A stretch of 64,000 nucleotides of DNA, taken from the NCBI GenBank assembly GCA_913045315.1, contig CAJWQJ010000003.1, positions 62,001-126,000 on the forward strand, written 5' to 3'. A program made the position numbers and the translations under genes. A model generated the notes under the pieces. It was not told where the DNA came from. It ran no database searches and worked only from the letters and a program-made list of their open reading frames with translations. Position 1 is the first letter of the stretch. Every line of letters begins with the position of its first letter. Source of the stretch: an uncultured Chloroflexota bacterium. Its GTDB lineage: Bacteria; Chloroflexota; Dehalococcoidia; Lucifugimonadales; UBA1127. Shown here piece by piece: positions 1 to 64,000 of this stretch.

Positions 1-11
1 TGAAAAAAAAT

Positions 12-1748
12 TTATAGATAATTTAAAGATCCCTTGAAAGGTTCATCGGAATCTTCTTGAAACCATTTTCCCCCACTATTTGCTGGAATAACAGGAAGTA
101 TGATTGAGGAAGGATAATCCTTTGAATGATAAATTGAATTTAATGATGGATAAGGGCAAGGTTCTGTTTTAGGAAAATTGGCATTCATAATGTCGATACG
201 AATACGATTTCCTTTTTTAAAAACTTGGCTCATTGGCCATATTTCTATCTCTAGCTTATGTATTTGATTGGGTTCTAGTTTAGTTGGGTTTGAATGTGAG
301 TTATTATGGCTTGCCTTTAGTATTCCGTCACTACAAAGCCAAGAAGTTCCATCCGGGTATACGTTTGTGAGGTTCACAGCCCATACTTGATCTACTGCTG
401 TGCTAGAAATATATAATTCAACCAGTACTTCACCCGTTATTTCTAAATCCTCTTCCAATATACTTGTAGAATAAGTAAGCACTTGACCCGATACTTCGTC
501 ATCTAATTGGTTGCTTCCAGGATTATTTGCTCCAATCGCCAAGCTTCTAAAACCGATGTTTCCAGGCAAATTCTCATTGACAGGATTGTAATCGATGACA
601 TCTATTTTCTCAGAAGAGTTTGGTATTTCAATCTTTAAAGATCCATCATTCAATGATTGAACTGAACCACTTTTTTCTTCATTGAGATAGAATTTCTTGA
701 ATTCAGTCCTTTTAAGTGGCCATTCCTTTTCAAATCGCCAAATTCCTTCCTGTGGTCCTGAACTATCAGGATTTGCACCAACCACAAATATTTTTACTGG
801 GAATTCTAATAGATGAGAGTTATTTTCATCTTTCATCCAATAGTCTAACCATTGTTCTTCTATTTGGGATATGAATGGGGTGTCGATTTTTCCATGAAAC
901 CATGGTCCAATAATTAACATTTGAGGACCTGCATTCGGATTATTTTTCATTCCTTTATAATTTTCTAGGTTTCCACGTTGAAACTGGTCATACCAACCAG
1001 CTATGTGGAGAGTGGGCACTACAGTATGTGCATACTTGTCATCTATTGATTGGGCTTTCCAGTAGTCATCAAATTTTGAATGATGATAGGATTCCATAAG
1101 AAAATCTGTAGCGAGAGGGTTTCCTTGACCTAATTGCATTCTCTTAACGGTTTTTCTTGCTCTTTCAATGGTAATTTTTTTTATTCTATCTATAGTTTCG
1201 GATGATAAATTTGAATTTTTTGGCAATGGTTTTGGGCCAGTGTTAACTTCAACTAGTTGTGCCCAATGTGCTGCGTGAGCAACGTGCCAAACACCTCCTC
1301 TCCACCTCCCATCAAGATAATTGTTTGAGGTGCCTAGAGCACATATCATTGCTGTTAGTCCATTTGGTTGAGTTGGAGCAAGTAAATATCCTGCATTGGC
1401 ACTATACGATGTTCCTACTATACCAACTTTTCCATTAGACCAATGTGTTTTGGAGATCCATTCCACAGAATCATGCCCATCATCTGCATCATCAAGATAG
1501 TAGTGGTAGTCTCCTTCAGAATTACCAGTTCCGCGGCAATCTTGGACAACAACTACATATCCTCTTTTTACCCATCTTGAGGCACCCTGTAAAGTTCCTT
1601 CACGATCTTTCCCGTAAGGTGATCTTATTAAGATGGATGGAAATTTTTCGTTATTATTAGGTAAGTAAATATCTGCTGCAAGGTGTGTTGTGTCACGCAT
1701 AGGAATGTAAACATTTTCATTTATTATCATAATGATGCCTTTAATCAC
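12..1748 (-). CDS. CocE/NonD-family alpha/beta hydrolase (X-Pro dipeptidyl-peptidase S15-like)
   Basis: A 578-residue serine hydrolase of the CocE/S15 group, which cleaves esters, amides or N-terminal dipeptides; the substrate cannot be told from sequence. The nucleophile elbow GTSYS is at residues 112-116 (Ser114). The acid is probably the Asp of the AGWYDQF motif and the base the His of GPWFHG. An oxyanion-type PYGKDR motif lies near residue 45, and the C-terminal third has the beta-sandwich expected of the family (LEITGEVLVELYISS). Met1 and Met7 are both possible starts; Met7 matches the usual N-terminus slightly better. It lies downstream of tRNA-Met on the same strand and is probably transcribed separately from the SAM-cycle operon. 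Family call firm, substrate unknown. Confidence 0.9.
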   Translation of the reverse strand: MIKGIIMIINENVYIPMRDTTHLAADIYLPNNNEKFPSILIRSPYGKDREGTLQGASRWVKRGYVVVVQDCRGTGNSEGDYHYYLDDADDGHDSVEWISKTHWSNGKVGIVGTSYSANAGYLLAPTQPNGLTAMICALGTSNNYLDGRWRGGVWHVAHAAHWAQLVEVNTGPKPLPKNSNLSSETIDRIKKITIERARKTVKRMQLGQGNPLATDFLMESYHHSKFDDYWKAQSIDDKYAHTVVPTLHIAGWYDQFQRGNLENYKGMKNNPNAGPQMLIIGPWFHGKIDTPFISQIEEQWLDYWMKDENNSHLLEFPVKIFVVGANPDSSGPQEGIWRFEKEWPLKRTEFKKFYLNEEKSGSVQSLNDGSLKIEIPNSSEKIDVIDYNPVNENLPGNIGFRSLAIGANNPGSNQLDDEVSGQVLTYSTSILEEDLEITGEVLVELYISSTAVDQVWAVNLTNVYPDGTSWLCSDGILKASHNNSHSNPTKLEPNQIHKLEIEIWPMSQVFKKGNRIRIDIMNANFPKTEPCPYPSLNSIYHSKDYPSSIILPVIPANSGGKWFQEDSDEPFKGSLNYL

Positions 1749-1785
1749 AATCTGTCTTAAGTTTTGATGACGATTTTTTCAAGTG

Positions 1786-1857
1786 TGGCAAGGACAGGAT
1801 TCGAACCTGTGACCTAGCGCTTATGAAGCGCCCGCTCTGCCGCTGAGCTACCTTGCC
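1786..1857 (-). tRNA. tRNA-Met (anticodon CAT)
   Basis: Complete cloverleaf on the minus strand. The 7-bp acceptor stem is GGCAAGG/CCTTGCC, the D-arm GCTC/GAGC, the anticodon stem GGCGC/GCGCT with loop TTCATAA, and the T-arm ACAGG/CCTGT with TTCGAAT; the discriminator is A. CCA is not encoded. The acceptor stem is fully paired, so it is not an initiator tRNA. Elongator Met is most likely; a lysidine-modified tRNA-Ile (CAT) cannot be excluded by eye. Confidence 0.93.
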
Positions 1858-1877
1858 TTAGTTTGTGATTATTGTTT

Positions 1878-1907
1878 AATCTAGCAATATATTTTTATTA
1901 GTGTCAA
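1878..1907 (-). promoter_or_regulatory. Promoter of tRNA-Met
   Basis: Reading the minus strand, a perfect -35 TTGACA (1907-1902) is followed after 18 bp by TAGATT (1883-1878). The expected start is about 14 nt before the mature tRNA 5' end. The same TTGACA-N18 layout recurs upstream of tRNA-Ser and two protein genes in this window. Confidence 0.6.
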
Positions 1908-1919
1908 TGCCGAATACGA

Positions 1920-3353
1920 TTAATCTACTATTTCAAGTAATTTTGCACATTCATAAAGGAGCATTGTTAAATTATTCTGATTTGTTGTTTCTGAATAGAT
2001 TCTTATCAGTGGTTCAGTTCCTGAAAATCGCATTGCAACCCATGAGCCATCTTCGAGTGTAAATCGTACTCCATCTAAGTGATCTATCTTAATGACATTT
2101 TTTCCAATAAGACGTTTAGGGTTTAAATTTTTAGCAATTTCGATAGTTTTTGATTGATCTTTTTTGCTTATAGGGATATCCCATCTGTCGAAATAATGAG
2201 GACCTACAATGCTGAATAGATTTTCTATCAATTCTGGAATTGATTTTTTTGTTTTTATCATTAGGTCTAAAATAAAAAGTCCACTGATAATTCCGTCTCT
2301 TTCAGGTATGTGTCCTTTAAAAGCAAATCCACCACTTTCTTCTCCACCGATAAGAGCGTCATGTTGTATCATTTCAGGTACGATATTTTTGAAACCTACT
2401 GGAGTTTCAATAACGTCTACACCATATTTTTCTCCAAGTTTCCACATCATGTTGCTTGTAGTTAAAGATTTAACAATAGGGCCTTTGAGTTGCCGAATTT
2501 CCAAAAGATAGTAGGCGAGTAAAGCAAAAGTTTGGAGTGTGGTAACGTAGTTATTATTTGAGTCAATTATTCCTAATCTGTCAGCGTCTCCATCAAAAGC
2601 TAATCCAACCGAAGATTTATGCTTAGAAATAGATTTTTTGAGAGGAATTAAATTATGATTAATTGGTTCAGGGTTATACATGTTGGGGAAGTTTGGATTT
2701 AGCAAAGAACGAATTTCGTTTATCTTTATACTTCCCCCTTTAAGTATTTTTTTAATGTAGCCTGAGCCAGCTCCATGCATTGAATCTACCGAAATATTCA
2801 TCTTGGTATTTTTAATATCTTCAATTTTTAGCAGCGCGTTTATTTTCTTGAAATATGGTGTAAAAGGGTTAATATGTTCTATTTGTTTTTGTAGATTTCC
2901 ATTTGTATCAGAATGGTTCTCTAAATTGTTTGAAAAAGATTCTGAATTTATAAAATTTTCAATCGTACGTATCTCATTATTATCAGGACTACCTCCATAA
3001 CTTGTACGGTATTTAAACCCATTCCAATTATAAGGGTTATGGCTTGCTGTGATTATTATTCCTCCGGACGCTTTGAAATCAACAATGGCATTACTTACAA
3101 CTGGGGTTGGGGTAGTATTTTCGCATAATAAAACTTTGATATTATTTCTAGCTATAGTATTTGCTGCATGTTCTGCAAATTCTTTTGAAGCAAATCTGGT
3201 ATCATAACCAATTACTAAAGGTTGGTTATGTAGATTTTGGGCTATATGATATCTAGCGACACCTTCTGCACAGGATTCCACACCTGAGAATGTAAAATCC
3301 TTGGCAATGATTCCTCGCCAGCCATCGGTCCCAAATAGAATATTTTCTTTCAT
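1920..3353 (-). CDS. Phosphomannomutase/phosphoglucomutase-family alpha-D-phosphohexomutase
   Basis: A 477-residue phosphohexomutase that moves phosphate between C6 and C1 of a hexose phosphate through a phosphoserine. All four family signatures are present: the active-site loop TASHNP with Ser104, the metal site DGDADR at 254-259, the sugar-binding loop GGEESGG at about 336-342, and the phosphate-binding RFSGTEP at about 442-448. Length is normal. It is the last gene of the minus-strand SAM-cycle operon, 38 nt after metK. Whether it prefers mannose, glucose or glucosamine phosphate is not decided by sequence. It could supply the sugar-1-phosphate arm that GlmU also serves, but that is inference. 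Confidence 0.92.
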   Translation of the reverse strand: MKENILFGTDGWRGIIAKDFTFSGVESCAEGVARYHIAQNLHNQPLVIGYDTRFASKEFAEHAANTIARNNIKVLLCENTTPTPVVSNAIVDFKASGGIIITASHNPYNWNGFKYRTSYGGSPDNNEIRTIENFINSESFSNNLENHSDTNGNLQKQIEHINPFTPYFKKINALLKIEDIKNTKMNISVDSMHGAGSGYIKKILKGGSIKINEIRSLLNPNFPNMYNPEPINHNLIPLKKSISKHKSSVGLAFDGDADRLGIIDSNNNYVTTLQTFALLAYYLLEIRQLKGPIVKSLTTSNMMWKLGEKYGVDVIETPVGFKNIVPEMIQHDALIGGEESGGFAFKGHIPERDGIISGLFILDLMIKTKKSIPELIENLFSIVGPHYFDRWDIPISKKDQSKTIEIAKNLNPKRLIGKNVIKIDHLDGVRFTLEDGSWVAMRFSGTEPLIRIYSETTNQNNLTMLLYECAKLLEIVD

Positions 3354-3391
3354 TGAATTACTTTAGAGAGCTAATAAATAATAATTTGAGT

Positions 3392-4612
3392 TTAGTTTGT
3401 TGTTGCTAGAGGATCGTTTGCTATATTTGCTGCTCTATTTGTTTCTTCCCATGGAAATTGAACGTCATCTCTTCCGAAATGTCCATAACTAGCACTTTTT
3501 TGAAATATTGGCCTGCGTAAGTTGAGATCTTTAATTATTGCACCTGGACGAAGATCAAAATATTTTCTGACTAATTGATCAAGATTTTCATGTGGAACCT
3601 TACTTGTGCCAAATGATTCAACAGCGATCGATATAGGTTCTGCTACACCAATTGCATAAGAGATTTGAACTTCAACCCGATCTGCCACCCCAGCAGCAAC
3701 AAGATTTTTTGCTACGTACCTAGCAGCATAGGCTCCAGATCGATCGACTTTAGTAGGATCTTTTCCAGAAAATGCCCCTCCACCATGTCTTGCTATTGCA
3801 CCATAAGTGTCAACTAATATTTTTCTACCTGTCAAACCACTATCTGCCGCTGGTCCTCCGAGCACGAAGCTTCCTGATGGGTTTACGAAATAACGAGTAT
3901 TTTCGTTTAAAAGAAGTTCAGGAATTACAGGTTTGATGACATTTTCCATCATGTCTTTGTGAAGTTGATCTGGTTCAATTCCAGGGTCTGTTTGAGGACT
4001 TACAACAACTGTATGTACCGATTGAGGGGATCCATACGAATATTCGATTGTCACTTGAGATTTCCCATCAGGTCTTAGATAGGAAACAACTCCTTCCTTA
4101 CGTACCTTTGCCATTTGCATTGTTAATCGCTGAGAAAGGAATAAGGAAAGAGGCATTAATTGGGTTTCAATTATTTCATTTCCAATCTTCTCTTTACAAG
4201 CAAAACCAACCATCATTCCTTGATCACCGGCTCCTACTGAAGCTGGGTTTGCTTCCGGGTTTACTGCATTTGCTATTTCCTCAGATTGTTTTTGGACAGC
4301 AAGTTGGACAACACAACTATCTGCTCCTATCCCTTTTTCAGGAGATACATAGCCTATATCTCGAAGAGTTTTACGAACTATAGATTCTATATCTACTGTT
4401 CCTCTAGAAGATATTTCCCCCATTACTAAAACATGTTCGACGCTTGCGCAAGTTTCACAAGCAACCCTGCTATAAGGATCCTGTGCAAGATATGCATCTA
4501 GGACAGCATCTGATATTTGATCACATACTTTATCAGGATGACCCTCAGTAACTGACTCTGATGTGAACAAATATAACGGTGATTCTTTGAAACTGAGACC
4601 ATAGGTTGTCAT
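3392..4612 (-). CDS. metK: S-adenosylmethionine synthetase MetK
   Basis: Cytosolic methionine adenosyltransferase (406 aa, normal length) that makes SAM from methionine and ATP. Signatures include FTSESVTEGHPDKVCDQ at the N-terminus, the ATP-binding GAGDQGMMVGFA, and the P-loop-like HGGGAFSGKDPTKVDRSGAY. The ATG is preceded by CAGGAG, which fixes the start. It lies 39 nt downstream of ahcY and 38 nt upstream of the phosphohexomutase, so synthesis of SAM and recycling of S-adenosylhomocysteine share a transcript. The gap before it is too short for a SAM riboswitch. Confidence 0.98.
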   Translation of the reverse strand: MTTYGLSFKESPLYLFTSESVTEGHPDKVCDQISDAVLDAYLAQDPYSRVACETCASVEHVLVMGEISSRGTVDIESIVRKTLRDIGYVSPEKGIGADSCVVQLAVQKQSEEIANAVNPEANPASVGAGDQGMMVGFACKEKIGNEIIETQLMPLSLFLSQRLTMQMAKVRKEGVVSYLRPDGKSQVTIEYSYGSPQSVHTVVVSPQTDPGIEPDQLHKDMMENVIKPVIPELLLNENTRYFVNPSGSFVLGGPAADSGLTGRKILVDTYGAIARHGGGAFSGKDPTKVDRSGAYAARYVAKNLVAAGVADRVEVQISYAIGVAEPISIAVESFGTSKVPHENLDQLVRKYFDLRPGAIIKDLNLRRPIFQKSASYGHFGRDDVQFPWEETNRAANIANDPLATTN

Positions 4613-4651
4613 ATATTCTCCTGTAAATTAGTATTCTCAATATTATTGGAA

Positions 4652-6503
<1,852 letters not shown>

Positions 6504-6533
6504 CGCTATTGTTTCCTTTCTAATGTTCTAATT

Positions 6534-6893
6534 TTATGGATTAGAACCTTGATTAGTAGGTAAGTTATTTTCAATCCATACTGGTGTTCCATCTTCAATG
6601 TTATATATCAAATCAGGGTCCACACCCATTGCTGCTACCATTTCGCATGCCAGACCACTTCGACCACCCATTTGACAGATAAAAAGAAGAGTTTTTTCAG
6701 TAGGTAATTCTGAAAATCTTGATAAAACGTCATTTACTGGTATGTTAATAGAATTTGCCACATGCCCTGATTCGTATTCATCTGGATTTCTTACATCTAC
6801 AACTTGAACTGAATTAGGGTCTTGCTCAATAATTTCCTGTGCCTCAAGTGAAGTTATTCTTGCAAATGGTTCACCTTCTTGACGTTTGGTCAT
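6534..6893 (-). CDS. Single-domain rhodanese-like sulfurtransferase
   Basis: A 119-residue protein made of one rhodanese domain. The active-site loop is CQMGGRS with Cys73 as the persulfide carrier, and the upstream VVDVRNPDEYESGHVANSINIP is the classic rhodanese N-terminal half. Cytosolic; no signal peptide. It lies 28 nt after mtnP and 30 nt before the Lys-rich gene in the SAM-cycle operon, so a role in sulfur transfer tied to methionine or homocysteine sulfur is plausible but not shown. The loop (Cys plus six residues) is the sulfurtransferase size, not the longer phosphatase (Cdc25-like) size. Confidence 0.9.
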   Translation of the reverse strand: MTKRQEGEPFARITSLEAQEIIEQDPNSVQVVDVRNPDEYESGHVANSINIPVNDVLSRFSELPTEKTLLFICQMGGRSGLACEMVAAMGVDPDLIYNIEDGTPVWIENNLPTNQGSNP

Positions 6894-6921
6894 TCATCAC
6901 CTTCTTATCAGATTATTCAAA

Positions 6922-7782
6922 CTAAATATATTTATGAATTATTGGATTAAGTCGTTCTACTATCTTTGGATCCAAATTATTCAAATCACTAATTATAGCG
7001 TCTTTTAGAGAATTATTACATTTACATTTTATTTGGTCGGGAAGATTTGGTAATATTGACGCTAATATTTTTCTAGAATTTGCAACGTTACTTTGCAAAT
7101 TCTTTATTACCATTTCTACTGTAACATTTTCAAAATCGTCATGCCATACATCGTAGTCAGTAACACATGCAAGTGTGGCATAGCAAATTTCTGCTTCTCG
7201 AGCTAATTTTGCTTCTGGTAACGCAGTCATTCCAATTATACTTGCGTTCCATGATCTATATAATTCCGACTCAGCTTTTGTCGAAAAAGCAGGTCCTTCC
7301 ATAACAACATAAGTGCCATTCGTATGTACTTTTGTACCATTATTTTCTGCTCCTTCAATTAATATTTTCCTCAATGTTGGGCAGAAAGGTTCAGCTAATC
7401 CTACGTGAGCTACGATTCCCTTTTCAAAAAATGTTGATTCCCGTGCCTTTGTTCGATCTATTAATTGATTTGGAACTATCATATCTTGAGGTTTGATATT
7501 TATATCCAAGCTTCCAACTGCGCTTATTGATATGATTTGTTTTACGCCAATGGACTTTAATGCATAAATGTTTGCTCGGGAAGGTAATTCGCTAGGGTTA
7601 ATTGTATGACCTTTACCATGTCTAGGTAAGAAAGCAACATTTTCAGATCCTATTCTCCCGATGGTAATTGTATCGCTAGGATCTCCAAATGGAGTTTTGA
7701 CTTGAATCTGATCTAATTCTGTAAGGTTGTCAATATGATATAGTCCACTTCCCCCAATTATTCCAATAGATGCTGTTTTCAT
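6922..7782 (-). CDS. mtnP: S-methyl-5'-thioadenosine phosphorylase
   Basis: A 286-residue nucleoside phosphorylase of the MTAP/PNP family. It converts 5'-methylthioadenosine (by-product of polyamine and other SAM-using pathways) and phosphate to adenine and 5-methylthioribose-1-phosphate. Evidence: phosphate-binding GGSGLY at 10-15, LPRHGKGHTI, the substrate motif GMTALPEAKLAREAEICYA and TDYDVWH. Its start codon overlaps the stop of mtnA by 4 nt, so its product goes straight to the enzyme encoded just upstream. Some family members accept inosine or guanosine; the mtnA partner favours MTA as the substrate here. Confidence 0.94.
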   Translation of the reverse strand: MKTASIGIIGGSGLYHIDNLTELDQIQVKTPFGDPSDTITIGRIGSENVAFLPRHGKGHTINPSELPSRANIYALKSIGVKQIISISAVGSLDINIKPQDMIVPNQLIDRTKARESTFFEKGIVAHVGLAEPFCPTLRKILIEGAENNGTKVHTNGTYVVMEGPAFSTKAESELYRSWNASIIGMTALPEAKLAREAEICYATLACVTDYDVWHDDFENVTVEMVIKNLQSNVANSRKILASILPNLPDQIKCKCNNSLKDAIISDLNNLDPKIVERLNPIIHKYI

Positions 7783-8834
7783 CTTGATATCCTTTCTAAA
7801 GTTATGGAATATGGCTGGTAAGCAATTCCGTTTTCGGTAATTATCGCATCAATATAATGATTAGGAGTTACGTCAAAAGCGTAGTTTAGAGTGGATGTTT
7901 TTTTATTAATGATATTGGTACCGAACAGGCTCCCTATTTCTTCCCCATCTCTTTTTTCAATGATTATATCTTTTCCCGATTCGATTTCGAAATCAATTGT
8001 GCTAGCTGGTGCAGCAACGTAAAAAGGAATAGAGTGTTCTTTAGCCAGGATAGCAACAGTGTACGTTCCAATTTTGTTTGCCACATCTCCATTTGCTGTA
8101 ATCCTGTCAGCACCAACTATTACACCGGATATCATTTTATTACTCATCATTACTCCAGCCATATTGTCGATAATTACCGTTACAGGTATTCCAGATTTCT
8201 CTAATTCCCATGCGGTTAACCTTGACCCTTGGAGAAGAGGGCGTGTTTCTGTGGCATAAACTTCATTTATTTTTCCCTGTTTCCATGCTGATCGAATAAC
8301 TCCTAATGCGGTACCAAATCCTGCCGTTGCTAATGCACCTGCATTACAATGTGTGAGGATTGTTGTTTTATGTTCAAACAAACTAGCACCAAAATTTCCT
8401 ATGGCAATATTTGCTGCAATATCTTCAGCTTGGATCATTTTTGCTTCATTCAATAATTTTGCGTAAATTTCTTTAGGATTTGAGATATTTGCAATTGAAT
8501 TCATACACCGTTTAATTGCCCAACTTAAATTTACAGCTGTTGGCCTAGAATTTGAAATATTTCTTGCTGCATTTTCTAATTCCCTAATAAATATCTTAGG
8601 GGGCATATTACTAAATTCATAAGCAGCTAAGGCTATAGAAAATGCACCTGCTAGACCAAGTGCAGGTGCTCCTCGAACTCGCAATGATTTAATTGCTTCG
8701 ATCATGTTTTCCCAGTGTTCTATGGATAAATATATTTCTTTGTTAGGTAAAAGGGTCTGGTCAAGTATAATTATTTTATTATCTGTCCAATCGATAGCTC
8801 TATAATCTTCTAGATTTGATTCGTTATTAAACAT
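7779..8834 (-). CDS. mtnA: Methylthioribose-1-phosphate isomerase
   Basis: A 351-residue enzyme of the eIF2B-like isomerase family that converts 5-methylthioribose-1-phosphate to methylthioribulose-1-phosphate. The catalytic cysteine is in THCNAGALAT (Cys163) and the catalytic aspartate in GADRITANGD (Asp243). RGAPALG near residue 54 is the family phosphate-binding signature. It is the first gene of the minus-strand operon and overlaps mtnP by 4 nt. The later salvage enzymes (MtnB, MtnC, MtnD, MtnE, MtnK) are not in the window, so the product may enter the full salvage cycle elsewhere or a DHAP-shunt aldolase route. Confidence 0.95.
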   Translation of the reverse strand: MFNNESNLEDYRAIDWTDNKIIILDQTLLPNKEIYLSIEHWENMIEAIKSLRVRGAPALGLAGAFSIALAAYEFSNMPPKIFIRELENAARNISNSRPTAVNLSWAIKRCMNSIANISNPKEIYAKLLNEAKMIQAEDIAANIAIGNFGASLFEHKTTILTHCNAGALATAGFGTALGVIRSAWKQGKINEVYATETRPLLQGSRLTAWELEKSGIPVTVIIDNMAGVMMSNKMISGVIVGADRITANGDVANKIGTYTVAILAKEHSIPFYVAAPASTIDFEIESGKDIIIEKRDGEEIGSLFGTNIINKKTSTLNYAFDVTPNHYIDAIITENGIAYQPYSITLERISR

Positions 8835-8993
8835 TTTGTAATACTTTCCATTGGAGAAGATATGATGTAAATATTAAGCAAGTAATTAGTAGATAACTAT
8901 TGGATTATTCATAATAGGATTATTTAGTATACTAGATAATATCAGAAGTATCACAAAGGTGAAGTTATAACTTAGTGATTGATGAGGGTATAT

Positions 8994-9467
8994 ATGAGAG
9001 TTGCAATAAGTTCTGATCATGCAGGGTTTAATCTCAAAAAAGAGCTATTAGATTATATGATTTCTTTAAATTATTATGTTTCAGATTTTGGAGGCGAAAT
9101 TATTGATCCTAATGATGACTATCCTGATGCTGCATATGATGTTGCTTCCTCTGTAGCCAAAGGAGATGTTGATAGAGGAATTATAGTTTGTGGAAGTGGA
9201 GTGGGTGCATCTGTAGCGGCTAATAAGGTTGTAGGTGCTAGAGCATCTATTTGTCATGACTTATATTCTGCTAGTCAAGGAGTGGAACACGACGACATTA
9301 ATATATTATGCCTTGGTGAAAAAGTTGTATCTACTCAATTAGCTAAGGAAATACTTAACGCTTTTTTAAGAGCTGAATTTTCAGGTGAAGAAAGACATAA
9401 ACGAAGATTAGAAAAGGTATTGAAAATTGAAAGTGATAATTTCATAGGTAGAAACAAAAATGAATAA
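8994..9467 (+). CDS. rpiB: Ribose-5-phosphate isomerase B
   Basis: A 157-residue RpiB/LacAB-family sugar-phosphate isomerase interconverting ribose-5-phosphate and ribulose-5-phosphate in the pentose phosphate pathway. Motifs: SSDHAGFNLK at the N-terminus (substrate His/Asp), the catalytic Cys66 in IIVCGSGVG, and CHDLYSA. The frame opens at a TTG (8979), but the ATG at 8994 has GAGGG five bases upstream and begins MRVAISSDHAG as in homologues. It is divergent from mtnA and overlaps pdxA by 8 nt. Members of this family can act on allose or other sugar phosphates, so exact substrate choice is not certain. Confidence 0.93.
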   Translation: MRVAISSDHAGFNLKKELLDYMISLNYYVSDFGGEIIDPNDDYPDAAYDVASSVAKGDVDRGIIVCGSGVGASVAANKVVGARASICHDLYSASQGVEHDDINILCLGEKVVSTQLAKEILNAFLRAEFSGEERHKRRLEKVLKIESDNFIGRNKNE

Positions 9468-10497
9468 TAAGTTTTCTTCAAAGGATATTATACCTATATT
9501 AGCTGTGACTCCTGGGGATCCCCTTGGGATTGGCCCTGAGGTGACAGTTAAGACTCTTGTTGAGAATTCCTTAGATGGTAATGCTAAAACCATAATCATT
9601 GGCAGTGTTAAAGTTATTTCAAAAATAGTCTCAATCCTTAATATGAAAATTACTATTGAAGTTATTGAATCGATTTCAGCATTCCGTGACTTAAAAGAAA
9701 CTAAAAATGACTCTGTTTATGTTTTTGATATTGATAACTTTGATGTTTCATCAATTTCGTTTGGAAATGTTTCAGCTGAAGCTGGACGAGCAAGTATGGA
9801 ATGGGTTTTTCGTGCTGGAGAGATGTGTTTGAATGGTGAAGTAGATGGAATGGTTACAGGTCCAATTAATAAGGAATCTTGCAATTTAGCTGGATATGAA
9901 GACATTGGCCACATGGAAGTTTTGCAAAGACTTTCAAATTCGCCATCAGTTTACACAATGCTATCCACAAGAGGACTTAGAGTTGTTCATCTAACTACAC
10001 ACAGATCCATTGCACGTGTTGCAGATGCAGTAACTAAAGAAAATATCCTTAAAATGATTAATGTCACTAATGAACAGTTTCTTGCCTGGGGTTTTCCTGA
10101 ACCGCGAATCGGGGTTGCTGCACTTAATCCACATGCGTCTGATTCTGGATTACTAGGGAATGAAGAATCGATGGAAATAGCCCCAGCTATTGAAGTTGCA
10201 TTTAATCAAGGGATTTTAGCTTATGGTCCGATACCGGCTGATGTAGTTTTCCATGATGCCATTCAGGGAAAATACGATGTAGTTCTTGCTATGTATCATG
10301 ATCAAGGTCATATTCCTATTAAAGTTTATGGTTTTGAAGAAAGTATTAGTATAAATCTTGGTCTTCCTTTTGTGAGAACTTCTGTGGATCATGGGACAGC
10401 GTTTGACATTGCAGGAAAAGGGATTGCAAATCACTTAAGTATGAAAAATGCATTAAAAGAAGCATGTATGCTTGTTAAAGGACAAGGAATTTTGTGA
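9460..10497 (+). CDS. pdxA: PdxA-family 4-phosphohydroxy-L-threonine dehydrogenase
   Basis: 345 residues, full length. This NAD- and metal-dependent dehydrogenase family oxidises 4-phosphohydroxy-L-threonine in pyridoxal phosphate synthesis. Evidence: TPGDPLGIGPE at the N-terminus, VTGPINKES, the metal ligand His in HLTTHRSIARV, and the second metal motif MYHDQGHIPIK. It overlaps rpiB by 8 nt, so it is co-translated with a sugar-phosphate isomerase. Some PdxA relatives (PdxA2/DlgD type) instead act on phosphorylated four-carbon sugar acids in catabolic operons. The pairing with rpiB and absence of pdxJ nearby leave that open. Confidence 0.9.
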   Translation: MNNKFSSKDIIPILAVTPGDPLGIGPEVTVKTLVENSLDGNAKTIIIGSVKVISKIVSILNMKITIEVIESISAFRDLKETKNDSVYVFDIDNFDVSSISFGNVSAEAGRASMEWVFRAGEMCLNGEVDGMVTGPINKESCNLAGYEDIGHMEVLQRLSNSPSVYTMLSTRGLRVVHLTTHRSIARVADAVTKENILKMINVTNEQFLAWGFPEPRIGVAALNPHASDSGLLGNEESMEIAPAIEVAFNQGILAYGPIPADVVFHDAIQGKYDVVLAMYHDQGHIPIKVYGFEESISINLGLPFVRTSVDHGTAFDIAGKGIANHLSMKNALKEACMLVKGQGIL

Positions 10498-10515
10498 CTC
10501 ATTCTTTAAATTCCG

Positions 10516-10524
10516 TGCTATAAT
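10516..10524 (+). promoter_or_regulatory. Extended -10 promoter of proC-yggT
   Basis: A perfect TATAAT (10519-10524) preceded by TGC gives an extended -10 element in the 62-nt gap between pdxA and proC. No good -35 lies at 17 bp. Transcription would begin near 10531, about 30 nt before the proC ATG. Confidence 0.45.
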
Positions 10525-10559
10525 CCAATTTGAATTAAATAGGAATTTTTGAGGATTTT

Positions 10560-11366
10560 ATGAAAGTTTCTTTTATAGGTGGTGGGGTAATGGCTGAAGC
10601 GATTATTGCGTCAGCCATAGATAAGTTGGTATTACAACCAACAGAAATAATGGTAAGCGATCCTTTAGAATCTCGTAGATCGCATTTGATAGGAAAATAC
10701 TCAGTTAACACTGTGTCTGAAAATCATAAGGCAATTCAGAACGCAAATTTAATTGTGCTAGCTATGAAACCTCAAGATTTAGGTGCTGTTGCGGATAGCC
10801 TAAGAAGTTACCTGCAAGATGATCAAGTTATTTTATCAATTGCAGCTGGAGTTACGTTGAATTCTCTTGAGAATGGGTTGACTCATAATAGAATTGTTCG
10901 TGCAATGCCTAATACTCCTGCTCAGATAGGTGCAGGAATTACAGTTTGGACTACATCTTCTAATGTTTCTAAAGATGACATGGAAATAACACAATCAATC
11001 CTGGGTTCTATTGGTAAAGAGATATATGTTTCAGAGGAAAAATATCTTGATATGGCCACAGCTATAAGTGGTAGTGGTCCAGGATATGTATTTCTGATAA
11101 TGGAAGCTTTTATTGATGCAGGAGTTAACCTTGGTCTTTCAAGGATCATTGCGGAAGAGCTTGTAATTGAAACATTTTTGGGCTCAGCAACTCTTGCGCG
11201 TGAGTCAGATAATCATTTGAGTACATTACGTAATATGGTTACATCTCCTGGAGGAACTACGGCTGAAGGATTGATGGCTTTGGAAGAGTCAGGTTTAAGG
11301 TGGGCACTTGCAAGTGGAGTTATTGCAGCCTATGAAAAATCAAAATCACTTGGAGGCTCGAAGTGA
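10560..11366 (+). CDS. proC: Pyrroline-5-carboxylate reductase
   Basis: A 268-residue NAD(P)H-dependent enzyme catalysing the last step of proline synthesis. The Rossmann motif is FIGGGVMAEAII at residues 5-16. The C-terminal dimerisation/active-site region carries the ProC signature (SGSGPGYVFLIMEAFIDAGVNLGLSR, then SPGGTTAEGL). Length is normal. A TTTTTGAGG ribosome binding region precedes the ATG. The stop overlaps the GTG start of the yggT gene by 4 nt; proC-yggT linkage is a common bacterial arrangement. Confidence 0.96.
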   Translation: MKVSFIGGGVMAEAIIASAIDKLVLQPTEIMVSDPLESRRSHLIGKYSVNTVSENHKAIQNANLIVLAMKPQDLGAVADSLRSYLQDDQVILSIAAGVTLNSLENGLTHNRIVRAMPNTPAQIGAGITVWTTSSNVSKDDMEITQSILGSIGKEIYVSEEKYLDMATAISGSGPGYVFLIMEAFIDAGVNLGLSRIIAEELVIETFLGSATLARESDNHLSTLRNMVTSPGGTTAEGLMALEESGLRWALASGVIAAYEKSKSLGGSK

Positions 11367-11614
11367 GTGTAATACTTGCAATTATATATATGGTGCTTCA
11401 AATCTTTTGGTTTGCTATTCTTATTCGTGCTATATTGTCGTGGTTCCCAATAAGTTCTGAGAATCCAATCAAGCTAATTGTCGAGCAAGTTACTGAACCG
11501 ATTCTGAATCCAATAAGAAATGCTCTTCCCAGAACAGGACCAGTTGATTTAAGTCCTATGGCTGCAATTATGATTTTGTTTGTAGTAATGACCGTTTTAA
11601 GAAGAATAATGTAA
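11363..11614 (+). CDS. YggT-family integral membrane protein
   Basis: 83 residues with two transmembrane helices (about 3-25 and 62-80) and the conserved loop RAILSWFPISSENP followed by PILNPIRNALP. YggT/Ycf19 proteins are linked to osmotic-shock tolerance, cell division and distribution of membrane complexes, but their molecular role is unsettled. Starts with GTG overlapping the proC stop codon by 4 nt, indicating translational coupling. Confidence 0.9.
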   Translation: MSVILAIIYMVLQIFWFAILIRAILSWFPISSENPIKLIVEQVTEPILNPIRNALPRTGPVDLSPMAAIMILFVVMTVLRRIM

Positions 11615-11623
11615 ACCTAGTAA

Positions 11624-11652
11624 ATTACAAAATCTATCTTTTTTGATATAAT
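11624..11652 (+). promoter_or_regulatory. Promoter of fabF
   Basis: ATTACA (11624-11629) and a perfect TATAAT (11647-11652) are separated by 17 bp, upstream of fabF. The predicted start near 11659 leaves an untranslated leader of about 90 nt in which no riboswitch or clear regulatory hairpin was recognised. Confidence 0.5.
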
Positions 11653-11747
11653 CAGACAATGTTTGAGTGAGGATGGATTCCTTGTTCGTTTTTGGCTCCG
11701 AGCTCGTTCTCTAATTAAGTGTTTTTCTTGGAAAAAGGGGGCTATTC

Positions 11748-12992
11748 GTGAGTAATGATCGTATAGTAGTTACTGGAATGGGTGTTATAACACCTCTAGG
11801 TTTAGATTTAAAAACTACATGGGCTGGTTTGCTTTCTGGATCATCTGGTATTGCACCAATAACAGCCTTTGACGCCTCTGAATTCCGTTCGCAGATTGCT
11901 GCTGAAGTAACTGGATTTGACCCCGTCGATTATATGGAAAAAAAAGAATCCAGACGAATGGATAGATTTTCCCAGTTTGCTGTTGCAGCTTCCCTTGAGG
12001 CTCTAAGTCAAGCAAGAATTGATTTAAGTGGTCCTTTGGGAGAAAAAACAGCTGTTGCCATAGGTAGTGGCGTAGGAGGAATTATAACTCTTTCTGAGCA
12101 ATATGATGTCCTTTCAAATCGGGGTCCTTCTCGAATTAGTCCTTTTTTGGTCCCTATGATGTTAGTTGATATGGCTGGGGGACAAGTTTCTATTGCCCTT
12201 GGAGCTAAAGGTCCGAATTATTGCACAGTGACTGCATGTGCAACTGGCGGAGACTCGATTGGGCATGCCTCCGAATTACTCAAAGCTGGTATTGCTGATG
12301 TAGTAATTGCTGGTGGTACTGAGGCACCAATTTGTCCCATAGCTATTGGTGGTTTCAATGCATGCAATGCTCTATCAGTATATAATGAAAATCCTCAAAA
12401 AGCTTCACGGCCGTTTGATGCTAATCGTGATGGTTTTGTGATAGGAGAAGGAGCTGGAGTCCTTGTACTTGAAAGGCTTGATCATGCTTTATCACGAAAT
12501 GCTGAACCCATAGTTGAACTTGTAGGCTATGGCGCAACTTCAGATGCAGCTCATATCACTCAGCCAGCTCCATTTGGCGAAGGTGGTGCACGTGCAATGA
12601 AAATAGCCATGGATATGGGGGGGATCGATGTAAAGGATGTCGATTACATAAATGCACATGGCACTTCTACACCAATGAATGACAAATTTGAAACTGAGGG
12701 AATAAAATCAGTTTTTGGTGACAGATCGTATAAAATTCCCATCAGTTCTACAAAATCAATGACTGGTCATTTACTAGGTGCAGCAGGAGCTATTGAAGCA
12801 GTTTTTGCTATTATGGCTATCAAAAACAATATTATCCCACCTACAATTAATTTAGAAAATTCTGACGAAGAATGTGATCTTGATTATGTGCCAAATCAAC
12901 CTAGAGAATATGAGGTTAATGTTGCCTTGTCGAATTCATTAGGATTTGGAGGCCATAATGCTGTTCTTGCTTTCAAAAGGTTTACTCAATAA
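11748..12992 (+). CDS. fabF: Beta-ketoacyl-ACP synthase II
   Basis: A 414-residue KAS II enzyme that elongates acyl-ACP with malonyl-ACP in type II fatty acid synthesis. The Cys-His-His triad is complete: Cys164 in TACATGG, His304 in NAHGTST, His341 in GHLLGAAG. It starts with GTG, supported by AAAAAGGGGG about 7 nt upstream. It stands alone between yggT and recJ, without acpP or fabG next to it, so the rest of the fatty acid operon lies elsewhere. Confidence 0.96.
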   Translation: MSNDRIVVTGMGVITPLGLDLKTTWAGLLSGSSGIAPITAFDASEFRSQIAAEVTGFDPVDYMEKKESRRMDRFSQFAVAASLEALSQARIDLSGPLGEKTAVAIGSGVGGIITLSEQYDVLSNRGPSRISPFLVPMMLVDMAGGQVSIALGAKGPNYCTVTACATGGDSIGHASELLKAGIADVVIAGGTEAPICPIAIGGFNACNALSVYNENPQKASRPFDANRDGFVIGEGAGVLVLERLDHALSRNAEPIVELVGYGATSDAAHITQPAPFGEGGARAMKIAMDMGGIDVKDVDYINAHGTSTPMNDKFETEGIKSVFGDRSYKIPISSTKSMTGHLLGAAGAIEAVFAIMAIKNNIIPPTINLENSDEECDLDYVPNQPREYEVNVALSNSLGFGGHNAVLAFKRFTQ

Positions 12993-13013
12993 TTAAATCT
13001 ATGGTTCGTTTTT

Positions 13014-13022
13014 TGTTATAAA
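13014..13022 (+). promoter_or_regulatory. Possible extended -10 element just upstream of recJ
   Basis: TGT followed by TATAAA (13017-13022) forms an extended -10. A start 7 nt downstream would leave a leader of only about 6 nt before the recJ ATG at 13035. No clear -35. Confidence 0.3.
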
Positions 13023-13034
13023 ATTGGTAGTGGT

Positions 13035-14780
13035 ATGACTTCTTCATTAAGTCTCGAAGGTTTTGATTGGATTTTATCGGAACCAATTCCTAACAGCCAT
13101 AATATAATTCCCGAAATTCCTGCTCTACTTCTTCAACTTTTTTATACTAGAGGAATTATAACAAAAGATGATGTCAATTCTTATCTTTATCCAGAACTTT
13201 CTCAACTACATGACCCCTTTCTCATACAAAATATGGATACTGCAGTTCAACGGATTATTAAGGCACGAGATCATAATGAATTGATTTCAGTTTTTGGAGA
13301 TTTCGATACGGATGGTATCAGTGCAACAGTACTTCTATACGAAGAATTATTAAGAATCGGTTGTAAAGTCTTAACTTATATACCAAATAGATCCGAAGAA
13401 GGACATGGTCTTAATAAATTGGCTATAGATTACTTAGAAAAAAGTGGTGTTTCGTTAATAATCACTGTTGATACGGGTATAACAGCTATTGAGGAAGTCT
13501 CGTATGCTAATGATAGAAATATTGATACTATTATTACTGATCACCATGTCCCTAATGAAATTGCCCCAAAAGCACTTGCAATATTAAGTTGTGATTCACT
13601 TTCTACTATTACCGAAAAATTCCTATATCCTTTTCAACATCTTACAGGTGCCGGTTTGGCATTTAAGTTAGTGCAAGCATTGGATGATCAACTATCATTA
13701 TCTATTTTAAATAAATCCTTGGAGATGGCAGCTATTGGAACGATAGCTGATATGGCTCCATTGTTAGGTGAGAATCGAGTAATCGCAATTGAGGGATTAA
13801 AATCTCTTAAGCAAACTAATCGCCCAGGATTTAACCAATTGTTCCGGTTGTTAAAGCTTGATAAGGAATACTTGGATCATTCTACAATTCCTTTCATTTT
13901 GTCTCCAAGAATTAACGCTCCAGGAAGATTGGGGTCTCCTGATCTAAGTTTTAAATTCCTTACAGAAAAAAATATTGATCAGGCCGAGTTATTAGCAAAA
14001 GAGATAGAAAATCTTAATAATCAGAGAAAAAGATTAACCCAAGAGTCCTTAGAAATAGCAATGGAAGAAGCTGATCAGCAATCCAAAACGGAATCCATGA
14101 TTGTCTTATTTGGAGAGAATTACAACCTTGGATTATTAGGCTTAATAGCAGGTCGAATATCAGAAAAATATAATCGTCCGGCTTTTGTTGTTACCCAAGA
14201 AGATGGTTTGCTTAGAGGAAGTGGGAGAAGTGTAGATTGGTTTGATATTGTAAGTGCATTTGAGAAATGTTCTTCACTTTTTCTAAAACATGGTGGACAC
14301 AAGGCTGCGGGAGGATTTACTGCTGAGAAGGAAAATTTTGAGGAAATTAAAGCAAAATTAAAATCAATAGCTCGCAACAATTCAAACATAGAAGAAATTA
14401 AAAAATCTATAAAAATTGATTCTGTGGTATTGCTCAAAGATTTAGTAGGTGAAACCTTTTCTCTAATTTCGTCTATGGAGCCATTTGGAATTGGCAATCC
14501 TGATCCCATTTTTATGTCGCAAAATGTTCAAATTAAAGAAATTAGATTTTTGGGTATTCGTAGGAATTTTGTATTACTCAAAATGGTTCAAGATAATGTA
14601 ACTTGGGATGGATTTTCTAGTGCAAAAATTGTTGAGAAATTTCCTTTTGAACCTAATAAAAATAATCCACTTAACGTAGATGTTGTATACAATGTTGAAA
14701 AATCTTCATATCAAGGTGTTCAGGTTGTTAGATTGAGAATTATAGATTTAAAGCTATACGTTGGAACTGATATCTGTTAG
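13035..14780 (+). CDS. recJ: Single-stranded-DNA-specific exonuclease RecJ
   Basis: A 581-residue 5'-to-3' ssDNA exonuclease of the DHH phosphoesterase superfamily, acting in recombination and mismatch/base excision repair. Metal-binding motifs: FGDFDTDG (Asp89, Asp91, Asp93), VDTGI near 145, and the DHH signature ITDHHVP at 167-173. The DHHA1 domain motif HGGHKAAGGF is in the C-terminal half, followed by an OB-fold-like end. Length matches full RecJ, so the domain set is complete. It has no close operon partner: 42 nt after fabF and 77 nt before an MFS gene. Confidence 0.95.
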   Translation: MTSSLSLEGFDWILSEPIPNSHNIIPEIPALLLQLFYTRGIITKDDVNSYLYPELSQLHDPFLIQNMDTAVQRIIKARDHNELISVFGDFDTDGISATVLLYEELLRIGCKVLTYIPNRSEEGHGLNKLAIDYLEKSGVSLIITVDTGITAIEEVSYANDRNIDTIITDHHVPNEIAPKALAILSCDSLSTITEKFLYPFQHLTGAGLAFKLVQALDDQLSLSILNKSLEMAAIGTIADMAPLLGENRVIAIEGLKSLKQTNRPGFNQLFRLLKLDKEYLDHSTIPFILSPRINAPGRLGSPDLSFKFLTEKNIDQAELLAKEIENLNNQRKRLTQESLEIAMEEADQQSKTESMIVLFGENYNLGLLGLIAGRISEKYNRPAFVVTQEDGLLRGSGRSVDWFDIVSAFEKCSSLFLKHGGHKAAGGFTAEKENFEEIKAKLKSIARNNSNIEEIKKSIKIDSVVLLKDLVGETFSLISSMEPFGIGNPDPIFMSQNVQIKEIRFLGIRRNFVLLKMVQDNVTWDGFSSAKIVEKFPFEPNKNNPLNVDVVYNVEKSSYQGVQVVRLRIIDLKLYVGTDIC

Positions 14781-14857
14781 AGTTGTTTTTTGGCCCTCTT
14801 GAATTCCTTTGATAAAAACATTTTCAATATATGTTGAAAAAATAAGCAAGGTTGATT

Positions 14858-16243
14858 GTGTCTGAAGAGAAAAATTTACCCGAAGGTGATTTAAATAACA
14901 GAGATTCTGTAGTAAATGAACCTTCGAGCCAAATAAATAATAATTTTACCAATTCTTTTGCAACTGGTGGAGCGTCAAGTTTTCCTCCTGCTCAAAAACT
15001 TAGTTTGAAAAATCTGCAAACATTTTCTTCTCTTAAAAATGGTGTTTTTAGGCTCTATTATGGAGCCATGTTAGGACAAATGGCAGCCATGAATATGCAG
15101 ATGATGATTCGATCACTCTTGATTTATCGACTTACCGATTCCGCACTTCATTTAGGTTATTTGGCATTGGCTCAGTCACTACCAATGTTAGTATTTTCCT
15201 TATTTGGTGGAGTTATAGCTGAACGTATCCAAAAGAAATATGTTTTACTTGTTGGGCAAGCAGCATCAGGTATTCTTACTTTAATTGTTGCTATTTGTCT
15301 TACATATGGATGGATGACAAGTCAAACTTGGTGGATCTTGATCTTAGCATCTTTGGGTCAAGGAATAATTATGGGATTAATGATGCCAGCCCGTCAGGCA
15401 ATGATTGCAGATATTGTTAGACGTGACCAACTTATGAATGCTGTTGCATTAAATACATTCGGAATGAATGGTTTAAGATTGACTGCTCCCGCGTTATCAG
15501 GGTTTCTTATTTACTTCTTTGGAGGTGATAAGGAAGGATTAGTAGGATTTGATGCTGTATATTATTTTATGACAGCAATGTATTTAGTAGCAGTCATTTT
15601 TGTGCTTTTAATGCCCCATACAGGTGTTGTGTCTCTAAAAGGTAAGGGTGCATTAGGTGATATTGTCGCTGGAATCAAGTATGCAAGATATGAGCCAATT
15701 ATTCGTATTATTCTTGTCATAACTTTCTTAACAGTGTTGTTGTCTATGCCATACATGTTCTTATTACCTGTATTTACTGAAGATGTTCTTGATGTTGGGG
15801 CAAGCGGATTAGGAGTTTTGATAAGCATTTCTGGTATTGGTGCTATGTTGGGTTCTTTGGTTCTTGCTTCCCTTCCTGATAAGCATCGAGGTCATATATT
15901 GTTGATTGGTTCGCTTGTTTCAGGAATTTCCCTAACCGGTTTTGCATTTTCAACCGTGTGGATTGGTGCAGTTATTTTTATTTTTTTTGTTGGACTCGGG
16001 CAAACAGTAAGAATGACTCTTGGGAATGCTTTATTGCAGTACTATGTTCAGGAAGAGTTCCGTGGCCGAATTATGGCTTTGTATATGATGGAATTTGGTC
16101 TAACAAGCTTTGGTGTTTTTGGTGCTAGTCTTCTTGCAGATATGATTGGTGTTGAGTGGTCGATTGGTGGGATGGCTATTGCTTTGATAATAGCTACTAT
16201 TATTGTTTATTTTGTAAGCCCTCGTATGCGTCAGCTTCAATAG
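14858..16243 (+). CDS. MFS transporter, MFS_3 (enterobactin exporter-like) type
   Basis: About 461 residues. A hydrophilic N-terminal extension of about 60 residues (rich in Asn, Ser, Pro) precedes some 11-12 transmembrane helices. The segment GVFRLYYGAMLGQMAAMNMQ and the loop LVFSLFGGVIAERIQKKYVL match the MFS_3 group (EntS-like exporters). The frame opens at TTG 14852, but GTG 14858 (MSEEKN) is better spaced from AAGCAAGG and is preferred. The substrate cannot be predicted; drug or siderophore efflux are the usual roles. It is probably its own transcription unit upstream of hppA. Confidence 0.85.
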   Translation: MSEEKNLPEGDLNNRDSVVNEPSSQINNNFTNSFATGGASSFPPAQKLSLKNLQTFSSLKNGVFRLYYGAMLGQMAAMNMQMMIRSLLIYRLTDSALHLGYLALAQSLPMLVFSLFGGVIAERIQKKYVLLVGQAASGILTLIVAICLTYGWMTSQTWWILILASLGQGIIMGLMMPARQAMIADIVRRDQLMNAVALNTFGMNGLRLTAPALSGFLIYFFGGDKEGLVGFDAVYYFMTAMYLVAVIFVLLMPHTGVVSLKGKGALGDIVAGIKYARYEPIIRIILVITFLTVLLSMPYMFLLPVFTEDVLDVGASGLGVLISISGIGAMLGSLVLASLPDKHRGHILLIGSLVSGISLTGFAFSTVWIGAVIFIFFVGLGQTVRMTLGNALLQYYVQEEFRGRIMALYMMEFGLTSFGVFGASLLADMIGVEWSIGGMAIALIIATIIVYFVSPRMRQLQ

Positions 16244-16278
16244 ATAGTGTTATGGAATTTACTTGTATTGCTATAGCA

Positions 16279-16287
16279 TGATAGAAT
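16279..16287 (+). promoter_or_regulatory. Possible extended -10 promoter of hppA
   Basis: TGA followed by TAGAAT (16282-16287), five matches to the -10 consensus, lies in the 84-nt gap before hppA. No good -35 is present. The leader would be about 34 nt and contains the strong AAGGAGG site. Confidence 0.35.
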
Positions 16288-16327
16288 GGAAGTTGATATG
16301 TAACCCTATATTAAGGAGGTACTAGCT

Positions 16328-18337
16328 GTGGCACAAGAAGTCGCAGTCGCTTTTGGCGCCGGGGTATTAGCATTGATTTTTGCAGGATTTTTAGTTGCAA
16401 AAGTTATGCGAGAGCCTCAGGGCAATGATGATATGCAAGCCATCGCACGAAGCATACAAATTGGTGCAATGGCATTTCTGAGAAGGGAATATACCTATCT
16501 TTCAATTTTTGTGGTTGTGGTTGCTATTCTTATAGCAGTATTGATTGAACCTGAAACTGCGATAGCATATGTGTTAGGAGCTGTTATATCTGCTGCTACT
16601 GGATTCTTAGGAATGATAATTGCAACTCGTGCAAATGTAAGGACAACTGCAGCAGCAACTAAAGGACTTAATCCCGCATTACGTGTTGCTTTTTCAAGTG
16701 GTGGAGTAATGGGTCTAACTGTAGTTGGATTAGGATTGATTGGTCTTACCGTATTATTTACTGTGTTTGGAAATATTTCCGATAACGCAGATGATGTGAT
16801 TAGTTGGATTACAGGATTCTCCTTTGGAGCCTCAACGATAGCATTGTTTGCTCGTGTTGGTGGAGGTATTTTCACCAAAGCGGCTGATGTAGGTGCCGAT
16901 TTGGTTGGAAAAGTTGAGCAAGGTATTCCTGAAGATGATCCGAGAAACCCTGCAGTAATTGCTGACAATGTTGGGGACAATGTTGGTGATGTTGCTGGTA
17001 TGGGTGCAGATCTTTTTGAATCGTATGTTGGATCAATCATAGCAGCAATGGCCATTGCTGTTTTTGCAGGTTTAGCTGCGAAAGATCTTGCATCTGAGTA
17101 CCTGTTTTTCCCAATGTTAATTGCAGCTGGCGGAATTGCAGCTTCAATTATTGGAACTTTTTTTGTTAGGGCTAAGGAAGATGCAAATTTCAGTAGCCTT
17201 TTATGGGCAATTCGAAGAGGCATACTTATTGCTGGTGTACTAGTGGTAATTATTAGCTATTTCATTACTGACTGGTTAAGTTTAGACATCGATCTTTTCT
17301 ATTGCGTAGTAACTGGTTTGGGAGGCGGTGTAATTATAGGTTTTATAACAGAATATTATACTTCGTATGATTATAAACCTACCCAAATTGTTTCTGAAAA
17401 TTCTCAAACTGGACCTGCTACTGTAATTATTGCTGGCTTTGCATTAGGTATGCAGAGTACACTTATCCCTGTTCTTGTAGTTGCCATGGGTGTTTTTATT
17501 TCGTTTGAATTAGCAGGATTTTACGGAGTAGCTATTGCTGCTGTAGGCATGCTTTCAACGCTTGGAATTACCTTGGCCACTGATGCCTATGGTCCTGTTG
17601 CTGATAATGCTGGTGGAATTGCTGAACAATCTAAACAAGAACCTGAAGTAAGAGAAAGAACTGATGCTTTGGACTCTTTAGGAAATACTACAGCAGCAAC
17701 TGGAAAAGGTTTTGCTATAGGTTCAGCTGCTCTAACTGCTTTGGCTCTAATGGCTGCATTTGCTCAAGCCACCGAAATTGAATCTGCAGATTTATTAAAT
17801 CACAAAACAGTTGTAGGACTAATGATAGGTTCTATGCTTCCCTACGTTTTTTCAGCTATGACAATGAATGCGGTTGGAAGAGCGGCCTTTTCTTTGGTGA
17901 ATGAAGTGAGACGGCAATTTCGTGAAATACCCGGAATTATGGAGGGAACGGCTGAACCTGAGTATGATAAATGTGTTGATATGAGTACTAGAGGTGCTCT
18001 TAGGGAAATGATTTTACCAGGTGTTTTGGCAGTTGCTGCTCCAGTAATTATTGGGGTTGTTTTAGGTAAAGAAGCTTTGGCAGGAATGCTTATTGGTTCT
18101 ATTGCATCAGGCTTTATGCTTGCAGTTGCAATGGCAAATGCAGGTGGTGCTTGGGATAATGCAAAGAAATATATTGAACAAGGACAGCATGGAGGCAAAG
18201 GCAGTGAATCCCATCACGCTGCAGTGGTAGGTGATACAGTTGGGGATCCATTTAAAGATACTTCAGGACCTTCTCTCAATATATTGCTTAAACTGATGTC
18301 AGTAGTAGCACTTGTTTTCGCACCTCTATTTATCTAG
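16328..18337 (+). CDS. hppA: Membrane-bound ion-translocating pyrophosphatase, K+-dependent type
   Basis: A 669-residue polytopic (about 16 helices) inner-membrane pump that couples PPi hydrolysis to export of H+ or Na+. The active-site block DDPRNP...[18 protein letters not shown] spans about residues 203-230, and a second block [19 protein letters not shown] lies near 420. The cation-dependence motif reads [10 protein letters not shown], with Ala456 and Gly459 in the positions that are Lys and Thr in K+-independent enzymes, so this belongs to the K+-dependent class. Whether it pumps Na+ or H+ was not decided. GTG start with a strong AAGGAGG eight bases upstream. A terminator follows. Confidence 0.96.
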
Positions 18338-18371
18338 ATAAAAAATTTATAGTTATATGCATATTAATGGA

Positions 18372-18417
18372 CATTCTCAGGGGGTGGTAGATAATATCAC
18401 CCTTGAGAATGATTTTT
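18372..18417 (+). terminator. Rho-independent terminator of hppA
   Basis: CATTCTCA..GGGTG (18372-18386) pairs with CACCC..TGAGAATG (18398-18411) around an 11-nt loop, with one small internal irregularity, and is followed by TTTTT (18413-18417). It separates hppA from the metalloprotease-like gene. Confidence 0.8.
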
Positions 18418-18460
18418 CTCTGGATTGATGGTTTAATTCTGCTTGGGGGTATTTTGCCTG

Positions 18461-20866
18461 ATGGCAGTAATGAAGTTCAGTAATAAGGTATTCCAAAAAA
18501 AATTAACTTTACTTGTTGCCTCTATTCTGTTGTTTATAATTTTACTAATTATTATCATTTCAAATTGTTCTTCTTCTGAAAATGAGATTAATTTCAATTC
18601 AAACCTAGATTCACAAATTGAATTGAATAATATTTTTCAATCAAATGAAGAAGATTTTAATAATCAAATTGCTACTCAATCTGATGTTGTGTTAATGGAC
18701 AATCAATTTCCATTGAAGGCATATACACCTCAAGGCTGGAATTCCCCGTTAATTATTAATGGTGAAAACGGTGATCGAAATTTAAATTTTTTGTTAGAAA
18801 GTGAGGAGATTTTTATTAGTTGGTCAATTATTAATGAATCTACAAGTAATGTTAACAAGGTTTTTTTTGTAGATTTATTACTTGATGGGATTCCTATAGA
18901 ACGGTGGAAATTTTCAGGGATTTCACCTGGTGAATCTTATTCTATAACTGATTGGTCTGAACTTGCTGAGAAAGCAAATTTATCTAATGGAATTCACCAA
19001 TTATCAATTGTGATTGATTCCACGAATTTAATCGATGCTACGAATTCTCTTAATAAAAAGTTTTCAATTCAATTTACATTGAATCAATATCAAGATATAA
19101 ATGTTTCGAAAAACACCAACCCTTTGAATGCAAGATTTCCAAATTTAGAATTTTTTGTGCCTGATGGTTGGAGAAATCCTATAAGGGTTAATTTAGAGAA
19201 AGATTTACCTCCTGGTGTTTTATCAACTCCCATCGACACAACGGGTATATCAGTTCAGTTCGCCTATTTTAATGGTGGTTTAACAACAGTTGATGAATAT
19301 TACCAAGTGCATGTTTATGTAAATGATGTTTTTGCTTCAAAATTTAGCAGGTGGGGTTCTTTACCTGGAGAATATGTAATTAGTACACCCATTTACAACC
19401 TGATTTCTGATCTAGATCTTGAATATGGGAAACATGAACTAAAGGTGGTTCTAGATCCTACTTTAATGGTAATGGAATCAAATGAGAGTGATAATCAAAT
19501 TACTGTTGAATTTATTTGGTCTCAAGATGGTATTGAGATTCAACAGCAAAATGTTTCTAATGATAATGAGGCCCCCAAAGGATTAACTAATGTGCATGGA
19601 TACAAATTTAATAATTGGTCTGCTTCCTTAAGTCTTTCTAACGAACCAGGTGTGTATGATAATGATCAACTTATTCATAGCAAAAATCCCTTATTTGTTA
19701 GCTGGGCACTAGAGAATAATGGATATTCTGAAACTGAATTTGAAGTTGAATTATTTGTAGATGGAAAGATTTTAAAAAAATGGGATCGTCCTAGTCTTCC
19801 TGTGGGATCTATCGATATGATTTTGGACTATTCGATGGATTTTATTATTGATAGTGGATTCCATAATGTGCTGCTTAGAGTTATTACTGCATCTGGAGAA
19901 ATTATCAATATATACGAAGATCGTTTTTATTGGGAAAAGGATTACCAGCCAAATTTTTCAAGGATCGAGAGTGTAAATTTCCTAACCAATTTTGGGGATT
20001 ACTGGACAAGACATCAAGGATTAAATTTCCCAGATGATCAAATAACTACAGAAGAATTAATAACTTGGATGAGTGTTCTATATGAAGAGGTTCATGGAGA
20101 AACTATAGGAGAGAATCTTTTATTTCATATCTTAAATCCTAAGGAATATTATAGATGGATTGAATCAGAATGTAGAGATAAATCGATGAATTTATCTCCT
20201 GACATTCGTGTTTTTTATTTTGATAATTGTCAAAAAGGTGAACATTCAGATGGATACTATACTAATTGGCATGGATATAATCGTATTGTAGTCAAGTGGG
20301 ATTTACGTCCATTAGAATTCTTGGCTGTTATTAGTCATGAGCTCGGACATTACTATCAGAGTACCAAAAGAAATGAGTTGGATAAAACTTATGATCCTGA
20401 AATTATTGCCCTGAAGGAAACCCAAGCATATGTTCATCAAAGTCTTTTGATAAAAGCTTTAGAAGATAAACTTGGTTTTGAATTAATGACATACCCTGCT
20501 ACAAGAGCATACGAGCAATATGTAAGAAATGAAATAATGTCGATGAAGGAAAAAGTAGAAACATCACATGCTCATGGAAAATTATTGGCATGGGATTTGT
20601 TGCTCAATGATCCTAGTTTACGCTTGCAAAGAACAAATCTTTTTAATAATCTAAAATTAGATTTGAATAATCAAAAGTTTATGTTTGATTACCTTATTGA
20701 ATTGGACATTGAAGAATCTGAAGTGAGATCACGATTATTTATCTCTGATCTTAATACATTGTCGAATACTCTTGAGTCATTTGCAATATCTAGATTGAAG
20801 AATGGTTTATTAAATTTTGAACAAGGAGATCCGTTTTTACGAGAAACAGGTCTTTTAATTCCCTGA
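18461..20866 (+). CDS. Exported protein with three CARDB-like repeats and a HELGH zinc metalloprotease-like domain
   Basis: About 801 residues; starts at ATG 18461 or 18470 (upstream TTG 18443 less likely). A basic N-terminus and a strong hydrophobic segment (about 15-34) ending at ISNC give a membrane anchor or imperfect lipobox. Three modules of about 150 residues follow. Each opens with a Trp-containing motif (QGWNSP, DGWRNP, NNWSAS) and contains a CARDB-like core (swapped Asn-Gly turn, then VELFVDG-type strand). The C-terminal domain has HELGHYYQ (His626, Glu627, His630) and a downstream Glu at 653 in LKETQAY, consistent with a gluzincin zinc site. It probably acts outside the cell; substrate unknown. 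No close family name recognised. Confidence 0.8.
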   Translation: MAVMKFSNKVFQKKLTLLVASILLFIILLIIIISNCSSSENEINFNSNLDSQIELNNIFQSNEEDFNNQIATQSDVVLMDNQFPLKAYTPQGWNSPLIINGENGDRNLNFLLESEEIFISWSIINESTSNVNKVFFVDLLLDGIPIERWKFSGISPGESYSITDWSELAEKANLSNGIHQLSIVIDSTNLIDATNSLNKKFSIQFTLNQYQDINVSKNTNPLNARFPNLEFFVPDGWRNPIRVNLEKDLPPGVLSTPIDTTGISVQFAYFNGGLTTVDEYYQVHVYVNDVFASKFSRWGSLPGEYVISTPIYNLISDLDLEYGKHELKVVLDPTLMVMESNESDNQITVEFIWSQDGIEIQQQNVSNDNEAPKGLTNVHGYKFNNWSASLSLSNEPGVYDNDQLIHSKNPLFVSWALENNGYSETEFEVELFVDGKILKKWDRPSLPVGSIDMILDYSMDFIIDSGFHNVLLRVITASGEIINIYEDRFYWEKDYQPNFSRIESVNFLTNFGDYWTRHQGLNFPDDQITTEELITWMSVLYEEVHGETIGENLLFHILNPKEYYRWIESECRDKSMNLSPDIRVFYFDNCQKGEHSDGYYTNWHGYNRIVVKWDLRPLEFLAVISHELGHYYQSTKRNELDKTYDPEIIALKETQAYVHQSLLIKALEDKLGFELMTYPATRAYEQYVRNEIMSMKEKVETSHAHGKLLAWDLLLNDPSLRLQRTNLFNNLKLDLNNQKFMFDYLIELDIEESEVRSRLFISDLNTLSNTLESFAISRLKNGLLNFEQGDPFLRETGLLIP

Positions 20867-20886
20867 GGCTTGGATAAGGTTTTTTA

Positions 20887-21624
20887 ATGATATATGATTC
20901 TAACTTTGAAATAGTAGGCCCAAACTACAAATTGGGAGCATCTAAACATTTTTCCACTGATAATGATTCGTCTATTATCTTTTCTCATGGATTGGAAGGG
21001 GACAAGGACGGTTCAAAGTGGATGGAATGGTCCAATTTTTTACCTACTAAAGGTTTCAATGTATTACGATTCAATTATAGAGGATGCGGAAAAAGTACTG
21101 AGCAACCTAGTGATGGTGACTTTTTTGATACAACTCTTTCAAGTCGTGTGTTTGATTATGAATTAGTTTTGAATTCGTTATCAGATTTTGGTTTGGATAA
21201 TTTTCAATTAGGTGCTATTGGTTCAAGTTTTGGGGGTATGGTAATAGCTGCATCTGCTAATCCAAAACTTAAGGCAATTGCTTTGGTTGCAACACCTTTT
21301 TCCCTGGATTTTGATTTAGGGGAAGATGTTCCTTCGGGTACGTTGGAATTAGAATCAGGGGAATTTCTTAGTGGAGAATTTTTAAAAGATATCGTTTTAT
21401 ATGATATAGGGGAAAAATTACAACAGTATAATATTCCTACAATAATTATTCACGGTTCTAAAGATGAAGTTGTACCAGTTGCACACGCTTATAAGTTATA
21501 TGATTCCATAAATGCCCCGAGAGAATTACATATAATTGAAGGAGCTGATCATTCTTTAACAAATTCATCTCATCGGGATGAAGCGATTCAGCTAATTACA
21601 CAATGGATGTTAAAATATCTCTGA
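20887..21624 (+). CDS. Alpha/beta hydrolase (serine hydrolase)
   Basis: 245 residues. The nucleophile elbow GSSFGG places Ser114. The acid is Asp193 in HGSKDEVVP and the base His222 in EGADHS, giving a full triad. HG at residues 34-35 of FSHGLEGDK forms the oxyanion region and NYRGCGKS follows, as in the BAAT/DLH-like short hydrolases. Cytosolic, no signal peptide. It starts 20 nt after the metalloprotease gene and is probably co-transcribed. Ester, thioester or lactone substrates are all possible. Confidence 0.87.
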   Translation: MIYDSNFEIVGPNYKLGASKHFSTDNDSSIIFSHGLEGDKDGSKWMEWSNFLPTKGFNVLRFNYRGCGKSTEQPSDGDFFDTTLSSRVFDYELVLNSLSDFGLDNFQLGAIGSSFGGMVIAASANPKLKAIALVATPFSLDFDLGEDVPSGTLELESGEFLSGEFLKDIVLYDIGEKLQQYNIPTIIIHGSKDEVVPVAHAYKLYDSINAPRELHIIEGADHSLTNSSHRDEAIQLITQWMLKYL

Positions 21625-21651
21625 TATTTTTCGCTTCTAATTTGTTCAAGC

Positions 21652-22776
21652 TTAGCCAAGGTACTGTAATAGAACTCCAGCTGCTATAGCTGACCCCAAT
21701 ACACCTGCAACGTTAGGGCCCATGGCATGCATCAAAAGGAAATTATTTGGATTTGTTTCTTGCCCAACTCTGTGAACAACTCTGGCAGCCATTGGAACAG
21801 CAGAAACTCCTGCAGCACCAATTAAAGGATTAATTTTTCCTCTTGTAACATAGTACATAATTTTACCAAATAAAACTCCGCTACTGGTGGCAATAGTGAA
21901 TGCAAGTAATCCTAGAACAAAAATAGAGATTGTTTCAAGATTTAGGAAGCTATCAGATGTCATTGTTCCACCTACAGTTATTCCTAATAAAATTGTTGTT
22001 ATATTTATAATTTCGTTTTGTGCAGCTTGAGAAAGTCTCTCCACGACACCACTTTCTCTTAGTAAATTTCCAAATGCAAGCATCCCTAATAATGGAGCTG
22101 CTTTAGGTGCAACCATAGCTGTAAGAAGTATTATCAGGAAAGGAAATATAATTCGAACAATTTGCGGTATTTGTTGATCAGTGTATGACATTACAGTTTC
22201 ACGTTCTTTTTTTGTAGTAAGGAATCTCATTATTGGTGGTTGAATAATAGGAACAAGTGCCATGTATGAATAAGCTGAAACAGCAATAGGCCCCAATAAA
22301 TTATCACCAGCCAAACTATTCGCTATGTATATAGCAGTCGGACCATCTGCACCACCTATTATGCTAATTGCACCAGCTTCTTGGAGTGAAAACGAAGGAA
22401 GCATGACTGCTGCAATTAAAGTCCCAAATATTCCTACCTGAGCTGCAGCTCCAAGTAGAGCTGTAGTTGGCCTCTGAATCAAAGCACTGAAGTCAGTTAA
22501 AGCTCCAACTCCAAGGAACATTAGCAATGGGAAAAGTTCTGTTTTTAATCCAAAATTTTTCAGAGTTACTAGAAATCCACCCTCTTCAGCTATCCCGGAA
22601 AAAGGAATGTTAGCAAGTATCATTCCTAAGCCAATAGGTATTAAAAGAAGAGGTTCGAAATTCTTGGAGATAGCTAAGTAGATGAACACCCCAGCGATAA
22701 TGAACATTACTCCATTACCCCAAAAGCTTGCAAACTCAGCAAAAAATTGGGAATTAATACCAATCTCAGTTAGCAT
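21652..22776 (-). CDS. Sodium-pump decarboxylase beta subunit (OadB/GcdB/MmdB family)
   Basis: A 374-residue membrane protein with about 10-11 helices. This subunit removes CO2 from carboxybiotin and couples that to Na+ export. The signature IIGGADGPTAIYIANSL contains the functional aspartate (Asp144); a second conserved region is VPMAARVVHRVGQ near the C-terminus. Which acyl substrate is decarboxylated depends on the alpha subunit, and neither alpha subunit nor biotin carrier protein is encoded nearby. The gamma-like subunit gene lies just upstream on the same strand. Confidence 0.92.
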   Translation of the reverse strand: MLTEIGINSQFFAEFASFWGNGVMFIIAGVFIYLAISKNFEPLLLIPIGLGMILANIPFSGIAEEGGFLVTLKNFGLKTELFPLLMFLGVGALTDFSALIQRPTTALLGAAAQVGIFGTLIAAVMLPSFSLQEAGAISIIGGADGPTAIYIANSLAGDNLLGPIAVSAYSYMALVPIIQPPIMRFLTTKKERETVMSYTDQQIPQIVRIIFPFLIILLTAMVAPKAAPLLGMLAFGNLLRESGVVERLSQAAQNEIINITTILLGITVGGTMTSDSFLNLETISIFVLGLLAFTIATSSGVLFGKIMYYVTRGKINPLIGAAGVSAVPMAARVVHRVGQETNPNNFLLMHAMGPNVAGVLGSAIAAGVLLQYLG

Positions 22777-22819
22777 GATAAGCTACTCAATTCCAATAGA
22801 TTTTTTGATTTTGATAATT

Positions 22820-23161
22820 TTATCGCCACGATCTGAGACCTCGGTTATCACTTTGGATTTGTAATCGTCTTCCCTGATCTCGCCATTGATTTGAATTAGA
22901 ATATTTTGTTCTTGGAATTGCTGAAGAGTTATCAAAATCTGATGCAGCTGCTAAAGCAGCTATTGCAATTGTTTCAATTGGGGTAGATGCGATTTTTGGT
23001 TCAGTTATAACTATTGCCTTATCTGAGATTATTTCAGTTTGAACAAATTTTCGAGCAACAAAAGTTAGCAGATTGATCATTATTGCCAGAGCAATTAATG
23101 AGCAAAAAACAAGACTTACTCCGGTTATTGTTATTTGAATCGCTTCATTAAGTTCTGACAT
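22820..23161 (-). CDS. OadG-like (gamma/delta) subunit of a sodium-pump decarboxylase
   Basis: 113 residues. The N-terminal membrane helix (about 8-35, TGVSLVFCSLIALAIMINLLTF) and the following linker leading to an Ala-rich stretch (IAIAALAAAS) are typical of OadG, which anchors and assembles the decarboxylase complex. The last 35 residues are unusually rich in Arg, Gln, Trp and Ser for this genome, while another frame over the same DNA looks more protein-like and ends only 6 nt before the beta subunit start (see findings). The extent of the C-terminus is therefore uncertain; the N-terminus is well supported. Confidence 0.75.
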   Translation of the reverse strand: MSELNEAIQITITGVSLVFCSLIALAIMINLLTFVARKFVQTEIISDKAIVITEPKIASTPIETIAIAALAAASDFDNSSAIPRTKYSNSNQWRDQGRRLQIQSDNRGLRSWR

Positions 23162-23254
23162 AGGTAGATTGAATTGCTTTCTTTAGGATATAAAAAGTAT
23201 TTCGCTTATCTGAAATAAATTTTCCCAGTCCACAAGCGTTGTGTCAACAATATA

Positions 23255-23899
23255 TCATTTATTAACTAGATTTTTTAGGTTAGATTTATTTCTTTCAATG
23301 GAAATTATAGCTTCTAATTGCAATAATGTTTCATTAAGCATACCTTCTTTATTTTCGATTTTGTAATCAAAAATTGATGATCCCTCTAATTCTTTTTTAG
23401 CTTCTTTTAATCTTTGTGCTATATTAACTCTTGATTCAGTTTCTCGTTTTAAAAGATGGCTTTCTAGATTCCTAAAAGATGTTGGGTTTAGGAATATTAA
23501 TACGCTTTCCGGTAATTTTTGTTTTATTGTTTTTGCACCTTGTATGTCAGTTTTAATCACAATTAAATCGCTTCTTTCAAATCCTTTATTAACTTCTTTG
23601 ATTAGAACTCCATATTTATGCTGATATACTTGAGCCCATTCAAGAAATTCATTATTTTGAACTTTTTTTTCGAATTCATTGTCTTTAAGAAATATGTAAT
23701 GTTTTCCTTCCTGTTCATAAGGTCTTCTTTTCCTGGTTGTTGCAGTTACGATTGTTGTTATTGATAAATCAATGCTTGTTAGTCTATTTACTATTGCGTC
23801 TTTGCCAACACCTGAAGGGCCTGATATAACCAATAATAGTTTATTGTTTTTTTTGATGTTTTCGATTGAATAGGGATTATCTGTTTTTTGTTTTTTCAT
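23255..23899 (-). CDS. gmk: Guanylate kinase
   Basis: A 214-residue P-loop kinase that phosphorylates GMP to GDP with ATP. Walker A is SGPSGVGKD; the nucleotide-binding TATTRKRRPYEQEG, EFLEWAQVYQHKYG and the lid Arg-rich RETESRVNIAQRL segments follow the guanylate kinase plan. The final P-loop residue is Asp where Ser/Gly/Thr is usual in Gmk, a variant also seen in ribose-bisphosphokinase PhnN, so specificity carries some doubt; the EWAxVxxxxYG motif favours Gmk. The start overlaps the end of aroA by 23 nt. Confidence 0.85.
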   Translation of the reverse strand: MKKQKTDNPYSIENIKKNNKLLLVISGPSGVGKDAIVNRLTSIDLSITTIVTATTRKRRPYEQEGKHYIFLKDNEFEKKVQNNEFLEWAQVYQHKYGVLIKEVNKGFERSDLIVIKTDIQGAKTIKQKLPESVLIFLNPTSFRNLESHLLKRETESRVNIAQRLKEAKKELEGSSIFDYKIENKEGMLNETLLQLEAIISIERNKSNLKNLVNK

Positions 23900-25181
23900 T
23901 ATTGAAACTATCTAGTGTTTCCCAAAACTTGGGATATGAAATTGAAACACATTCTGCATTAGATATATTGGTGTTGCCATCTGAGTTTAAGGCAGCGATT
24001 GCAATTGCCATAGCTATTCTGTGGTCGCCATGACTATTGCAAGAAGCACCAGCAAGTTTATTCCCACCCTCAATTATCATGCCATTAGTAGTTTCCTCTA
24101 TTTTGGCATTCAATCGTCCGAGTTCTTGAACGATTGATGTAATTCTGTCTGATTCTTTGGCTCGAAGTTCTTGTGCGTCGTCTATTATTGTTTTGCCTTT
24201 TGCAAAGCATGCAGCTACTGCAATTATAGGTAATTCATCTATCAATCCTGGAATCATGTTTCCTTTGATTTCGAGACCATGGAGTTCACTAGTTTCTACA
24301 GCTAAGTCTGCAACTGGTTCTCCTCCAACTTCTTTTAAGTTAGTAATAATTATTTTAGCACCCATTTCTTTTAGCAAGTTTACTATTGCAGTTCTGGAAG
24401 GGTTCATTCCAACATTTTGCACGGTGATTGCAGCATCTCTATGAATGGCTCCAGCTACAAGCCAGAAAGCAGCTGCACTCATGTCACCAGGAATATCAAG
24501 GCTAAGACTAGTTAATTTTCCAGGAGTTATTTCAATGGTTTGATCGTTAACTACAACTTCACCTCCCATATTTATCATCATACGTTCCGAGTGGTCTCTT
24601 GTTGGAGTAAGTTCTGTTATAATTGTTTTTTCTCTGGCAAACAAACCAGCAATCATGAGGCATGATTTTACTTGTGCACTGGCAACAGGCATTCTGTATT
24701 CTATTCCATTAAGATTTCCTGAATGAAATTCAAGTGGAGGGCAACCATTTTCTAACTTGCTTTTTACTTTAGCCCCCATAAGGGTAAGAGGTTTAATTAT
24801 TCTTTCCATTGGCCTTCTATTTAATGAATAGTCGCCACTTATGGAGGAGTAAAATGGTTGTGCAGCAAGAATTCCACTTATTAATCTTAAAGTTGTGCCA
24901 CTATTTCCTGCATCTAAATTTTGGGAAGGCTTAACGAAAGTGCTATTTGAACCTTCAATTTCTATCGTTGTTGGGTTCATTTCATCTCTATAAATTTTGG
25001 CACCTAATTGATTTAAACAATTTACAGTTGAGAGGCAATCTTCTCCTTGAGAGAAATTAGTTACTTTAGAATATCCTTTAGAGATTGCGTTAAATATAGC
25101 TGATCGATGAGAAATTGATTTATCTCCAGGAAGAGTGATTATTCCACGCAACATTTTTTTAGGTTCAATGGTTTTAAGCAT
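23877..25181 (-). CDS. aroA: 3-phosphoshikimate 1-carboxyvinyltransferase (EPSP synthase)
   Basis: A 434-residue shikimate-pathway enzyme that joins PEP to shikimate-3-phosphate. N-terminal LPGDKSISHRSAIFNAI and the PEP-binding GNSGTTLRLISGILA are present, with RPMERI and the C-terminal ESDRI and SHGDHRIAMA motifs. The form of the GNSGTT loop, without the Gly-Ala-Met pattern common in class I, suggests a class II-type enzyme; this is a reading by eye. The gene is 2 nt downstream of tyrA and overlaps gmk by 23 nt. Confidence 0.96.
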   Translation of the reverse strand: MLKTIEPKKMLRGIITLPGDKSISHRSAIFNAISKGYSKVTNFSQGEDCLSTVNCLNQLGAKIYRDEMNPTTIEIEGSNSTFVKPSQNLDAGNSGTTLRLISGILAAQPFYSSISGDYSLNRRPMERIIKPLTLMGAKVKSKLENGCPPLEFHSGNLNGIEYRMPVASAQVKSCLMIAGLFAREKTIITELTPTRDHSERMMINMGGEVVVNDQTIEITPGKLTSLSLDIPGDMSAAAFWLVAGAIHRDAAITVQNVGMNPSRTAIVNLLKEMGAKIIITNLKEVGGEPVADLAVETSELHGLEIKGNMIPGLIDELPIIAVAACFAKGKTIIDDAQELRAKESDRITSIVQELGRLNAKIEETTNGMIIEGGNKLAGASCNSHGDHRIAMAIAIAALNSDGNTNISNAECVSISYPKFWETLDSFNNEKTKNR

Positions 25182-25183
25182 AG

Positions 25184-26188
25184 TTATCTTCTAGGATATT
25201 TAGTTTGACTGTCATCAGATTGCCCAATCTTTTCACCAGCACGTTTTGCTAAGCTGTCTCCCATAAGCAAACTCATCATGGCCTCTCCAGTTTTAGGAAG
25301 GTCATCAGTGAGGGATTTTTCATTTCCAACCTCTCCTTTCAACCATTTGGCTCTCGATTCCCAAGCATCAATAAATAAATCCTCAATTTCTTTTGATGTA
25401 CCCGACATTATTTTTTTTATTTCCTCTAATTCGGTGATGAATTCATCAATCCAATAAGAAATACCGTTGACATTAGTCAAACAAATATCTCTGTGCATTA
25501 AAGGATCACCAGAAGCTAACCGTGACATGTCTCTGAATCCTGAACCTGCAAGTTTAGATATTTCTCTCCATCCTCTACTTTTTGAATTCATAGACATTAA
25601 AGTTGTTGCAAGAAGAAACGGGAGATGACTAATTGCTGCAACATAACTATCGTGTTCTTCAGGGTCAACAAAATAATGATTACTTCCAATGATATTTACT
25701 AACCCTAAAATGGCATCTATTGCTTCAGGAGATGCACTTACACTTGTACATATTGCATATGTGCAATTTTGAAATAAATCTGCAGTTGCGGCTTCAGGGC
25801 CTGATTGTTCTCTTCCAGCCATTGGGTGTCCACCAATAAAATTGATGTTGGGAGGAAGTAGCTCTTTAGCCCATTCGTGAATTTGTCCTTTTGTGCTACC
25901 AGTATCAGTTACCACTGTTCCTTCATTAAGGTGTGGAGCAATATTTTCAAAAACTTCGCGAATAGATAATACCGGAGTGCAAATTATAACTAATTTAGAA
26001 TCTTGTACTGCTTTTTTGTAATCCCCTTCGTCTTTATCGATTGCTCCCATTTTTTTTGCTGTTGAACGATGTTTTTTACTCAGATCGTGACCAACAATTT
26101 GTGTAGAAGTTAAGGCATTAGATTTTTTTATTGCTAGACCTAAGGATGTTCCAATAAGTCCTAGTCCGATAATTGTTATTTTTTCCAA
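25184..26188 (-). CDS. tyrA: Prephenate/arogenate dehydrogenase
   Basis: A 334-residue NAD(P)-dependent dehydrogenase of tyrosine synthesis. The Rossmann motif is IIGLGLIGTSLGLAI; the catalytic-region motifs DTGSTKGQI, GGHPMAGREQSG and AAISHLPFLLATTLM, with the key His of HLPF, are all present. No ACT or chorismate mutase domain is attached, so feedback control by tyrosine would have to act on the catalytic domain. It heads the tyrA-aroA-gmk operon. Cofactor and prephenate-versus-arogenate preference are not clear. Confidence 0.93.
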   Translation of the reverse strand: MEKITIIGLGLIGTSLGLAIKKSNALTSTQIVGHDLSKKHRSTAKKMGAIDKDEGDYKKAVQDSKLVIICTPVLSIREVFENIAPHLNEGTVVTDTGSTKGQIHEWAKELLPPNINFIGGHPMAGREQSGPEAATADLFQNCTYAICTSVSASPEAIDAILGLVNIIGSNHYFVDPEEHDSYVAAISHLPFLLATTLMSMNSKSRGWREISKLAGSGFRDMSRLASGDPLMHRDICLTNVNGISYWIDEFITELEEIKKIMSGTSKEIEDLFIDAWESRAKWLKGEVGNEKSLTDDLPKTGEAMMSLLMGDSLAKRAGEKIGQSDDSQTKYPRR

Positions 26189-26275
26189 AATATAAATTCC
26201 TCCATCTAGCTTTATAATTTTTTTATACTTTATTAACTTATTATAACGTAGGAAATTTTTTTTGTAGTGTTATGT

Positions 26276-26314
26276 ATAAATCATGTTGATTCCTTAGGAA
26301 TCAACATGATTTAT
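26276..26314. repeat. Perfect 18-bp palindrome with 3-nt loop between tyrA and the site-2 protease gene
   Basis: Left arm 26276-26293 and right arm 26297-26314 are exact reverse complements (core TCATGTTGATTCC), with loop TTA. It lies 7 nt beyond the stop of the minus-strand protease gene and could be its terminator, but no T-tract follows on either strand. Confidence 0.8.
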
Positions 26315-26320
26315 TGATTA

Positions 26321-27001
26321 TTAAGTCCCTATAAATAATTTCACGATTGCCAGTACTATTGGGCTAATTATGGTAGATAATATCCCAATATTTAAAAAAA
26401 TATCTACTACTATTACTGAGAGCAATATAGGTGGCCCCCATCTATCTAATTGAATTAAGTATGGAGTGTATTTTGAGGGTAAAATAGCAGCTAAAATTTT
26501 TGAGCCATCTAAGGGTGAAATTGGAATTAAGTTAAATATAGCCAATATTACATTTACATAAATAAGCGTTATCATTAAATCCAAGATAACTACTATTGGG
26601 AAAGAATTTATTGAATAGTCGTTTGAAAATAAACCCATTCTAAAAATTGTTCCAAGTATTGCTCCTAGAATGAGGTTTGAAATTGGACCTGCAAGGGAAA
26701 TTATTGCCAAGTTGCGAGAACGTTTATTTCCTACTTTAAATGGGTTTACAGGGACAGGTTTCCCCCATCCAAATCCAGCAACCAAAAGCATAATGCTCCC
26801 CAATGGGTCAAGATGTTTCATGGGGTTTATTGTTAATCGTCCTTCTAACTTAGCAGTATCATCCCCAAATTTGTATGCGAGGATAGCATGGCTAAATTCA
26901 TGTATTGTTATTCCTATTACTAGGGATGCTAAGATGCCCAATATTTCCCAAAGAGCAAACCATGGGTTATTAATTAAATAATCGAGGTTAGCAAGAAGCA
27001 A
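26321..27001 (-). CDS. Site-2 protease family (M50B) membrane metallopeptidase
   Basis: 226 residues with about five or six transmembrane helices. The zinc motif HEFSH (His34, Glu35, His38) is in the second hydrophobic segment, and the third ligand Asp165 is in NLIPISPLDGSK, as in the short S2P group. The GRLTINPMKHLDPLG loop is conserved in this family. It would cut transmembrane substrates in the bilayer; targets unknown. No PDZ domain, so this is not RseP. Single gene flanked by the palindrome downstream. Confidence 0.92.
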   Translation of the reverse strand: MLLANLDYLINNPWFALWEILGILASLVIGITIHEFSHAILAYKFGDDTAKLEGRLTINPMKHLDPLGSIMLLVAGFGWGKPVPVNPFKVGNKRSRNLAIISLAGPISNLILGAILGTIFRMGLFSNDYSINSFPIVVILDLMITLIYVNVILAIFNLIPISPLDGSKILAAILPSKYTPYLIQLDRWGPPILLSVIVVDIFLNIGILSTIISPIVLAIVKLFIGT

Positions 27002-27028
27002 TGTTTATTCCGATCATATCGAGTGGAT

Positions 27029-27796
27029 CTAAATAATATCTTCATATTCATTGTCGTCATCGTCATAGTCATCGTTAGATTCTTCTGATGATGTGGACGA
27101 GGGTAATAAAGGACTATTTGAATTTTGCTTATGAGGTTTTCGTTTTTTTGAAATTTTCAAGTTATTACTGATTTCAGTGAATTCTTCTTGGGTAATATTT
27201 GAAATATCTGCAACAATTCCCTGTACTCCAATTTCATTAAGGCAATCAAGTTCCCATTTTGAAGGTTTTCTTTCGAGTTTGACGAGAAAGGGAAGGTTAA
27301 TATCGCTTCTCAAAGCAGAAATATTAAGTAATTTTTCTAAAGTTATTGGAGTTGTAAGGCTTTCTGAAAGGAGAATAGCATCAACGGGTAAAGTTTCTAG
27401 ACCTGAAACTTGGTCCTTTAGAAATTTTTCGGAAATAACTAAAATTTTTCCTAGATCTTCTTTGTTGAGTTGTTCTAATTCAATAGTATGGTCATTTATC
27501 AAAATAAAATCGATATTGTTTTTGATAGAATTGATATCGATATTTTCTGTTTGCAAACCAATAACAATTGAATCAGATGCTATTTCAAAGGGAGTATTTT
27601 TTTTATTTGAATTCTGTATCAATACTACAGCATCCACAGGATAATTGCTTAAGTCGATTTTTTTTATTGATTCTGTTTTTGTTGTTGCTATCAAAACCAT
27701 TGATGGAGGATTTGAGCTTGATTGTCTAAGACCAAAACCAATCCTTGGACCTTCATTTTTCCCAAGTTGTTCTATTCGCCGTATCAATTTACTCAT
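27029..27796 (-). CDS. Uncharacterised protein with acidic tail
   Basis: 255 residues, not recognised with confidence. The first 200 residues alternate beta strands and helices (VLIATTK, AVVLIQN, DFILINDH, AILLSES, GIVADIS) and resemble a TIM-barrel-like fold. The N-terminal phrase RIEQLGKNEGPRIGFG looks conserved in style. Residues from about 208 are disordered: basic (KKRKPHK), then Ser-rich, then a run of Asp and Glu. No catalytic motif or membrane segment is visible. It lies 27 nt upstream of the site-2 protease gene on the same strand and may share its transcript. Confidence 0.7.
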   Translation of the reverse strand: MSKLIRRIEQLGKNEGPRIGFGLRQSSSNPPSMVLIATTKTESIKKIDLSNYPVDAVVLIQNSNKKNTPFEIASDSIVIGLQTENIDINSIKNNIDFILINDHTIELEQLNKEDLGKILVISEKFLKDQVSGLETLPVDAILLSESLTTPITLEKLLNISALRSDINLPFLVKLERKPSKWELDCLNEIGVQGIVADISNITQEEFTEISNNLKISKKRKPHKQNSNSPLLPSSTSSEESNDDYDDDDNEYEDII

Positions 27797-27915
27797 TTTT
27801 TCCTTCTTTTTATCAAGTGGTATGTCTTATCTGTAACCATTTTATCACATTATAGATAGTAGTTTTTTGTTAGATGATCCTTTTTAAAAAATAATTTCAG
27901 AATACAAAGGGATAA

Positions 27916-28656
27916 TTATCTTCCATACTCTAAGCGAGCTACTAAAATTTCATCAACCCCTGCATTTCGCATTTTTCTTTGTGTAGCTTCAATGTCATAG
28001 TTTGTCCGTCGTCTTGTCACGGTTTCATCAACATCGTCATATATCATATAGCTCGCTCTAGGGTCTCCATCTCTTGGTTGTCCAACACTACCTGGATTCA
28101 GAACAATGCGTGTTTTTTTTGTTAAATTGTATAATTCTTCCTCAGGAAATTTAATAAAGGTAGGGCCTGATTCTGTACAAATTAATGGCGTTCTGGATGC
28201 TCCAACAGCACAATAGGGTGTTCTGAAATAAAGGAAGGTATCATGTAAAGCTTCAATAGGCATATACATTGGGTGGAAAACTTCTTTTATTGGTTGACGA
28301 GGTGTTCCATGGGTCAGAGTAAAAGAATTATGTTCAAGTGTTAATGGTAAATTTTCTAGATAGTTTTTTTGTGAGTTAGTAATTTGAGTTTTTGTCCAGT
28401 CAAAAATATCTATTGCAGGTTGACCATATCCATCAGTTTCAATTTTTTCAGTCACTGCTAAATCTTGGTCGCCTGCTACGGCTATATGATTATGTGCTAG
28501 TAATAAGTCAATACAATTTTCAGGCTCTGAACCACAACCCGTTATGTCTCCAAGAAACCATATCATATCAAAACCGCTTTTGATCATTGCATCTTCAAGT
28601 ACAGCTTCAAATGCTTTTAGGTTTCCTTGAATATCAGCTATTACTAAATTCTTCAC
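27916..28656 (-). CDS. Metallophosphoesterase-fold protein lacking most metal ligands
   Basis: 246 residues with the calcineurin-like phosphoesterase layout of the YfcE/MJ0936 type: IADIQGN at 6-12, FLGDITGCG at 34-42, LTHGTP at 114-119 and LNPGSVGQPRDGDP late in the chain. The ligand histidines are mostly gone. D-x-H reads Asp8-Ile-Gln10, GNHD reads Gly62-Asp63-Gln64-Asp65, and the usual GHTHxP reads GASRTP at 152-157. Only His116 of THG, Asp8 and Asp37 remain. It is probably inactive as a classical two-metal phosphatase, or binds metal in another way. Divergent from thiL with a 60-nt gap. Confidence 0.85.
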   Translation of the reverse strand: MKNLVIADIQGNLKAFEAVLEDAMIKSGFDMIWFLGDITGCGSEPENCIDLLLAHNHIAVAGDQDLAVTEKIETDGYGQPAIDIFDWTKTQITNSQKNYLENLPLTLEHNSFTLTHGTPRQPIKEVFHPMYMPIEALHDTFLYFRTPYCAVGASRTPLICTESGPTFIKFPEEELYNLTKKTRIVLNPGSVGQPRDGDPRASYMIYDDVDETVTRRRTNYDIEATQRKMRNAGVDEILVARLEYGR

Positions 28657-28681
28657 TAGTTTACAATTCTGCCCTTTATTA

Positions 28682-28710
28682 TTGAGGTTGATATTTAGGA
28701 ATACTATAAT
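28682..28710 (+). promoter_or_regulatory. Promoter of thiL operon giving a leaderless mRNA
   Basis: TTGAGG (28682-28687), 17 bp, then a perfect TATAAT (28705-28710). The thiL ATG begins at 28717, seven bases after the last T of the -10, where transcription normally starts. No ribosome binding site precedes the ATG. Confidence 0.6.
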
Positions 28711-28716
28711 ACAAGA

Positions 28717-29703
28717 ATGTTAATTTCCGAAATTGGTGAAAATGGTCTTATACAACAAATAAACTCATGGCTTACTGAGTTAGATCATGATTCGGATTTT
28801 AGTAGCTTACCACTTTTTGTAGGACTAGGCGACGACGCTGCAGCATGGGAAAGCTCAAGTCAAATGACTTTATTAACTACAGATACTTTAGTAGAAGATG
28901 TTCACTTTAATTTCGAAACAATGAATTGGTACTCATTAGGATGGAAGTCGCTTGCAGTTAATATGAGTGATATTGCAGCTATGGGTGGAGACCCTCAGTA
29001 TGCAACTGTAAGTTTAGCACTTCCAGGTGATATAAATGTAGAGGATGTACACAGTTTTTATAGAGGAGCAATCGATTTAAGTAGGAAATATGGAGGAAAA
29101 ATTGTCGGAGGAGACGTAGTAAAATCGCAATTAGTAGTAATCACAGTTTCTATGATAGGTATTACTAATAAACAATTACTCCTTATGTCATCTGCTAATG
29201 AGGGAGATGTTATTTGCGTTACTGGTTCGCTTGGTGGTTCTGCAGCTGGTTTGAAATTACTACTTTCCGAAACTGCATCGAATGATAATAAAGAATTGGT
29301 CATACTACATCAACAACCGAATCCAAGAATTGCAGATGCAAAAATTATTAAGCAAAATGGGATTAAGTGTGTCACGGATCTAAGTGATGGTCTTTTTGTT
29401 GACTTGCTTAGAGTAATTCAATCAAGTGGAGTAGGTGCAGTCATTTACTCGGATTCTGTTCCAGTAAATCATCTTGCAAAAAAGTATTTTCCAGACGATG
29501 CACAAGAAATGGCTCTTAATGGTGGAGAAGACTATGAATTATTATTTTGCGGACCTGTAGATTTAGTTAATGAAACATTAAAGAAATTAAGTCCGGATAG
29601 TGCGATAATTGGAAAAATAGTTAATGGTTCAGGAGTAAAATTGGTAGATTCATTTGGCATTCCTGTTGAATTATTAAATTTTGGATGGGATCATTTTCAA
29701 TAA
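28717..29703 (+). CDS. thiL: Thiamine-monophosphate kinase
   Basis: A 328-residue AIR-synthase-superfamily kinase that phosphorylates thiamine monophosphate to the active cofactor thiamine diphosphate. Motifs: ISEIGENGLI at the N-terminus, GLGDDAA, TTDTLVEDVHF, NMSDIAAMGG, GGDVVKS, DLSDGL and GGEDYELLF, all family hallmarks with their Mg/ATP aspartates. The N-terminus matches homologues, so the ATG is right although no Shine-Dalgarno is present; a TATAAT six bases upstream suggests a leaderless message. First gene of thiL-tsaE-tsaB-ndk. Confidence 0.95.
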   Translation: MLISEIGENGLIQQINSWLTELDHDSDFSSLPLFVGLGDDAAAWESSSQMTLLTTDTLVEDVHFNFETMNWYSLGWKSLAVNMSDIAAMGGDPQYATVSLALPGDINVEDVHSFYRGAIDLSRKYGGKIVGGDVVKSQLVVITVSMIGITNKQLLLMSSANEGDVICVTGSLGGSAAGLKLLLSETASNDNKELVILHQQPNPRIADAKIIKQNGIKCVTDLSDGLFVDLLRVIQSSGVGAVIYSDSVPVNHLAKKYFPDDAQEMALNGGEDYELLFCGPVDLVNETLKKLSPDSAIIGKIVNGSGVKLVDSFGIPVELLNFGWDHFQ

Positions 29704-29715
29704 TGAGATTTAGTT

Positions 29716-30180
29716 ATGATTGAATTATTTACTAATGAAGTATCAATGACTCAAAATCTAGGATTTTATTTGGGCGAGATGCTTGAATCTGGGGATATAA
29801 TATTACTTTCAGGAGAATTGGGTTCTGGAAAAACCCAATTCACTAAGGGTATAGCTAGAGGACTTATGAGCGAACAGGAACCTCGTAGCCCTACTTTTGT
29901 TTTACTAGCAAAATATAAAGGTCGTATGGATATATATCATGCTGATTTGTATAGATTAGATAATGGATATCCTGAAGTTTTTGATATTGGCTTAGATGAA
30001 GTTATGCATTCAAATGGGGTAACTATTGTTGAGTGGGCAGAAAAAGCTTTTAATAATTTTCAAGAGGATCATTTATGGGTTCATTTTGAGGTTATTGAAT
30101 ATGACCATAGGAAAATACGATTATATCCAAAAGGGCGACGATATGAGCAATTGTTAATTCATTTTTCTGATAGAGTATAA
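29716..30180 (+). CDS. tsaE: tRNA threonylcarbamoyladenosine biosynthesis ATPase TsaE
   Basis: A 154-residue P-loop ATPase needed with TsaB and TsaD for the t6A37 modification of ANN-decoding tRNAs. Walker A is GELGSGKT at 33-40; PRSPTFVLLAKY and YHADLYRL match the TsaE switch and Walker B regions, with VEWAEKA downstream. It follows thiL by 12 nt and precedes tsaB by 3 nt. TsaD and TsaC are not in the window. Confidence 0.95.
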   Translation: MIELFTNEVSMTQNLGFYLGEMLESGDIILLSGELGSGKTQFTKGIARGLMSEQEPRSPTFVLLAKYKGRMDIYHADLYRLDNGYPEVFDIGLDEVMHSNGVTIVEWAEKAFNNFQEDHLWVHFEVIEYDHRKIRLYPKGRRYEQLLIHFSDRV

Positions 30181-30183
30181 AAT

Positions 30184-30852
30184 ATGGAATTAGCTATAGA
30201 CACATCAACGAAATATGCAAGCTTGGGATTATCATTCAATGGAAAGATGGTAGCAGAGAACCAGTGGTTATCTGGCTGGAATCATACTGTCGAAATAGGT
30301 GCCAAAATACGGAAGCTATTAAAGTCAAAACTTCTGAAACCAAATGATATTGACAGTATTTTTTTAGCGATTGGCCCAGGTGGTTATAGTTCTTTGCGAA
30401 CAGGACTATCTTTTGCTAAAGGGTTTGCAGAAGCAAGTGGTGCTCATATTTATGCTGTAAGCACCTTAGCTATTCAAGCATATCCATTTTTTTCTTTAAA
30501 TGTGCCAATATGTTCATTATTACAAGTAGGTCGAGATCAAATTGCATGGTCCATATATGATCCATTGAATAAAAAAGGTTCAGAAGTAAAAATCAATTCC
30601 TTAGATGAAATCGTTAAATATTGTAGTTCTGACTTTATTTTCTGTGGTGAAGGCATAAAAGAAATAGAATCTACTTCGGCTACTTTTAAAAATTATCGTA
30701 GGTTTATTGTTAATAGAAATATGAATACACGATTTGTACGTGATTTGATAAAAATTGGATTTGAAATGAAACTGCAGGGTTTTCATAGTGATTTGACTAC
30801 TTTGGAACCAAATTATCTTCGAAACCCAAGCATCCATGTGTCAAAAAAATGA
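30184..30852 (+). CDS. tsaB: tRNA threonylcarbamoyladenosine biosynthesis protein TsaB
   Basis: A 222-residue ASKHA-fold partner of TsaD in t6A synthesis; it is a scaffold without catalytic activity. The N-terminal ELAIDTSTKYASLGLSF and IGPGGYSSLRTGLSFAKGFA are diagnostic. The C-terminal half is more divergent than usual but of normal length. It starts 3 nt after tsaE and ends 19 nt before ndk. Confidence 0.93.
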   Translation: MELAIDTSTKYASLGLSFNGKMVAENQWLSGWNHTVEIGAKIRKLLKSKLLKPNDIDSIFLAIGPGGYSSLRTGLSFAKGFAEASGAHIYAVSTLAIQAYPFFSLNVPICSLLQVGRDQIAWSIYDPLNKKGSEVKINSLDEIVKYCSSDFIFCGEGIKEIESTSATFKNYRRFIVNRNMNTRFVRDLIKIGFEMKLQGFHSDLTTLEPNYLRNPSIHVSKK

Positions 30853-30871
30853 AATTTATAAGGGGTGATCA

Positions 30872-31333
30872 ATGTCTAGTGGTGAAAGAACTTTGTTTCT
30901 TATTAAACCTGATGGAGTTCAGCGTGGATTAGTCTCAGTTATTATAGAAAGGATAGAAAAAAAAGGGCTTCAAATTGTAGGATTAAAAATGATGATAGTA
31001 TCTGGAGATCTTGCTAAAAAGCATTATGAGGAACATGTTGGCAAACCTTTTTTTGATAATTTAGTTTCTTTTATTACCTCAAGTCCAATAGTAGCGATGG
31101 TCTTGCAAGGTCCTAATTCTATAGAACTAACAAGAAATATGATGGGCAAGACAAATCCACTTGAAGCATTACCTGGAACTATTAGGGCTGATTTTGGGGT
31201 TGAAGTGGGCAGGAATCTTGTTCATGGATCAGACTCGCCTGATTCTGCAATTAGAGAGATAAGTCTGTTTTTTGAGGATTCAGAATTATTGGATTGGAAG
31301 AACAATCAAGCTAATTGGATCATTGAATCCTAA
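30872..31333 (+). CDS. ndk: Nucleoside diphosphate kinase
   Basis: A 153-residue enzyme that balances NTP and dNTP pools by passing phosphate through a histidine. ERTLFLIKPDGVQRGL at the N-terminus and the catalytic NLVHGSDS with His118 are canonical. About ten residues longer than the commonest bacterial form. AAGGGG sits near the ATG. Last gene of the thiL operon; its 3' end overlaps the end of rsfS on the opposite strand by 14 nt, and no terminator hairpin was seen between them. Confidence 0.96.
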   Translation: MSSGERTLFLIKPDGVQRGLVSVIIERIEKKGLQIVGLKMMIVSGDLAKKHYEEHVGKPFFDNLVSFITSSPIVAMVLQGPNSIELTRNMMGKTNPLEALPGTIRADFGVEVGRNLVHGSDSPDSAIREISLFFEDSELLDWKNNQANWIIES

Positions 31334-31670
31334 TCAGAGCTGTAGCATCTTCCCAAAGTTCTTCAAGCTGAAAATACGCTCTTTGTTCTGATCCAAATAT
31401 ATGTATTATGATGTCTCCATAATCTAGAAGAATCCAACCTGAATCTGAATTACCTTCTTTGCTAGTAAGTTTAAATTCAGTGTTTTTCATTGCTGTTGTT
31501 ATCGCATCACTTAAAGCTTCAATATGCCTTTTGTTTTCTCCAGTCATTATTACAAAATAATCTGCAAAATCAGCAATTGATGTTATATCTAGAAGCAGTA
31601 TTTCTACACCTTGATGTTCTGATGCTATTTCAGCTGTCTTTCTAGCGAACTCATCTGCGTTATTAATCAA
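31320..31670 (-). CDS. rsfS: Ribosomal silencing factor RsfS (Iojap/DUF143)
   Basis: This protein binds L14 of the 50S subunit and blocks subunit joining when nutrients are low. The core VEILLLDITSIADFADYFVIMTGENKRHIEALSDAI and WILLDYGDIIIHIFGSEQRAYFQLEELWEDA match the family. The start is ambiguous. The frame is open to 31763 inside the antiporter gene, GTG at 31715 lies just after the antiporter stop, and TTG at 31670 has GGAG close upstream and gives the family's usual N-terminus (INNADEFARKTAEIA; 116 aa). The TTG is preferred. Confidence 0.88.
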   Translation of the reverse strand: MINNADEFARKTAEIASEHQGVEILLLDITSIADFADYFVIMTGENKRHIEALSDAITTAMKNTEFKLTSKEGNSDSGWILLDYGDIIIHIFGSEQRAYFQLEELWEDATALIRIQ

Positions 31671-31716
31671 AAAACTCCAAAAATTGCTTATAGCAAAACG
31701 CACTTCCCTGATCACG

Positions 31717-33051
31717 TTATTTAATTTTAGTTCCTGGTTTACCGTTCTTAATTGATGGAACAAGAAGAATTGGAGCCAAAACTGTAGTAATTACTGTCAT
31801 TAGAATAGCTACACCAAATTGTTCTTGGTTTATTACTCCTCTGGACAAACCCACACCGGCAACAATTAATGCAACTTCTCCACGGGGGAGCATTCCTAGT
31901 CCAATTCTATAAGCACCAGTTTTATTAAATCCTGTAAATAGAGATGGTATTCCAGAACCAGCGATCTTGCTAATTATAGCTAAAATTGTCATTACAATAC
32001 TAAATTGAATTGCACTAAGCATTCCATTTATATCAACCAACATTCCCATTACAACAAAGAATACAGGAACTAGAAAGTCGTGAACTCCTTCGAGTTGTTC
32101 CCAAATTACTCGTTTAAGATTAGTTCCAGATAAGGCCAAGCCAGCGGAATAAGCCCCTATAATCATTGCTAATCCAAAATGTTCAGCTAGCGCAGCACCA
32201 AAAATTGCTAATGATAATGATAAACACAAAGCTGCTCCAGTTACATTTAAGCTTGTAAAAGCTCGAGAAATCCTATTTGAGAGTAATACTAATAATCCTG
32301 TAAAAAGAAGCCAGAACCCAATACCTTTAAATGCAATAAAACCTAGTTCGCCAAGTGATATTTCTCCAGTAGCACTTATAGCAACTACTATCGTTAAAAC
32401 TAGTATTACCAAAATATCATCTATTACCGCAGCCCCAAGAATGGTTACACCTTCAGGGCTTGTCATAGCTCCTAAATCAGATAACACTCTTGCTGTGATT
32501 CCAACTGATGTGGCAGTAAGAATAGCTCCCAAAAAAAGAGCTACTGGGTCAAATATTGATTCTGCTTGATTGAACATAAGTGCGCAAATTATTCCAAAGC
32601 TAAAAGGTAAAACGACTCCTCCTATGGCAGCAGCTGTTGCAGGTCCTGTATACCTTAGGAATTGTTTTAAATCTGTTTCCAGTCCAGCTGTAAAAAGTAG
32701 TATTATTGAGGCAATCTGTGCAATTACGTATAATTCAAAAGGAATTACACTTACGGGGTTTAAATTGTTTGTATGTAATTCGAATAATGGTCCAAATGAA
32801 CCAATGCTCATATTCCCCAAAGCGTAAGGTCCAATTAAGATTCCTGCAAAAAGTTCACCTAAGACAGGAGGGATTTTAATAAACCGTTCACAGAGTTCAC
32901 CACAAAGTTTTGCTGAAAGTATAACTACAGAAAGTTGCACCATAATTTCGGTTATATGTTCAGTAATTTCGCTTTCCAATTGAATTTCCCCAGCAGTTTT
33001 TGAATTTAGAAGATCATTAACTATATAATTGTAACATTGTATTGAAGACAT
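31717..33051 (-). CDS. CPA2-family cation:proton antiporter
   Basis: Up to 444 residues with about 12-13 transmembrane helices, the Na+/H+ exchanger domain of the monovalent cation:proton antiporter-2 family. Characteristic pieces are PPVLGELFAGILIGPYALG, LLFTAGLETDL, TATSVGITARVLSDLG and AAVIDDILVILVL (the paired Asp of the ion site). There is no TrkA-N domain, so it is NhaS/NapA-like, not KefB/C. The first 26 residues contain a TATAGT-like element in the DNA and no good ribosome site. A TTG near residue 26 (GGGG upstream, giving MESEITEH) may be the real start. Precedes rsfS. Confidence 0.9.
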   Translation of the reverse strand: MSSIQCYNYIVNDLLNSKTAGEIQLESEITEHITEIMVQLSVVILSAKLCGELCERFIKIPPVLGELFAGILIGPYALGNMSIGSFGPLFELHTNNLNPVSVIPFELYVIAQIASIILLFTAGLETDLKQFLRYTGPATAAAIGGVVLPFSFGIICALMFNQAESIFDPVALFLGAILTATSVGITARVLSDLGAMTSPEGVTILGAAVIDDILVILVLTIVVAISATGEISLGELGFIAFKGIGFWLLFTGLLVLLSNRISRAFTSLNVTGAALCLSLSLAIFGAALAEHFGLAMIIGAYSAGLALSGTNLKRVIWEQLEGVHDFLVPVFFVVMGMLVDINGMLSAIQFSIVMTILAIISKIAGSGIPSLFTGFNKTGAYRIGLGMLPRGEVALIVAGVGLSRGVINQEQFGVAILMTVITTVLAPILLVPSIKNGKPGTKIK

Positions 33052-33166
33052 ACAAACCCATTATTCATTATTAAAACGAGCCACTTTACAATACTTATCG
33101 AACAGATAATTATTGCTATACACAGATTAACCTTGATGTTGATATATATTAATATTCAATTAAAGC

Positions 33167-33196
33167 TTGACATTTGGCTGATTTCAGTCTTACCAT
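33167..33196 (+). promoter_or_regulatory. Promoter of the collagen-like lipoprotein gene
   Basis: Perfect TTGACA (33167-33172), 18-bp spacer, TACCAT (33191-33196). Same hexamers and spacing as the promoter at 56345. The remaining part of this 238-nt divergent gap shows no other recognised element. Confidence 0.5.
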
Positions 33197-33289
33197 ACCC
33201 CCATTATTGGTATCTCGAGCAGAATCACCTATGTTAATATTAGGGTTCTTTCTGCTCATAAAAAGATCTAAATTCTGTGGAGGAGCTGC

Positions 33290-33823
33290 ATGAAGATTAC
33301 GAGTAGACTGAGCCTTATGTTGATTGCTGGTCTTGTATTTGCATTACTAGCTACCGCTTGTACTGGTGAAACTGGACCTGCTGGTGCCCAAGGACCTGCT
33401 GGACCTGCTGGTGCTGCTGGTTCCGATGGTTCTGTTGGACCTACAGGTGTTGATGGACCTGCTGGTAAGACAGGAAAACAAGGACCTGCTGGTGAACCAG
33501 GACCTCAAATTGTTGCTGGTATTAGTTTTGCTGACAACACCTACAATCTTGAAGGTGGAACAGGTAAAAGTGTAAGTGGGCCTTTGACCATCACTGGTTG
33601 GGGATTCCAGCCAAATGAAAATATCATTATTTCCACTACTACTAATGCCCGATTTGAGATACTTATGACTGCTGATGCTAATGCTTACGGTGCTTTTGAG
33701 AAGACTTCTTCGAAATTCCGTTTCATTTCGTCAACTGAACCAGGTATATATTCTGTACATGCTGAGGGAGTTGATGGTACTAAGGCAGCATCTTATATTA
33801 AGATGGTGAGCGAAGCTAAGTAA
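33290..33823 (+). CDS. Collagen-like lipoprotein
   Basis: 177 residues. The signal peptide (MKITSRLSLMLIAGLVFALL) ends in the lipobox LATAC with Cys24, predicting a lipid-anchored protein outside the membrane. Residues 26-73 are sixteen uninterrupted Gly-X-Y triplets rich in Pro and Ala, able to form a collagen-like triple helix. The remaining 100 residues form a beta-rich domain (GPLTITGWGFQPNENI, then GIYSVHAEGVDG) resembling an Ig-like or IPT-like fold. GGAGGAG lies four bases before the ATG. Single gene with its own promoter and a strong terminator. The trimeric stalk with a globular head suggests a surface-exposed structural or adhesive role; this is inference. Confidence 0.88.
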   Translation: MKITSRLSLMLIAGLVFALLATACTGETGPAGAQGPAGPAGAAGSDGSVGPTGVDGPAGKTGKQGPAGEPGPQIVAGISFADNTYNLEGGTGKSVSGPLTITGWGFQPNENIIISTTTNARFEILMTADANAYGAFEKTSSKFRFISSTEPGIYSVHAEGVDGTKAASYIKMVSEAK

Positions 33824-33840
33824 ATCAGTTAGAGAATAAA

Positions 33841-33879
33841 AAAAGAACACTGCTATTTAATTGGCGGTGTTCTTTTTTT
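33841..33879. terminator. Bidirectional terminator between lipoprotein gene and CBS-protein gene
   Basis: AAAAGAACACTGC (33841-33853) pairs with 33864-33876, with one G-U, around a 10-nt loop. A T-run follows on the plus strand (33873-33879) and an A-run precedes the left arm, so it can stop both converging transcripts. Confidence 0.85.
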
Positions 33880-33888
33880 ATAGATTTT

Positions 33889-35136
33889 TTAAGATGAATT
33901 TATTTTTGTAATTTTAACTCTTTTGATTCTTCTACCTACTACGCTGAGTACATGAAGTTTTACATTTTTATAAATAACTTCATCTCCAGGATTTGCCATT
34001 TTACCCAGATTTGAATATATCAAGCCACCAATTGTGTCGAAACCGTCTGTTTCAACTTCTACGGAAAATTGTTCCAATAAAGTTTCGACATGGATTCCTG
34101 CATCCACTATGATTTCATTTTCATCTACTATATCTATCTCGGATTCTGCTTTCTCAAACTCGTCTGAGAGTTCACCAATAATCTCTTCAATAATGTCTTC
34201 TAATGTTACTAATCCAGCTGTTGAGCCATATTCGTCTACTACAACTGCCATATGTATTCTTTCTTGCTGGAAGTCTCGTAAAAGATCATCAACTTTTTTT
34301 GAATCTGGAGCGTAAAGGACAGGGCGAACTAGATGTCTTATGATTACCTGATGTTGTTTTGCATTAAATAAAAGGAGCATGTCTCTAGCATGCAATGTTC
34401 CAATCACCTTATCGATTGAATCTTCATATACCAATATTCTACTATGTCCTGACTGATTCATTATTGTGACTGCTTCTTCGATAGAAGCGTCGCAATCTAT
34501 AGCTATTAAGTCAGGTTTTGGGACCATTACCTCCCTTACAATACTTTCTTCCATTGTTAAAATTCCACGAATCATTGAAAGCTCTTGTTCGTCTGGTGGA
34601 TTTACTGGCTCATCAATTGTAATTAGTGTTGGAGGAATTTGATTGTCTATGTTGGATGATTCAGTCATTTGTTTAAGGAGATATTTATTTTCAATTTTTC
34701 TCAATAGAGTAGTTATGGGAAGTAATATTGTTGTTAATATCCATAATATTGGACTTGCCGTCTTTGCTATTCGTATTGAGATTTTATTTTTAAAGTTATT
34801 TATTAATCTTGAAATCAAAAGTTGGATTATTAACAATGATAATAATGATAACGTTGAAATTGATAAGGGTACTGAATTGTTTTCGTTGTAAACAAGTAGT
34901 ATCCATATAGCAATACCGTTCACTATTAAACGCCAAATATTCAGAGACATGGCTGTATCATTAAATCTTGATAATAATCCTGCAATAATACCAGAGAAAA
35001 AATTTCCTGATTTTGCTTCATCATTAATTATTCTTATATCGGTAGAAAATAGTGATTTATCCACAATGGATATGCAGGTTGATATAAGAATAGATAGTAT
35101 TATATATACTAAAGGAGTTATTTCATTAAAATTCAA
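33889..35136 (-). CDS. CorC/HlyC-type membrane protein with CBS pair
   Basis: 415 residues. The N-terminal part has about three or four hydrophobic segments (positions about 8-25, 60-85, 88-110, 125-150) resembling a reduced CNNM/DUF21 domain. A tandem CBS pair follows (VREVMVPKPDLIAID..., then HLVRPVLYAPDSKKVDDLL...VVDEYGSTAGLVTLEDIIEEI) and a C-terminal CorC/HlyC transporter-associated domain (VDAGIHVETLLEQF, DTIGGLIYSNLGKMANPGD). The family is linked to Mg2+/Co2+ efflux or homeostasis, with adenine nucleotide sensing by CBS domains. It starts with TTG, supported by AGGAG about 7 nt upstream, 15 nt after glmU. Confidence 0.9.
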   Translation of the reverse strand: MNFNEITPLVYIILSILISTCISIVDKSLFSTDIRIINDEAKSGNFFSGIIAGLLSRFNDTAMSLNIWRLIVNGIAIWILLVYNENNSVPLSISTLSLLSLLIIQLLISRLINNFKNKISIRIAKTASPILWILTTILLPITTLLRKIENKYLLKQMTESSNIDNQIPPTLITIDEPVNPPDEQELSMIRGILTMEESIVREVMVPKPDLIAIDCDASIEEAVTIMNQSGHSRILVYEDSIDKVIGTLHARDMLLLFNAKQHQVIIRHLVRPVLYAPDSKKVDDLLRDFQQERIHMAVVVDEYGSTAGLVTLEDIIEEIIGELSDEFEKAESEIDIVDENEIIVDAGIHVETLLEQFSVEVETDGFDTIGGLIYSNLGKMANPGDEVIYKNVKLHVLSVVGRRIKRVKITKINSS

Positions 35137-35151
35137 CTCATTCTCCTGAGA

Positions 35152-36510
35152 TTAAGTTTCTTTGGTGGAAAAATTCTTTTTTACTTTTGCAGGTATTCCT
35201 ACAACTAATGTTTTTGATTGAACATCATTTGTTACCACAGCTCCGGCTCCGGTAATGGCCTCATCACCAATACTTATTGGGGCAACAAGCATTGTATCGC
35301 ATCCTATAAATGATTTTTTGCCTATTATCGTTTTGTTTTTATTGACCCCATCAAAATTACACGTAACAGTTCCAGCTCCGATATTTACTTCATTACCTAA
35401 TTCAGCATCTCCAATATATGCAAAGTGACCGATTTTTGAATTTGAACCTATTTCACTTTTTTTAATTTCTACAAAATTTCCAATATGTGTTTGTGATCGT
35501 ATAATTGTATCTTTTCTCAGATGGGAAAAAGGACCAATATCCACTTCTGATTCGATAATTGCGTCTTCTATGTATGAATTGATAATTGAACATCTTGATT
35601 CTATGTGAGAATTAGTGATTAAGGTATTAGGTCCAATAGTACATTCTTTACCAATAATTGTTTTACCATATATATATGTATTTGGCTCAATGGTAGTATC
35701 TTGTTCGATAGAAACTGTACTTTCAATAAATGTACTTCTAGGGTCTCTAATTGTAACCCCATTAAGCATTAATTCCTTTAAAATTCTACTTCGTATTTTT
35801 TCTTCTACTATTGATAGATCATATCTGTCGTTCACGCCAATTAATTCATCAGTATCTTGTATGACCATACTTTGAATATTTTTGCCTTTGTTTGAATATA
35901 TTTCTGCAAGGTCAGTAATGTAATATTCACCTTTATTTGAAATTGTAATTGAACTGATATCTTCCCAAAGATTCATATTATTTATGCAATAAACTCCCGA
36001 GTTAAATTCTTTAGATTCAAGTTCTTTTGGTGTTGCTTCATGTTCTTCAACTATTTTTATGATTTTTCCATTCTCGTTCCGGATAATCCTACCAAGTCCC
36101 TTTATGTTTGCAATTTCACCAGAGAGAAATGTCATATCTGAACTTTCTTGAGAATGAAATTCCATTAATGATGTTAATGTTTTGGCTTCCAAGAGGGGAG
36201 TGTCACCATTCATAAGTAGAATTTGATCATATTTTCCTTTTATTAAATCCAAACAACTATTCATTGCATCCCCAGTTCCATTTGGGTCCTTCTGTATGGC
36301 ATATAATACATCTTCACCAATAATATTTATGATAGATTCGTTGTTTTCAGGGGTGACTACAATGATGTCCTTTATTGATGCTTTTTTCAAAGATTCAATA
36401 ATATGAACTAACATGGCTTTTCCACCTATTTCATGCAAAACTTTTGAAGTTTTTGACTTCATTCTGCTACTGGTACCTGCTGCTAGGATTACACCAACCC
36501 AATTATTCAT
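35152..36510 (-). CDS. glmU: Bifunctional GlcN-1-P acetyltransferase / GlcNAc-1-P uridylyltransferase
   Basis: A 452-residue enzyme that makes UDP-GlcNAc for peptidoglycan and other glycans. The N-terminal nucleotidyltransferase domain has VILAAGTSSRMKSKTSKVL and MNGDTPLL. The C-terminal left-handed beta-helix has hexapeptide repeats (IGPNTLITNSHIE, IGHFAYIGDAELG) and the acetyl-CoA site including GAGTVTCNFDGVNKNKT with its catalytic His region IGHFAYIG. ATG with GGAG nine bases upstream. It is followed 15 nt later by the CorC-type gene, so the two may be co-transcribed. Confidence 0.96.
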   Translation of the reverse strand: MNNWVGVILAAGTSSRMKSKTSKVLHEIGGKAMLVHIIESLKKASIKDIIVVTPENNESIINIIGEDVLYAIQKDPNGTGDAMNSCLDLIKGKYDQILLMNGDTPLLEAKTLTSLMEFHSQESSDMTFLSGEIANIKGLGRIIRNENGKIIKIVEEHEATPKELESKEFNSGVYCINNMNLWEDISSITISNKGEYYITDLAEIYSNKGKNIQSMVIQDTDELIGVNDRYDLSIVEEKIRSRILKELMLNGVTIRDPRSTFIESTVSIEQDTTIEPNTYIYGKTIIGKECTIGPNTLITNSHIESRCSIINSYIEDAIIESEVDIGPFSHLRKDTIIRSQTHIGNFVEIKKSEIGSNSKIGHFAYIGDAELGNEVNIGAGTVTCNFDGVNKNKTIIGKKSFIGCDTMLVAPISIGDEAITGAGAVVTNDVQSKTLVVGIPAKVKKNFSTKET

Positions 36511-36534
36511 GTTTTATTCTCCATGAAAAAACAA

Positions 36535-36582
36535 TTCGACCACCAACTCATATATATTTGCATATATGAGTTGGTGGTCGAA
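36535..36582. repeat. Perfect 21-bp palindrome with 6-nt loop in the glmU-cca divergent gap
   Basis: Left arm 36535-36555 begins TTCGACCACCAACTC and is the exact reverse complement of 36562-36582; loop ATTTGC. It lies 25 nt before the glmU start, between two divergent genes, so a simple 3' terminator role is not expected. The rest of the 269-nt gap (36583-36779) holds no other recognised element. Confidence 0.85.
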
Positions 36583-36779
36583 ATCTATTTGTTATTAGTA
36601 CTCTGTGAGTATGCATACCCATGTGATGTAAATGCTAGAAAAACCATCTCTTCATGTCAAGACTGTTAATCTTTTATAGCTAATTATTTTTATTGATCAT
36701 TTATTTTTATAAAATAATTTAATTTTGCTGTATTATTGTTTTGATATTATTTGCTTATCTATGAGATTGGTAAGAGTAA

Positions 36780-38078
36780 ATGACTGAGAATGTTTCAAAA
36801 ATATGGCATACAAAATTAGATGCATCCCTGTATACTACATTTGAAACCTTAGGTGTAATTGCATCTGAACAAGGGTTTAATTTGTATCTTGTCGGTGGGG
36901 CTGTCAGAGATTTCTTCCTTAACTTGCCAATTACTGATCTTGATTTTGTTGTAGAGCCTTCTGAGGGAAATAATATTTCATTAAGTTCGGGTCCATATCT
37001 AGCAAATGTTTTTGCTCAAAATTTTTCTTCGGAAGTGTCATCTGTATCTAAATTTGGTACAGCTAAAATTAAAATTAAAGAATTTGACGTTGATGTTGCC
37101 ACTTCCAGAAGTGAAACCTATCCATCTCCAGGAAGTTTGCCAGTTGTTGTCCCAAATTCATTATATGATGATTTAAAACGTCGTGACTTTACAATTAATT
37201 CAATGGCGGTAAGTATCTCGCCAAGTTCTTTTGGGAATGTTTTTGACCCTTTTAACGGGTTGGATCATTTGAGAATGAAATTGTTACATGTCCATCATAG
37301 AAATAGCTTTCAAGATGATGCAACCAGGATTTTACGGGGGTTTAGGTATTTGTCTCGTCTTAATTTTAAATTTTCTGATTTTACAGAAAAAATTATTTAC
37401 AATGATTTGGATTATATCAATGAGATTAGTGGTGACCGTATTAAAAGCGAATTAATTCGGATTTTTGAAGAGGTTAAAGCATCTGAAATTTTGAAATTAA
37501 TATATGATAGTGGATTGCTGTCATTGATTCATCCTGCTTTTGTATGGAATGAAAGTAAGAGTAAGAATTACAAGTTTCTCCAGAGCAATAATAAAGAATT
37601 AAAAAAATTTGTTTTGTTTGCTCTTTTAATTCGTGGAATAAATACGAAAGATGCCGAAACTTTAAAAAACAGAATTAATGCTAATGGGTTATGGTCGGAT
37701 GTGATTTCTGATGATGTTTCATTAAATAGTCTTATTCCAGATTTAATGCAAAGATCAGCTTTGAGAAGTTTTATATATGATTCGCTTCTTGAGATTAATG
37801 ATTTAAATCTCTTATCATATGGTTCTATGCAAAACAATGAGCGAATTTGTGAAATACTATGCAATTTTGATGAATTTAAAAAGGATGCAGAAATATCATT
37901 TGATGGCTCAAAGCTTATAGAATTAGGTGTTCCTAAAGGTGAACATGTTGGTAAAATTCTTTTAGAGTTAAAACATCAAAGGCTTGACGGGAAAATTAGC
38001 AATATATTTGATGAGGAAAAGATAGTAAAAGAAAAACTTAAAATACTAGGTGTTGAACCTAGTTCAAGTAAACCATGA
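36780..38078 (+). CDS. cca: CCA tRNA nucleotidyltransferase / poly(A) polymerase family protein
   Basis: A 432-residue class II nucleotidyltransferase that adds or repairs the CCA end of tRNAs. Neither function nor full CCA specificity is certain, since poly(A) polymerases share the fold. Motifs: LVGGAVRDFFL, the catalytic DLDFVV carboxylates, RRDFTINSMA, and RILRGFRYLSRLNFKF (neck domain). No HD domain motif is evident. Both tRNAs in this window support the tRNA-maturation role: tRNA-Met lacks an encoded CCA while tRNA-Ser has one. Transcribed alone or with the AcuI-like gene 44 nt downstream. Confidence 0.9.
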   Translation: MTENVSKIWHTKLDASLYTTFETLGVIASEQGFNLYLVGGAVRDFFLNLPITDLDFVVEPSEGNNISLSSGPYLANVFAQNFSSEVSSVSKFGTAKIKIKEFDVDVATSRSETYPSPGSLPVVVPNSLYDDLKRRDFTINSMAVSISPSSFGNVFDPFNGLDHLRMKLLHVHHRNSFQDDATRILRGFRYLSRLNFKFSDFTEKIIYNDLDYINEISGDRIKSELIRIFEEVKASEILKLIYDSGLLSLIHPAFVWNESKSKNYKFLQSNNKELKKFVLFALLIRGINTKDAETLKNRINANGLWSDVISDDVSLNSLIPDLMQRSALRSFIYDSLLEINDLNLLSYGSMQNNERICEILCNFDEFKKDAEISFDGSKLIELGVPKGEHVGKILLELKHQRLDGKISNIFDEEKIVKEKLKILGVEPSSSKP

Positions 38079-38122
38079 ATATAATTGATCAAAATAATCA
38101 CATCATTTTAGAGGAGGTTTGA

Positions 38123-39121
38123 ATGACCAAAACATTTAAAGCAATCCAAGCAATCCAGATTCAAGATGACTTAGATATAGATCTACGCGATATTGGCGAG
38201 GAATCATTATCTGAGGGTAATGTTACAGTTGACATAAGTTATTCCACAATAAACTACAAGGATGGATTGGCACTTCTTGGCAATCAAGGGCGTGTGATGC
38301 GTACAATCCCTATGATTCCTGGTATTGATTTTTCCGGAAAAGTTGTTCGTTCTGAACATAATGATTTTAACATTGGTGATGAAGTAATCTTGACTGGTTG
38401 GGGATTAGGAGAAAGTCATACGGGTGGATTATCTCAAAAAGCTAGAGTAAATGGTGATTGGTTGGTTAAACTCCCAAAAGAATTGAGCCTTAAAGATGCG
38501 ATGTCGATTGGGACTGCCGGATTTACTGCAATGCTATGCGTTATGGAATTGGAATCCAATGGTGTGAAACCTTCTAATGACCAAATACTTGTAACTGGTG
38601 CAGGTGGTGGCGTAGGAAGCATAGCTGTTTCAATATTGAGCCATTTGGGATTTGAAGTTGTTGCCTCGACTAGGCGTTCAGAAATTCATGATTATCTACA
38701 GGAATTGGGTGCTTCATCAATCATTGATTCAGAGACATTCGATTCTGTTTCTCGGCCGCTGATGCCAGAACTCTGGGGTGGGGTTATTGATACCGTTGGA
38801 GGAAATGTTTTAGGGGCTTTAATACCTTCTGTAAAATATTGGGGTTGTATTGCTTCATGCGGGAATGCAGGTGGAATTAACTTTTCTAGTAATGTTCTTC
38901 CATTTATATTGAGAGGAATTAAACTTCAAGGTGTAGAATCAGTTTATGCATCAATTGAGAATCGAAAAATTGCATGGGATAGATTGGCAAAGAGTTTATC
39001 AAAATCTAAATTAAATGAAGTAACAAATATCGTTGGCATTTCAGAAGTTTTCAATATTGCAGAGCAAATTCTTGAAGGGAAAGTAAAAGGAAGAACTGTT
39101 GTTGATGTTAATAATTTTTAA
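38123..39121 (+). CDS. acuI: AcuI/YhdH-type acrylyl-CoA reductase (MDR superfamily)
   Basis: A 332-residue NADPH-dependent medium-chain reductase. It has no structural or catalytic zinc cysteines and carries the YhdH/AcuI signatures: STINYKDGLALLG, IPMIPGIDFSGKV, GLGESHTGGLSQKARV and the cofactor loop VTGAGGGVGSIAVSIL. AcuI turns acryloyl-CoA into propionyl-CoA, detoxifying acrylate from DMSP or the 3-hydroxypropionate route. AGGAGG sits 7 nt before the ATG. The next gene, 35 nt downstream, is the candidate selenoprotein. Specificity by homology only. Confidence 0.88.
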   Translation: MTKTFKAIQAIQIQDDLDIDLRDIGEESLSEGNVTVDISYSTINYKDGLALLGNQGRVMRTIPMIPGIDFSGKVVRSEHNDFNIGDEVILTGWGLGESHTGGLSQKARVNGDWLVKLPKELSLKDAMSIGTAGFTAMLCVMELESNGVKPSNDQILVTGAGGGVGSIAVSILSHLGFEVVASTRRSEIHDYLQELGASSIIDSETFDSVSRPLMPELWGGVIDTVGGNVLGALIPSVKYWGCIASCGNAGGINFSSNVLPFILRGIKLQGVESVYASIENRKIAWDRLAKSLSKSKLNEVTNIVGISEVFNIAEQILEGKVKGRTVVDVNNF

Positions 39122-39156
39122 TTAGTAAATGTTTAACTAATTATGGAGATGAAATC

Positions 39157-39522
39157 ATGAATTCATTAAAGTTATACTATTGGTCAAAATGAAATAAGTG
39201 TCGTTCAGTGAGAGAGTTGCTCTTGCAAGAGAAAGTGAATTTTGAAGAAAGGGATATATTTATAAATCCCCTTAATGCTGATGAAATATCAGCAGTTTTT
39301 GGTGATGAAAATGTAAGCAAGATATTTTCCTCCAGAAGTCCTAGCTTGAAGAAATTGGGGCTTATATCTGATTCTTTAAATGATACAGAAAAGATCAAAT
39401 TAATGAGTGAAGAACCACGTTTAATTAAACGACCCATAATTGTTTTTGATGGAGTTATTTTTGCTGGTATAAACGAAAATTCATTGAGAGAAGAATTGAA
39501 CAAAAAAAATTTGTTTTCATAA
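39157..39522 (+). CDS. ArsC/Spx-like thioredoxin-fold protein with in-frame TGA (candidate selenocysteine)
   Basis: Start ATG 39157 has GGAG eight bases upstream. The frame reads MNSLKLYYWSK, TGA, NKCRSVRELLLQEKVNF and continues to a TAA at 39522, giving 121 residues with TGA as residue 12. The ArsC/Spx family begins with a short strand (LYY), a catalytic Cys, then CR-x-x-x-x-L and a helix. Here TGA takes the place of the first Cys of CxxC (TGA12, Cys15), predicting a UxxC redox motif. Later parts (ERDIFINPLNADEIS, RLIKRPIIVFDGVIFAG) match the family, including the Arg/Pro segment. It would be an arsenate-reductase-like or thiol-disulfide oxidoreductase. Alternatives: nonsense mutation or sequencing error. 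Follows acuI by 35 nt. Confidence 0.7.
39212..39231 (+). promoter_or_regulatory. Candidate SECIS-like hairpin region after the in-frame TGA
   Basis: Two mutually exclusive small hairpins start 20-28 nt after the TGA at 39190-39192. One is GAGAG(39212-39216)/CTCTT(39220-39224) with loop TTG. The other is CTCT(39220-39223)/AGAG(39228-39231) with loop TGCA, whose second base is G. Their distance from the TGA suits bacterial SECIS elements, but the stems are short and evidence is weak without folding. Confidence 0.3.
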
Positions 39523-40359
39523 AGATCTTTGTGAAAGAAATAGAAATTGTTGCGCATATCCTGCGATCCCCCCATATTTTTTTCTAGCATTAGAGGCAAG
39601 GAAATCATAATGCTTATCTGAAAGGTGTGTTTTGTGATTTCCAAGTTCTTTGCTAATCCATCTATCTATAGGGAAACTTTCGATCTTATCGAGTGAGAAT
39701 AATAAAACACAGTCTGCAACTTTATTTCCAACCCCAGGTACACTCAGTAATTCTCTTCGTGCATTTTCATACGTAGTATTTTTTAGTGATTCTAATGGCA
39801 AGATACCATTCCTAACCATTTTAGAAGCCTCCCAAACATATTTCGCCCGATATCCTAAGCCTATTTGCTGCAATTTTGAAATACCGGCATCATATATTGC
39901 TTCTGGGCTTGGAAATGTGTTTCGTTTGATGTTCATTAGTTCTGTTTGATGCCCAAAATTTTTTGCTAATGCTTCTTGGATTCCAGTGTTTCTGACAATA
40001 TTCATGTTTGTTGAGCAAATAAAAGATATCAAACATTCCCATGGATTTTGTCTAATTAAGCGTAGTCCATGAAATTTACTTAGTAAGCTATTCATTCTTG
40101 GATATTTTTCCAAAGATTTATAAATTTCAACAATATTGTCATCAAGTCTTAAAAAATTACTTACTAGGTGTTTTATTTTCGAGGCAATGTTTGGAGAGAA
40201 ATTTATTGTTAGTATTGAATTTTTTTGATGAATTACTATTAAATGATTATCTATGAATCCGTTCCAGCCATCTTTATATATTTTCCATCGGAAAACTTGG
40301 CCGCTATTTAGTGTGATCTTTAAATTGATTGGTTGATTTAGATGTATGGTTTCATTCAT
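39517..40359 (-). CDS. ogg: 8-oxoguanine DNA glycosylase, Ogg1 type
   Basis: A 280-residue bifunctional glycosylase/AP lyase of the HhH-GPD superfamily that removes 8-oxoguanine. The N-terminal LNSGQVFRW matches the OGG1 CGQSFRW segment. The helix-hairpin-helix with catalytic lysine is SVPGVGNKVADCVLL (Lys213), and the GPD aspartate is Asp232 in FPIDRWI. This is the eukaryote-like OGG1 branch, found in a minority of bacteria, not MutM. It overlaps the DnaQ-DinG gene by 8 nt and its 3' end overlaps the candidate selenoprotein gene by 6 nt. Confidence 0.93.
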   Translation of the reverse strand: MNETIHLNQPINLKITLNSGQVFRWKIYKDGWNGFIDNHLIVIHQKNSILTINFSPNIASKIKHLVSNFLRLDDNIVEIYKSLEKYPRMNSLLSKFHGLRLIRQNPWECLISFICSTNMNIVRNTGIQEALAKNFGHQTELMNIKRNTFPSPEAIYDAGISKLQQIGLGYRAKYVWEASKMVRNGILPLESLKNTTYENARRELLSVPGVGNKVADCVLLFSLDKIESFPIDRWISKELGNHKTHLSDKHYDFLASNARKKYGGIAGYAQQFLFLSQRSL

Positions 40360-43198
40360 TTTTATGTAACCAATCAGCTATTATTGATGGTATTTGGTTA
40401 GTTGATGCGTATTTACGTTCTATCTCAGGTAGTGCTTGAATAAAATATCTCCCGTATCTTTTTGTAGATATTCGATTATCAAGTGTAATAAATGCTCCTT
40501 TATCAGTTGCTCGTCTAATCAATCTTCCAAATCCTTGTCGGAATCGTAAAACAGCATTTGGAAGTGCATATTCTAAAAATGGATTGTCAAAAAGTTGAGA
40601 ACGAGCTCTAAATATTGGATCGTTTGGAGGTTCAAATGGTAGTCGAGCAACGATGATTGCCTTTAACGATTCTTTAGGAAAATCAACTCCTTCCCAGAAA
40701 CTTGATGCACCAAGAATTACCGATTCATTATTGTCCATAAAGGAGTTCATGATTCGATTGGGAGATCCATTGATTCCTTGAGCAATTATTTGAATAGTAG
40801 ACCCTTCAAGATATTCGGTTAAATATTTCCATGAGTCTCGAAGAGATTTATGGGAAGTAAAAAGAACCAGCGTGTGTCCCTTGAGTGATTTAGTTATCTC
40901 ACTTATTGTTTCAGAGAGTTTTTTCGTGTAATTTTTTTCAGTTGGACTCGGCATGTCAGTTGGCAAGCACATTAAAACAGATTCAGCGTAGTTAAATGGT
41001 GATGGTATAATAAGCTTGTCGGAGTCATTTAAACCTACCTGTTTTTCAATAGCACTGAAATTTTCTCTAACTGCTAAAGTAGCACTGGTTAAAATTACTG
41101 AATTTTTCTCTTCAAGTTTGTTTCTAAGTATTTCACCAACGTTTAATGGTGCGGAATTGTAAGTTGGTAATTCGTCTTGTTTTTGATTTACCCAATAAAT
41201 AGTGTTCTTGTTATCTTCAATGAAGAAGTGAAGACCTATTTGTTGCACCAGTTCAATAGAGTTTTCTATGTCAGTAAAAGATGACTGAACCATAGATTTC
41301 GTTCCATTTGTTGATAATTTTTCCAATGCACTAAATGATTTTTTGTATTCTAAAACAAGATTCATTAATTCAATTAGAAAAACGGCTAATGATTTCCAAG
41401 TTTTAACTATACTTGGCCATGATTCGTTATTTATCTCTGAAAATAGCAGATGGTTATTGTTGTCGTATGGATTATTGTTAATATTTCCATGAAATAAATT
41501 TGCAGTTTTTTTAAATAAATTTTGATTTTCTAATCGTATTTTTGAAACTAACTGGTCTAATTTCTCTGCTGTTCCAGATAGCTCCTGCAGATATTTTCTG
41601 GATTTCACGCTTGGAAGTTTTACGAAAGATTTAATATTTATTAAACCTCTTTCACTGTTAATAGCATTAAGTAAGCTTTCGATTTTGTCACTTGAGAAAA
41701 GGTTTGAAAATTGACTAGTTGCTTCGTTTTCTAAGTGATGTGCCTCATCAACTATTAGATATTTGTATTCTGGAAGTAATCCACCGCCTTGGACCATATC
41801 TCTTAATAGTAGTGAATGGTTTGTTATAACTATCTGTGATTCCTCTGATTTTTTTCTCAAAGATTTTAAAAAACAAAATGAAGAACGTTTTAGGCACTCA
41901 TAGCAATTTTCAGATGATAATGAATCCCATATTTCACCATCCCTTCGTTCTATATTAATTTCGCTTTTGTCACCTGTAATCGTTGTATTTAACCATGTAT
42001 TAATTTTCCCAAAAACCCGTGCTTGATTATAGGAAATTGCAGAAAATGATTGTTGTGTTTCCCATTTATCTAAGCATAAATAATTATTTCTCCCTTTAAG
42101 ATTTATTATACTGATTGATTCAGAAGGAATCCCTGTAGATTCCACTATAACTTTCTTCATTGAAGGGATGTCTTTTTGTAATAATTGTTCCTGTAAATTT
42201 ATAGTATTTGTGGATATAACAATCGTGGAATTGTTTTCAATAGAAAATAAAGTTGAGGGAATTAAGTAAGATAGTGTTTTGCCAATTCCAGTTCCACCTT
42301 CTAAAAGCAAATTTTTATTTTCATTCAGACATTCCCAAATTGAATAAGCGATTTCTTCTTGCTCGTTACGATATTCAAAGTTATCAATTATTTTAGATAA
42401 TGTTCCTGCAGATGAAAAAACTTCGCTTACTAATAAGTTATTTATTATGTTTGTAAAGTTCTGATTGTTTGATTTGATTGATTTAGCTCTTTTTTCAAGA
42501 TATTGACGATTGTAACCTAGAGATCCAAGCGTTCCATAGATATTCTTTTTGGATTGATCGAGTGATATTTTTTCAAATATCATTTCTAGTGGTGATTGAG
42601 AATTCCTCGAAAATTTTTTTAACTGTAATATTAAATCAGGATCTAATTCCATTGCATGTTCAGTTAATTTAGTAAATAAAGTTTTTGTAGTTTCCGCATC
42701 TGGGAGAGCCCTATGCATATCCCAAGAGTCAATGTTGAAAACTCTGGCGAGATTTGCTAAAGAATATGTGTCTTTTGGCAGAATACAGGCTGCTAATTGA
42801 TACGTGTCAATTAGTGGTTGAGTAATGGGGATACCGTTACTTTCAAGGAAGCCAACGTCAAATGAGACATTGTGTCCGATAATTGGAAAATTCTCTAAAA
42901 AATCAATGAATTCGTCCTTAACATCTTCAATTTTTGGTGCATTGAGAACATCATGGTTCGAAATTTTAGTAAGCTGTGTGATGAATTTACTTATAAGTTG
43001 ATTCGGTTTAATTAAACTTGAGTAGGTATCAATTGTTCCATTTTCGTTAAACTTCACTGCTCCAATGTCGATGATTTCATCAGTAGATGAATTAAGGCCT
43101 GTTGTTTCTAAGTCAATTGCTACATATATTTGAGAATCTTGCATCTTTGAGTTTGATCTTGGCAACAATTTATACCTCAGTGTATGTATTATTTTCAC
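40352..43198 (-). CDS. dinG: DnaQ-like exonuclease fused to DinG-family helicase
   Basis: 948 residues. N-terminal DEDDh 3'-5' exonuclease domain: VAIDLETTGL (about 27-36), GHNVSFDVGF and HRALPDAETT. C-terminal XPD/DinG superfamily 2 helicase: Walker A GGTGIGKTLSYL, DEAH box VDEAHHLENEA and the motif VI region RFRQGFGRLIRR. Four cysteines between them (NYLC, then CYEC...FC) fit an iron-sulfur cluster as in XPD/DinG. The exonuclease-helicase fusion is known in Firmicutes and others. GTG start overlaps the stop of the recombinase gene by 4 nt; Met19 (43144) is an alternative that starts right at the exonuclease domain. Confidence 0.93.
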   Translation of the reverse strand: MKIIHTLRYKLLPRSNSKMQDSQIYVAIDLETTGLNSSTDEIIDIGAVKFNENGTIDTYSSLIKPNQLISKFITQLTKISNHDVLNAPKIEDVKDEFIDFLENFPIIGHNVSFDVGFLESNGIPITQPLIDTYQLAACILPKDTYSLANLARVFNIDSWDMHRALPDAETTKTLFTKLTEHAMELDPDLILQLKKFSRNSQSPLEMIFEKISLDQSKKNIYGTLGSLGYNRQYLEKRAKSIKSNNQNFTNIINNLLVSEVFSSAGTLSKIIDNFEYRNEQEEIAYSIWECLNENKNLLLEGGTGIGKTLSYLIPSTLFSIENNSTIVISTNTINLQEQLLQKDIPSMKKVIVESTGIPSESISIINLKGRNNYLCLDKWETQQSFSAISYNQARVFGKINTWLNTTITGDKSEINIERRDGEIWDSLSSENCYECLKRSSFCFLKSLRKKSEESQIVITNHSLLLRDMVQGGGLLPEYKYLIVDEAHHLENEATSQFSNLFSSDKIESLLNAINSERGLINIKSFVKLPSVKSRKYLQELSGTAEKLDQLVSKIRLENQNLFKKTANLFHGNINNNPYDNNNHLLFSEINNESWPSIVKTWKSLAVFLIELMNLVLEYKKSFSALEKLSTNGTKSMVQSSFTDIENSIELVQQIGLHFFIEDNKNTIYWVNQKQDELPTYNSAPLNVGEILRNKLEEKNSVILTSATLAVRENFSAIEKQVGLNDSDKLIIPSPFNYAESVLMCLPTDMPSPTEKNYTKKLSETISEITKSLKGHTLVLFTSHKSLRDSWKYLTEYLEGSTIQIIAQGINGSPNRIMNSFMDNNESVILGASSFWEGVDFPKESLKAIIVARLPFEPPNDPIFRARSQLFDNPFLEYALPNAVLRFRQGFGRLIRRATDKGAFITLDNRISTKRYGRYFIQALPEIERKYASTNQIPSIIADWLHKNE

Positions 43199-44166
43199 TT
43201 AGAGTTGTTTATAGGAGGAGGTTTTTTCTTTAGTTTACTTCTGGGATGACTTGCTATATATGTTTCTTTTGCAGAAGATTGGCTTATATGAGTGTAAATT
43301 TGTGTTGTTACTGGGCTCGAATGCCCTAGTAATTCTTGTACTATTCTTATATCTGCCCCACCGTCTAATAAGTGAGTGGCATATGAGTGTCTAAATGTAT
43401 GAGGTTTTGGATTAACAGATAACAAATTAGCTTTTCCCGCATAGGTTTTTACGATTTTTTGTATTGATCGTTGAGAAATTCTTTCCCCATACTTGTTTAG
43501 CAATAAAGCGGGATCATTTTTTCTTGATTGAAGGAATGGTCGTGAAGATGACAGATAGTTCTTTAAGGAATCGTATCCGGGAGTACCAAATAATACAATT
43601 CTTTGTTTAGAACCTTTCCCAGTGACTCGTATTTGTTTAGCATCAAAGTCGATATCATGTATATTTATTGCTGTTAATTCACTTACTCTAAGACCACAGG
43701 AATATAATAATTCTAAAATTACTCTGTCTCTTAATCCGCTTTTAGAAGAGTCAGTGGATTCAATAATTGAATTTATGTCTTCTACATTTAATACTTCAGG
43801 TAGATTCTTTTCTAGTTTAGCTCTTTCTATTTGCTTACTGGGGTCCTCCTCAATGAAATTTGACTTAAGAAGAAAGGAAAATAAAGCTCTAAGGCTACTT
43901 AATTTTCTTGCGATGCTTTGATGAGCATAACCTTTTTTTCCTTTGATATTTTTTGGACTTGCTTCTGTAATTAGCCAATGAAGATAATTTCGTATTGTAT
44001 TTCTATTTATTTCTTTAAAATTGGTAAATTCGGCCAGTTCAAGGTATTTAATAAAAGTTTCAGTATCGTTTAGATAATTTCTAATGGTGTTTTGGTTTAA
44101 ATTTCGATTAAACCTTAGATATTGATCGAATGTATTTTTAATTGATGAAAAGTATGTTTCCGTCAT
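43195..44166 (-). CDS. xerD: Tyrosine recombinase XerC/XerD
   Basis: About 323 residues. N-terminal SAM-like core-binding domain (FDQYLRFNRNLNQNTIRNYLNDTETFIKYL) and C-terminal catalytic domain with the R-H-R-Y set: CGLRVSELTAI, HTFRHSYATHLLDGGADI, LLGHSSPVTTQIYTHI. It resolves chromosome dimers at dif; whether it is the XerC or XerD partner is not decided. The frame extends five codons to TTG 44181, but ATG 44166 is the better start. It sits 35 nt downstream of topA, and no attachment site or phage genes are nearby, so a housekeeping role is favoured over an integrase. Confidence 0.92.
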   Translation of the reverse strand: MTETYFSSIKNTFDQYLRFNRNLNQNTIRNYLNDTETFIKYLELAEFTNFKEINRNTIRNYLHWLITEASPKNIKGKKGYAHQSIARKLSSLRALFSFLLKSNFIEEDPSKQIERAKLEKNLPEVLNVEDINSIIESTDSSKSGLRDRVILELLYSCGLRVSELTAINIHDIDFDAKQIRVTGKGSKQRIVLFGTPGYDSLKNYLSSSRPFLQSRKNDPALLLNKYGERISQRSIQKIVKTYAGKANLLSVNPKPHTFRHSYATHLLDGGADIRIVQELLGHSSPVTTQIYTHISQSSAKETYIASHPRSKLKKKPPPINNSK

Positions 44167-44201
44167 AAGTGTCAAATCCAAGTCGTTCTATAAACATTAG
44201 T

Positions 44202-46337
44202 TTAAATCGTGATGTTTAAAGTATCTAATGATTCGGTATACTCGCAATTGATGCACTGTCCTTCATTACGATTAAGTTGAGTCATCAGTCCTGAACATTC
44301 CGGACATGGAGAAATTAAGGGTCTATTATTTTGTAAGAAATTACAATTTGGATATCCGGAACATCCATAAAATAATCGACCACGTCTATTTTTTCTTTCA
44401 ACTAATTCATTGGAACATTGAGGGCATTTAACTCCTATTGTTTGTAGTATGGGTTTGGTATAACGACACTCTGGAAATCCTGTACAAGCAATAAATTTAC
44501 CGTTTCTTCCAATTTTTTCAACTAATGGTCTTTCACACTCAGGACATGATTCTTCTGTAGGTGTATGAAGTGTAATTTTGGGCATTGATGATTCAGCTTC
44601 GACGTACATTTCTCTATATGGTTCATAAAATTCTTTCAGAACGGTTATCCAATTTTTATTACCATTTGCAATGTCATCCAAGCTCGTCTCAAAATTTGCT
44701 GTGAATTGAATATCCATTATGTTAGGAAAAAAGGGATCTAATTGATCGACAATAGCTTCACCAAGAGGCTCAGCCTTGTATCGCCCATTCTCTCTAACAC
44801 AATAGTTGCGTTTTTCAAGCGTTGTCATAATCTCTGCATAGGTACTTGGGCGACCTATTCCTGATTCCTCAAGTTTTTTGACAAAAGTTGCCTGAGTATA
44901 ACGAGGAGCTGGCCTGGTAAACTTTTGGACATTATTTACATCAACTAAGTTTAATTGTTCACCCTTTATAAAAGAAGGTAATTGAAAGTTTTCTTGAATG
45001 TTTTCAATGGGGTCGTCATCGTCATTGTCATTTTCCTGGTCAACAGGTTCTGTTTTATATAGACTCATATATCCATCAAATTCAGGTTGTGAGCCCGAGC
45101 AAAAGAAGTTATAAGATTTTTCTTCTTTACCATCAGCTTTGATTGTTATAGTTGTAATTTTATTGATGCTTTCAGCCATTCTACTAGCTAATGTTCTTTT
45201 CCATATAAGTGTATATAGTGATAATTGTTCTGGTGAAAGATATGGTTGGAGAATTTCAGGAGTGCGGAGAATGGATGTAGGTCGAATCGCTTCATGCGCT
45301 TCTTGTGCAGCTACAGCCGTTTTTCTTCTGCTGCTTCGAACACTAGTCCCAATATACTCATTTCCAAACTTCTCTTTTATAAATTCTGTTATTTCTGAAA
45401 TTGCAGTTGTAGATAAAGTAGTTGAGTCGGTTCGCATATAAGTTATGATGCCTGTTTCCCCTTCAGAACCTAGAGGTAAACCTTCATATAATTGTTGTGC
45501 AATACGCATAGTTCTTGAAACTGAGAATCCGCGTAATTTTCTTGATGCTTCTTGTTGAAGTGTACTAGTTGTATATGGGGCAGGTGGCTTTGATTTGGAT
45601 GATTTGATATTTATTTGAGCTACACTAAAACTACTTTCCCTCAATGCATTTTCAATGAATTTTGCTTCATCTTTTTCATATTTCTTATTTCCACTGATTT
45701 TAGCTACAAAATCTGAGTCAGAGGTCTCTTTTTTGTTTAATTTTACAGATAAGTCCCAAAATTCTTTAGATTGGAAATTATTAATTTCACGTTCTCGCTC
45801 AACAACTAATTTAAGTGCTATAGATTGAACTCTTCCAGCAGAAAGTCCAAGTTTACTTCCATTTGTAAATTTCTTCCAAAGCAAAGGGCTTAATTCATAA
45901 CCAACGACTCTGTCTAAAATCCTTCGAGCTTGATATGCATTAACTAATTCCATGTTAAGGCTTGTAGGGTGTTCAAAAGCTTCCTTGATGCCTTGCTCAG
46001 TAATTTCGTGAAAGATAACTCTTTTTGCTTCCGTCTTGGTTGAAATTGACTCTAAAATATGCCACGAAATCGCTTCTCCTTCTCTGTCAGAATCAGTAGC
46101 TAGATAAACGACTTCTGAATTATTGGCTAATTTTTTAAGATCCTGAATGGTTGTTTTTTTTCCACGCATTATTTCATACTCTGGTTTAAAATCATTCTGG
46201 ATATCTACGGCCATTGTTTTAGCGGGTAAATCTCGAATATGTCCAACTGAAGCTCTTACTTCATAGTCTTTACCGAGATATCTCCCTATTGTTTTAGCCT
46301 TGGCTGGTGATTCCACTATAACTAATTTTTTTGGCAT
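44202..46337 (-). CDS. topA: DNA topoisomerase I
   Basis: A 711-residue type IA topoisomerase relaxing negative supercoils. The Toprim domain begins MPKKLVIVESPAKAKTIGRYL, with metal site TDSDREGEAIS at about 81-91. The catalytic tyrosine is Tyr300 in ITYMRTDS. Three C-terminal zinc-ribbon units follow (CPECERP...C..C, CPQCSNE...C..C, CPECSGL...C..C). The open frame runs 63 codons upstream through the tRNA-Ser gene; the ATG at 46337 is chosen because the family N-terminus begins exactly there. Confidence 0.97.
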   Translation of the reverse strand: MPKKLVIVESPAKAKTIGRYLGKDYEVRASVGHIRDLPAKTMAVDIQNDFKPEYEIMRGKKTTIQDLKKLANNSEVVYLATDSDREGEAISWHILESISTKTEAKRVIFHEITEQGIKEAFEHPTSLNMELVNAYQARRILDRVVGYELSPLLWKKFTNGSKLGLSAGRVQSIALKLVVEREREINNFQSKEFWDLSVKLNKKETSDSDFVAKISGNKKYEKDEAKFIENALRESSFSVAQINIKSSKSKPPAPYTTSTLQQEASRKLRGFSVSRTMRIAQQLYEGLPLGSEGETGIITYMRTDSTTLSTTAISEITEFIKEKFGNEYIGTSVRSSRRKTAVAAQEAHEAIRPTSILRTPEILQPYLSPEQLSLYTLIWKRTLASRMAESINKITTITIKADGKEEKSYNFFCSGSQPEFDGYMSLYKTEPVDQENDNDDDDPIENIQENFQLPSFIKGEQLNLVDVNNVQKFTRPAPRYTQATFVKKLEESGIGRPSTYAEIMTTLEKRNYCVRENGRYKAEPLGEAIVDQLDPFFPNIMDIQFTANFETSLDDIANGNKNWITVLKEFYEPYREMYVEAESSMPKITLHTPTEESCPECERPLVEKIGRNGKFIACTGFPECRYTKPILQTIGVKCPQCSNELVERKNRRGRLFYGCSGYPNCNFLQNNRPLISPCPECSGLMTQLNRNEGQCINCEYTESLDTLNITI

Positions 46338-46389
46338 ACAGGGTTTTGAATCCTTTATCAATTTATTAATTTTACTATTTAAATTTTGG

Positions 46390-46476
46390 CGGAGAGAGTG
46401 GGATTCGAACCCACGAGAGACTTGCATCCCTACACGCTTTCCAGGCGTGCCTGTTCGTCCACTCCAGCACCTCTCC
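46390..46476 (-). tRNA. tRNA-Ser (anticodon GGA)
   Basis: Type II tRNA on the minus strand with a long variable arm. Acceptor stem GGAGAGG/TCTCTCC (last pair G-U), anticodon loop CTGGAAA within stem ACGC/GCGT, T-arm GTGGG/CCCAC with TTCGAAT, discriminator G. CCA is encoded immediately after (46387-46389). It lies 53 nt upstream of topA. Confidence 0.95.
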
Positions 46477-46496
46477 TTATCTGTTGCGACATTTTG

Positions 46497-46526
46497 AATA
46501 TGCCATTGATTCCATATTAATGTCAA
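46497..46526 (-). promoter_or_regulatory. Promoter of tRNA-Ser
   Basis: On the minus strand, perfect TTGACA (46526-46521), 18-bp spacer, CATATT (46502-46497). The predicted start is about 14 nt before the tRNA 5' end, the same geometry as at tRNA-Met. topA may be read from the same promoter. Confidence 0.55.
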
Positions 46527-46552
46527 TAATCTTATTGTTAATAATTTTCAAA

Positions 46553-46581
46553 TTGACCATACTTGTTCTCGATGCTAGGCT
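46553..46581 (+). promoter_or_regulatory. Possible promoter of the enoyl-CoA hydratase gene
   Basis: TTGACC (46553-46558), 17 bp, then TAGGCT (46576-46581) preceded by TGC. The -35 is good, the -10 weak. It lies back to back with the tRNA-Ser promoter. Confidence 0.35.
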
Positions 46582-46623
46582 GACGCAGGTAAATCAACTA
46601 GTTTAAATTTTTAGAGGTGAAGC

Positions 46624-47397
46624 ATGCCGGTAGAATATGTTGTAGACAATCATATTGTTACAATAACACTGGATAGACCTGACTCATTAAATTCAATGGA
46701 TCCGCAGATGCTAGACGAATTTCATGATGCTATAGTTCAGTTTAAGAATGATGATAATATTTGGGTCTCTATAATCACTGGTTCAGGTGAGAAATCTTTT
46801 TCTGCTGGAGCAGACTTGAGAAAAACAATTCCTCTCTATGGTGATAGCTCAGTGAAACCTCCTTGGCAACCACCACCTTCAATTATGCGAGGAATAGAAG
46901 TCTGGAAGCCTTTAATTGCTGCTGTAAATGGACTTGCTCTTGGGGGAGGCTGTGAAATAGCTTTGGCTTGTGATCTTCGTATAGCGAGTGAAAATGCTAC
47001 TTTTGGTCAGCCTGAGGTTGGTTGGGGTCTTATGCCGGGATGGGGTGGAAGTCAACGCCTTCCTCGTATTATACCCTATGCATATGCTTCTGAATTGATT
47101 CTCACTGGAAACACAATTGATGCAGCAGAAGCTTATCGTATTGGCCTAGTAAATAAAGTTACTAAAGCAGAGGATTTAATGGATACTGCTCATCAATATG
47201 CTCAAAGAATCTGTGACCAAGGACCACTTGGTGTTCGAGCAGCAAAGGAAGCAATGATTAGAGGCATGTCAATGTCCATGGATGATGGTCTTCGTTTAGA
47301 ACAGTCAATGTTTGATGGTCTCCGTTACACTGAAGATTTTACTGAGGGACCTAAGGCATTTGCTGAGAAACGAAGACCTGAGTTCCATGGACGATAA
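46624..47397 (+). CDS. Enoyl-CoA hydratase/isomerase family protein
   Basis: A 257-residue crotonase-fold enzyme. Both hydratase glutamates are in place: Glu111 in GGGCEIALACD and Glu131 in FGQPEVGWGLMPGWGG. The oxyanion-hole motif SAGADLR is at 60-66. It most likely hydrates 2-enoyl-CoA esters in fatty acid or related acyl-CoA degradation. AGAGGTG precedes the ATG. The next gene, 19 nt downstream, encodes the enzyme that would oxidise its product. Crotonase paralogues vary widely, so chain-length preference is unknown. Confidence 0.92.
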   Translation: MPVEYVVDNHIVTITLDRPDSLNSMDPQMLDEFHDAIVQFKNDDNIWVSIITGSGEKSFSAGADLRKTIPLYGDSSVKPPWQPPPSIMRGIEVWKPLIAAVNGLALGGGCEIALACDLRIASENATFGQPEVGWGLMPGWGGSQRLPRIIPYAYASELILTGNTIDAAEAYRIGLVNKVTKAEDLMDTAHQYAQRICDQGPLGVRAAKEAMIRGMSMSMDDGLRLEQSMFDGLRYTEDFTEGPKAFAEKRRPEFHGR

Positions 47398-47416
47398 TTA
47401 ACATTCGGAGGAATTC

Positions 47417-48259
47417 ATGGATAAGGTTGGTTTGGTAGGTTGCGGAACAATGGGCACAGGCATTTGCCTAGCTTTTGCGAGCTCAGGATATTCAGTCAAA
47501 ATAGTTGATACGAATCTGGATATGGTTAACGAAGGCCTTGCAAACATTCAATCTCAAATCAAACGTAGTGTTGATCGGGAAAGGATATCACAATCTGAGG
47601 GTGAGGCTATTTTTCATAGAATAGTTGGCGATACGGACATTTCATTTCTTGCTGATTCTGACTTTGTTATAGAAGCTGTGTATGAAGACCTTGAGATAAA
47701 GAAAAACATATTTTCGATGTTAGATGAAATATGTCTTGATGCGAAGATAATTGCTTCAAATACTTCTTCATTGGCAATCTCAGATATTGCGTCAACTTCT
47801 AAGAGGAAGGATAGGATCTTGGGGATTCATTTCTTTAATCCTGTACCTGTAATGGAGTTGGTTGAATTGATTGGCTCCTTAGATACTTCTGAAGAATGCT
47901 TTAATGCAGCTGAGGCCTTAATTGCATCTCTTAATAAAACTGCTGTAAAGGTTAAAGATACTCCGGGATTTATTGTGAATAGACTATTAATACCATACAT
48001 TCTGGATGCTATTAGGGTTTATGAGTCGGGTGTTGCATCAAGAGAGGATATTGATCAAGGCATAACACTTGGATTAAATCATCCTATGGGTCCTTTATCT
48101 CTTGCAGATCTTATAGGTTTGGATGTAGTGATGATGATAGCAGAAAGTTTACATCGAGAGTTGGGTGAACCTCGATTTAGCCCTCCAACAATGCTGAGGA
48201 GACTAGTTTCTTCTGGAAATCTTGGTAGAAAATCAAAGCAAGGGTTTTATACGTATTGA
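47417..48259 (+). CDS. 3-hydroxyacyl-CoA (3-hydroxybutyryl-CoA) dehydrogenase
   Basis: A 280-residue NAD-dependent dehydrogenase of the short, single-function type. Rossmann motif GLVGCGTMGTGICLAFA; NTSSLAISDIA and GIHFFNPVPVMELVELI with the catalytic His of the His-Glu pair; C-terminal GLNHPMGPLSLADLIGLD. It oxidises 3-hydroxyacyl-CoA to 3-ketoacyl-CoA, following the hydratase in the same operon. AGGAGG lies 5 nt before the ATG. No thiolase is adjacent. Confidence 0.94.
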   Translation: MDKVGLVGCGTMGTGICLAFASSGYSVKIVDTNLDMVNEGLANIQSQIKRSVDRERISQSEGEAIFHRIVGDTDISFLADSDFVIEAVYEDLEIKKNIFSMLDEICLDAKIIASNTSSLAISDIASTSKRKDRILGIHFFNPVPVMELVELIGSLDTSEECFNAAEALIASLNKTAVKVKDTPGFIVNRLLIPYILDAIRVYESGVASREDIDQGITLGLNHPMGPLSLADLIGLDVVMMIAESLHRELGEPRFSPPTMLRRLVSSGNLGRKSKQGFYTY

Positions 48260-48261
48260 TA

Positions 48262-48441
48262 TTAATTACTTTGCTTGAGTGTGGATAAAATATTTTCTCC
48301 TACTCCTTGAAGTAAGTGATCAATATCAGAACCGCATCTAGGACATTCAAGATCTCCAAATCTAATGCGGGTTCCATCTATATCGCACATCATGGGTTCC
48401 AAAAGTATATTTACAATAGTTTTTAACTTTTCTTCTTCATT
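48262..48441 (-). CDS. Small zinc-ribbon protein of unknown function
   Basis: 59 residues from GTG 48441, which has CGGAG nine bases upstream; a longer frame reaches 48516 but has no good start. One CPRC pair (ECPRCGSDID) near residue 34 and another cysteine (MMCDIDG) suggest a small or incomplete zinc-binding site. Ends 2 nt from the 3-hydroxyacyl-CoA dehydrogenase stop on the other strand. Function not recognised. Confidence 0.55.
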   Translation of the reverse strand, partial: NEEEKLKTIVNILLEPMMCDIDGTRIRFGDLECPRCGSDIDHLLQGVGENILSTLKQSN

Positions 48442-48553
48442 CACTGAACTAATCTCCGAAAAATAACATGGTTGTTTTCTTATACAAGGGCTATAATCTT
48501 TTATGATTATAATCAATTAATTCGTCACTATCCATTAATAATTAGAGGTTAAT

Positions 48554-48748
48554 ATGCCTTGGACTCCATATCCACTAGACAGTATTAATGAAGAAGAAGC
48601 ATCTCTTCTTCGAAGTGGACGTATTAAACCCTGTGATACATGTGCTGGAGAAGGTTGGCAATGGAGTCGTGGTGATCCTGGCCGATGGGCATGCCCTAGA
48701 TGTAGAGGGGCAGGCTACATGATATGGCGAACAAGTGTGGAAGAGTAA
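48554..48748 (+). CDS. Mini protein with DnaJ-type double zinc finger
   Basis: 64 residues containing two CxxCxGxG motifs, CDTCAGEG near 27 and CPRCRGAG near 47. This is the signature of the DnaJ cysteine-rich zinc domain, but there is no J domain and only two of the four repeats, enough for one zinc site. AGAGG precedes the ATG. It could be a small chaperone-like or RNA-binding zinc protein; no function assigned. It is convergent with the 115-aa gene on the other strand. Confidence 0.7.
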   Translation: MPWTPYPLDSINEEEASLLRSGRIKPCDTCAGEGWQWSRGDPGRWACPRCRGAGYMIWRTSVEE

Positions 48749-48749
48749 A

Positions 48750-49097
48750 TTAATCAATCCAGTCTATGTGTTGTCCATACCTTTCTCCGTAATATTCTTC
48801 TACGCAAATTTCCCACTCAATTATTGAATCTGAGCTCCAAGTAAGAGGTTTATATAGCATGAGTAATGCCCTTGTGGGATCATTTGATGGAATTGAAAAA
48901 ATCAAAGGTAAATCGATAGTAGATGATAAATTTTTAACCCAATTACTGACTTCAATTTTATCCATATCAAAATGCTCAAGTAGTTGTAAAAGATTAGTAA
49001 ATTCATAAACCATTTCACCAGGATGGCTCCCAGCTTCTTTCCATGATTGAATTGTTTTCTCAATCATTTCTAATATTGATTCATTTTCCAAAGACAC
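48750..49097 (-). CDS. Uncharacterised 115-aa protein
   Basis: Not recognised. A mostly helical N-terminal half (LEMIEKTIQSWKEAG, FTNLLQLLEHFDMDKI) and a C-terminal half with several aromatic residues (PLTWSSDSIIEWEICVEEYYGERYGQ). No cysteine motif, signal peptide or membrane segment. The stop is 2 nt from the stop of the mini zinc-finger gene on the opposite strand. Codon use is like its neighbours, so it is probably a real gene. Confidence 0.6.
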   Translation of the reverse strand: MSLENESILEMIEKTIQSWKEAGSHPGEMVYEFTNLLQLLEHFDMDKIEVSNWVKNLSSTIDLPLIFSIPSNDPTRALLMLYKPLTWSSDSIIEWEICVEEYYGERYGQHIDWID

Positions 49098-49209
49098 TGT
49101 ATATATCCAATAACATGATAGGTTTACTATATTTAAAATATGGCAGAAAATCGAGAATCAATGTAGGATTGTCATTAGTTCATGAAGATATTATTAGGAG
49201 ATAGGCAAT

Positions 49210-49710
49210 ATGAATGGAATATTTTCATTCCCAAATCCTGTAAATGAATATGCAGCTAGAAGTGTTGCAACAATGGTTGTGATATTGGCTACAGCTACGT
49301 TAATTTTAAATTCAGTTTGGCTTGCTGGTTTTCTAGCATACGGATTTATTGCCAGAGTGCTGACAGGGCCAACATTAAGTCCAATGGGTCAATTAGCCAC
49401 ACGAATTATTGTTCCTAAAATTTTAAAGAAAACGAAATTTGTGCCAGGACCTCCAAAGAGATTTGCCCAATTTATAGGCCTCGTATTTTCTATAAGTATT
49501 TTATTGTGCATTATAGTTTTTCAAAATAATCAATCAGAAGCTTTTCTTACATATTCTAGAGTACTTTTAGGTGTTCTTATTTCGTTTGCATTTCTAGAGG
49601 CAGTTATTCCTTTCTGTGCTGGATGTTTTGTTTTTGGATATCTTATGAAATTTGGAATAATTCCTGAATCTGTATGTGAAGCATGCGTTGTTAATTCAGA
49701 AGAAAACTGA
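49210..49710 (+). CDS. DUF4395 family membrane protein
   Basis: 166 residues. Four transmembrane segments (about 20-50, 85-105, 115-135, 138-152). The N-terminal FPNPVNEYAARSVA and the RVLTGPTLSPMGQLATRI loop are hallmarks of DUF4395, often found beside thioredoxin or rhodanese genes. C-terminal cysteines (PFCAGCFVFG, and CEAC near the end) could form redox-active or metal-binding pairs. TAGGAG precedes the ATG. Function of the family is not established. Confidence 0.85.
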   Translation: MNGIFSFPNPVNEYAARSVATMVVILATATLILNSVWLAGFLAYGFIARVLTGPTLSPMGQLATRIIVPKILKKTKFVPGPPKRFAQFIGLVFSISILLCIIVFQNNQSEAFLTYSRVLLGVLISFAFLEAVIPFCAGCFVFGYLMKFGIIPESVCEACVVNSEEN

Positions 49711-49722
49711 TAGTAGATATTA

Positions 49723-50949
49723 TTAATTGGTTTTTCTTATTGGAACGATAAGGGAAACCACTGCCACAACTGCAACGATAATTCCAATATAGATAAATAC
49801 CGAGTCCATTCCGTAGGTTTCTCTGATATACCCAGCTATAACAGGGGATAATGCTCCAAAAATAGCAGGGCCAGTGAACATTATAGCTGTGGTGGACGCT
49901 TCTGCTCCTACGGGAGTAGCATCAAGAGATGTTGCTAGCATTATTGGATTTATTGAATAGAGGAATATTCCTAAACATGCCAGTATTGCAGCGAATTCTA
50001 TTCCTTCATTAAAAATTAGAAGTAAAAATACCATTATTGAAATAGAACTTAGTCCAGTCGAAATAATTATTCTTCGTCCAATTTTGTCTGAAAGCAATCC
50101 AAGAAGAGGTCCAGATACTATTCCAAAAGCTGTAAGCAGAGCCATATGATAACCAATCTTGAACTCATTAAAATTTAATGTTTCAGACATATGTAGAACC
50201 AAAAAGATATTTAGTCCGTTGTGCGCCATAGCTCGTACTGAACTTAATGAAACCATGCTTAAAATAGTAGTGTTCTTAAATAGCGATTTAGCTGAGGTTA
50301 AGTATTCTGATAAAGCTATATTTTCTTTTTGCCCTTCGACTCCTGTTGCTTTGCCATAGAAGTATAAAACCAATAAGGCACTAATGGATGCTGGAATTAC
50401 TAGAATTAAAGCTGCATTTCTCCATGAGATGCCTTGCCATTCAAAATTTCCTATGATAATTCCGCTTAGAATGATTCCCATAATTATTGGTGATATGCTA
50501 TCACCAATTGACCCGCCAAATCGGTGAGTTGAGAGTGCAGTTGCTCTTTTATTTGGATACATTGCTCCAAGTGTTCCAAATGCTGGAGCGTGCCACAGTG
50601 AGGTTCCTATTCCTGTGATTGCTACTCCGAAAAGCACGAGCCAATACCATGAAGTGAGACCAATAAGCAGGTATCCTAAAGCAAGACATAATAAACTTCC
50701 TGCTAAAAGAAAACCTACTTTATTTCTCCATAAATCCGCCATAACTCCAGCAGGGATATTCATAGTAGAGCTGAAAATTGTTCTGGCTGTTCCAAAAAGA
50801 CCTACTTGAACATCGTTTAATCCCATTGTTTCTTTAAAGGAGGGTATTAATAAAAGAAAAGCTTGTTGGTAAAAGTGTTTGACAGCATGACCAGCGGCAA
50901 GGCCAAACATGAAGTTCCAGGAAATTTTTTCCGTATTAGTTTCATTCAT
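49723..50949 (-). CDS. MFS transporter
   Basis: A 408-residue 12-helix major facilitator. The N-terminal half has the motif A-like loop GVMADLWRNKVGF and the second half GLLSDKIGRRIII. The phrase GHAVKHFYQQAFLLLIPSFKETMGL resembles the fosmidomycin-resistance-type group. Substrate not known. It lies 54 nt downstream of the malate synthase gene on the same strand and may be co-transcribed with the glyoxylate shunt genes, which would fit uptake of a two-carbon or related substrate, but this is speculative. Confidence 0.87.
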   Translation of the reverse strand: MNETNTEKISWNFMFGLAAGHAVKHFYQQAFLLLIPSFKETMGLNDVQVGLFGTARTIFSSTMNIPAGVMADLWRNKVGFLLAGSLLCLALGYLLIGLTSWYWLVLFGVAITGIGTSLWHAPAFGTLGAMYPNKRATALSTHRFGGSIGDSISPIIMGIILSGIIIGNFEWQGISWRNAALILVIPASISALLVLYFYGKATGVEGQKENIALSEYLTSAKSLFKNTTILSMVSLSSVRAMAHNGLNIFLVLHMSETLNFNEFKIGYHMALLTAFGIVSGPLLGLLSDKIGRRIIISTGLSSISIMVFLLLIFNEGIEFAAILACLGIFLYSINPIMLATSLDATPVGAEASTTAIMFTGPAIFGALSPVIAGYIRETYGMDSVFIYIGIIVAVVAVVSLIVPIRKTN

Positions 50950-51003
50950 GGCCGAAATTATACTACACGAGAAACAAAATGGCTTTAGATTTTTATGGAT
51001 GTT

Positions 51004-52680
51004 TTACAGCGCATCGTCTTCATGGCCAAGATTTATTAATTCTGCAACACTATATGAACCTAGGCTCCGAAAATCTAGCTCTATGTAATTTCTTATCCAT
51101 CGAAGAGCAACTTTATAAGCTGTTTTGTATCGTGTTTTAGTTGCATCGTCAGTGGGTTCTGATTCTTTAAGTATACTTGTTAATTCAGATTGTAAAACCG
51201 TTTTAACGCTTTCAGTAGTATGGACAAATTCTGTTTCTGTATCAATTGATTGATGTATAATTCTTTGAGCAATTTGAGCTACTGATATCCTTCCAGTAGC
51301 CAAATCTTCCATAAGCGCAGGACGTATACCAGGCTTGCCTTGAAGGCTATCAATTCCTTTTGCGCCTTTTCCATCTAACCAACCCTCAATGTATTCGATT
51401 AACATTCTACAATTTCTTCTTGTGCCTTCGGATGTGATGTTTCCTTCAGGAACTTCAATCGATATAGGATAGTTTTGAGGCTCATGCATGTCTTCACTAG
51501 GGATCCAGTTAGAATGATGTAGATTTTTAAATGGAGCGGCAGCAGTTTTCATGTGAAAAATATGTGCTACCCATGCACGTATAAATCCTTGATTCGCTTC
51601 CCATTCTTTATCCGCAGTTATCGATTTGGTGGCTAAATCATTGATTTCTTCATTGTTGCTAGGCAAAGCTGTTGCCATTCCACCAATAGCTACAGCATTA
51701 TGTTTTAAACATATAGCTACAAGGCGACGAAAAATATTTGCTAGAAAAGGAGTAGTTTTAATATCGACATCAAATCGATCAGGCCACACTTGTGAAGGAT
51801 CAGTCATAACATATTCAAGTATGCTTGCTTTAAGATCCCAACGTGCAGCATTGAGTCCTGCGGCATATTCACCAAGTGAGTACAAGATTTCTTCCATTTC
51901 AAATACTGCTGGAAGTGATTCTATTAAAGGGATCGCCTTGATAGGGGTAGATTGAAGAAAGGGAAGTTTCAATTTCATAAAATCAAATACATCTTTCCAA
52001 AGTGCGGCTTCAGATGCAGACTCTAATTTGGGTAGATAAAAATAGATCCCTTGCCCTTTTGATGCTTGTTCTTCACCACAATAACTCAATGTTAAAGCGG
52101 TTCCAAGGAGAGCAGCAGAAATAGGTTCACCATCTATTTGAACTTGCCGTTCAAATAGATGAATGCCTCTTTCACGGTGCATAAAGAATGGTATGTTGCC
52201 TTCTTGCAATGTATAGGTTCTTTGGCGTTGCTCATTTACGAACGAAAGCACACCTTTAGCAGCATCACGTCTATTTATGGCAGCTCTTACTGTAGATTCT
52301 AAAGTGTGGCCTGCAGAATCTTCATCATCATCAAGATCACCTTCGGCTCTATCTCCATCTGGCCCAGGGTTTAAAGCGTTAATAAACATAGATGTTTGTG
52401 ATGCAGGTCCAGAAATCTCAATTCCAGGGGTCCGTAGTTCTTTTGGCACTTCCAATACAGACCAGTTAGTAGCACAAGCAATCGACTCAGGATTTAATGT
52501 TGGCAATATATTACTTGTATGAGCCTTATCAAGAACTGTTCTTCTTTTATTTAATAGGTCATGAATTCTTTCTGAGAATTGATTATGGAGTTCGATCAGT
52601 AAATCATTAAACTCTTTAGTAAAAACCTGATTGCCATCAGGAACATCAACGATATCAATTTTTTTAATTTGTTCTTGCAT
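51004..52680 (-). CDS. aceB: Malate synthase (A type)
   Basis: A 558-residue glyoxylate-shunt enzyme joining acetyl-CoA and glyoxylate. The core IKAIPLIESLPAVFEMEEILY, then GLNAARWDLKASILEY, binds Mg2+ and glyoxylate. AIGGMATALPS follows, and ALMEDLATGRIS carries the catalytic Asp. An acidic insert (DLDDDED) near residue 118 is unusual but does not touch the active site. It follows isocitrate lyase by 94 nt, a gap largely filled by a 24-bp palindrome. Confidence 0.94.
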   Translation of the reverse strand: MQEQIKKIDIVDVPDGNQVFTKEFNDLLIELHNQFSERIHDLLNKRRTVLDKAHTSNILPTLNPESIACATNWSVLEVPKELRTPGIEISGPASQTSMFINALNPGPDGDRAEGDLDDDEDSAGHTLESTVRAAINRRDAAKGVLSFVNEQRQRTYTLQEGNIPFFMHRERGIHLFERQVQIDGEPISAALLGTALTLSYCGEEQASKGQGIYFYLPKLESASEAALWKDVFDFMKLKLPFLQSTPIKAIPLIESLPAVFEMEEILYSLGEYAAGLNAARWDLKASILEYVMTDPSQVWPDRFDVDIKTTPFLANIFRRLVAICLKHNAVAIGGMATALPSNNEEINDLATKSITADKEWEANQGFIRAWVAHIFHMKTAAAPFKNLHHSNWIPSEDMHEPQNYPISIEVPEGNITSEGTRRNCRMLIEYIEGWLDGKGAKGIDSLQGKPGIRPALMEDLATGRISVAQIAQRIIHQSIDTETEFVHTTESVKTVLQSELTSILKESEPTDDATKTRYKTAYKVALRWIRNYIELDFRSLGSYSVAELINLGHEDDAL

Positions 52681-52715
52681 CTAAGTAATGAACTTTCCAA
52701 AATAATGAGTAGAAA

Positions 52716-52769
52716 TATAGCACATAAAGAATTATGCAGATCCAACTGCATAATTCTTTATGTGCTATA
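52716..52769. repeat. Perfect 24-bp palindrome with 6-nt loop between aceA and aceB
   Basis: Arms 52716-52739 and 52746-52769 are exact reverse complements (arm begins TATAGCACATAAAGAATT); loop ATCCAA. It begins 5 nt beyond the isocitrate lyase stop codon on the minus strand. No strong T-tract follows. It may attenuate transcription or protect the aceA mRNA end. Confidence 0.9.
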
Positions 52770-52774
52770 GATAT

Positions 52775-54079
52775 TTAGTGATTTGCAGTTGAAAACTGAC
52801 CTTCCTCTGTTGAACCTGTGAGGGCTGCTGTTGCTGCTTTTCCTCCAGAAGCAGTCAGAAGAATCTGATCGAAATAACCTGCACCTACTTCATGCTGATG
52901 CTTTGATGCAGTGTATCCATCTGCTTCTTTTGCAAATTCTCTTTCTTGCAATTCAACGTAAGCAGGCATTCCTTCTTTCATGAAAGATTGAGCAAGTTCA
53001 AATGCATTGAGATTGACCATGTGCCAACCTGCAAGTGTAATAAATTGAAATCTGTATCCCATGGAAGCAAGTTCAGTTCTGAATTTTGCAATTTCCTCAT
53101 CTGAAATATTTGCTTTCCAGTTAAATGATGGAGAACAATTATAAGAAAGTATTTTATCCGGAAACTCAGCATGAATTGCTTCGGCGAATTCACGTGCCTG
53201 GTCCAATGAAGGATTTGATGTTTCAAACCATAACATATCTGCGTAAGGAGCAAAGCTAAGCCCTCGCATTATTGCGGAGTCCAATCCGCCTTTCCAAACA
53301 TGATAACCTTCTGCAGTTCGCTCTCCTGTAATAAATTCATGGTCTCTTGCGTCAATATCGTTCGTTAGTAGAGTTGCATCAAGAGAATCTGTTCTCGCCA
53401 TAAGTAAGGTTGGAACGTCAAGAACGTCTGCTGCAAGTCGCGCAGCATTAAGGGTGGTGACAAATTGTGAAGTAGGGATAAGAACTTTTCCTCCCATATG
53501 CCCGCATTTTTTTTCAGCTGCTAGTTGATCTTCAAAGTGGACACCTGCTGCTCCTGCTTCGATCATGTTTTTCATGAGTTCAAATGCATGGATGGGTCCA
53601 CCAAAACCGGCTTCTGCGTCTGCAACAATTGGTGCGAACCAGTAAGTTCCATTAACACTATCAACCACATCTATTTGATCTGCACGGAGAAATGCATTGT
53701 TAATTCTTTTGACTACCGTAGGAACACTATTAGAAGGGTAAAGACTTTGATCGGGGTATGTTTGCGAAGCTTGGTTTGCATCTCCAGCTACTTGCCATCC
53801 ACTTAGATAGATAGCTTTTAATCCTGCCTTTACCATGTTTACTGCTTGTGCTCCTGTCATGGCTCCAAAAGTGGATACATATTCTTCAGTATCTAATAAA
53901 TGCCAAAGACGTTCGGCTCCTGCTTTGGCTAAAGTGTATTCTATCTTTAAGGAATTTCGTAAGTTCACGACATCTTCTGCAGAATAATTACGTAATATTC
54001 CTTTAGATTTAGGATCATTTGCCCATTTTTGCTCTAAGCTTTGAATTTGCTCAGCTTTATTTATCCCATTACTTGCCAT
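52775..54079 (-). CDS. aceA: Isocitrate lyase
   Basis: A 434-residue enzyme that cleaves isocitrate to glyoxylate and succinate. The catalytic cysteine is in [16 protein letters not shown], and [12 protein letters not shown] with LLMARTDS gives the Mg/substrate site; NCSPSFNW is conserved near the C-terminus. AAGGAG lies about 8 nt before the ATG. With aceB it completes the glyoxylate shunt, allowing growth on acetate, fatty acids or other acetyl-CoA sources; the acyl-CoA genes at 46.6-48.3 kb fit that. Confidence 0.96.
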
Positions 54080-54393
54080 CTTTAGTTCTCCTTCAATTTT
54101 GAAATTATATTGTTGTTCATAAATTAGGCTAGTAACTATTATTAGCCTTTAAGCACTTATATTAAAATGACAATATATTATATGAGTGTAGATTTCAAGC
54201 AATTGTATACGTCTATAGTAAAAGGCAATCATGAAAGATATTGTCTATTATGTATGTAATATATATTAACGAAATTTAATTATAAGTTAGTCTTTAGCTA
54301 ACTTATAATTAAATGCAAATATTTTTATAATCTCGATTTGACTAGTGTTGAATTAATGCTGATGGATATATAATTATAGCTAGGAATAAATGA
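54080..54393. other. 314-nt divergent intergenic region, aceA / acyltransferase
   Basis: No gene seen. It holds the aceA ribosome binding site, a short inverted repeat AGGCTA/TAGCCT (54126-54131 and 54143-54148) that could be an operator, and the 17-bp palindrome at 54274-54314. The sequence is over 75% A+T and clear promoter hexamers could not be picked with confidence. Confidence 0.5.
54274..54314. repeat. Perfect 17-bp palindrome with 7-nt loop upstream of acyltransferase gene
   Basis: Arms 54274-54290 (ATTTAATTATAAGTTAG) and 54298-54314 are exact reverse complements; loop TCTTTAG. It lies 80 nt upstream of the acyltransferase start, in a divergent gap, so it is not a 3' terminator for either annotated neighbour. 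Confidence 0.8.
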
Positions 54394-55473
54394 ATGTATT
54401 TTCAAAATAATGTTGATCGTTATCATGGATTGGATGCTCTTCGTGCATTTGCTATGATTTTGGGAATTGTTCTCCATTCAGGTATGTTTTATCTTGGTAG
54501 TGATGATTGGAATGCTTATTCCCAATCTGGTGTTCCTGAGCATAATTCTATTATTTCTGTAATATTTATATTTATTCACACTTGGCGAATGCCAATATTC
54601 TTTTTATTGGCTGGATTTTTTGCTCGTCTACTATTTTATCGCCGTGGTTCATTTCATTTTACAAGAAATCGTTTTATTCGCATTGTACTTCCATTGATTT
54701 TCGTTTCATCAATATATAATTTCATTTTTTTGTGGGGTTCTTGGAATAATTTACATCATTTATGGTTTCTTTATTATCTTGTTTATCTCTATATATTCGT
54801 TATAAGTTTTGTCTATTTAATGAATAAATTTCCTATATTTACTCGAATTAGTAATTTCTTTTCTTCGATTGTAGATCTTTTTTTTAACTCGCTAATATAT
54901 TTTATGTTTTTCATATTGGCATTAATGCTATCAAAGTATTTTTCTCACGACCTTGGAATGTTTCAGCAGCAACCTAACAATATTTTTGATTTTCAATTTC
55001 CATTTTTTGCATATTGTACGTTATTTTTCTTGATTGGATGGATATTAAACCGCAACCCGAATTTTATAAATATATTGAGTTTTAAAAAAACTTGGATTAT
55101 AAATATTTTGATTGGGATAGCTTCATTAATATCATATCTTGGATTTCTTTCTTATTCTTTCAACCCTTTTTTCCTATTTATTCCTGCGTCATTATCTACC
55201 TGGTTTTTCTCTATAGGATTAATAGGATTCTTTCATTATGTATGTCCTGAAGGTCGTAATTGGGTAAAATATATTGTTGATGCGTCATACTGGATTTATT
55301 TATTTCATCTCCTTCCAGTTATGATGTTGGGAATAATTTTCTTAAGTACAGGACTTCAACCACTCATAGCGTTTTTTTCAAATATTGTCATTAGTACAAT
55401 ATTAAGTGTCGCAACATATCATGGATTTATTCGATATACTCCAATAGGGTGGGTTCTTAATGGACGAAGATAA
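54394..55473 (+). CDS. Acyltransferase family 3 membrane protein
   Basis: A 359-residue integral membrane O-acyltransferase with about 10 helices. The N-terminal YHGLDALRAFAMILGIVLHS carries the conserved motif and His of the OafA/OpgC group, and FLLAGFFARLLF follows. The middle HHLWFLYYL and late SYWIYLFHLLPVMM segments are typical. It probably acetylates or succinylates a surface glycan or lipid. Very Phe- and Ile-rich with low GC. Convergent with the SDR gene, whose stop is 2 nt away. Confidence 0.88.
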   Translation: MYFQNNVDRYHGLDALRAFAMILGIVLHSGMFYLGSDDWNAYSQSGVPEHNSIISVIFIFIHTWRMPIFFLLAGFFARLLFYRRGSFHFTRNRFIRIVLPLIFVSSIYNFIFLWGSWNNLHHLWFLYYLVYLYIFVISFVYLMNKFPIFTRISNFFSSIVDLFFNSLIYFMFFILALMLSKYFSHDLGMFQQQPNNIFDFQFPFFAYCTLFFLIGWILNRNPNFINILSFKKTWIINILIGIASLISYLGFLSYSFNPFFLFIPASLSTWFFSIGLIGFFHYVCPEGRNWVKYIVDASYWIYLFHLLPVMMLGIIFLSTGLQPLIAFFSNIVISTILSVATYHGFIRYTPIGWVLNGRR

Positions 55474-55475
55474 TC

Positions 55476-56267
55476 TTATTGAAAAACTGAACCTATTGAG
55501 CCTCCACTTGCAGAAATTGATTCGCCAGTAACGCATTCAGCTTTAGGAGAACATAAGAACGCTGTTAGGTATCCTAATTCTTTTGCATCAATAATCCTTC
55601 GAATAGCGACGTTTTGTGAGTTTTGTTTAATTAGGTCTTCAATTGATATTCCTTGAGCTTTCGCTCTTTCTTGTAAACGTTCTTGAATCAATTCAGTCCG
55701 AGTAGATCCAGGGTGAATTACGTTTAGAGTTATTCCATCAGGTCCAAGCTGATCTGAGAGTGTCTTTGTCATATGCATAACAGCAGCATTTCTGAGGCCA
55801 TAAATGGATGATTGTCGTGCTGAAACGCCCCCAATACTAATGATGCGACCCCACTTTTGTTTTCTCATATGCGGGACGACTGCTTTAATTGCTCTGAAGT
55901 AACCTACAACTTTGGTATCAAGATCTTCGATTAAATCGGTTTCCTGTGCTTCATCAATATTACCTCGAACTTGTCCTCCAACCATTGCTGCGCTATTAAT
56001 TAGAATATCAATTTTTCCAAATGTATTTATTGCCTGATCCGCTATATTTTGCACATCTGACCATTTGGTTGTATCAGCTTGCACGGTAAGTACACTTTGT
56101 CCCGTTGAGGATTCTAAATCCTTTGCTGATTGTTCCAGTACATCTTTCGATCGTGCTGCTATTACAAGCCTTACACCTTCTTGTCCTAATTCTTGTGCAA
56201 TTGCTTTCCCTATGCCTTTACTACCTCCGGTAATAATGGCAATTTTACCATTTAATTCTAAATCCAT
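55476..56267 (-). CDS. SDR-family oxidoreductase with altered catalytic motif
   Basis: 263 residues. Classical short-chain dehydrogenase Rossmann start ITGGSKGIGKAIA (13-25), NSAAMVGG in place of the NAG motif, and C-terminal IHPGSTRT. The catalytic YxxxK is Tyr156-GLR-Asn160, so the lysine is missing, and the usual Ser 13 residues before Tyr is shifted (Ser144). It may still bind NAD(P) and act on a substrate with a changed proton relay, or have lost activity. Divergent from the CoA-transferase gene, which suggests a shared pathway. Confidence 0.85.
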   Translation of the reverse strand: MDLELNGKIAIITGGSKGIGKAIAQELGQEGVRLVIAARSKDVLEQSAKDLESSTGQSVLTVQADTTKWSDVQNIADQAINTFGKIDILINSAAMVGGQVRGNIDEAQETDLIEDLDTKVVGYFRAIKAVVPHMRKQKWGRIISIGGVSARQSSIYGLRNAAVMHMTKTLSDQLGPDGITLNVIHPGSTRTELIQERLQERAKAQGISIEDLIKQNSQNVAIRRIIDAKELGYLTAFLCSPKAECVTGESISASGGSIGSVFQ

Positions 56268-56344
56268 AACGAAAAACTCCTAGATTGGTATTTTGTTAAC
56301 TTATAAATCATTGTATGTGAAGGGTCAATGAATTGTTTCTAATA

Positions 56345-56374
56345 TTGACATATCTACGGTGTCACCGATACCAT
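56345..56374 (+). promoter_or_regulatory. Promoter of the tandem CoA-transferase gene
   Basis: Perfect TTGACA (56345-56350), 18-bp spacer, TACCAT (56369-56374). The predicted start is about 45 nt before the ATG. Hexamers and spacing are identical to those at 33167-33196. Confidence 0.5.
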
Positions 56375-56426
56375 TCTGCCCGCATTAAGAATAAACTGTG
56401 TTTGTAGCTTTTTGGAGGAACACGTA

Positions 56427-58880
56427 ATGCCACAGCCATTTGATGATATTGTTGTAGTAGATTTTTCGTCCGGATGGCCAGGATCTATCGCCTCGATGAT
56501 CATGTCTGACTTTGGTGCAAAAGTTATTAAAATTGAACCACCAAATGGAGATCCTTACAGGGAATTTCCTCAATTTCATTTATGGAATAGAGGAAAAAAG
56601 AGTGTTGTAGTAGATTTGAATACTCTTTCTGGTAAAAATCATGCCTTAAAACTTATTGAACAGGCAGATGTACTTATCGAAAGTTTTCGCCCTGGTGAAA
56701 CGGATGGTTTTGGAATTAATTATGATGATGCAAAAACTAGAAATGAACAATTAATTTATTGTTCGATAACAGCTTTTGGTCCTAAGGGTCCATATTCTCA
56801 TTACAAACCATATGAAGGTATTATCGCAGCTAAGGTAGGTAGATATACAGTATTTACTGGTCAGACTCCTAGAACTGGTCCACATTTTGGGGTTGTTCAG
56901 GTTGCAAGTCATGGGACGGCAATGGCAGCTGTAAGAGGAATTATTTCTGCTCTTATTGTGAAGCTTCGTACTGGTAAAGGGCAAAGAGTTGAAACAAGTC
57001 TTATGCAAGGGATTACTCCTTTTGATGTCAATAATTGGCTAATGTGGCAAATGATGCTTAAGTTTCCTGAACGATTTCAGGATGATCCTCAATCTGACCC
57101 TAATAGACAACCTGGGGTCGGTTATCAACCCATAAGAACAAAGGATGGTGAGTGGATTCAGATGGCAAACTTAATTGCTCGTCTATTTCGTTCATCCCTT
57201 GAATCGATGGATTTAGGGTATATTCTCAAAGATTCGCGATTTGAAAAAGCTCCGTTACTCATGCCTGATGATCGTGAAGAATTACGAGATATGATTATTA
57301 AAAAGGGTCAGGAAAAAACCCTCAATGAATGGATGAATATATTTGTAAATGGAACTTCAGATGTTGCAGCTGAACCATTTATGACAACACAACAAGGAAT
57401 TCATCATCCCCAGGTAACATATAATAAGCATATTGAGGACGTATATGATCCGATTGTTGGTGATATGAAGCAGCTTGGTGTTTTGGTAAAAATGAGTAAA
57501 ACCCCAGGTGATATTAAAGGACCAGCACCATATTTAGGTGAGCACACAAATGAGATCATAAATAAAGATATTAGAAGAAATTCAAATGTTGAAAAACATA
57601 AATTTGAAGAATTGCCTGCTCATCCCTTATCTGGGTTTACAATTTTGGATCTTTCAACAGTAATTGCTGGTCCCTTATCCACTTCATTGAATTTCGAGTT
57701 AGGAATTCGAGTTATCAGAATAGAAACAGTTGAAGGCGATACAATGCGCAGGAATTTTGACGGATTGGGAGCTAACAGGACACAAGCAGGAGCTGAAAAC
57801 ATATCTATTGACCTTAAAAATCCTGAAGGGCATAAAATTTTTATGAAATTGGTATCAAAGGCGGATATATTAGTACATAACATGAGACCTGGAGCTCCAG
57901 AAAGATTGGGTATAGGTTACGAACAGGTTCGAGAAGTTAACCCGAGCATAATTTATCTTTATGCAGGTGGGTATGGAGACTCAGGTCCTCATTCTCATAG
58001 ACCTGCAATGCATCCTATTGGTGGAGCTGTAATTGGCGGAGCCATAAGTCAACTTGGCAATGATTTTTTACCTGATAAAGATATATCAATGACTGTCGAT
58101 GAGATTAAAGAAGTTGCTAGAAGGCTTGGTCGTGCAAATGAAACTAATCCTGATCCAAATTCCTCAATGGTTATTTCTACAGGGTCATTATTAGGTTTAC
58201 TTGCCAGAGAACGTTTTGGACAATCCCAATACATTCTTTCGACAATGCTGGGAGCTAACGCATACGCAAATGCCGATGACTTTTTTACATATGAAGGAAA
58301 ACCGCAACGAAGTATTCCTGATAGCAATGGATATGGAATTCATGCTCTTTATCGTTTATACGAAGCAAAGCAAGGATGGATTTTTCTTGCATGTATATTC
58401 GAGGAAGAATGGCAATTATTTTGTAAATCGATAGGGAGAGATGATCTTATTCATGATACTAGATTTGAAACTCCAGAAAAACGAAACGAACATGATAAAG
58501 ATTTAGCAGAAATTCTGAAAGATATATTTGTTACACTTAATGCAAATGAATGGGAAAATAAATTAATTCCATTGGATGTTGCATGCGTAGAAGTGGAAGA
58601 GAGCGGAATGTTTAATTTTTATTCACAGGACCCTCACGTCGAAGCAAATAATTTTATTAGACCTGCAGAGACATTAAGGATCGGATCATATTGGAGATAT
58701 AGCCCGGTAGTTGAAATGTCTTTAACTCCTACACGCGTAGGTTCAGGCCCTTTACGAGGAGAACATACCCGATCCATCCTTGTTGAACTTGGGTATTCCG
58801 AAGAGGAAATAAATGAACTTAAGTACAAATTGATTGTAGATTGGGAAGAACCCAGTACTTGGCAAGAAGCAGGGCATTGA
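56427..58880 (+). CDS. Tandem-domain CaiB/BaiF family III CoA-transferase
   Basis: About 817 residues from ATG 56427, with GGAGGA nine bases upstream; the frame also opens at TTG 56412, inside that site. Two complete family III CoA-transferase modules are fused. The first (about 6-375) begins DDIVVVDFSSGWPGSIASM and has IKIEPPNGDP and RGKKSVVVDL. The second (about 395-805) begins SGFTILDLSTVIAGPLSTSLN and has IRIETVEGD and NISIDLKNPEG. Such enzymes move CoA between organic acids. Two domains in one chain mimic the interlocked homodimer. Substrate not predictable; neighbouring SDR and hydroxyacid oxidase suggest organic-acid catabolism. Confidence 0.9.
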   Translation: MPQPFDDIVVVDFSSGWPGSIASMIMSDFGAKVIKIEPPNGDPYREFPQFHLWNRGKKSVVVDLNTLSGKNHALKLIEQADVLIESFRPGETDGFGINYDDAKTRNEQLIYCSITAFGPKGPYSHYKPYEGIIAAKVGRYTVFTGQTPRTGPHFGVVQVASHGTAMAAVRGIISALIVKLRTGKGQRVETSLMQGITPFDVNNWLMWQMMLKFPERFQDDPQSDPNRQPGVGYQPIRTKDGEWIQMANLIARLFRSSLESMDLGYILKDSRFEKAPLLMPDDREELRDMIIKKGQEKTLNEWMNIFVNGTSDVAAEPFMTTQQGIHHPQVTYNKHIEDVYDPIVGDMKQLGVLVKMSKTPGDIKGPAPYLGEHTNEIINKDIRRNSNVEKHKFEELPAHPLSGFTILDLSTVIAGPLSTSLNFELGIRVIRIETVEGDTMRRNFDGLGANRTQAGAENISIDLKNPEGHKIFMKLVSKADILVHNMRPGAPERLGIGYEQVREVNPSIIYLYAGGYGDSGPHSHRPAMHPIGGAVIGGAISQLGNDFLPDKDISMTVDEIKEVARRLGRANETNPDPNSSMVISTGSLLGLLARERFGQSQYILSTMLGANAYANADDFFTYEGKPQRSIPDSNGYGIHALYRLYEAKQGWIFLACIFEEEWQLFCKSIGRDDLIHDTRFETPEKRNEHDKDLAEILKDIFVTLNANEWENKLIPLDVACVEVEESGMFNFYSQDPHVEANNFIRPAETLRIGSYWRYSPVVEMSLTPTRVGSGPLRGEHTRSILVELGYSEEEINELKYKLIVDWEEPSTWQEAGH

Positions 58881-58894
58881 TAGTCTGTGAGGTG

Positions 58895-59431
58895 TTAACT
58901 GTGAAACATCAATACCCATAATATTGCATCAAATACCAAACAATGAAATGTGATATATGATAATCCGATGACAGCAAATTTTTTGAAAGATGTCAAATAA
59001 TTTTCCACCTGTATACTTATTAGCAGTCGAACCATATTACTGAGTGCAAGAGCAACTATCCACAATGAAATTATCGTAAATATCCACCATAAAACTTGAT
59101 CTGTTTTCAGGTAGGTGATTGTTAATGGCATCCAAGTAGCTGCTGAGCCCAGAAAAATTCCGCATGAATAAATTAATTTTGAAATTACAATGTTGGAAAT
59201 ACCTGATTCAAATAGCTTTAATTTAAATGTTATAACATAAAGAAACGATAAATATCCTATGGTGGAAATGAACATTGACATTATAAAAATGTTTGCGAAT
59301 TCGTTGGTGATTCCACCCCAAAGATTGTCACTTTCTTCTGGATATAAACTAAGGCATAGTAAATAACTTCCAAGAACGCTGATTCCCAAAAGGATATTTT
59401 GAATTATAAATATTTGTTTTTGAGTTCCCAT
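58895..59431 (-). CDS. Uncharacterised membrane protein, five predicted helices
   Basis: 178 residues, not recognised. Hydrophobic segments lie at about 8-28, 45-68, 82-105, 112-135 and 148-170. No motif suggests a transporter or enzyme. Its start is 2 nt downstream of the MFS gene stop on the same strand, so the two are co-transcribed and may form one system. It ends 14 nt from the CoA-transferase stop on the opposite strand. Confidence 0.7.
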   Translation of the reverse strand: MGTQKQIFIIQNILLGISVLGSYLLCLSLYPEESDNLWGGITNEFANIFIMSMFISTIGYLSFLYVITFKLKLFESGISNIVISKLIYSCGIFLGSAATWMPLTITYLKTDQVLWWIFTIISLWIVALALSNMVRLLISIQVENYLTSFKKFAVIGLSYITFHCLVFDAILWVLMFHS

Positions 59432-59433
59432 AT

Positions 59434-60672
59434 TTAATTATTTAGAGCGTTTCGTTTTGGAGGTTGTGCGAATAATGGTAGTGGAATTGCTATAGCAGCG
59501 GCAAGCATTAATATATAAATTGAAATAACATAAGATTCTGTTTGGTCATAAACGAAACCCATAAGAACTGGAGCGATTACACCTCCGATAACAGTTCCGG
59601 TTTGTGAAAGACCTTGCAATGCACCAAAATTTTTAGTTCCAAAAAATGTACTGATGATGACCCCTCTTGCAGGCATCATGCCACCAAAAGCTGTTCCAAA
59701 AAGGAGTGCATATGGAAAAATTTGCCAGTATGAAGTGATATTTGCCAATATTAGAAATGCCAATGCTTGACAAGCCATTAATCCTGCAAGAACTATTCGG
59801 GGATTAAAACGGTCCATTGCCCAACCCCCGCCTAATCGACCGAATACACTTAATCCTGTAAATAATGCTAGAACGGAAGCAGCTTCATTTTTTGAAAATC
59901 CGATACTTTCAAAGTACGGAATTTGATGTATTGCCATACCATTAGTTCCCATTGTTTGTGCCGCCCATAATAGTGTAAGCATCCAGAAAGATCGTGTTTG
60001 AAGAGCTTCCATCACTGACAGGCTTTCTTCTTCATCACTGGTTGCTTCTAAGAGAGAACTGGATTCTGGTATATCTTCGCCGTCTGGGAGCTGACCGTAT
60101 TGTTCAGGTTTTGCACGAAATAAGAGAACTAAAGGAATACAAACTATCCATGTTGCGATACCAAGAATGGTAAATGCACCTCTCCATCCCGCTTCTTCAA
60201 CTAACCACACAATTATGAAAACCATTGGACCAGCAATTGCTGCTCCACTTGACATAATCCCTAATGCACGGCCGCGTTTTTTCCTAAACCATTGCACAAC
60301 AGTCCATGTTCTCGGAACACCCATAGCTGCGCCAAACCCAGCTGAGATAAATAAAACTAAAAAGTAAAACATCCACATTGATTGGAGATAGCTCATGCCT
60401 ATCAATCCCAAACCTGCAATAATAATTCCAGGCAACATGATCTTACGTGGCCCAATACGGTCAACAAGAAAGCCTTCTATTGGTGATAAGATGGAACCCT
60501 CTAATCGTTGCAGGGAAAATGCACCTGATATGACAGCCCTGCTCCAACCAAAGGTATTAACAATAGGAGTAAAAAAGATTTGAATACCATAAAACCATGA
60601 AAATGCAAACCAAAGTTGTATAACCATGCCACCAAACACGATATACCATCCGAAGAAAGGTTTGTTTTTCAT
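59434..60672 (-). CDS. MFS transporter, OFA/monocarboxylate-like
   Basis: A 412-residue 12-helix major facilitator. The N-terminal FGWYIVFGGMVIQLWFAFSWFYGIQIFF and GWSRAVISGAFSLQRLEGSILSP, together with the loop GFLVDRIGPRKIMLPG and GLSVFGRLGGGWAMDRF in the second half, resemble the oxalate/formate antiporter and monocarboxylate-transporter-like group. A hydrophilic central loop (EDIPESSSLLEATSDEEESLS) separates the halves. Likely imports an organic acid; neighbours handle CoA esters and 2-hydroxyacids. Paired with the small membrane protein gene. Confidence 0.87.
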   Translation of the reverse strand: MKNKPFFGWYIVFGGMVIQLWFAFSWFYGIQIFFTPIVNTFGWSRAVISGAFSLQRLEGSILSPIEGFLVDRIGPRKIMLPGIIIAGLGLIGMSYLQSMWMFYFLVLFISAGFGAAMGVPRTWTVVQWFRKKRGRALGIMSSGAAIAGPMVFIIVWLVEEAGWRGAFTILGIATWIVCIPLVLLFRAKPEQYGQLPDGEDIPESSSLLEATSDEEESLSVMEALQTRSFWMLTLLWAAQTMGTNGMAIHQIPYFESIGFSKNEAASVLALFTGLSVFGRLGGGWAMDRFNPRIVLAGLMACQALAFLILANITSYWQIFPYALLFGTAFGGMMPARGVIISTFFGTKNFGALQGLSQTGTVIGGVIAPVLMGFVYDQTESYVISIYILMLAAAIAIPLPLFAQPPKRNALNN

Positions 60673-60714
60673 TAGGCAATGAAATCCTTTGTTATTTTAG
60701 GTTATTTGGAGTTA

Positions 60715-61467
60715 TTAATTTTTTAAAGCTCGAATCAACATACTACGAAGATTTTCCATGCCGGGTTCATTACTATACAATTTCTCTTCTTCAATCGTAA
60801 CTGAAGAGAAACCAGCTTTTTCTAGTCTGTTGATATAGATATCAATATTATCAGCACCTGCTACGCATTTGACCCAAGATTCGGTACTGGTTTTTATTTC
60901 ATCAGGTAGCTCTCCGCGTAAGAGCATATCCGATACGTGAAATCTTCCACCAGATCTGAGTATACGGAAGGCTTCGTTGACTACTGAATCCTTATCAACA
61001 GACAAACAGATCACACAGTTCGAAATCACAAGATCGACCGTTTCGGACTCAATTGGCAGATCTTCAATTTCACCTTCTCTGAATTCAACGTTATGAGCTT
61101 TTAACTGTTTAGCAGCTTTTCGTGCGACTTCTAGCATCTTTGGAGTCATATCTACTCCAATAACTTTTCCATTTGGTCCTACTGCTTCAGCCGCAAGAAA
61201 ACAATCGATTCCTCCTCCGCTACCAAGATCAACAATTGTTTCTCCAGACTTGATATCTGCGAGTGCTACAGGGTTTCCACAACCCGCTGATGCACCTAGA
61301 ACTTGTGGGGAAAGGTTGGAAGTATCGACTTGGTTGTAGAGAGGAAGAGAAGAAGTTATGGGAGATTTTCCGCTCTTTTCATTATGTATTGCAAGAGCAC
61401 TGACAGCCTTCTCGCTATAATGTTCTTTAACTAAATCTTTAATGGTATTAGAATTTCGTTTTGCCAT
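60715..61467 (-). CDS. arsM: Arsenite S-adenosylmethionine methyltransferase ArsM
   Basis: 250 residues from ATG 61467, which has GGAG six bases upstream; the frame opens four codons earlier. SAM-binding motif DLGSGGGIDCFLAA (80-93). Three cysteines that bind As(III) in the family are at Cys63 (AGCGNP), Cys151 (SNCVICL) and Cys201 (VKCVAGA), the spacing expected of ArsM. It methylates arsenite to volatile or less retained methylarsenicals and depends on SAM regenerated by the metK/ahcY operon. No arsR gene adjoins it. Divergent from the hydroxyacid oxidase gene with an inverted repeat between. Confidence 0.93.
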   Translation of the reverse strand: MAKRNSNTIKDLVKEHYSEKAVSALAIHNEKSGKSPITSSLPLYNQVDTSNLSPQVLGASAGCGNPVALADIKSGETIVDLGSGGGIDCFLAAEAVGPNGKVIGVDMTPKMLEVARKAAKQLKAHNVEFREGEIEDLPIESETVDLVISNCVICLSVDKDSVVNEAFRILRSGGRFHVSDMLLRGELPDEIKTSTESWVKCVAGADNIDIYINRLEKAGFSSVTIEEEKLYSNEPGMENLRSMLIRALKN

Positions 61468-61509
61468 TATCATCTCCAATTGATTTGTGGATTCTTACTG
61501 TTTTATAGG

Positions 61510-61536
61510 TATTAGCGTATTTTACGAACGCTAATA
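61510..61536. repeat. Inverted repeat in the arsM / hydroxyacid oxidase divergent gap
   Basis: TATTAGCGT (61510-61518) and ACGCTAATA (61528-61536) are perfect 9-bp arms around a 9-nt spacer, 43 nt before the arsM ATG. Size and site suit an operator for a dimeric regulator such as ArsR, but no regulator gene is adjacent. Confidence 0.55.
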
Positions 61537-61671
61537 GTTAAAAAATATTTAGTCAAGGATTGTGATCAATTACAGTAATATCAAGTTGTATAAATATTTG
61601 TTTTGGAGTATATATCTTTTTCATACACGGTTTATATGTTTACTTTATTATGAAGTGATAAGGAGTGGGGA

Positions 61672-62775
61672 ATGCCGGATTTTGTTACGAATCAAGAAGT
61701 AGTTCAAGCTGCTCGGCGCAATTTAAGCAATGGAGCATGGAGTTACCTGTCAGGAGGATCAGAATCAGAAACGACTCTCAGAAGAAATAGACTTGCTTTT
61801 GATCGTTTAGCATTTCGTCCACGCGTTTTAGTTGATGTCTCGGAGATAGATGCTACTAGTACATTTCTTGGTCGTAAAATGAGAATTCCGGTTATATTAG
61901 CACCTATTGGTTCTCAGCAGGTATTTACACCTGAGGGGGGTGCTGCGGCTACGAAAGCAGCAGATGAATTTGGAATAATAGATGTAGTAAGTTCGGTTAC
62001 TGAACCAAGCTTGGAAGAGATTGCTTCTGCTGCAGATAACCCTAAAGTATTTCAACTCTATCTTTCTGGTGATTGGGCTTGGACAGAGGAAATGATTGAT
62101 AGAATTAAACATGCTGGTTATGAAGCCTTGTGTATAACAGTAGATACTGCACTTCCAAGTCGAAGAGATAGAACTATGCTTGCTCGGTGGACTCCTAGAG
62201 CAAACTTTCTTTCCTCTAACTCCCAAGCTCCCCATAAGGTATCTCCAACAGCCCACAATGGCGCGAAAGTAACATGGGATACTGTAGATCGCATTAAGGA
62301 ACGAGCTGATCTACCCTTTATGCTTAAAGGTATAGCTACTGCCAGTGATGCAATTTTAGCAGTTGAACATGGGGTCGATGTTATTTGGGTTTCTAATCAT
62401 GGTGGTCGACAACTTGATCACGGATTAGGCACTATGGATATTTTAGAAGAAATTGTGAATGCAATTAACGGAAAGGCAGAAATTGTTCTCGATGGGGGTA
62501 TTCAGCGTGGAAGTGATGTGCTTAAAGCTATCGCTCTTGGTGCAAATGTTACTGCAATTGGGAAACTTCAATCTTGGGGACTAGCGGCAGCAGGATCCGA
62601 AGGTCTGGTGCGAACCTTAGAAATCCTGGAAGATGAACTTATAGTTTCAATGGGATTATTAGGAGTGAGCTCACTATCAGAAGTTTCTGCGAATTTTATT
62701 ACGAAGACTGACGCAGTGACTCAGGCACATGAAATGAGCTCATGGGTTAACATGCCTGAAAGTAGAATTCTTTAA
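61672..62775 (+). CDS. FMN-dependent alpha-hydroxy-acid oxidase/dehydrogenase
   Basis: A 367-residue TIM-barrel flavoenzyme of the glycolate oxidase / lactate oxidase / L-lactate dehydrogenase family. Catalytic His243 and Arg246 are in SNHGGRQLD, the FMN-binding Lys219 is in FMLKGI, Tyr25 is in GAWSYLSGGS, and Tyr130 in FQLYLSGD. DGGIQRGSDVLKAIALGA is the flavin phosphate loop. It oxidises a 2-hydroxyacid such as glycolate, lactate or mandelate; glycolate would give glyoxylate, the substrate of the malate synthase encoded here. AAGGAG precedes the ATG at usual spacing. Confidence 0.93.
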   Translation: MPDFVTNQEVVQAARRNLSNGAWSYLSGGSESETTLRRNRLAFDRLAFRPRVLVDVSEIDATSTFLGRKMRIPVILAPIGSQQVFTPEGGAAATKAADEFGIIDVVSSVTEPSLEEIASAADNPKVFQLYLSGDWAWTEEMIDRIKHAGYEALCITVDTALPSRRDRTMLARWTPRANFLSSNSQAPHKVSPTAHNGAKVTWDTVDRIKERADLPFMLKGIATASDAILAVEHGVDVIWVSNHGGRQLDHGLGTMDILEEIVNAINGKAEIVLDGGIQRGSDVLKAIALGANVTAIGKLQSWGLAAAGSEGLVRTLEILEDELIVSMGLLGVSSLSEVSANFITKTDAVTQAHEMSSWVNMPESRIL

Positions 62776-62845
62776 TAAATACTTAAGAGAATGTTTAATC
62801 GGTTTTATTTTTGCCACCGTACCTACGGCGGTGTTCTCGGAGTGT

Positions 62846-63217
62846 TCAATTGTCCATTACTATAGGGATTCCGTTTGATTCAGCTATGGATTCTGCTTCG
62901 TTGTTGATAACTTTATCTTGTAGCCAAACGAATTTGACACCTATTTCAACAGCATCGTTAACGATATCTGGCGTATATTCAGGACGTCTGAATACATCTA
63001 CCATATCTACTTTAATAGGAATTGATTTTAAATCAGGATAACAGGTTTCCCCCAGAACAGAAGTAAGATTGGGATTTACCGGTATTATTCTATAACCTAC
63101 TTCTTGAAGATACTTTGAAACATAGTGGCTTGGTCTTTCTGGATCAGGAGAAAGACCAACTACTGCGATTACCTTGCTTTCAAGTAGTTGCATTTCAACT
63201 TTTGCATCATCATCCAT
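62846..63217 (-). CDS. CoA-binding domain protein (YccU-like)
   Basis: A 123-residue Rossmann-type CoA-binding protein. KVIAVVGLSPDPERPSHYVSKYLQ, VNPN, and VDVFRRPEYTPDIV with VWLQDKVINNEA match the family related to the N-terminus of acyl-CoA synthetase (ADP-forming). These single-domain proteins bind CoA but their role is poorly known. Start may be Met1 or Met9. Convergent with the hydroxyacid oxidase gene and followed on the other side by a 226-nt divergent gap (63218-63443) in which I see only AT-rich DNA and a weak ribosome site for the next gene. Confidence 0.9.
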   Translation of the reverse strand: MDDDAKVEMQLLESKVIAVVGLSPDPERPSHYVSKYLQEVGYRIIPVNPNLTSVLGETCYPDLKSIPIKVDMVDVFRRPEYTPDIVNDAVEIGVKFVWLQDKVINNEAESIAESNGIPIVMDN

Positions 63218-63443
63218 AGAATTACCCCCTACTTTTTCATTTTTAAGTTGGTTATACAGATGAAATCAAAAATAACTTTTTGGAATGATACCTTATCTTT
63301 AACGATTTGGCATTTCTCTATACCTAAATTATGGTATGCAAGAAAATATTTAAGTAATTTCATTATCATAGCCAATGAGTCTACTCATAGGTGATATTGA
63401 AGTATATAATGTTATTTGAATTTGTATCATGTATTGAGGTTAT

Positions 63444-64000
63444 ATGACTATTACAAGGGTTCACCATGTGGGATTGGTAAATGGAGATCTAGAACATTCT
63501 CGACATATTCTTGTCAATGGTTTTGGGCTTTCTGTTGATGAACACCGGACTCCGTATCCTGCTGGAAAATTAGGATACGACAACACAACAATTTTAGAGT
63601 TTCCAATAGGGGATATGTACTACGAAGTAGCCAAACCCAATGATTCTGTAAGTGATTCCGCACAATTCTTGGATTCCACCAAACAGAAAGGTGGTATTTA
63701 TTATCTATCATTAGCAAGTAACGATATTGCTAATGATATTCACGCAATACTTCGTCGTGGAGGAAAGTTGAGTGGTGAATGGGACGGGATTGGCCCAGTA
63801 TTCCTTGATCCGAATACCTGTTTGGGATTGAAGATACAGATTGCTCCTGAAGATAATTATTTTGTACATCCATACTATAAAGGAAATGGTATATGTACTG
63901 GTATGGCACATATTGGTATTGCGGCAAGAGATCCGAATGAATCTAAAAGTTTTTGGGGTGATATTCTTGGATTACGAGAAGATAAGACAATGAGAAGTGA
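63444..64000 (+). CDS. VOC (glyoxalase/dioxygenase-fold) protein, truncated by window end
   Basis: ATG 63444 with GAGG five bases upstream opens a frame that runs off the window after 185 codons. It begins MTITRVHHVGLVNGDLEHSR, the standard first strand and metal His of a vicinal-oxygen-chelate domain. A second VOC module begins near residue 157 (GMAHIGIAARDPNESKSFW). Two VOC modules in one chain suggest a glyoxalase, dioxygenase or epimerase-like enzyme; no choice can be made from the part seen. Antisense frames over this stretch are shadows. Confidence 0.85.
   Translation, partial: MTITRVHHVGLVNGDLEHSRHILVNGFGLSVDEHRTPYPAGKLGYDNTTILEFPIGDMYYEVAKPNDSVSDSAQFLDSTKQKGGIYYLSLASNDIANDIHAILRRGGKLSGEWDGIGPVFLDPNTCLGLKIQIAPEDNYFVHPYYKGNGICTGMAHIGIAARDPNESKSFWGDILGLREDKTMRS

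Follow-up and report, generated by a model that had tools for sequence, protein, structure and literature searches.

Selenocysteine (Sec)-containing ArsC-like proteins had already been reported in 2006 (PMC1794560). The Global Ocean Sampling (GOS) survey of 2008 then described a family named "Arsenate reductase 2" (cd03032) with a UxxC motif and 42 Sec sequences (PMC2398784). The initial annotation of the present locus had also mentioned such proteins from marine metagenomes. A 2026 review places an ArsC-like UxxC family under NF041106 (PMC13188914). The window analyzed here is a 64,000-nucleotide stretch of DNA from an uncultured member of the Chloroflexota, whose genome assembly amounts to 1.45 Mb and is 89% complete. 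Based on comparative sequence evidence, we regard it as almost certain that positions 39157–39522 of this window are a functional selenoprotein gene in which UGA specifies Sec. Our literature search found no paper placing such an ArsC/Spx-like selenoprotein in SAR202 or Chloroflexota, and the protein appears to be undescribed in this phylum.

The frame opens with an ATG at 39157, runs through eleven codons (MNSLKLYYWSK) to the TGA at 39190–39192, and resumes with NKCRSVRE to continue to a TAA at 39520–39522, the TGA being its single interruption (Table 1). The ATG, the eleven codons, the TGA and the NKCR after it, together with the GGAG upstream of the ATG, had been listed in the initial annotation and were all seen in the sequence. 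With the UGA read through, the product has 121 residues, an ArsC/Spx fold and UxxC as its active site. When the window was scanned for further TGA read-through frames accompanied by SECIS-like hairpins, two others only were obtained, both of which were judged to be chance occurrences.

Table 1. Features of the ArsC/Spx-like selenoprotein locus (positions are those of the window)
Feature	Position	Strand	Remarks
Ribosome-binding-site-like GGAGA	39145..39149	+	7 nt 5' of the ATG; from sequence
ArsC/Spx-like selenoprotein gene (almost certain)	39157..39522	+	121 aa when the UGA is decoded as Sec; profile and structure matches
UGA codon of Sec12, aligned with the catalytic Cys (Spx Cys10)	39190..39192	+	of 139 homologues, 131 share the TGA and 8 carry Cys
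TGT codon of Cys15, second UxxC residue, putative resolving Cys	39199..39201	+	Cys in all homologues
Bacterial SECIS-like hairpin	39208..39226	+	conservation and covariation

To collect homologues, genome contigs were scanned with a single-protein query, which returned none, and with an alignment query, which returned 127. The codon at the Sec12 position was inspected in 139 homologues, almost all from Chloroflexota and chiefly from Dehalococcoidia/SAR202, spanning many families and independent assemblies; it was TGA in 131 and a Cys codon (TGC or TGT) in the other eight. The Sec or Cys codon was always followed by xxC, and none of the 139 contained a second TGA within the domain. These sequences include the same species from two collections, and removal of near-identical proteins left 110 TGA and 8 Cys genes. 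A homologue was present in 59 of 98 relatives, nearly all with one TGA, and a phylum-wide sample likewise consisted mostly of single-TGA homologues with a stop-free minority. The named relatives of the window protein are mostly Dehalococcoidia, SAR202 and other Chloroflexota, which makes a SAR202-type member of the phylum the probable host. Outside the phylum, the UGA form was found in Syntrophaceae and other deltaproteobacterial MAGs, and the Cys form in one cyanobacterial MAG. A contig labelled Flavobacteriales (L084) carries a near-copy of a Dehalococcoidia gene and is probably mis-binned.

If the ArsC-like gene were dead and its TGA a recent nonsense mutation or a base-call error, the formal interruption of the frame would be accounted for. 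However, sequencing error is untenable when more than 100 genomes, each assembled separately, show the identical TGA; the remainder of the frame is open, and the hairpin described below has been kept by compensatory change. Judged from these sequences, conservation in practice refutes the reading as a pseudogene or error, to which we give very little credence; the earlier argument that a chance nonsense mutation would rarely strike this codon is reinforced by its recurrence in independent homologues. A gene tree of 119 rows and 116 columns, which is poorly resolved, implied at least 7 Sec/Cys changes, 2 of them forced by starred branches. A small Dehalococcoidia clade (L154, L155 and L156) has Cys and no hairpin, and selB is still present in two of the three genomes; here Sec gave way to Cys (or Cys to Sec) independently of whether the machinery was lost.

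In the published bSECIS model, the stem comprises 4–16 bp and the loop 3–9 nt, a G occupies one of the first two loop positions, the loop lies 16–37 nt past the UGA, and the free energy is −7.5 kcal/mol or lower (PMC13188914). The window contains a hairpin that starts 15 nt 3' of the UGA, with a 7-bp stem formed by the arms GUGAGAG (39208–39214) and CUCUUGC (39220–39226) and a 5-nt loop, AGUUG (39215–39219), in which the G is second and which begins 22 nt past the UGA. Its stem, loop, G position and distance all fit the published geometry. With flanks included, its free energy is −7.2 to −7.3 kcal/mol, falling slightly short of the −7.5 of the model, and two of its pairs are G-U; single-sequence folding in full context showed it to be no better than shuffles. 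The window hairpin alone is therefore weak, and the case for a SECIS rests on conservation.

An alignment of 30 sequences showed that 94% of the hairpin cells were paired, with 21 double changes distributed over four of the seven pairs; the covariation score was matched by none of 500 shuffles, and pairing dropped to 38–65% in slid registers. All seven pairs were intact in 84 of the 110 UGA genes. When synonymous codons were redrawn for the same proteins, only about 4 of 110 stems were perfect (maximum 12 in 1000 trials), and within-column shuffling of synonymous codons gave about 29 (maximum 41 in 1000 trials), demonstrating that selection on the encoded protein does not by itself produce the pairing. 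Stems with at least six of seven pairs in the same register occurred in 95/110 UGA genes versus 0/8 Cys genes (Fisher p 7e-7). The other 15 UGA genes had five or fewer pairs in the fixed register. In two loci of family f19 (L033 and L050) the hairpin is shifted or bulged (GUG-A-GAG...CUCCAC); this variant SECIS counts as broken when pairs are scored in the fixed register.

The initial annotation had noted that no Sec machinery gene lies in the window and had proposed a genome-wide search, which located every component elsewhere in the same genome: a tRNA-Sec (62 bits, anticodon TCA), selB (340 bits, with nearly the full model covered), selA (530 bits) and selD (363 bits), the last likewise interrupted by an in-frame TGA, in HCGGUAAKF. 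This UGA-interrupted (Sec) selD is located at L018:1501-2421 (G000:C3:12684-13604), and a strong SECIS-like hairpin, GUCCAGA-GGC-UCUGGAC, follows its UGA on the 3' side. Among the relatives, selB scored over the cut-off in 55 of 56 UGA-form genomes, the exception (G091) being a 620-contig assembly, and it was found in all 17 further UGA-form genomes tested. Overall, selB occurred in 72/73 UGA-form genomes versus 7/12 stop-free genomes (Fisher p 1.3e-4), a probability that serves as a guide only because related genomes are not independent, and a comparison in which one of the seven selB genes from stop-free genomes is only a fragment and the codon was not inspected in two stop-free genomes (G321 and G380).

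The frame would be equally open if the host used a changed code in which UGA denotes an amino acid other than Sec (Trp, Gly or Cys). We hold this to be the least credible of the readings considered, for this genome uses TGA as a regular stop, with 13 of the 43 large ORFs of the window terminated by it, and a code change therefore fails to explain the interrupted frame; furthermore, the Sec machinery is present, and the residue in the stop-free homologues is Cys rather than Trp or Gly, with the hairpin lost. A start at the downstream GTG (39208), as in the GTG-started 39208–39522 entry of the ORF listing, would produce only 104 aa, and the redox residue would be missing. That start is highly improbable, since the domain is conserved in one frame on either side of the UGA, the ATG at 39157 has a good ribosome-binding site, the GTG sits within the hairpin, and the N-terminal strand and CxxC are present in the Cys homologues. 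The machinery, the Cys alignment and the covarying hairpin all favor the selenoprotein reading first put forward in the initial annotation, and each of the refuting conditions listed there that was put to the test spoke for that reading.

The read-through protein scored 54.5 bits against Pfam ArsC (PF03960), over the gathering cut-off of 24, and 26.9 bits against Pfam Glutaredoxin. Its best relatives of solved structure were Spx proteins (E 6e-15), with the UGA placed over Spx Cys10, and this alignment, along with the eight Cys homologues, confirmed that the TGA stands at the first Cys of CxxC. An AlphaFold2 model of the 121-aa protein (pLDDT 90.5) matched Spx as the top fold in the PDB (TM about 0.8), followed by ArsC-like proteins. 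In terms of curated models, it scored 64.1 bits with TIGR01617 (Spx; cut-off 75.05), 67.9 bits with NF002459 (Spx; cut-off 123) and 31.5 bits with TIGR00014 (arsenate reductase), far under the cut-off of 106. With NF041106 (ArsC_rel_Se_1; cut-off 85) it fell under the reporting limit, and three relatives reached 23.5–35.4 bits. Among 118 homologues, UxxC (Cys and Sec pooled), R92 and P93 (Spx numbering) are invariant, the R60 position is Arg in 84, and the K62 position is Pro in 101. The designation "ArsC/Spx-like" holds at the level of fold but not of membership: by these sequence criteria, the protein does not qualify as an ArsC or as an Spx in the strict sense.

Two further readings concern function only and are compatible with Sec insertion. 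A selenium-containing Spx, that is, a redox-switched regulator binding RNA polymerase, would be in keeping with the best sequence and fold matches, the UxxC at the Spx switch position, the invariant R92 and the frequent Arg at R60. We consider it unlikely, as the scores lie under the Spx/MgsR cut-offs, K62 is mostly replaced by Pro, and G52, part of the α-CTD contact of Spx with RNAP (PMC2801614), is Gly in only 30 of 118 homologues and Asn in the window protein. A selenium-containing arsenate reductase is suggested by the ArsC Pfam domain and by the name that such proteins bear in the literature (PMC2398784, PMC13188914); this assignment is likewise unlikely, given the low TIGR00014 score, the variability of the R60 position (R60 also in ArsC), the absence of any recognized ars gene among the immediate neighbors, and the status of the gene as the sole ArsC-family gene of its genome, set in a housekeeping neighborhood. 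Since the curated ArsC and Spx scores were both missed, we prefer a putative role as a general thiol/selenol oxidoreductase, which is probable, over arsenate reduction or Spx-type polymerase binding.

In the selenoprotein reading, SelB positioned on the hairpin just 3' would bring Sec-tRNA(Sec) to UGA codon 12, and the resulting 121-residue protein would carry Sec as the first residue of its UxxC center. In the putative oxidoreductase, the selenolate may attack an oxidized substrate (a disulfide, a peroxide or a small oxyanion) that the invariant arginine of the RRP motif would help to place nearby; Cys15 would then resolve the intermediate as a selenenylsulfide, and a thioredoxin-type reductant would recycle the enzyme. 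Gene neighborhoods offered no lead to a substrate or partner, and neighbors vary between families: the family to which the window belongs has cca upstream, another set has mutS/mutL and a HAD-like gene, and a third has homoserine dehydrogenase. In many relatives (L031, L032, L042, L085 and about 23 other loci), mutS is the upstream and mutL the downstream neighbor, and a small HAD-like phosphatase gene accompanies them. There is also a small chance that the protein is an Spx-like redox regulator containing Sec, or else a selenol reductase that defines the lineage and acts on a new substrate, and that most SAR202-type Chloroflexota maintain it; if true, an abundant deep-water ocean clade would possess a selenium-dependent redox switch.

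Automatic annotation would truncate this gene at the UGA or start it at the internal GTG, and would thereby miss a selenoprotein that much of Dehalococcoidia/SAR202 has conserved. A class of selenoproteins formerly seen in metagenomes only is now tied to an abundant uncultured phylum, and the compact set of SECIS elements and of natural replacements by Cys, part of which come from genomes that lack selB, can be used for studies of Sec gain and loss. Three points are new: the protein is assigned to Chloroflexota, its SECIS covaries, and the NCBIfam models do not claim it.

Among the described systems, GOS Arsenate reductase 2 (cd03032) likewise has an ArsC-related domain and UxxC and is marine, and the survey gives no host lineage (PMC2398784). 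The UxxC and the Spx-like best matches of the window protein would be in keeping with cd03032, and the GOS family and the present clade are, by description, likely identical. ArsC_rel_Se_1 (NF041106) is also an ArsC-related Sec protein with UxxC, but its model fails to claim the window protein or its relatives (24–35 bits versus 85). Bacillus subtilis Spx (NF002459, TIGR01617) shares the fold, the CxxC position and R92, and provides the best sequence and structure matches; in contrast, it has Cys10 where the window protein has Sec, and its G52 and K62 are not conserved in the clade. The ArsC of Escherichia coli plasmid R773 (TIGR00014) has the fold and the catalytic Cys position in common with the window protein, but relies on a single catalytic Cys, whereas the window protein has UxxC and scores far under the cut-off of that model.
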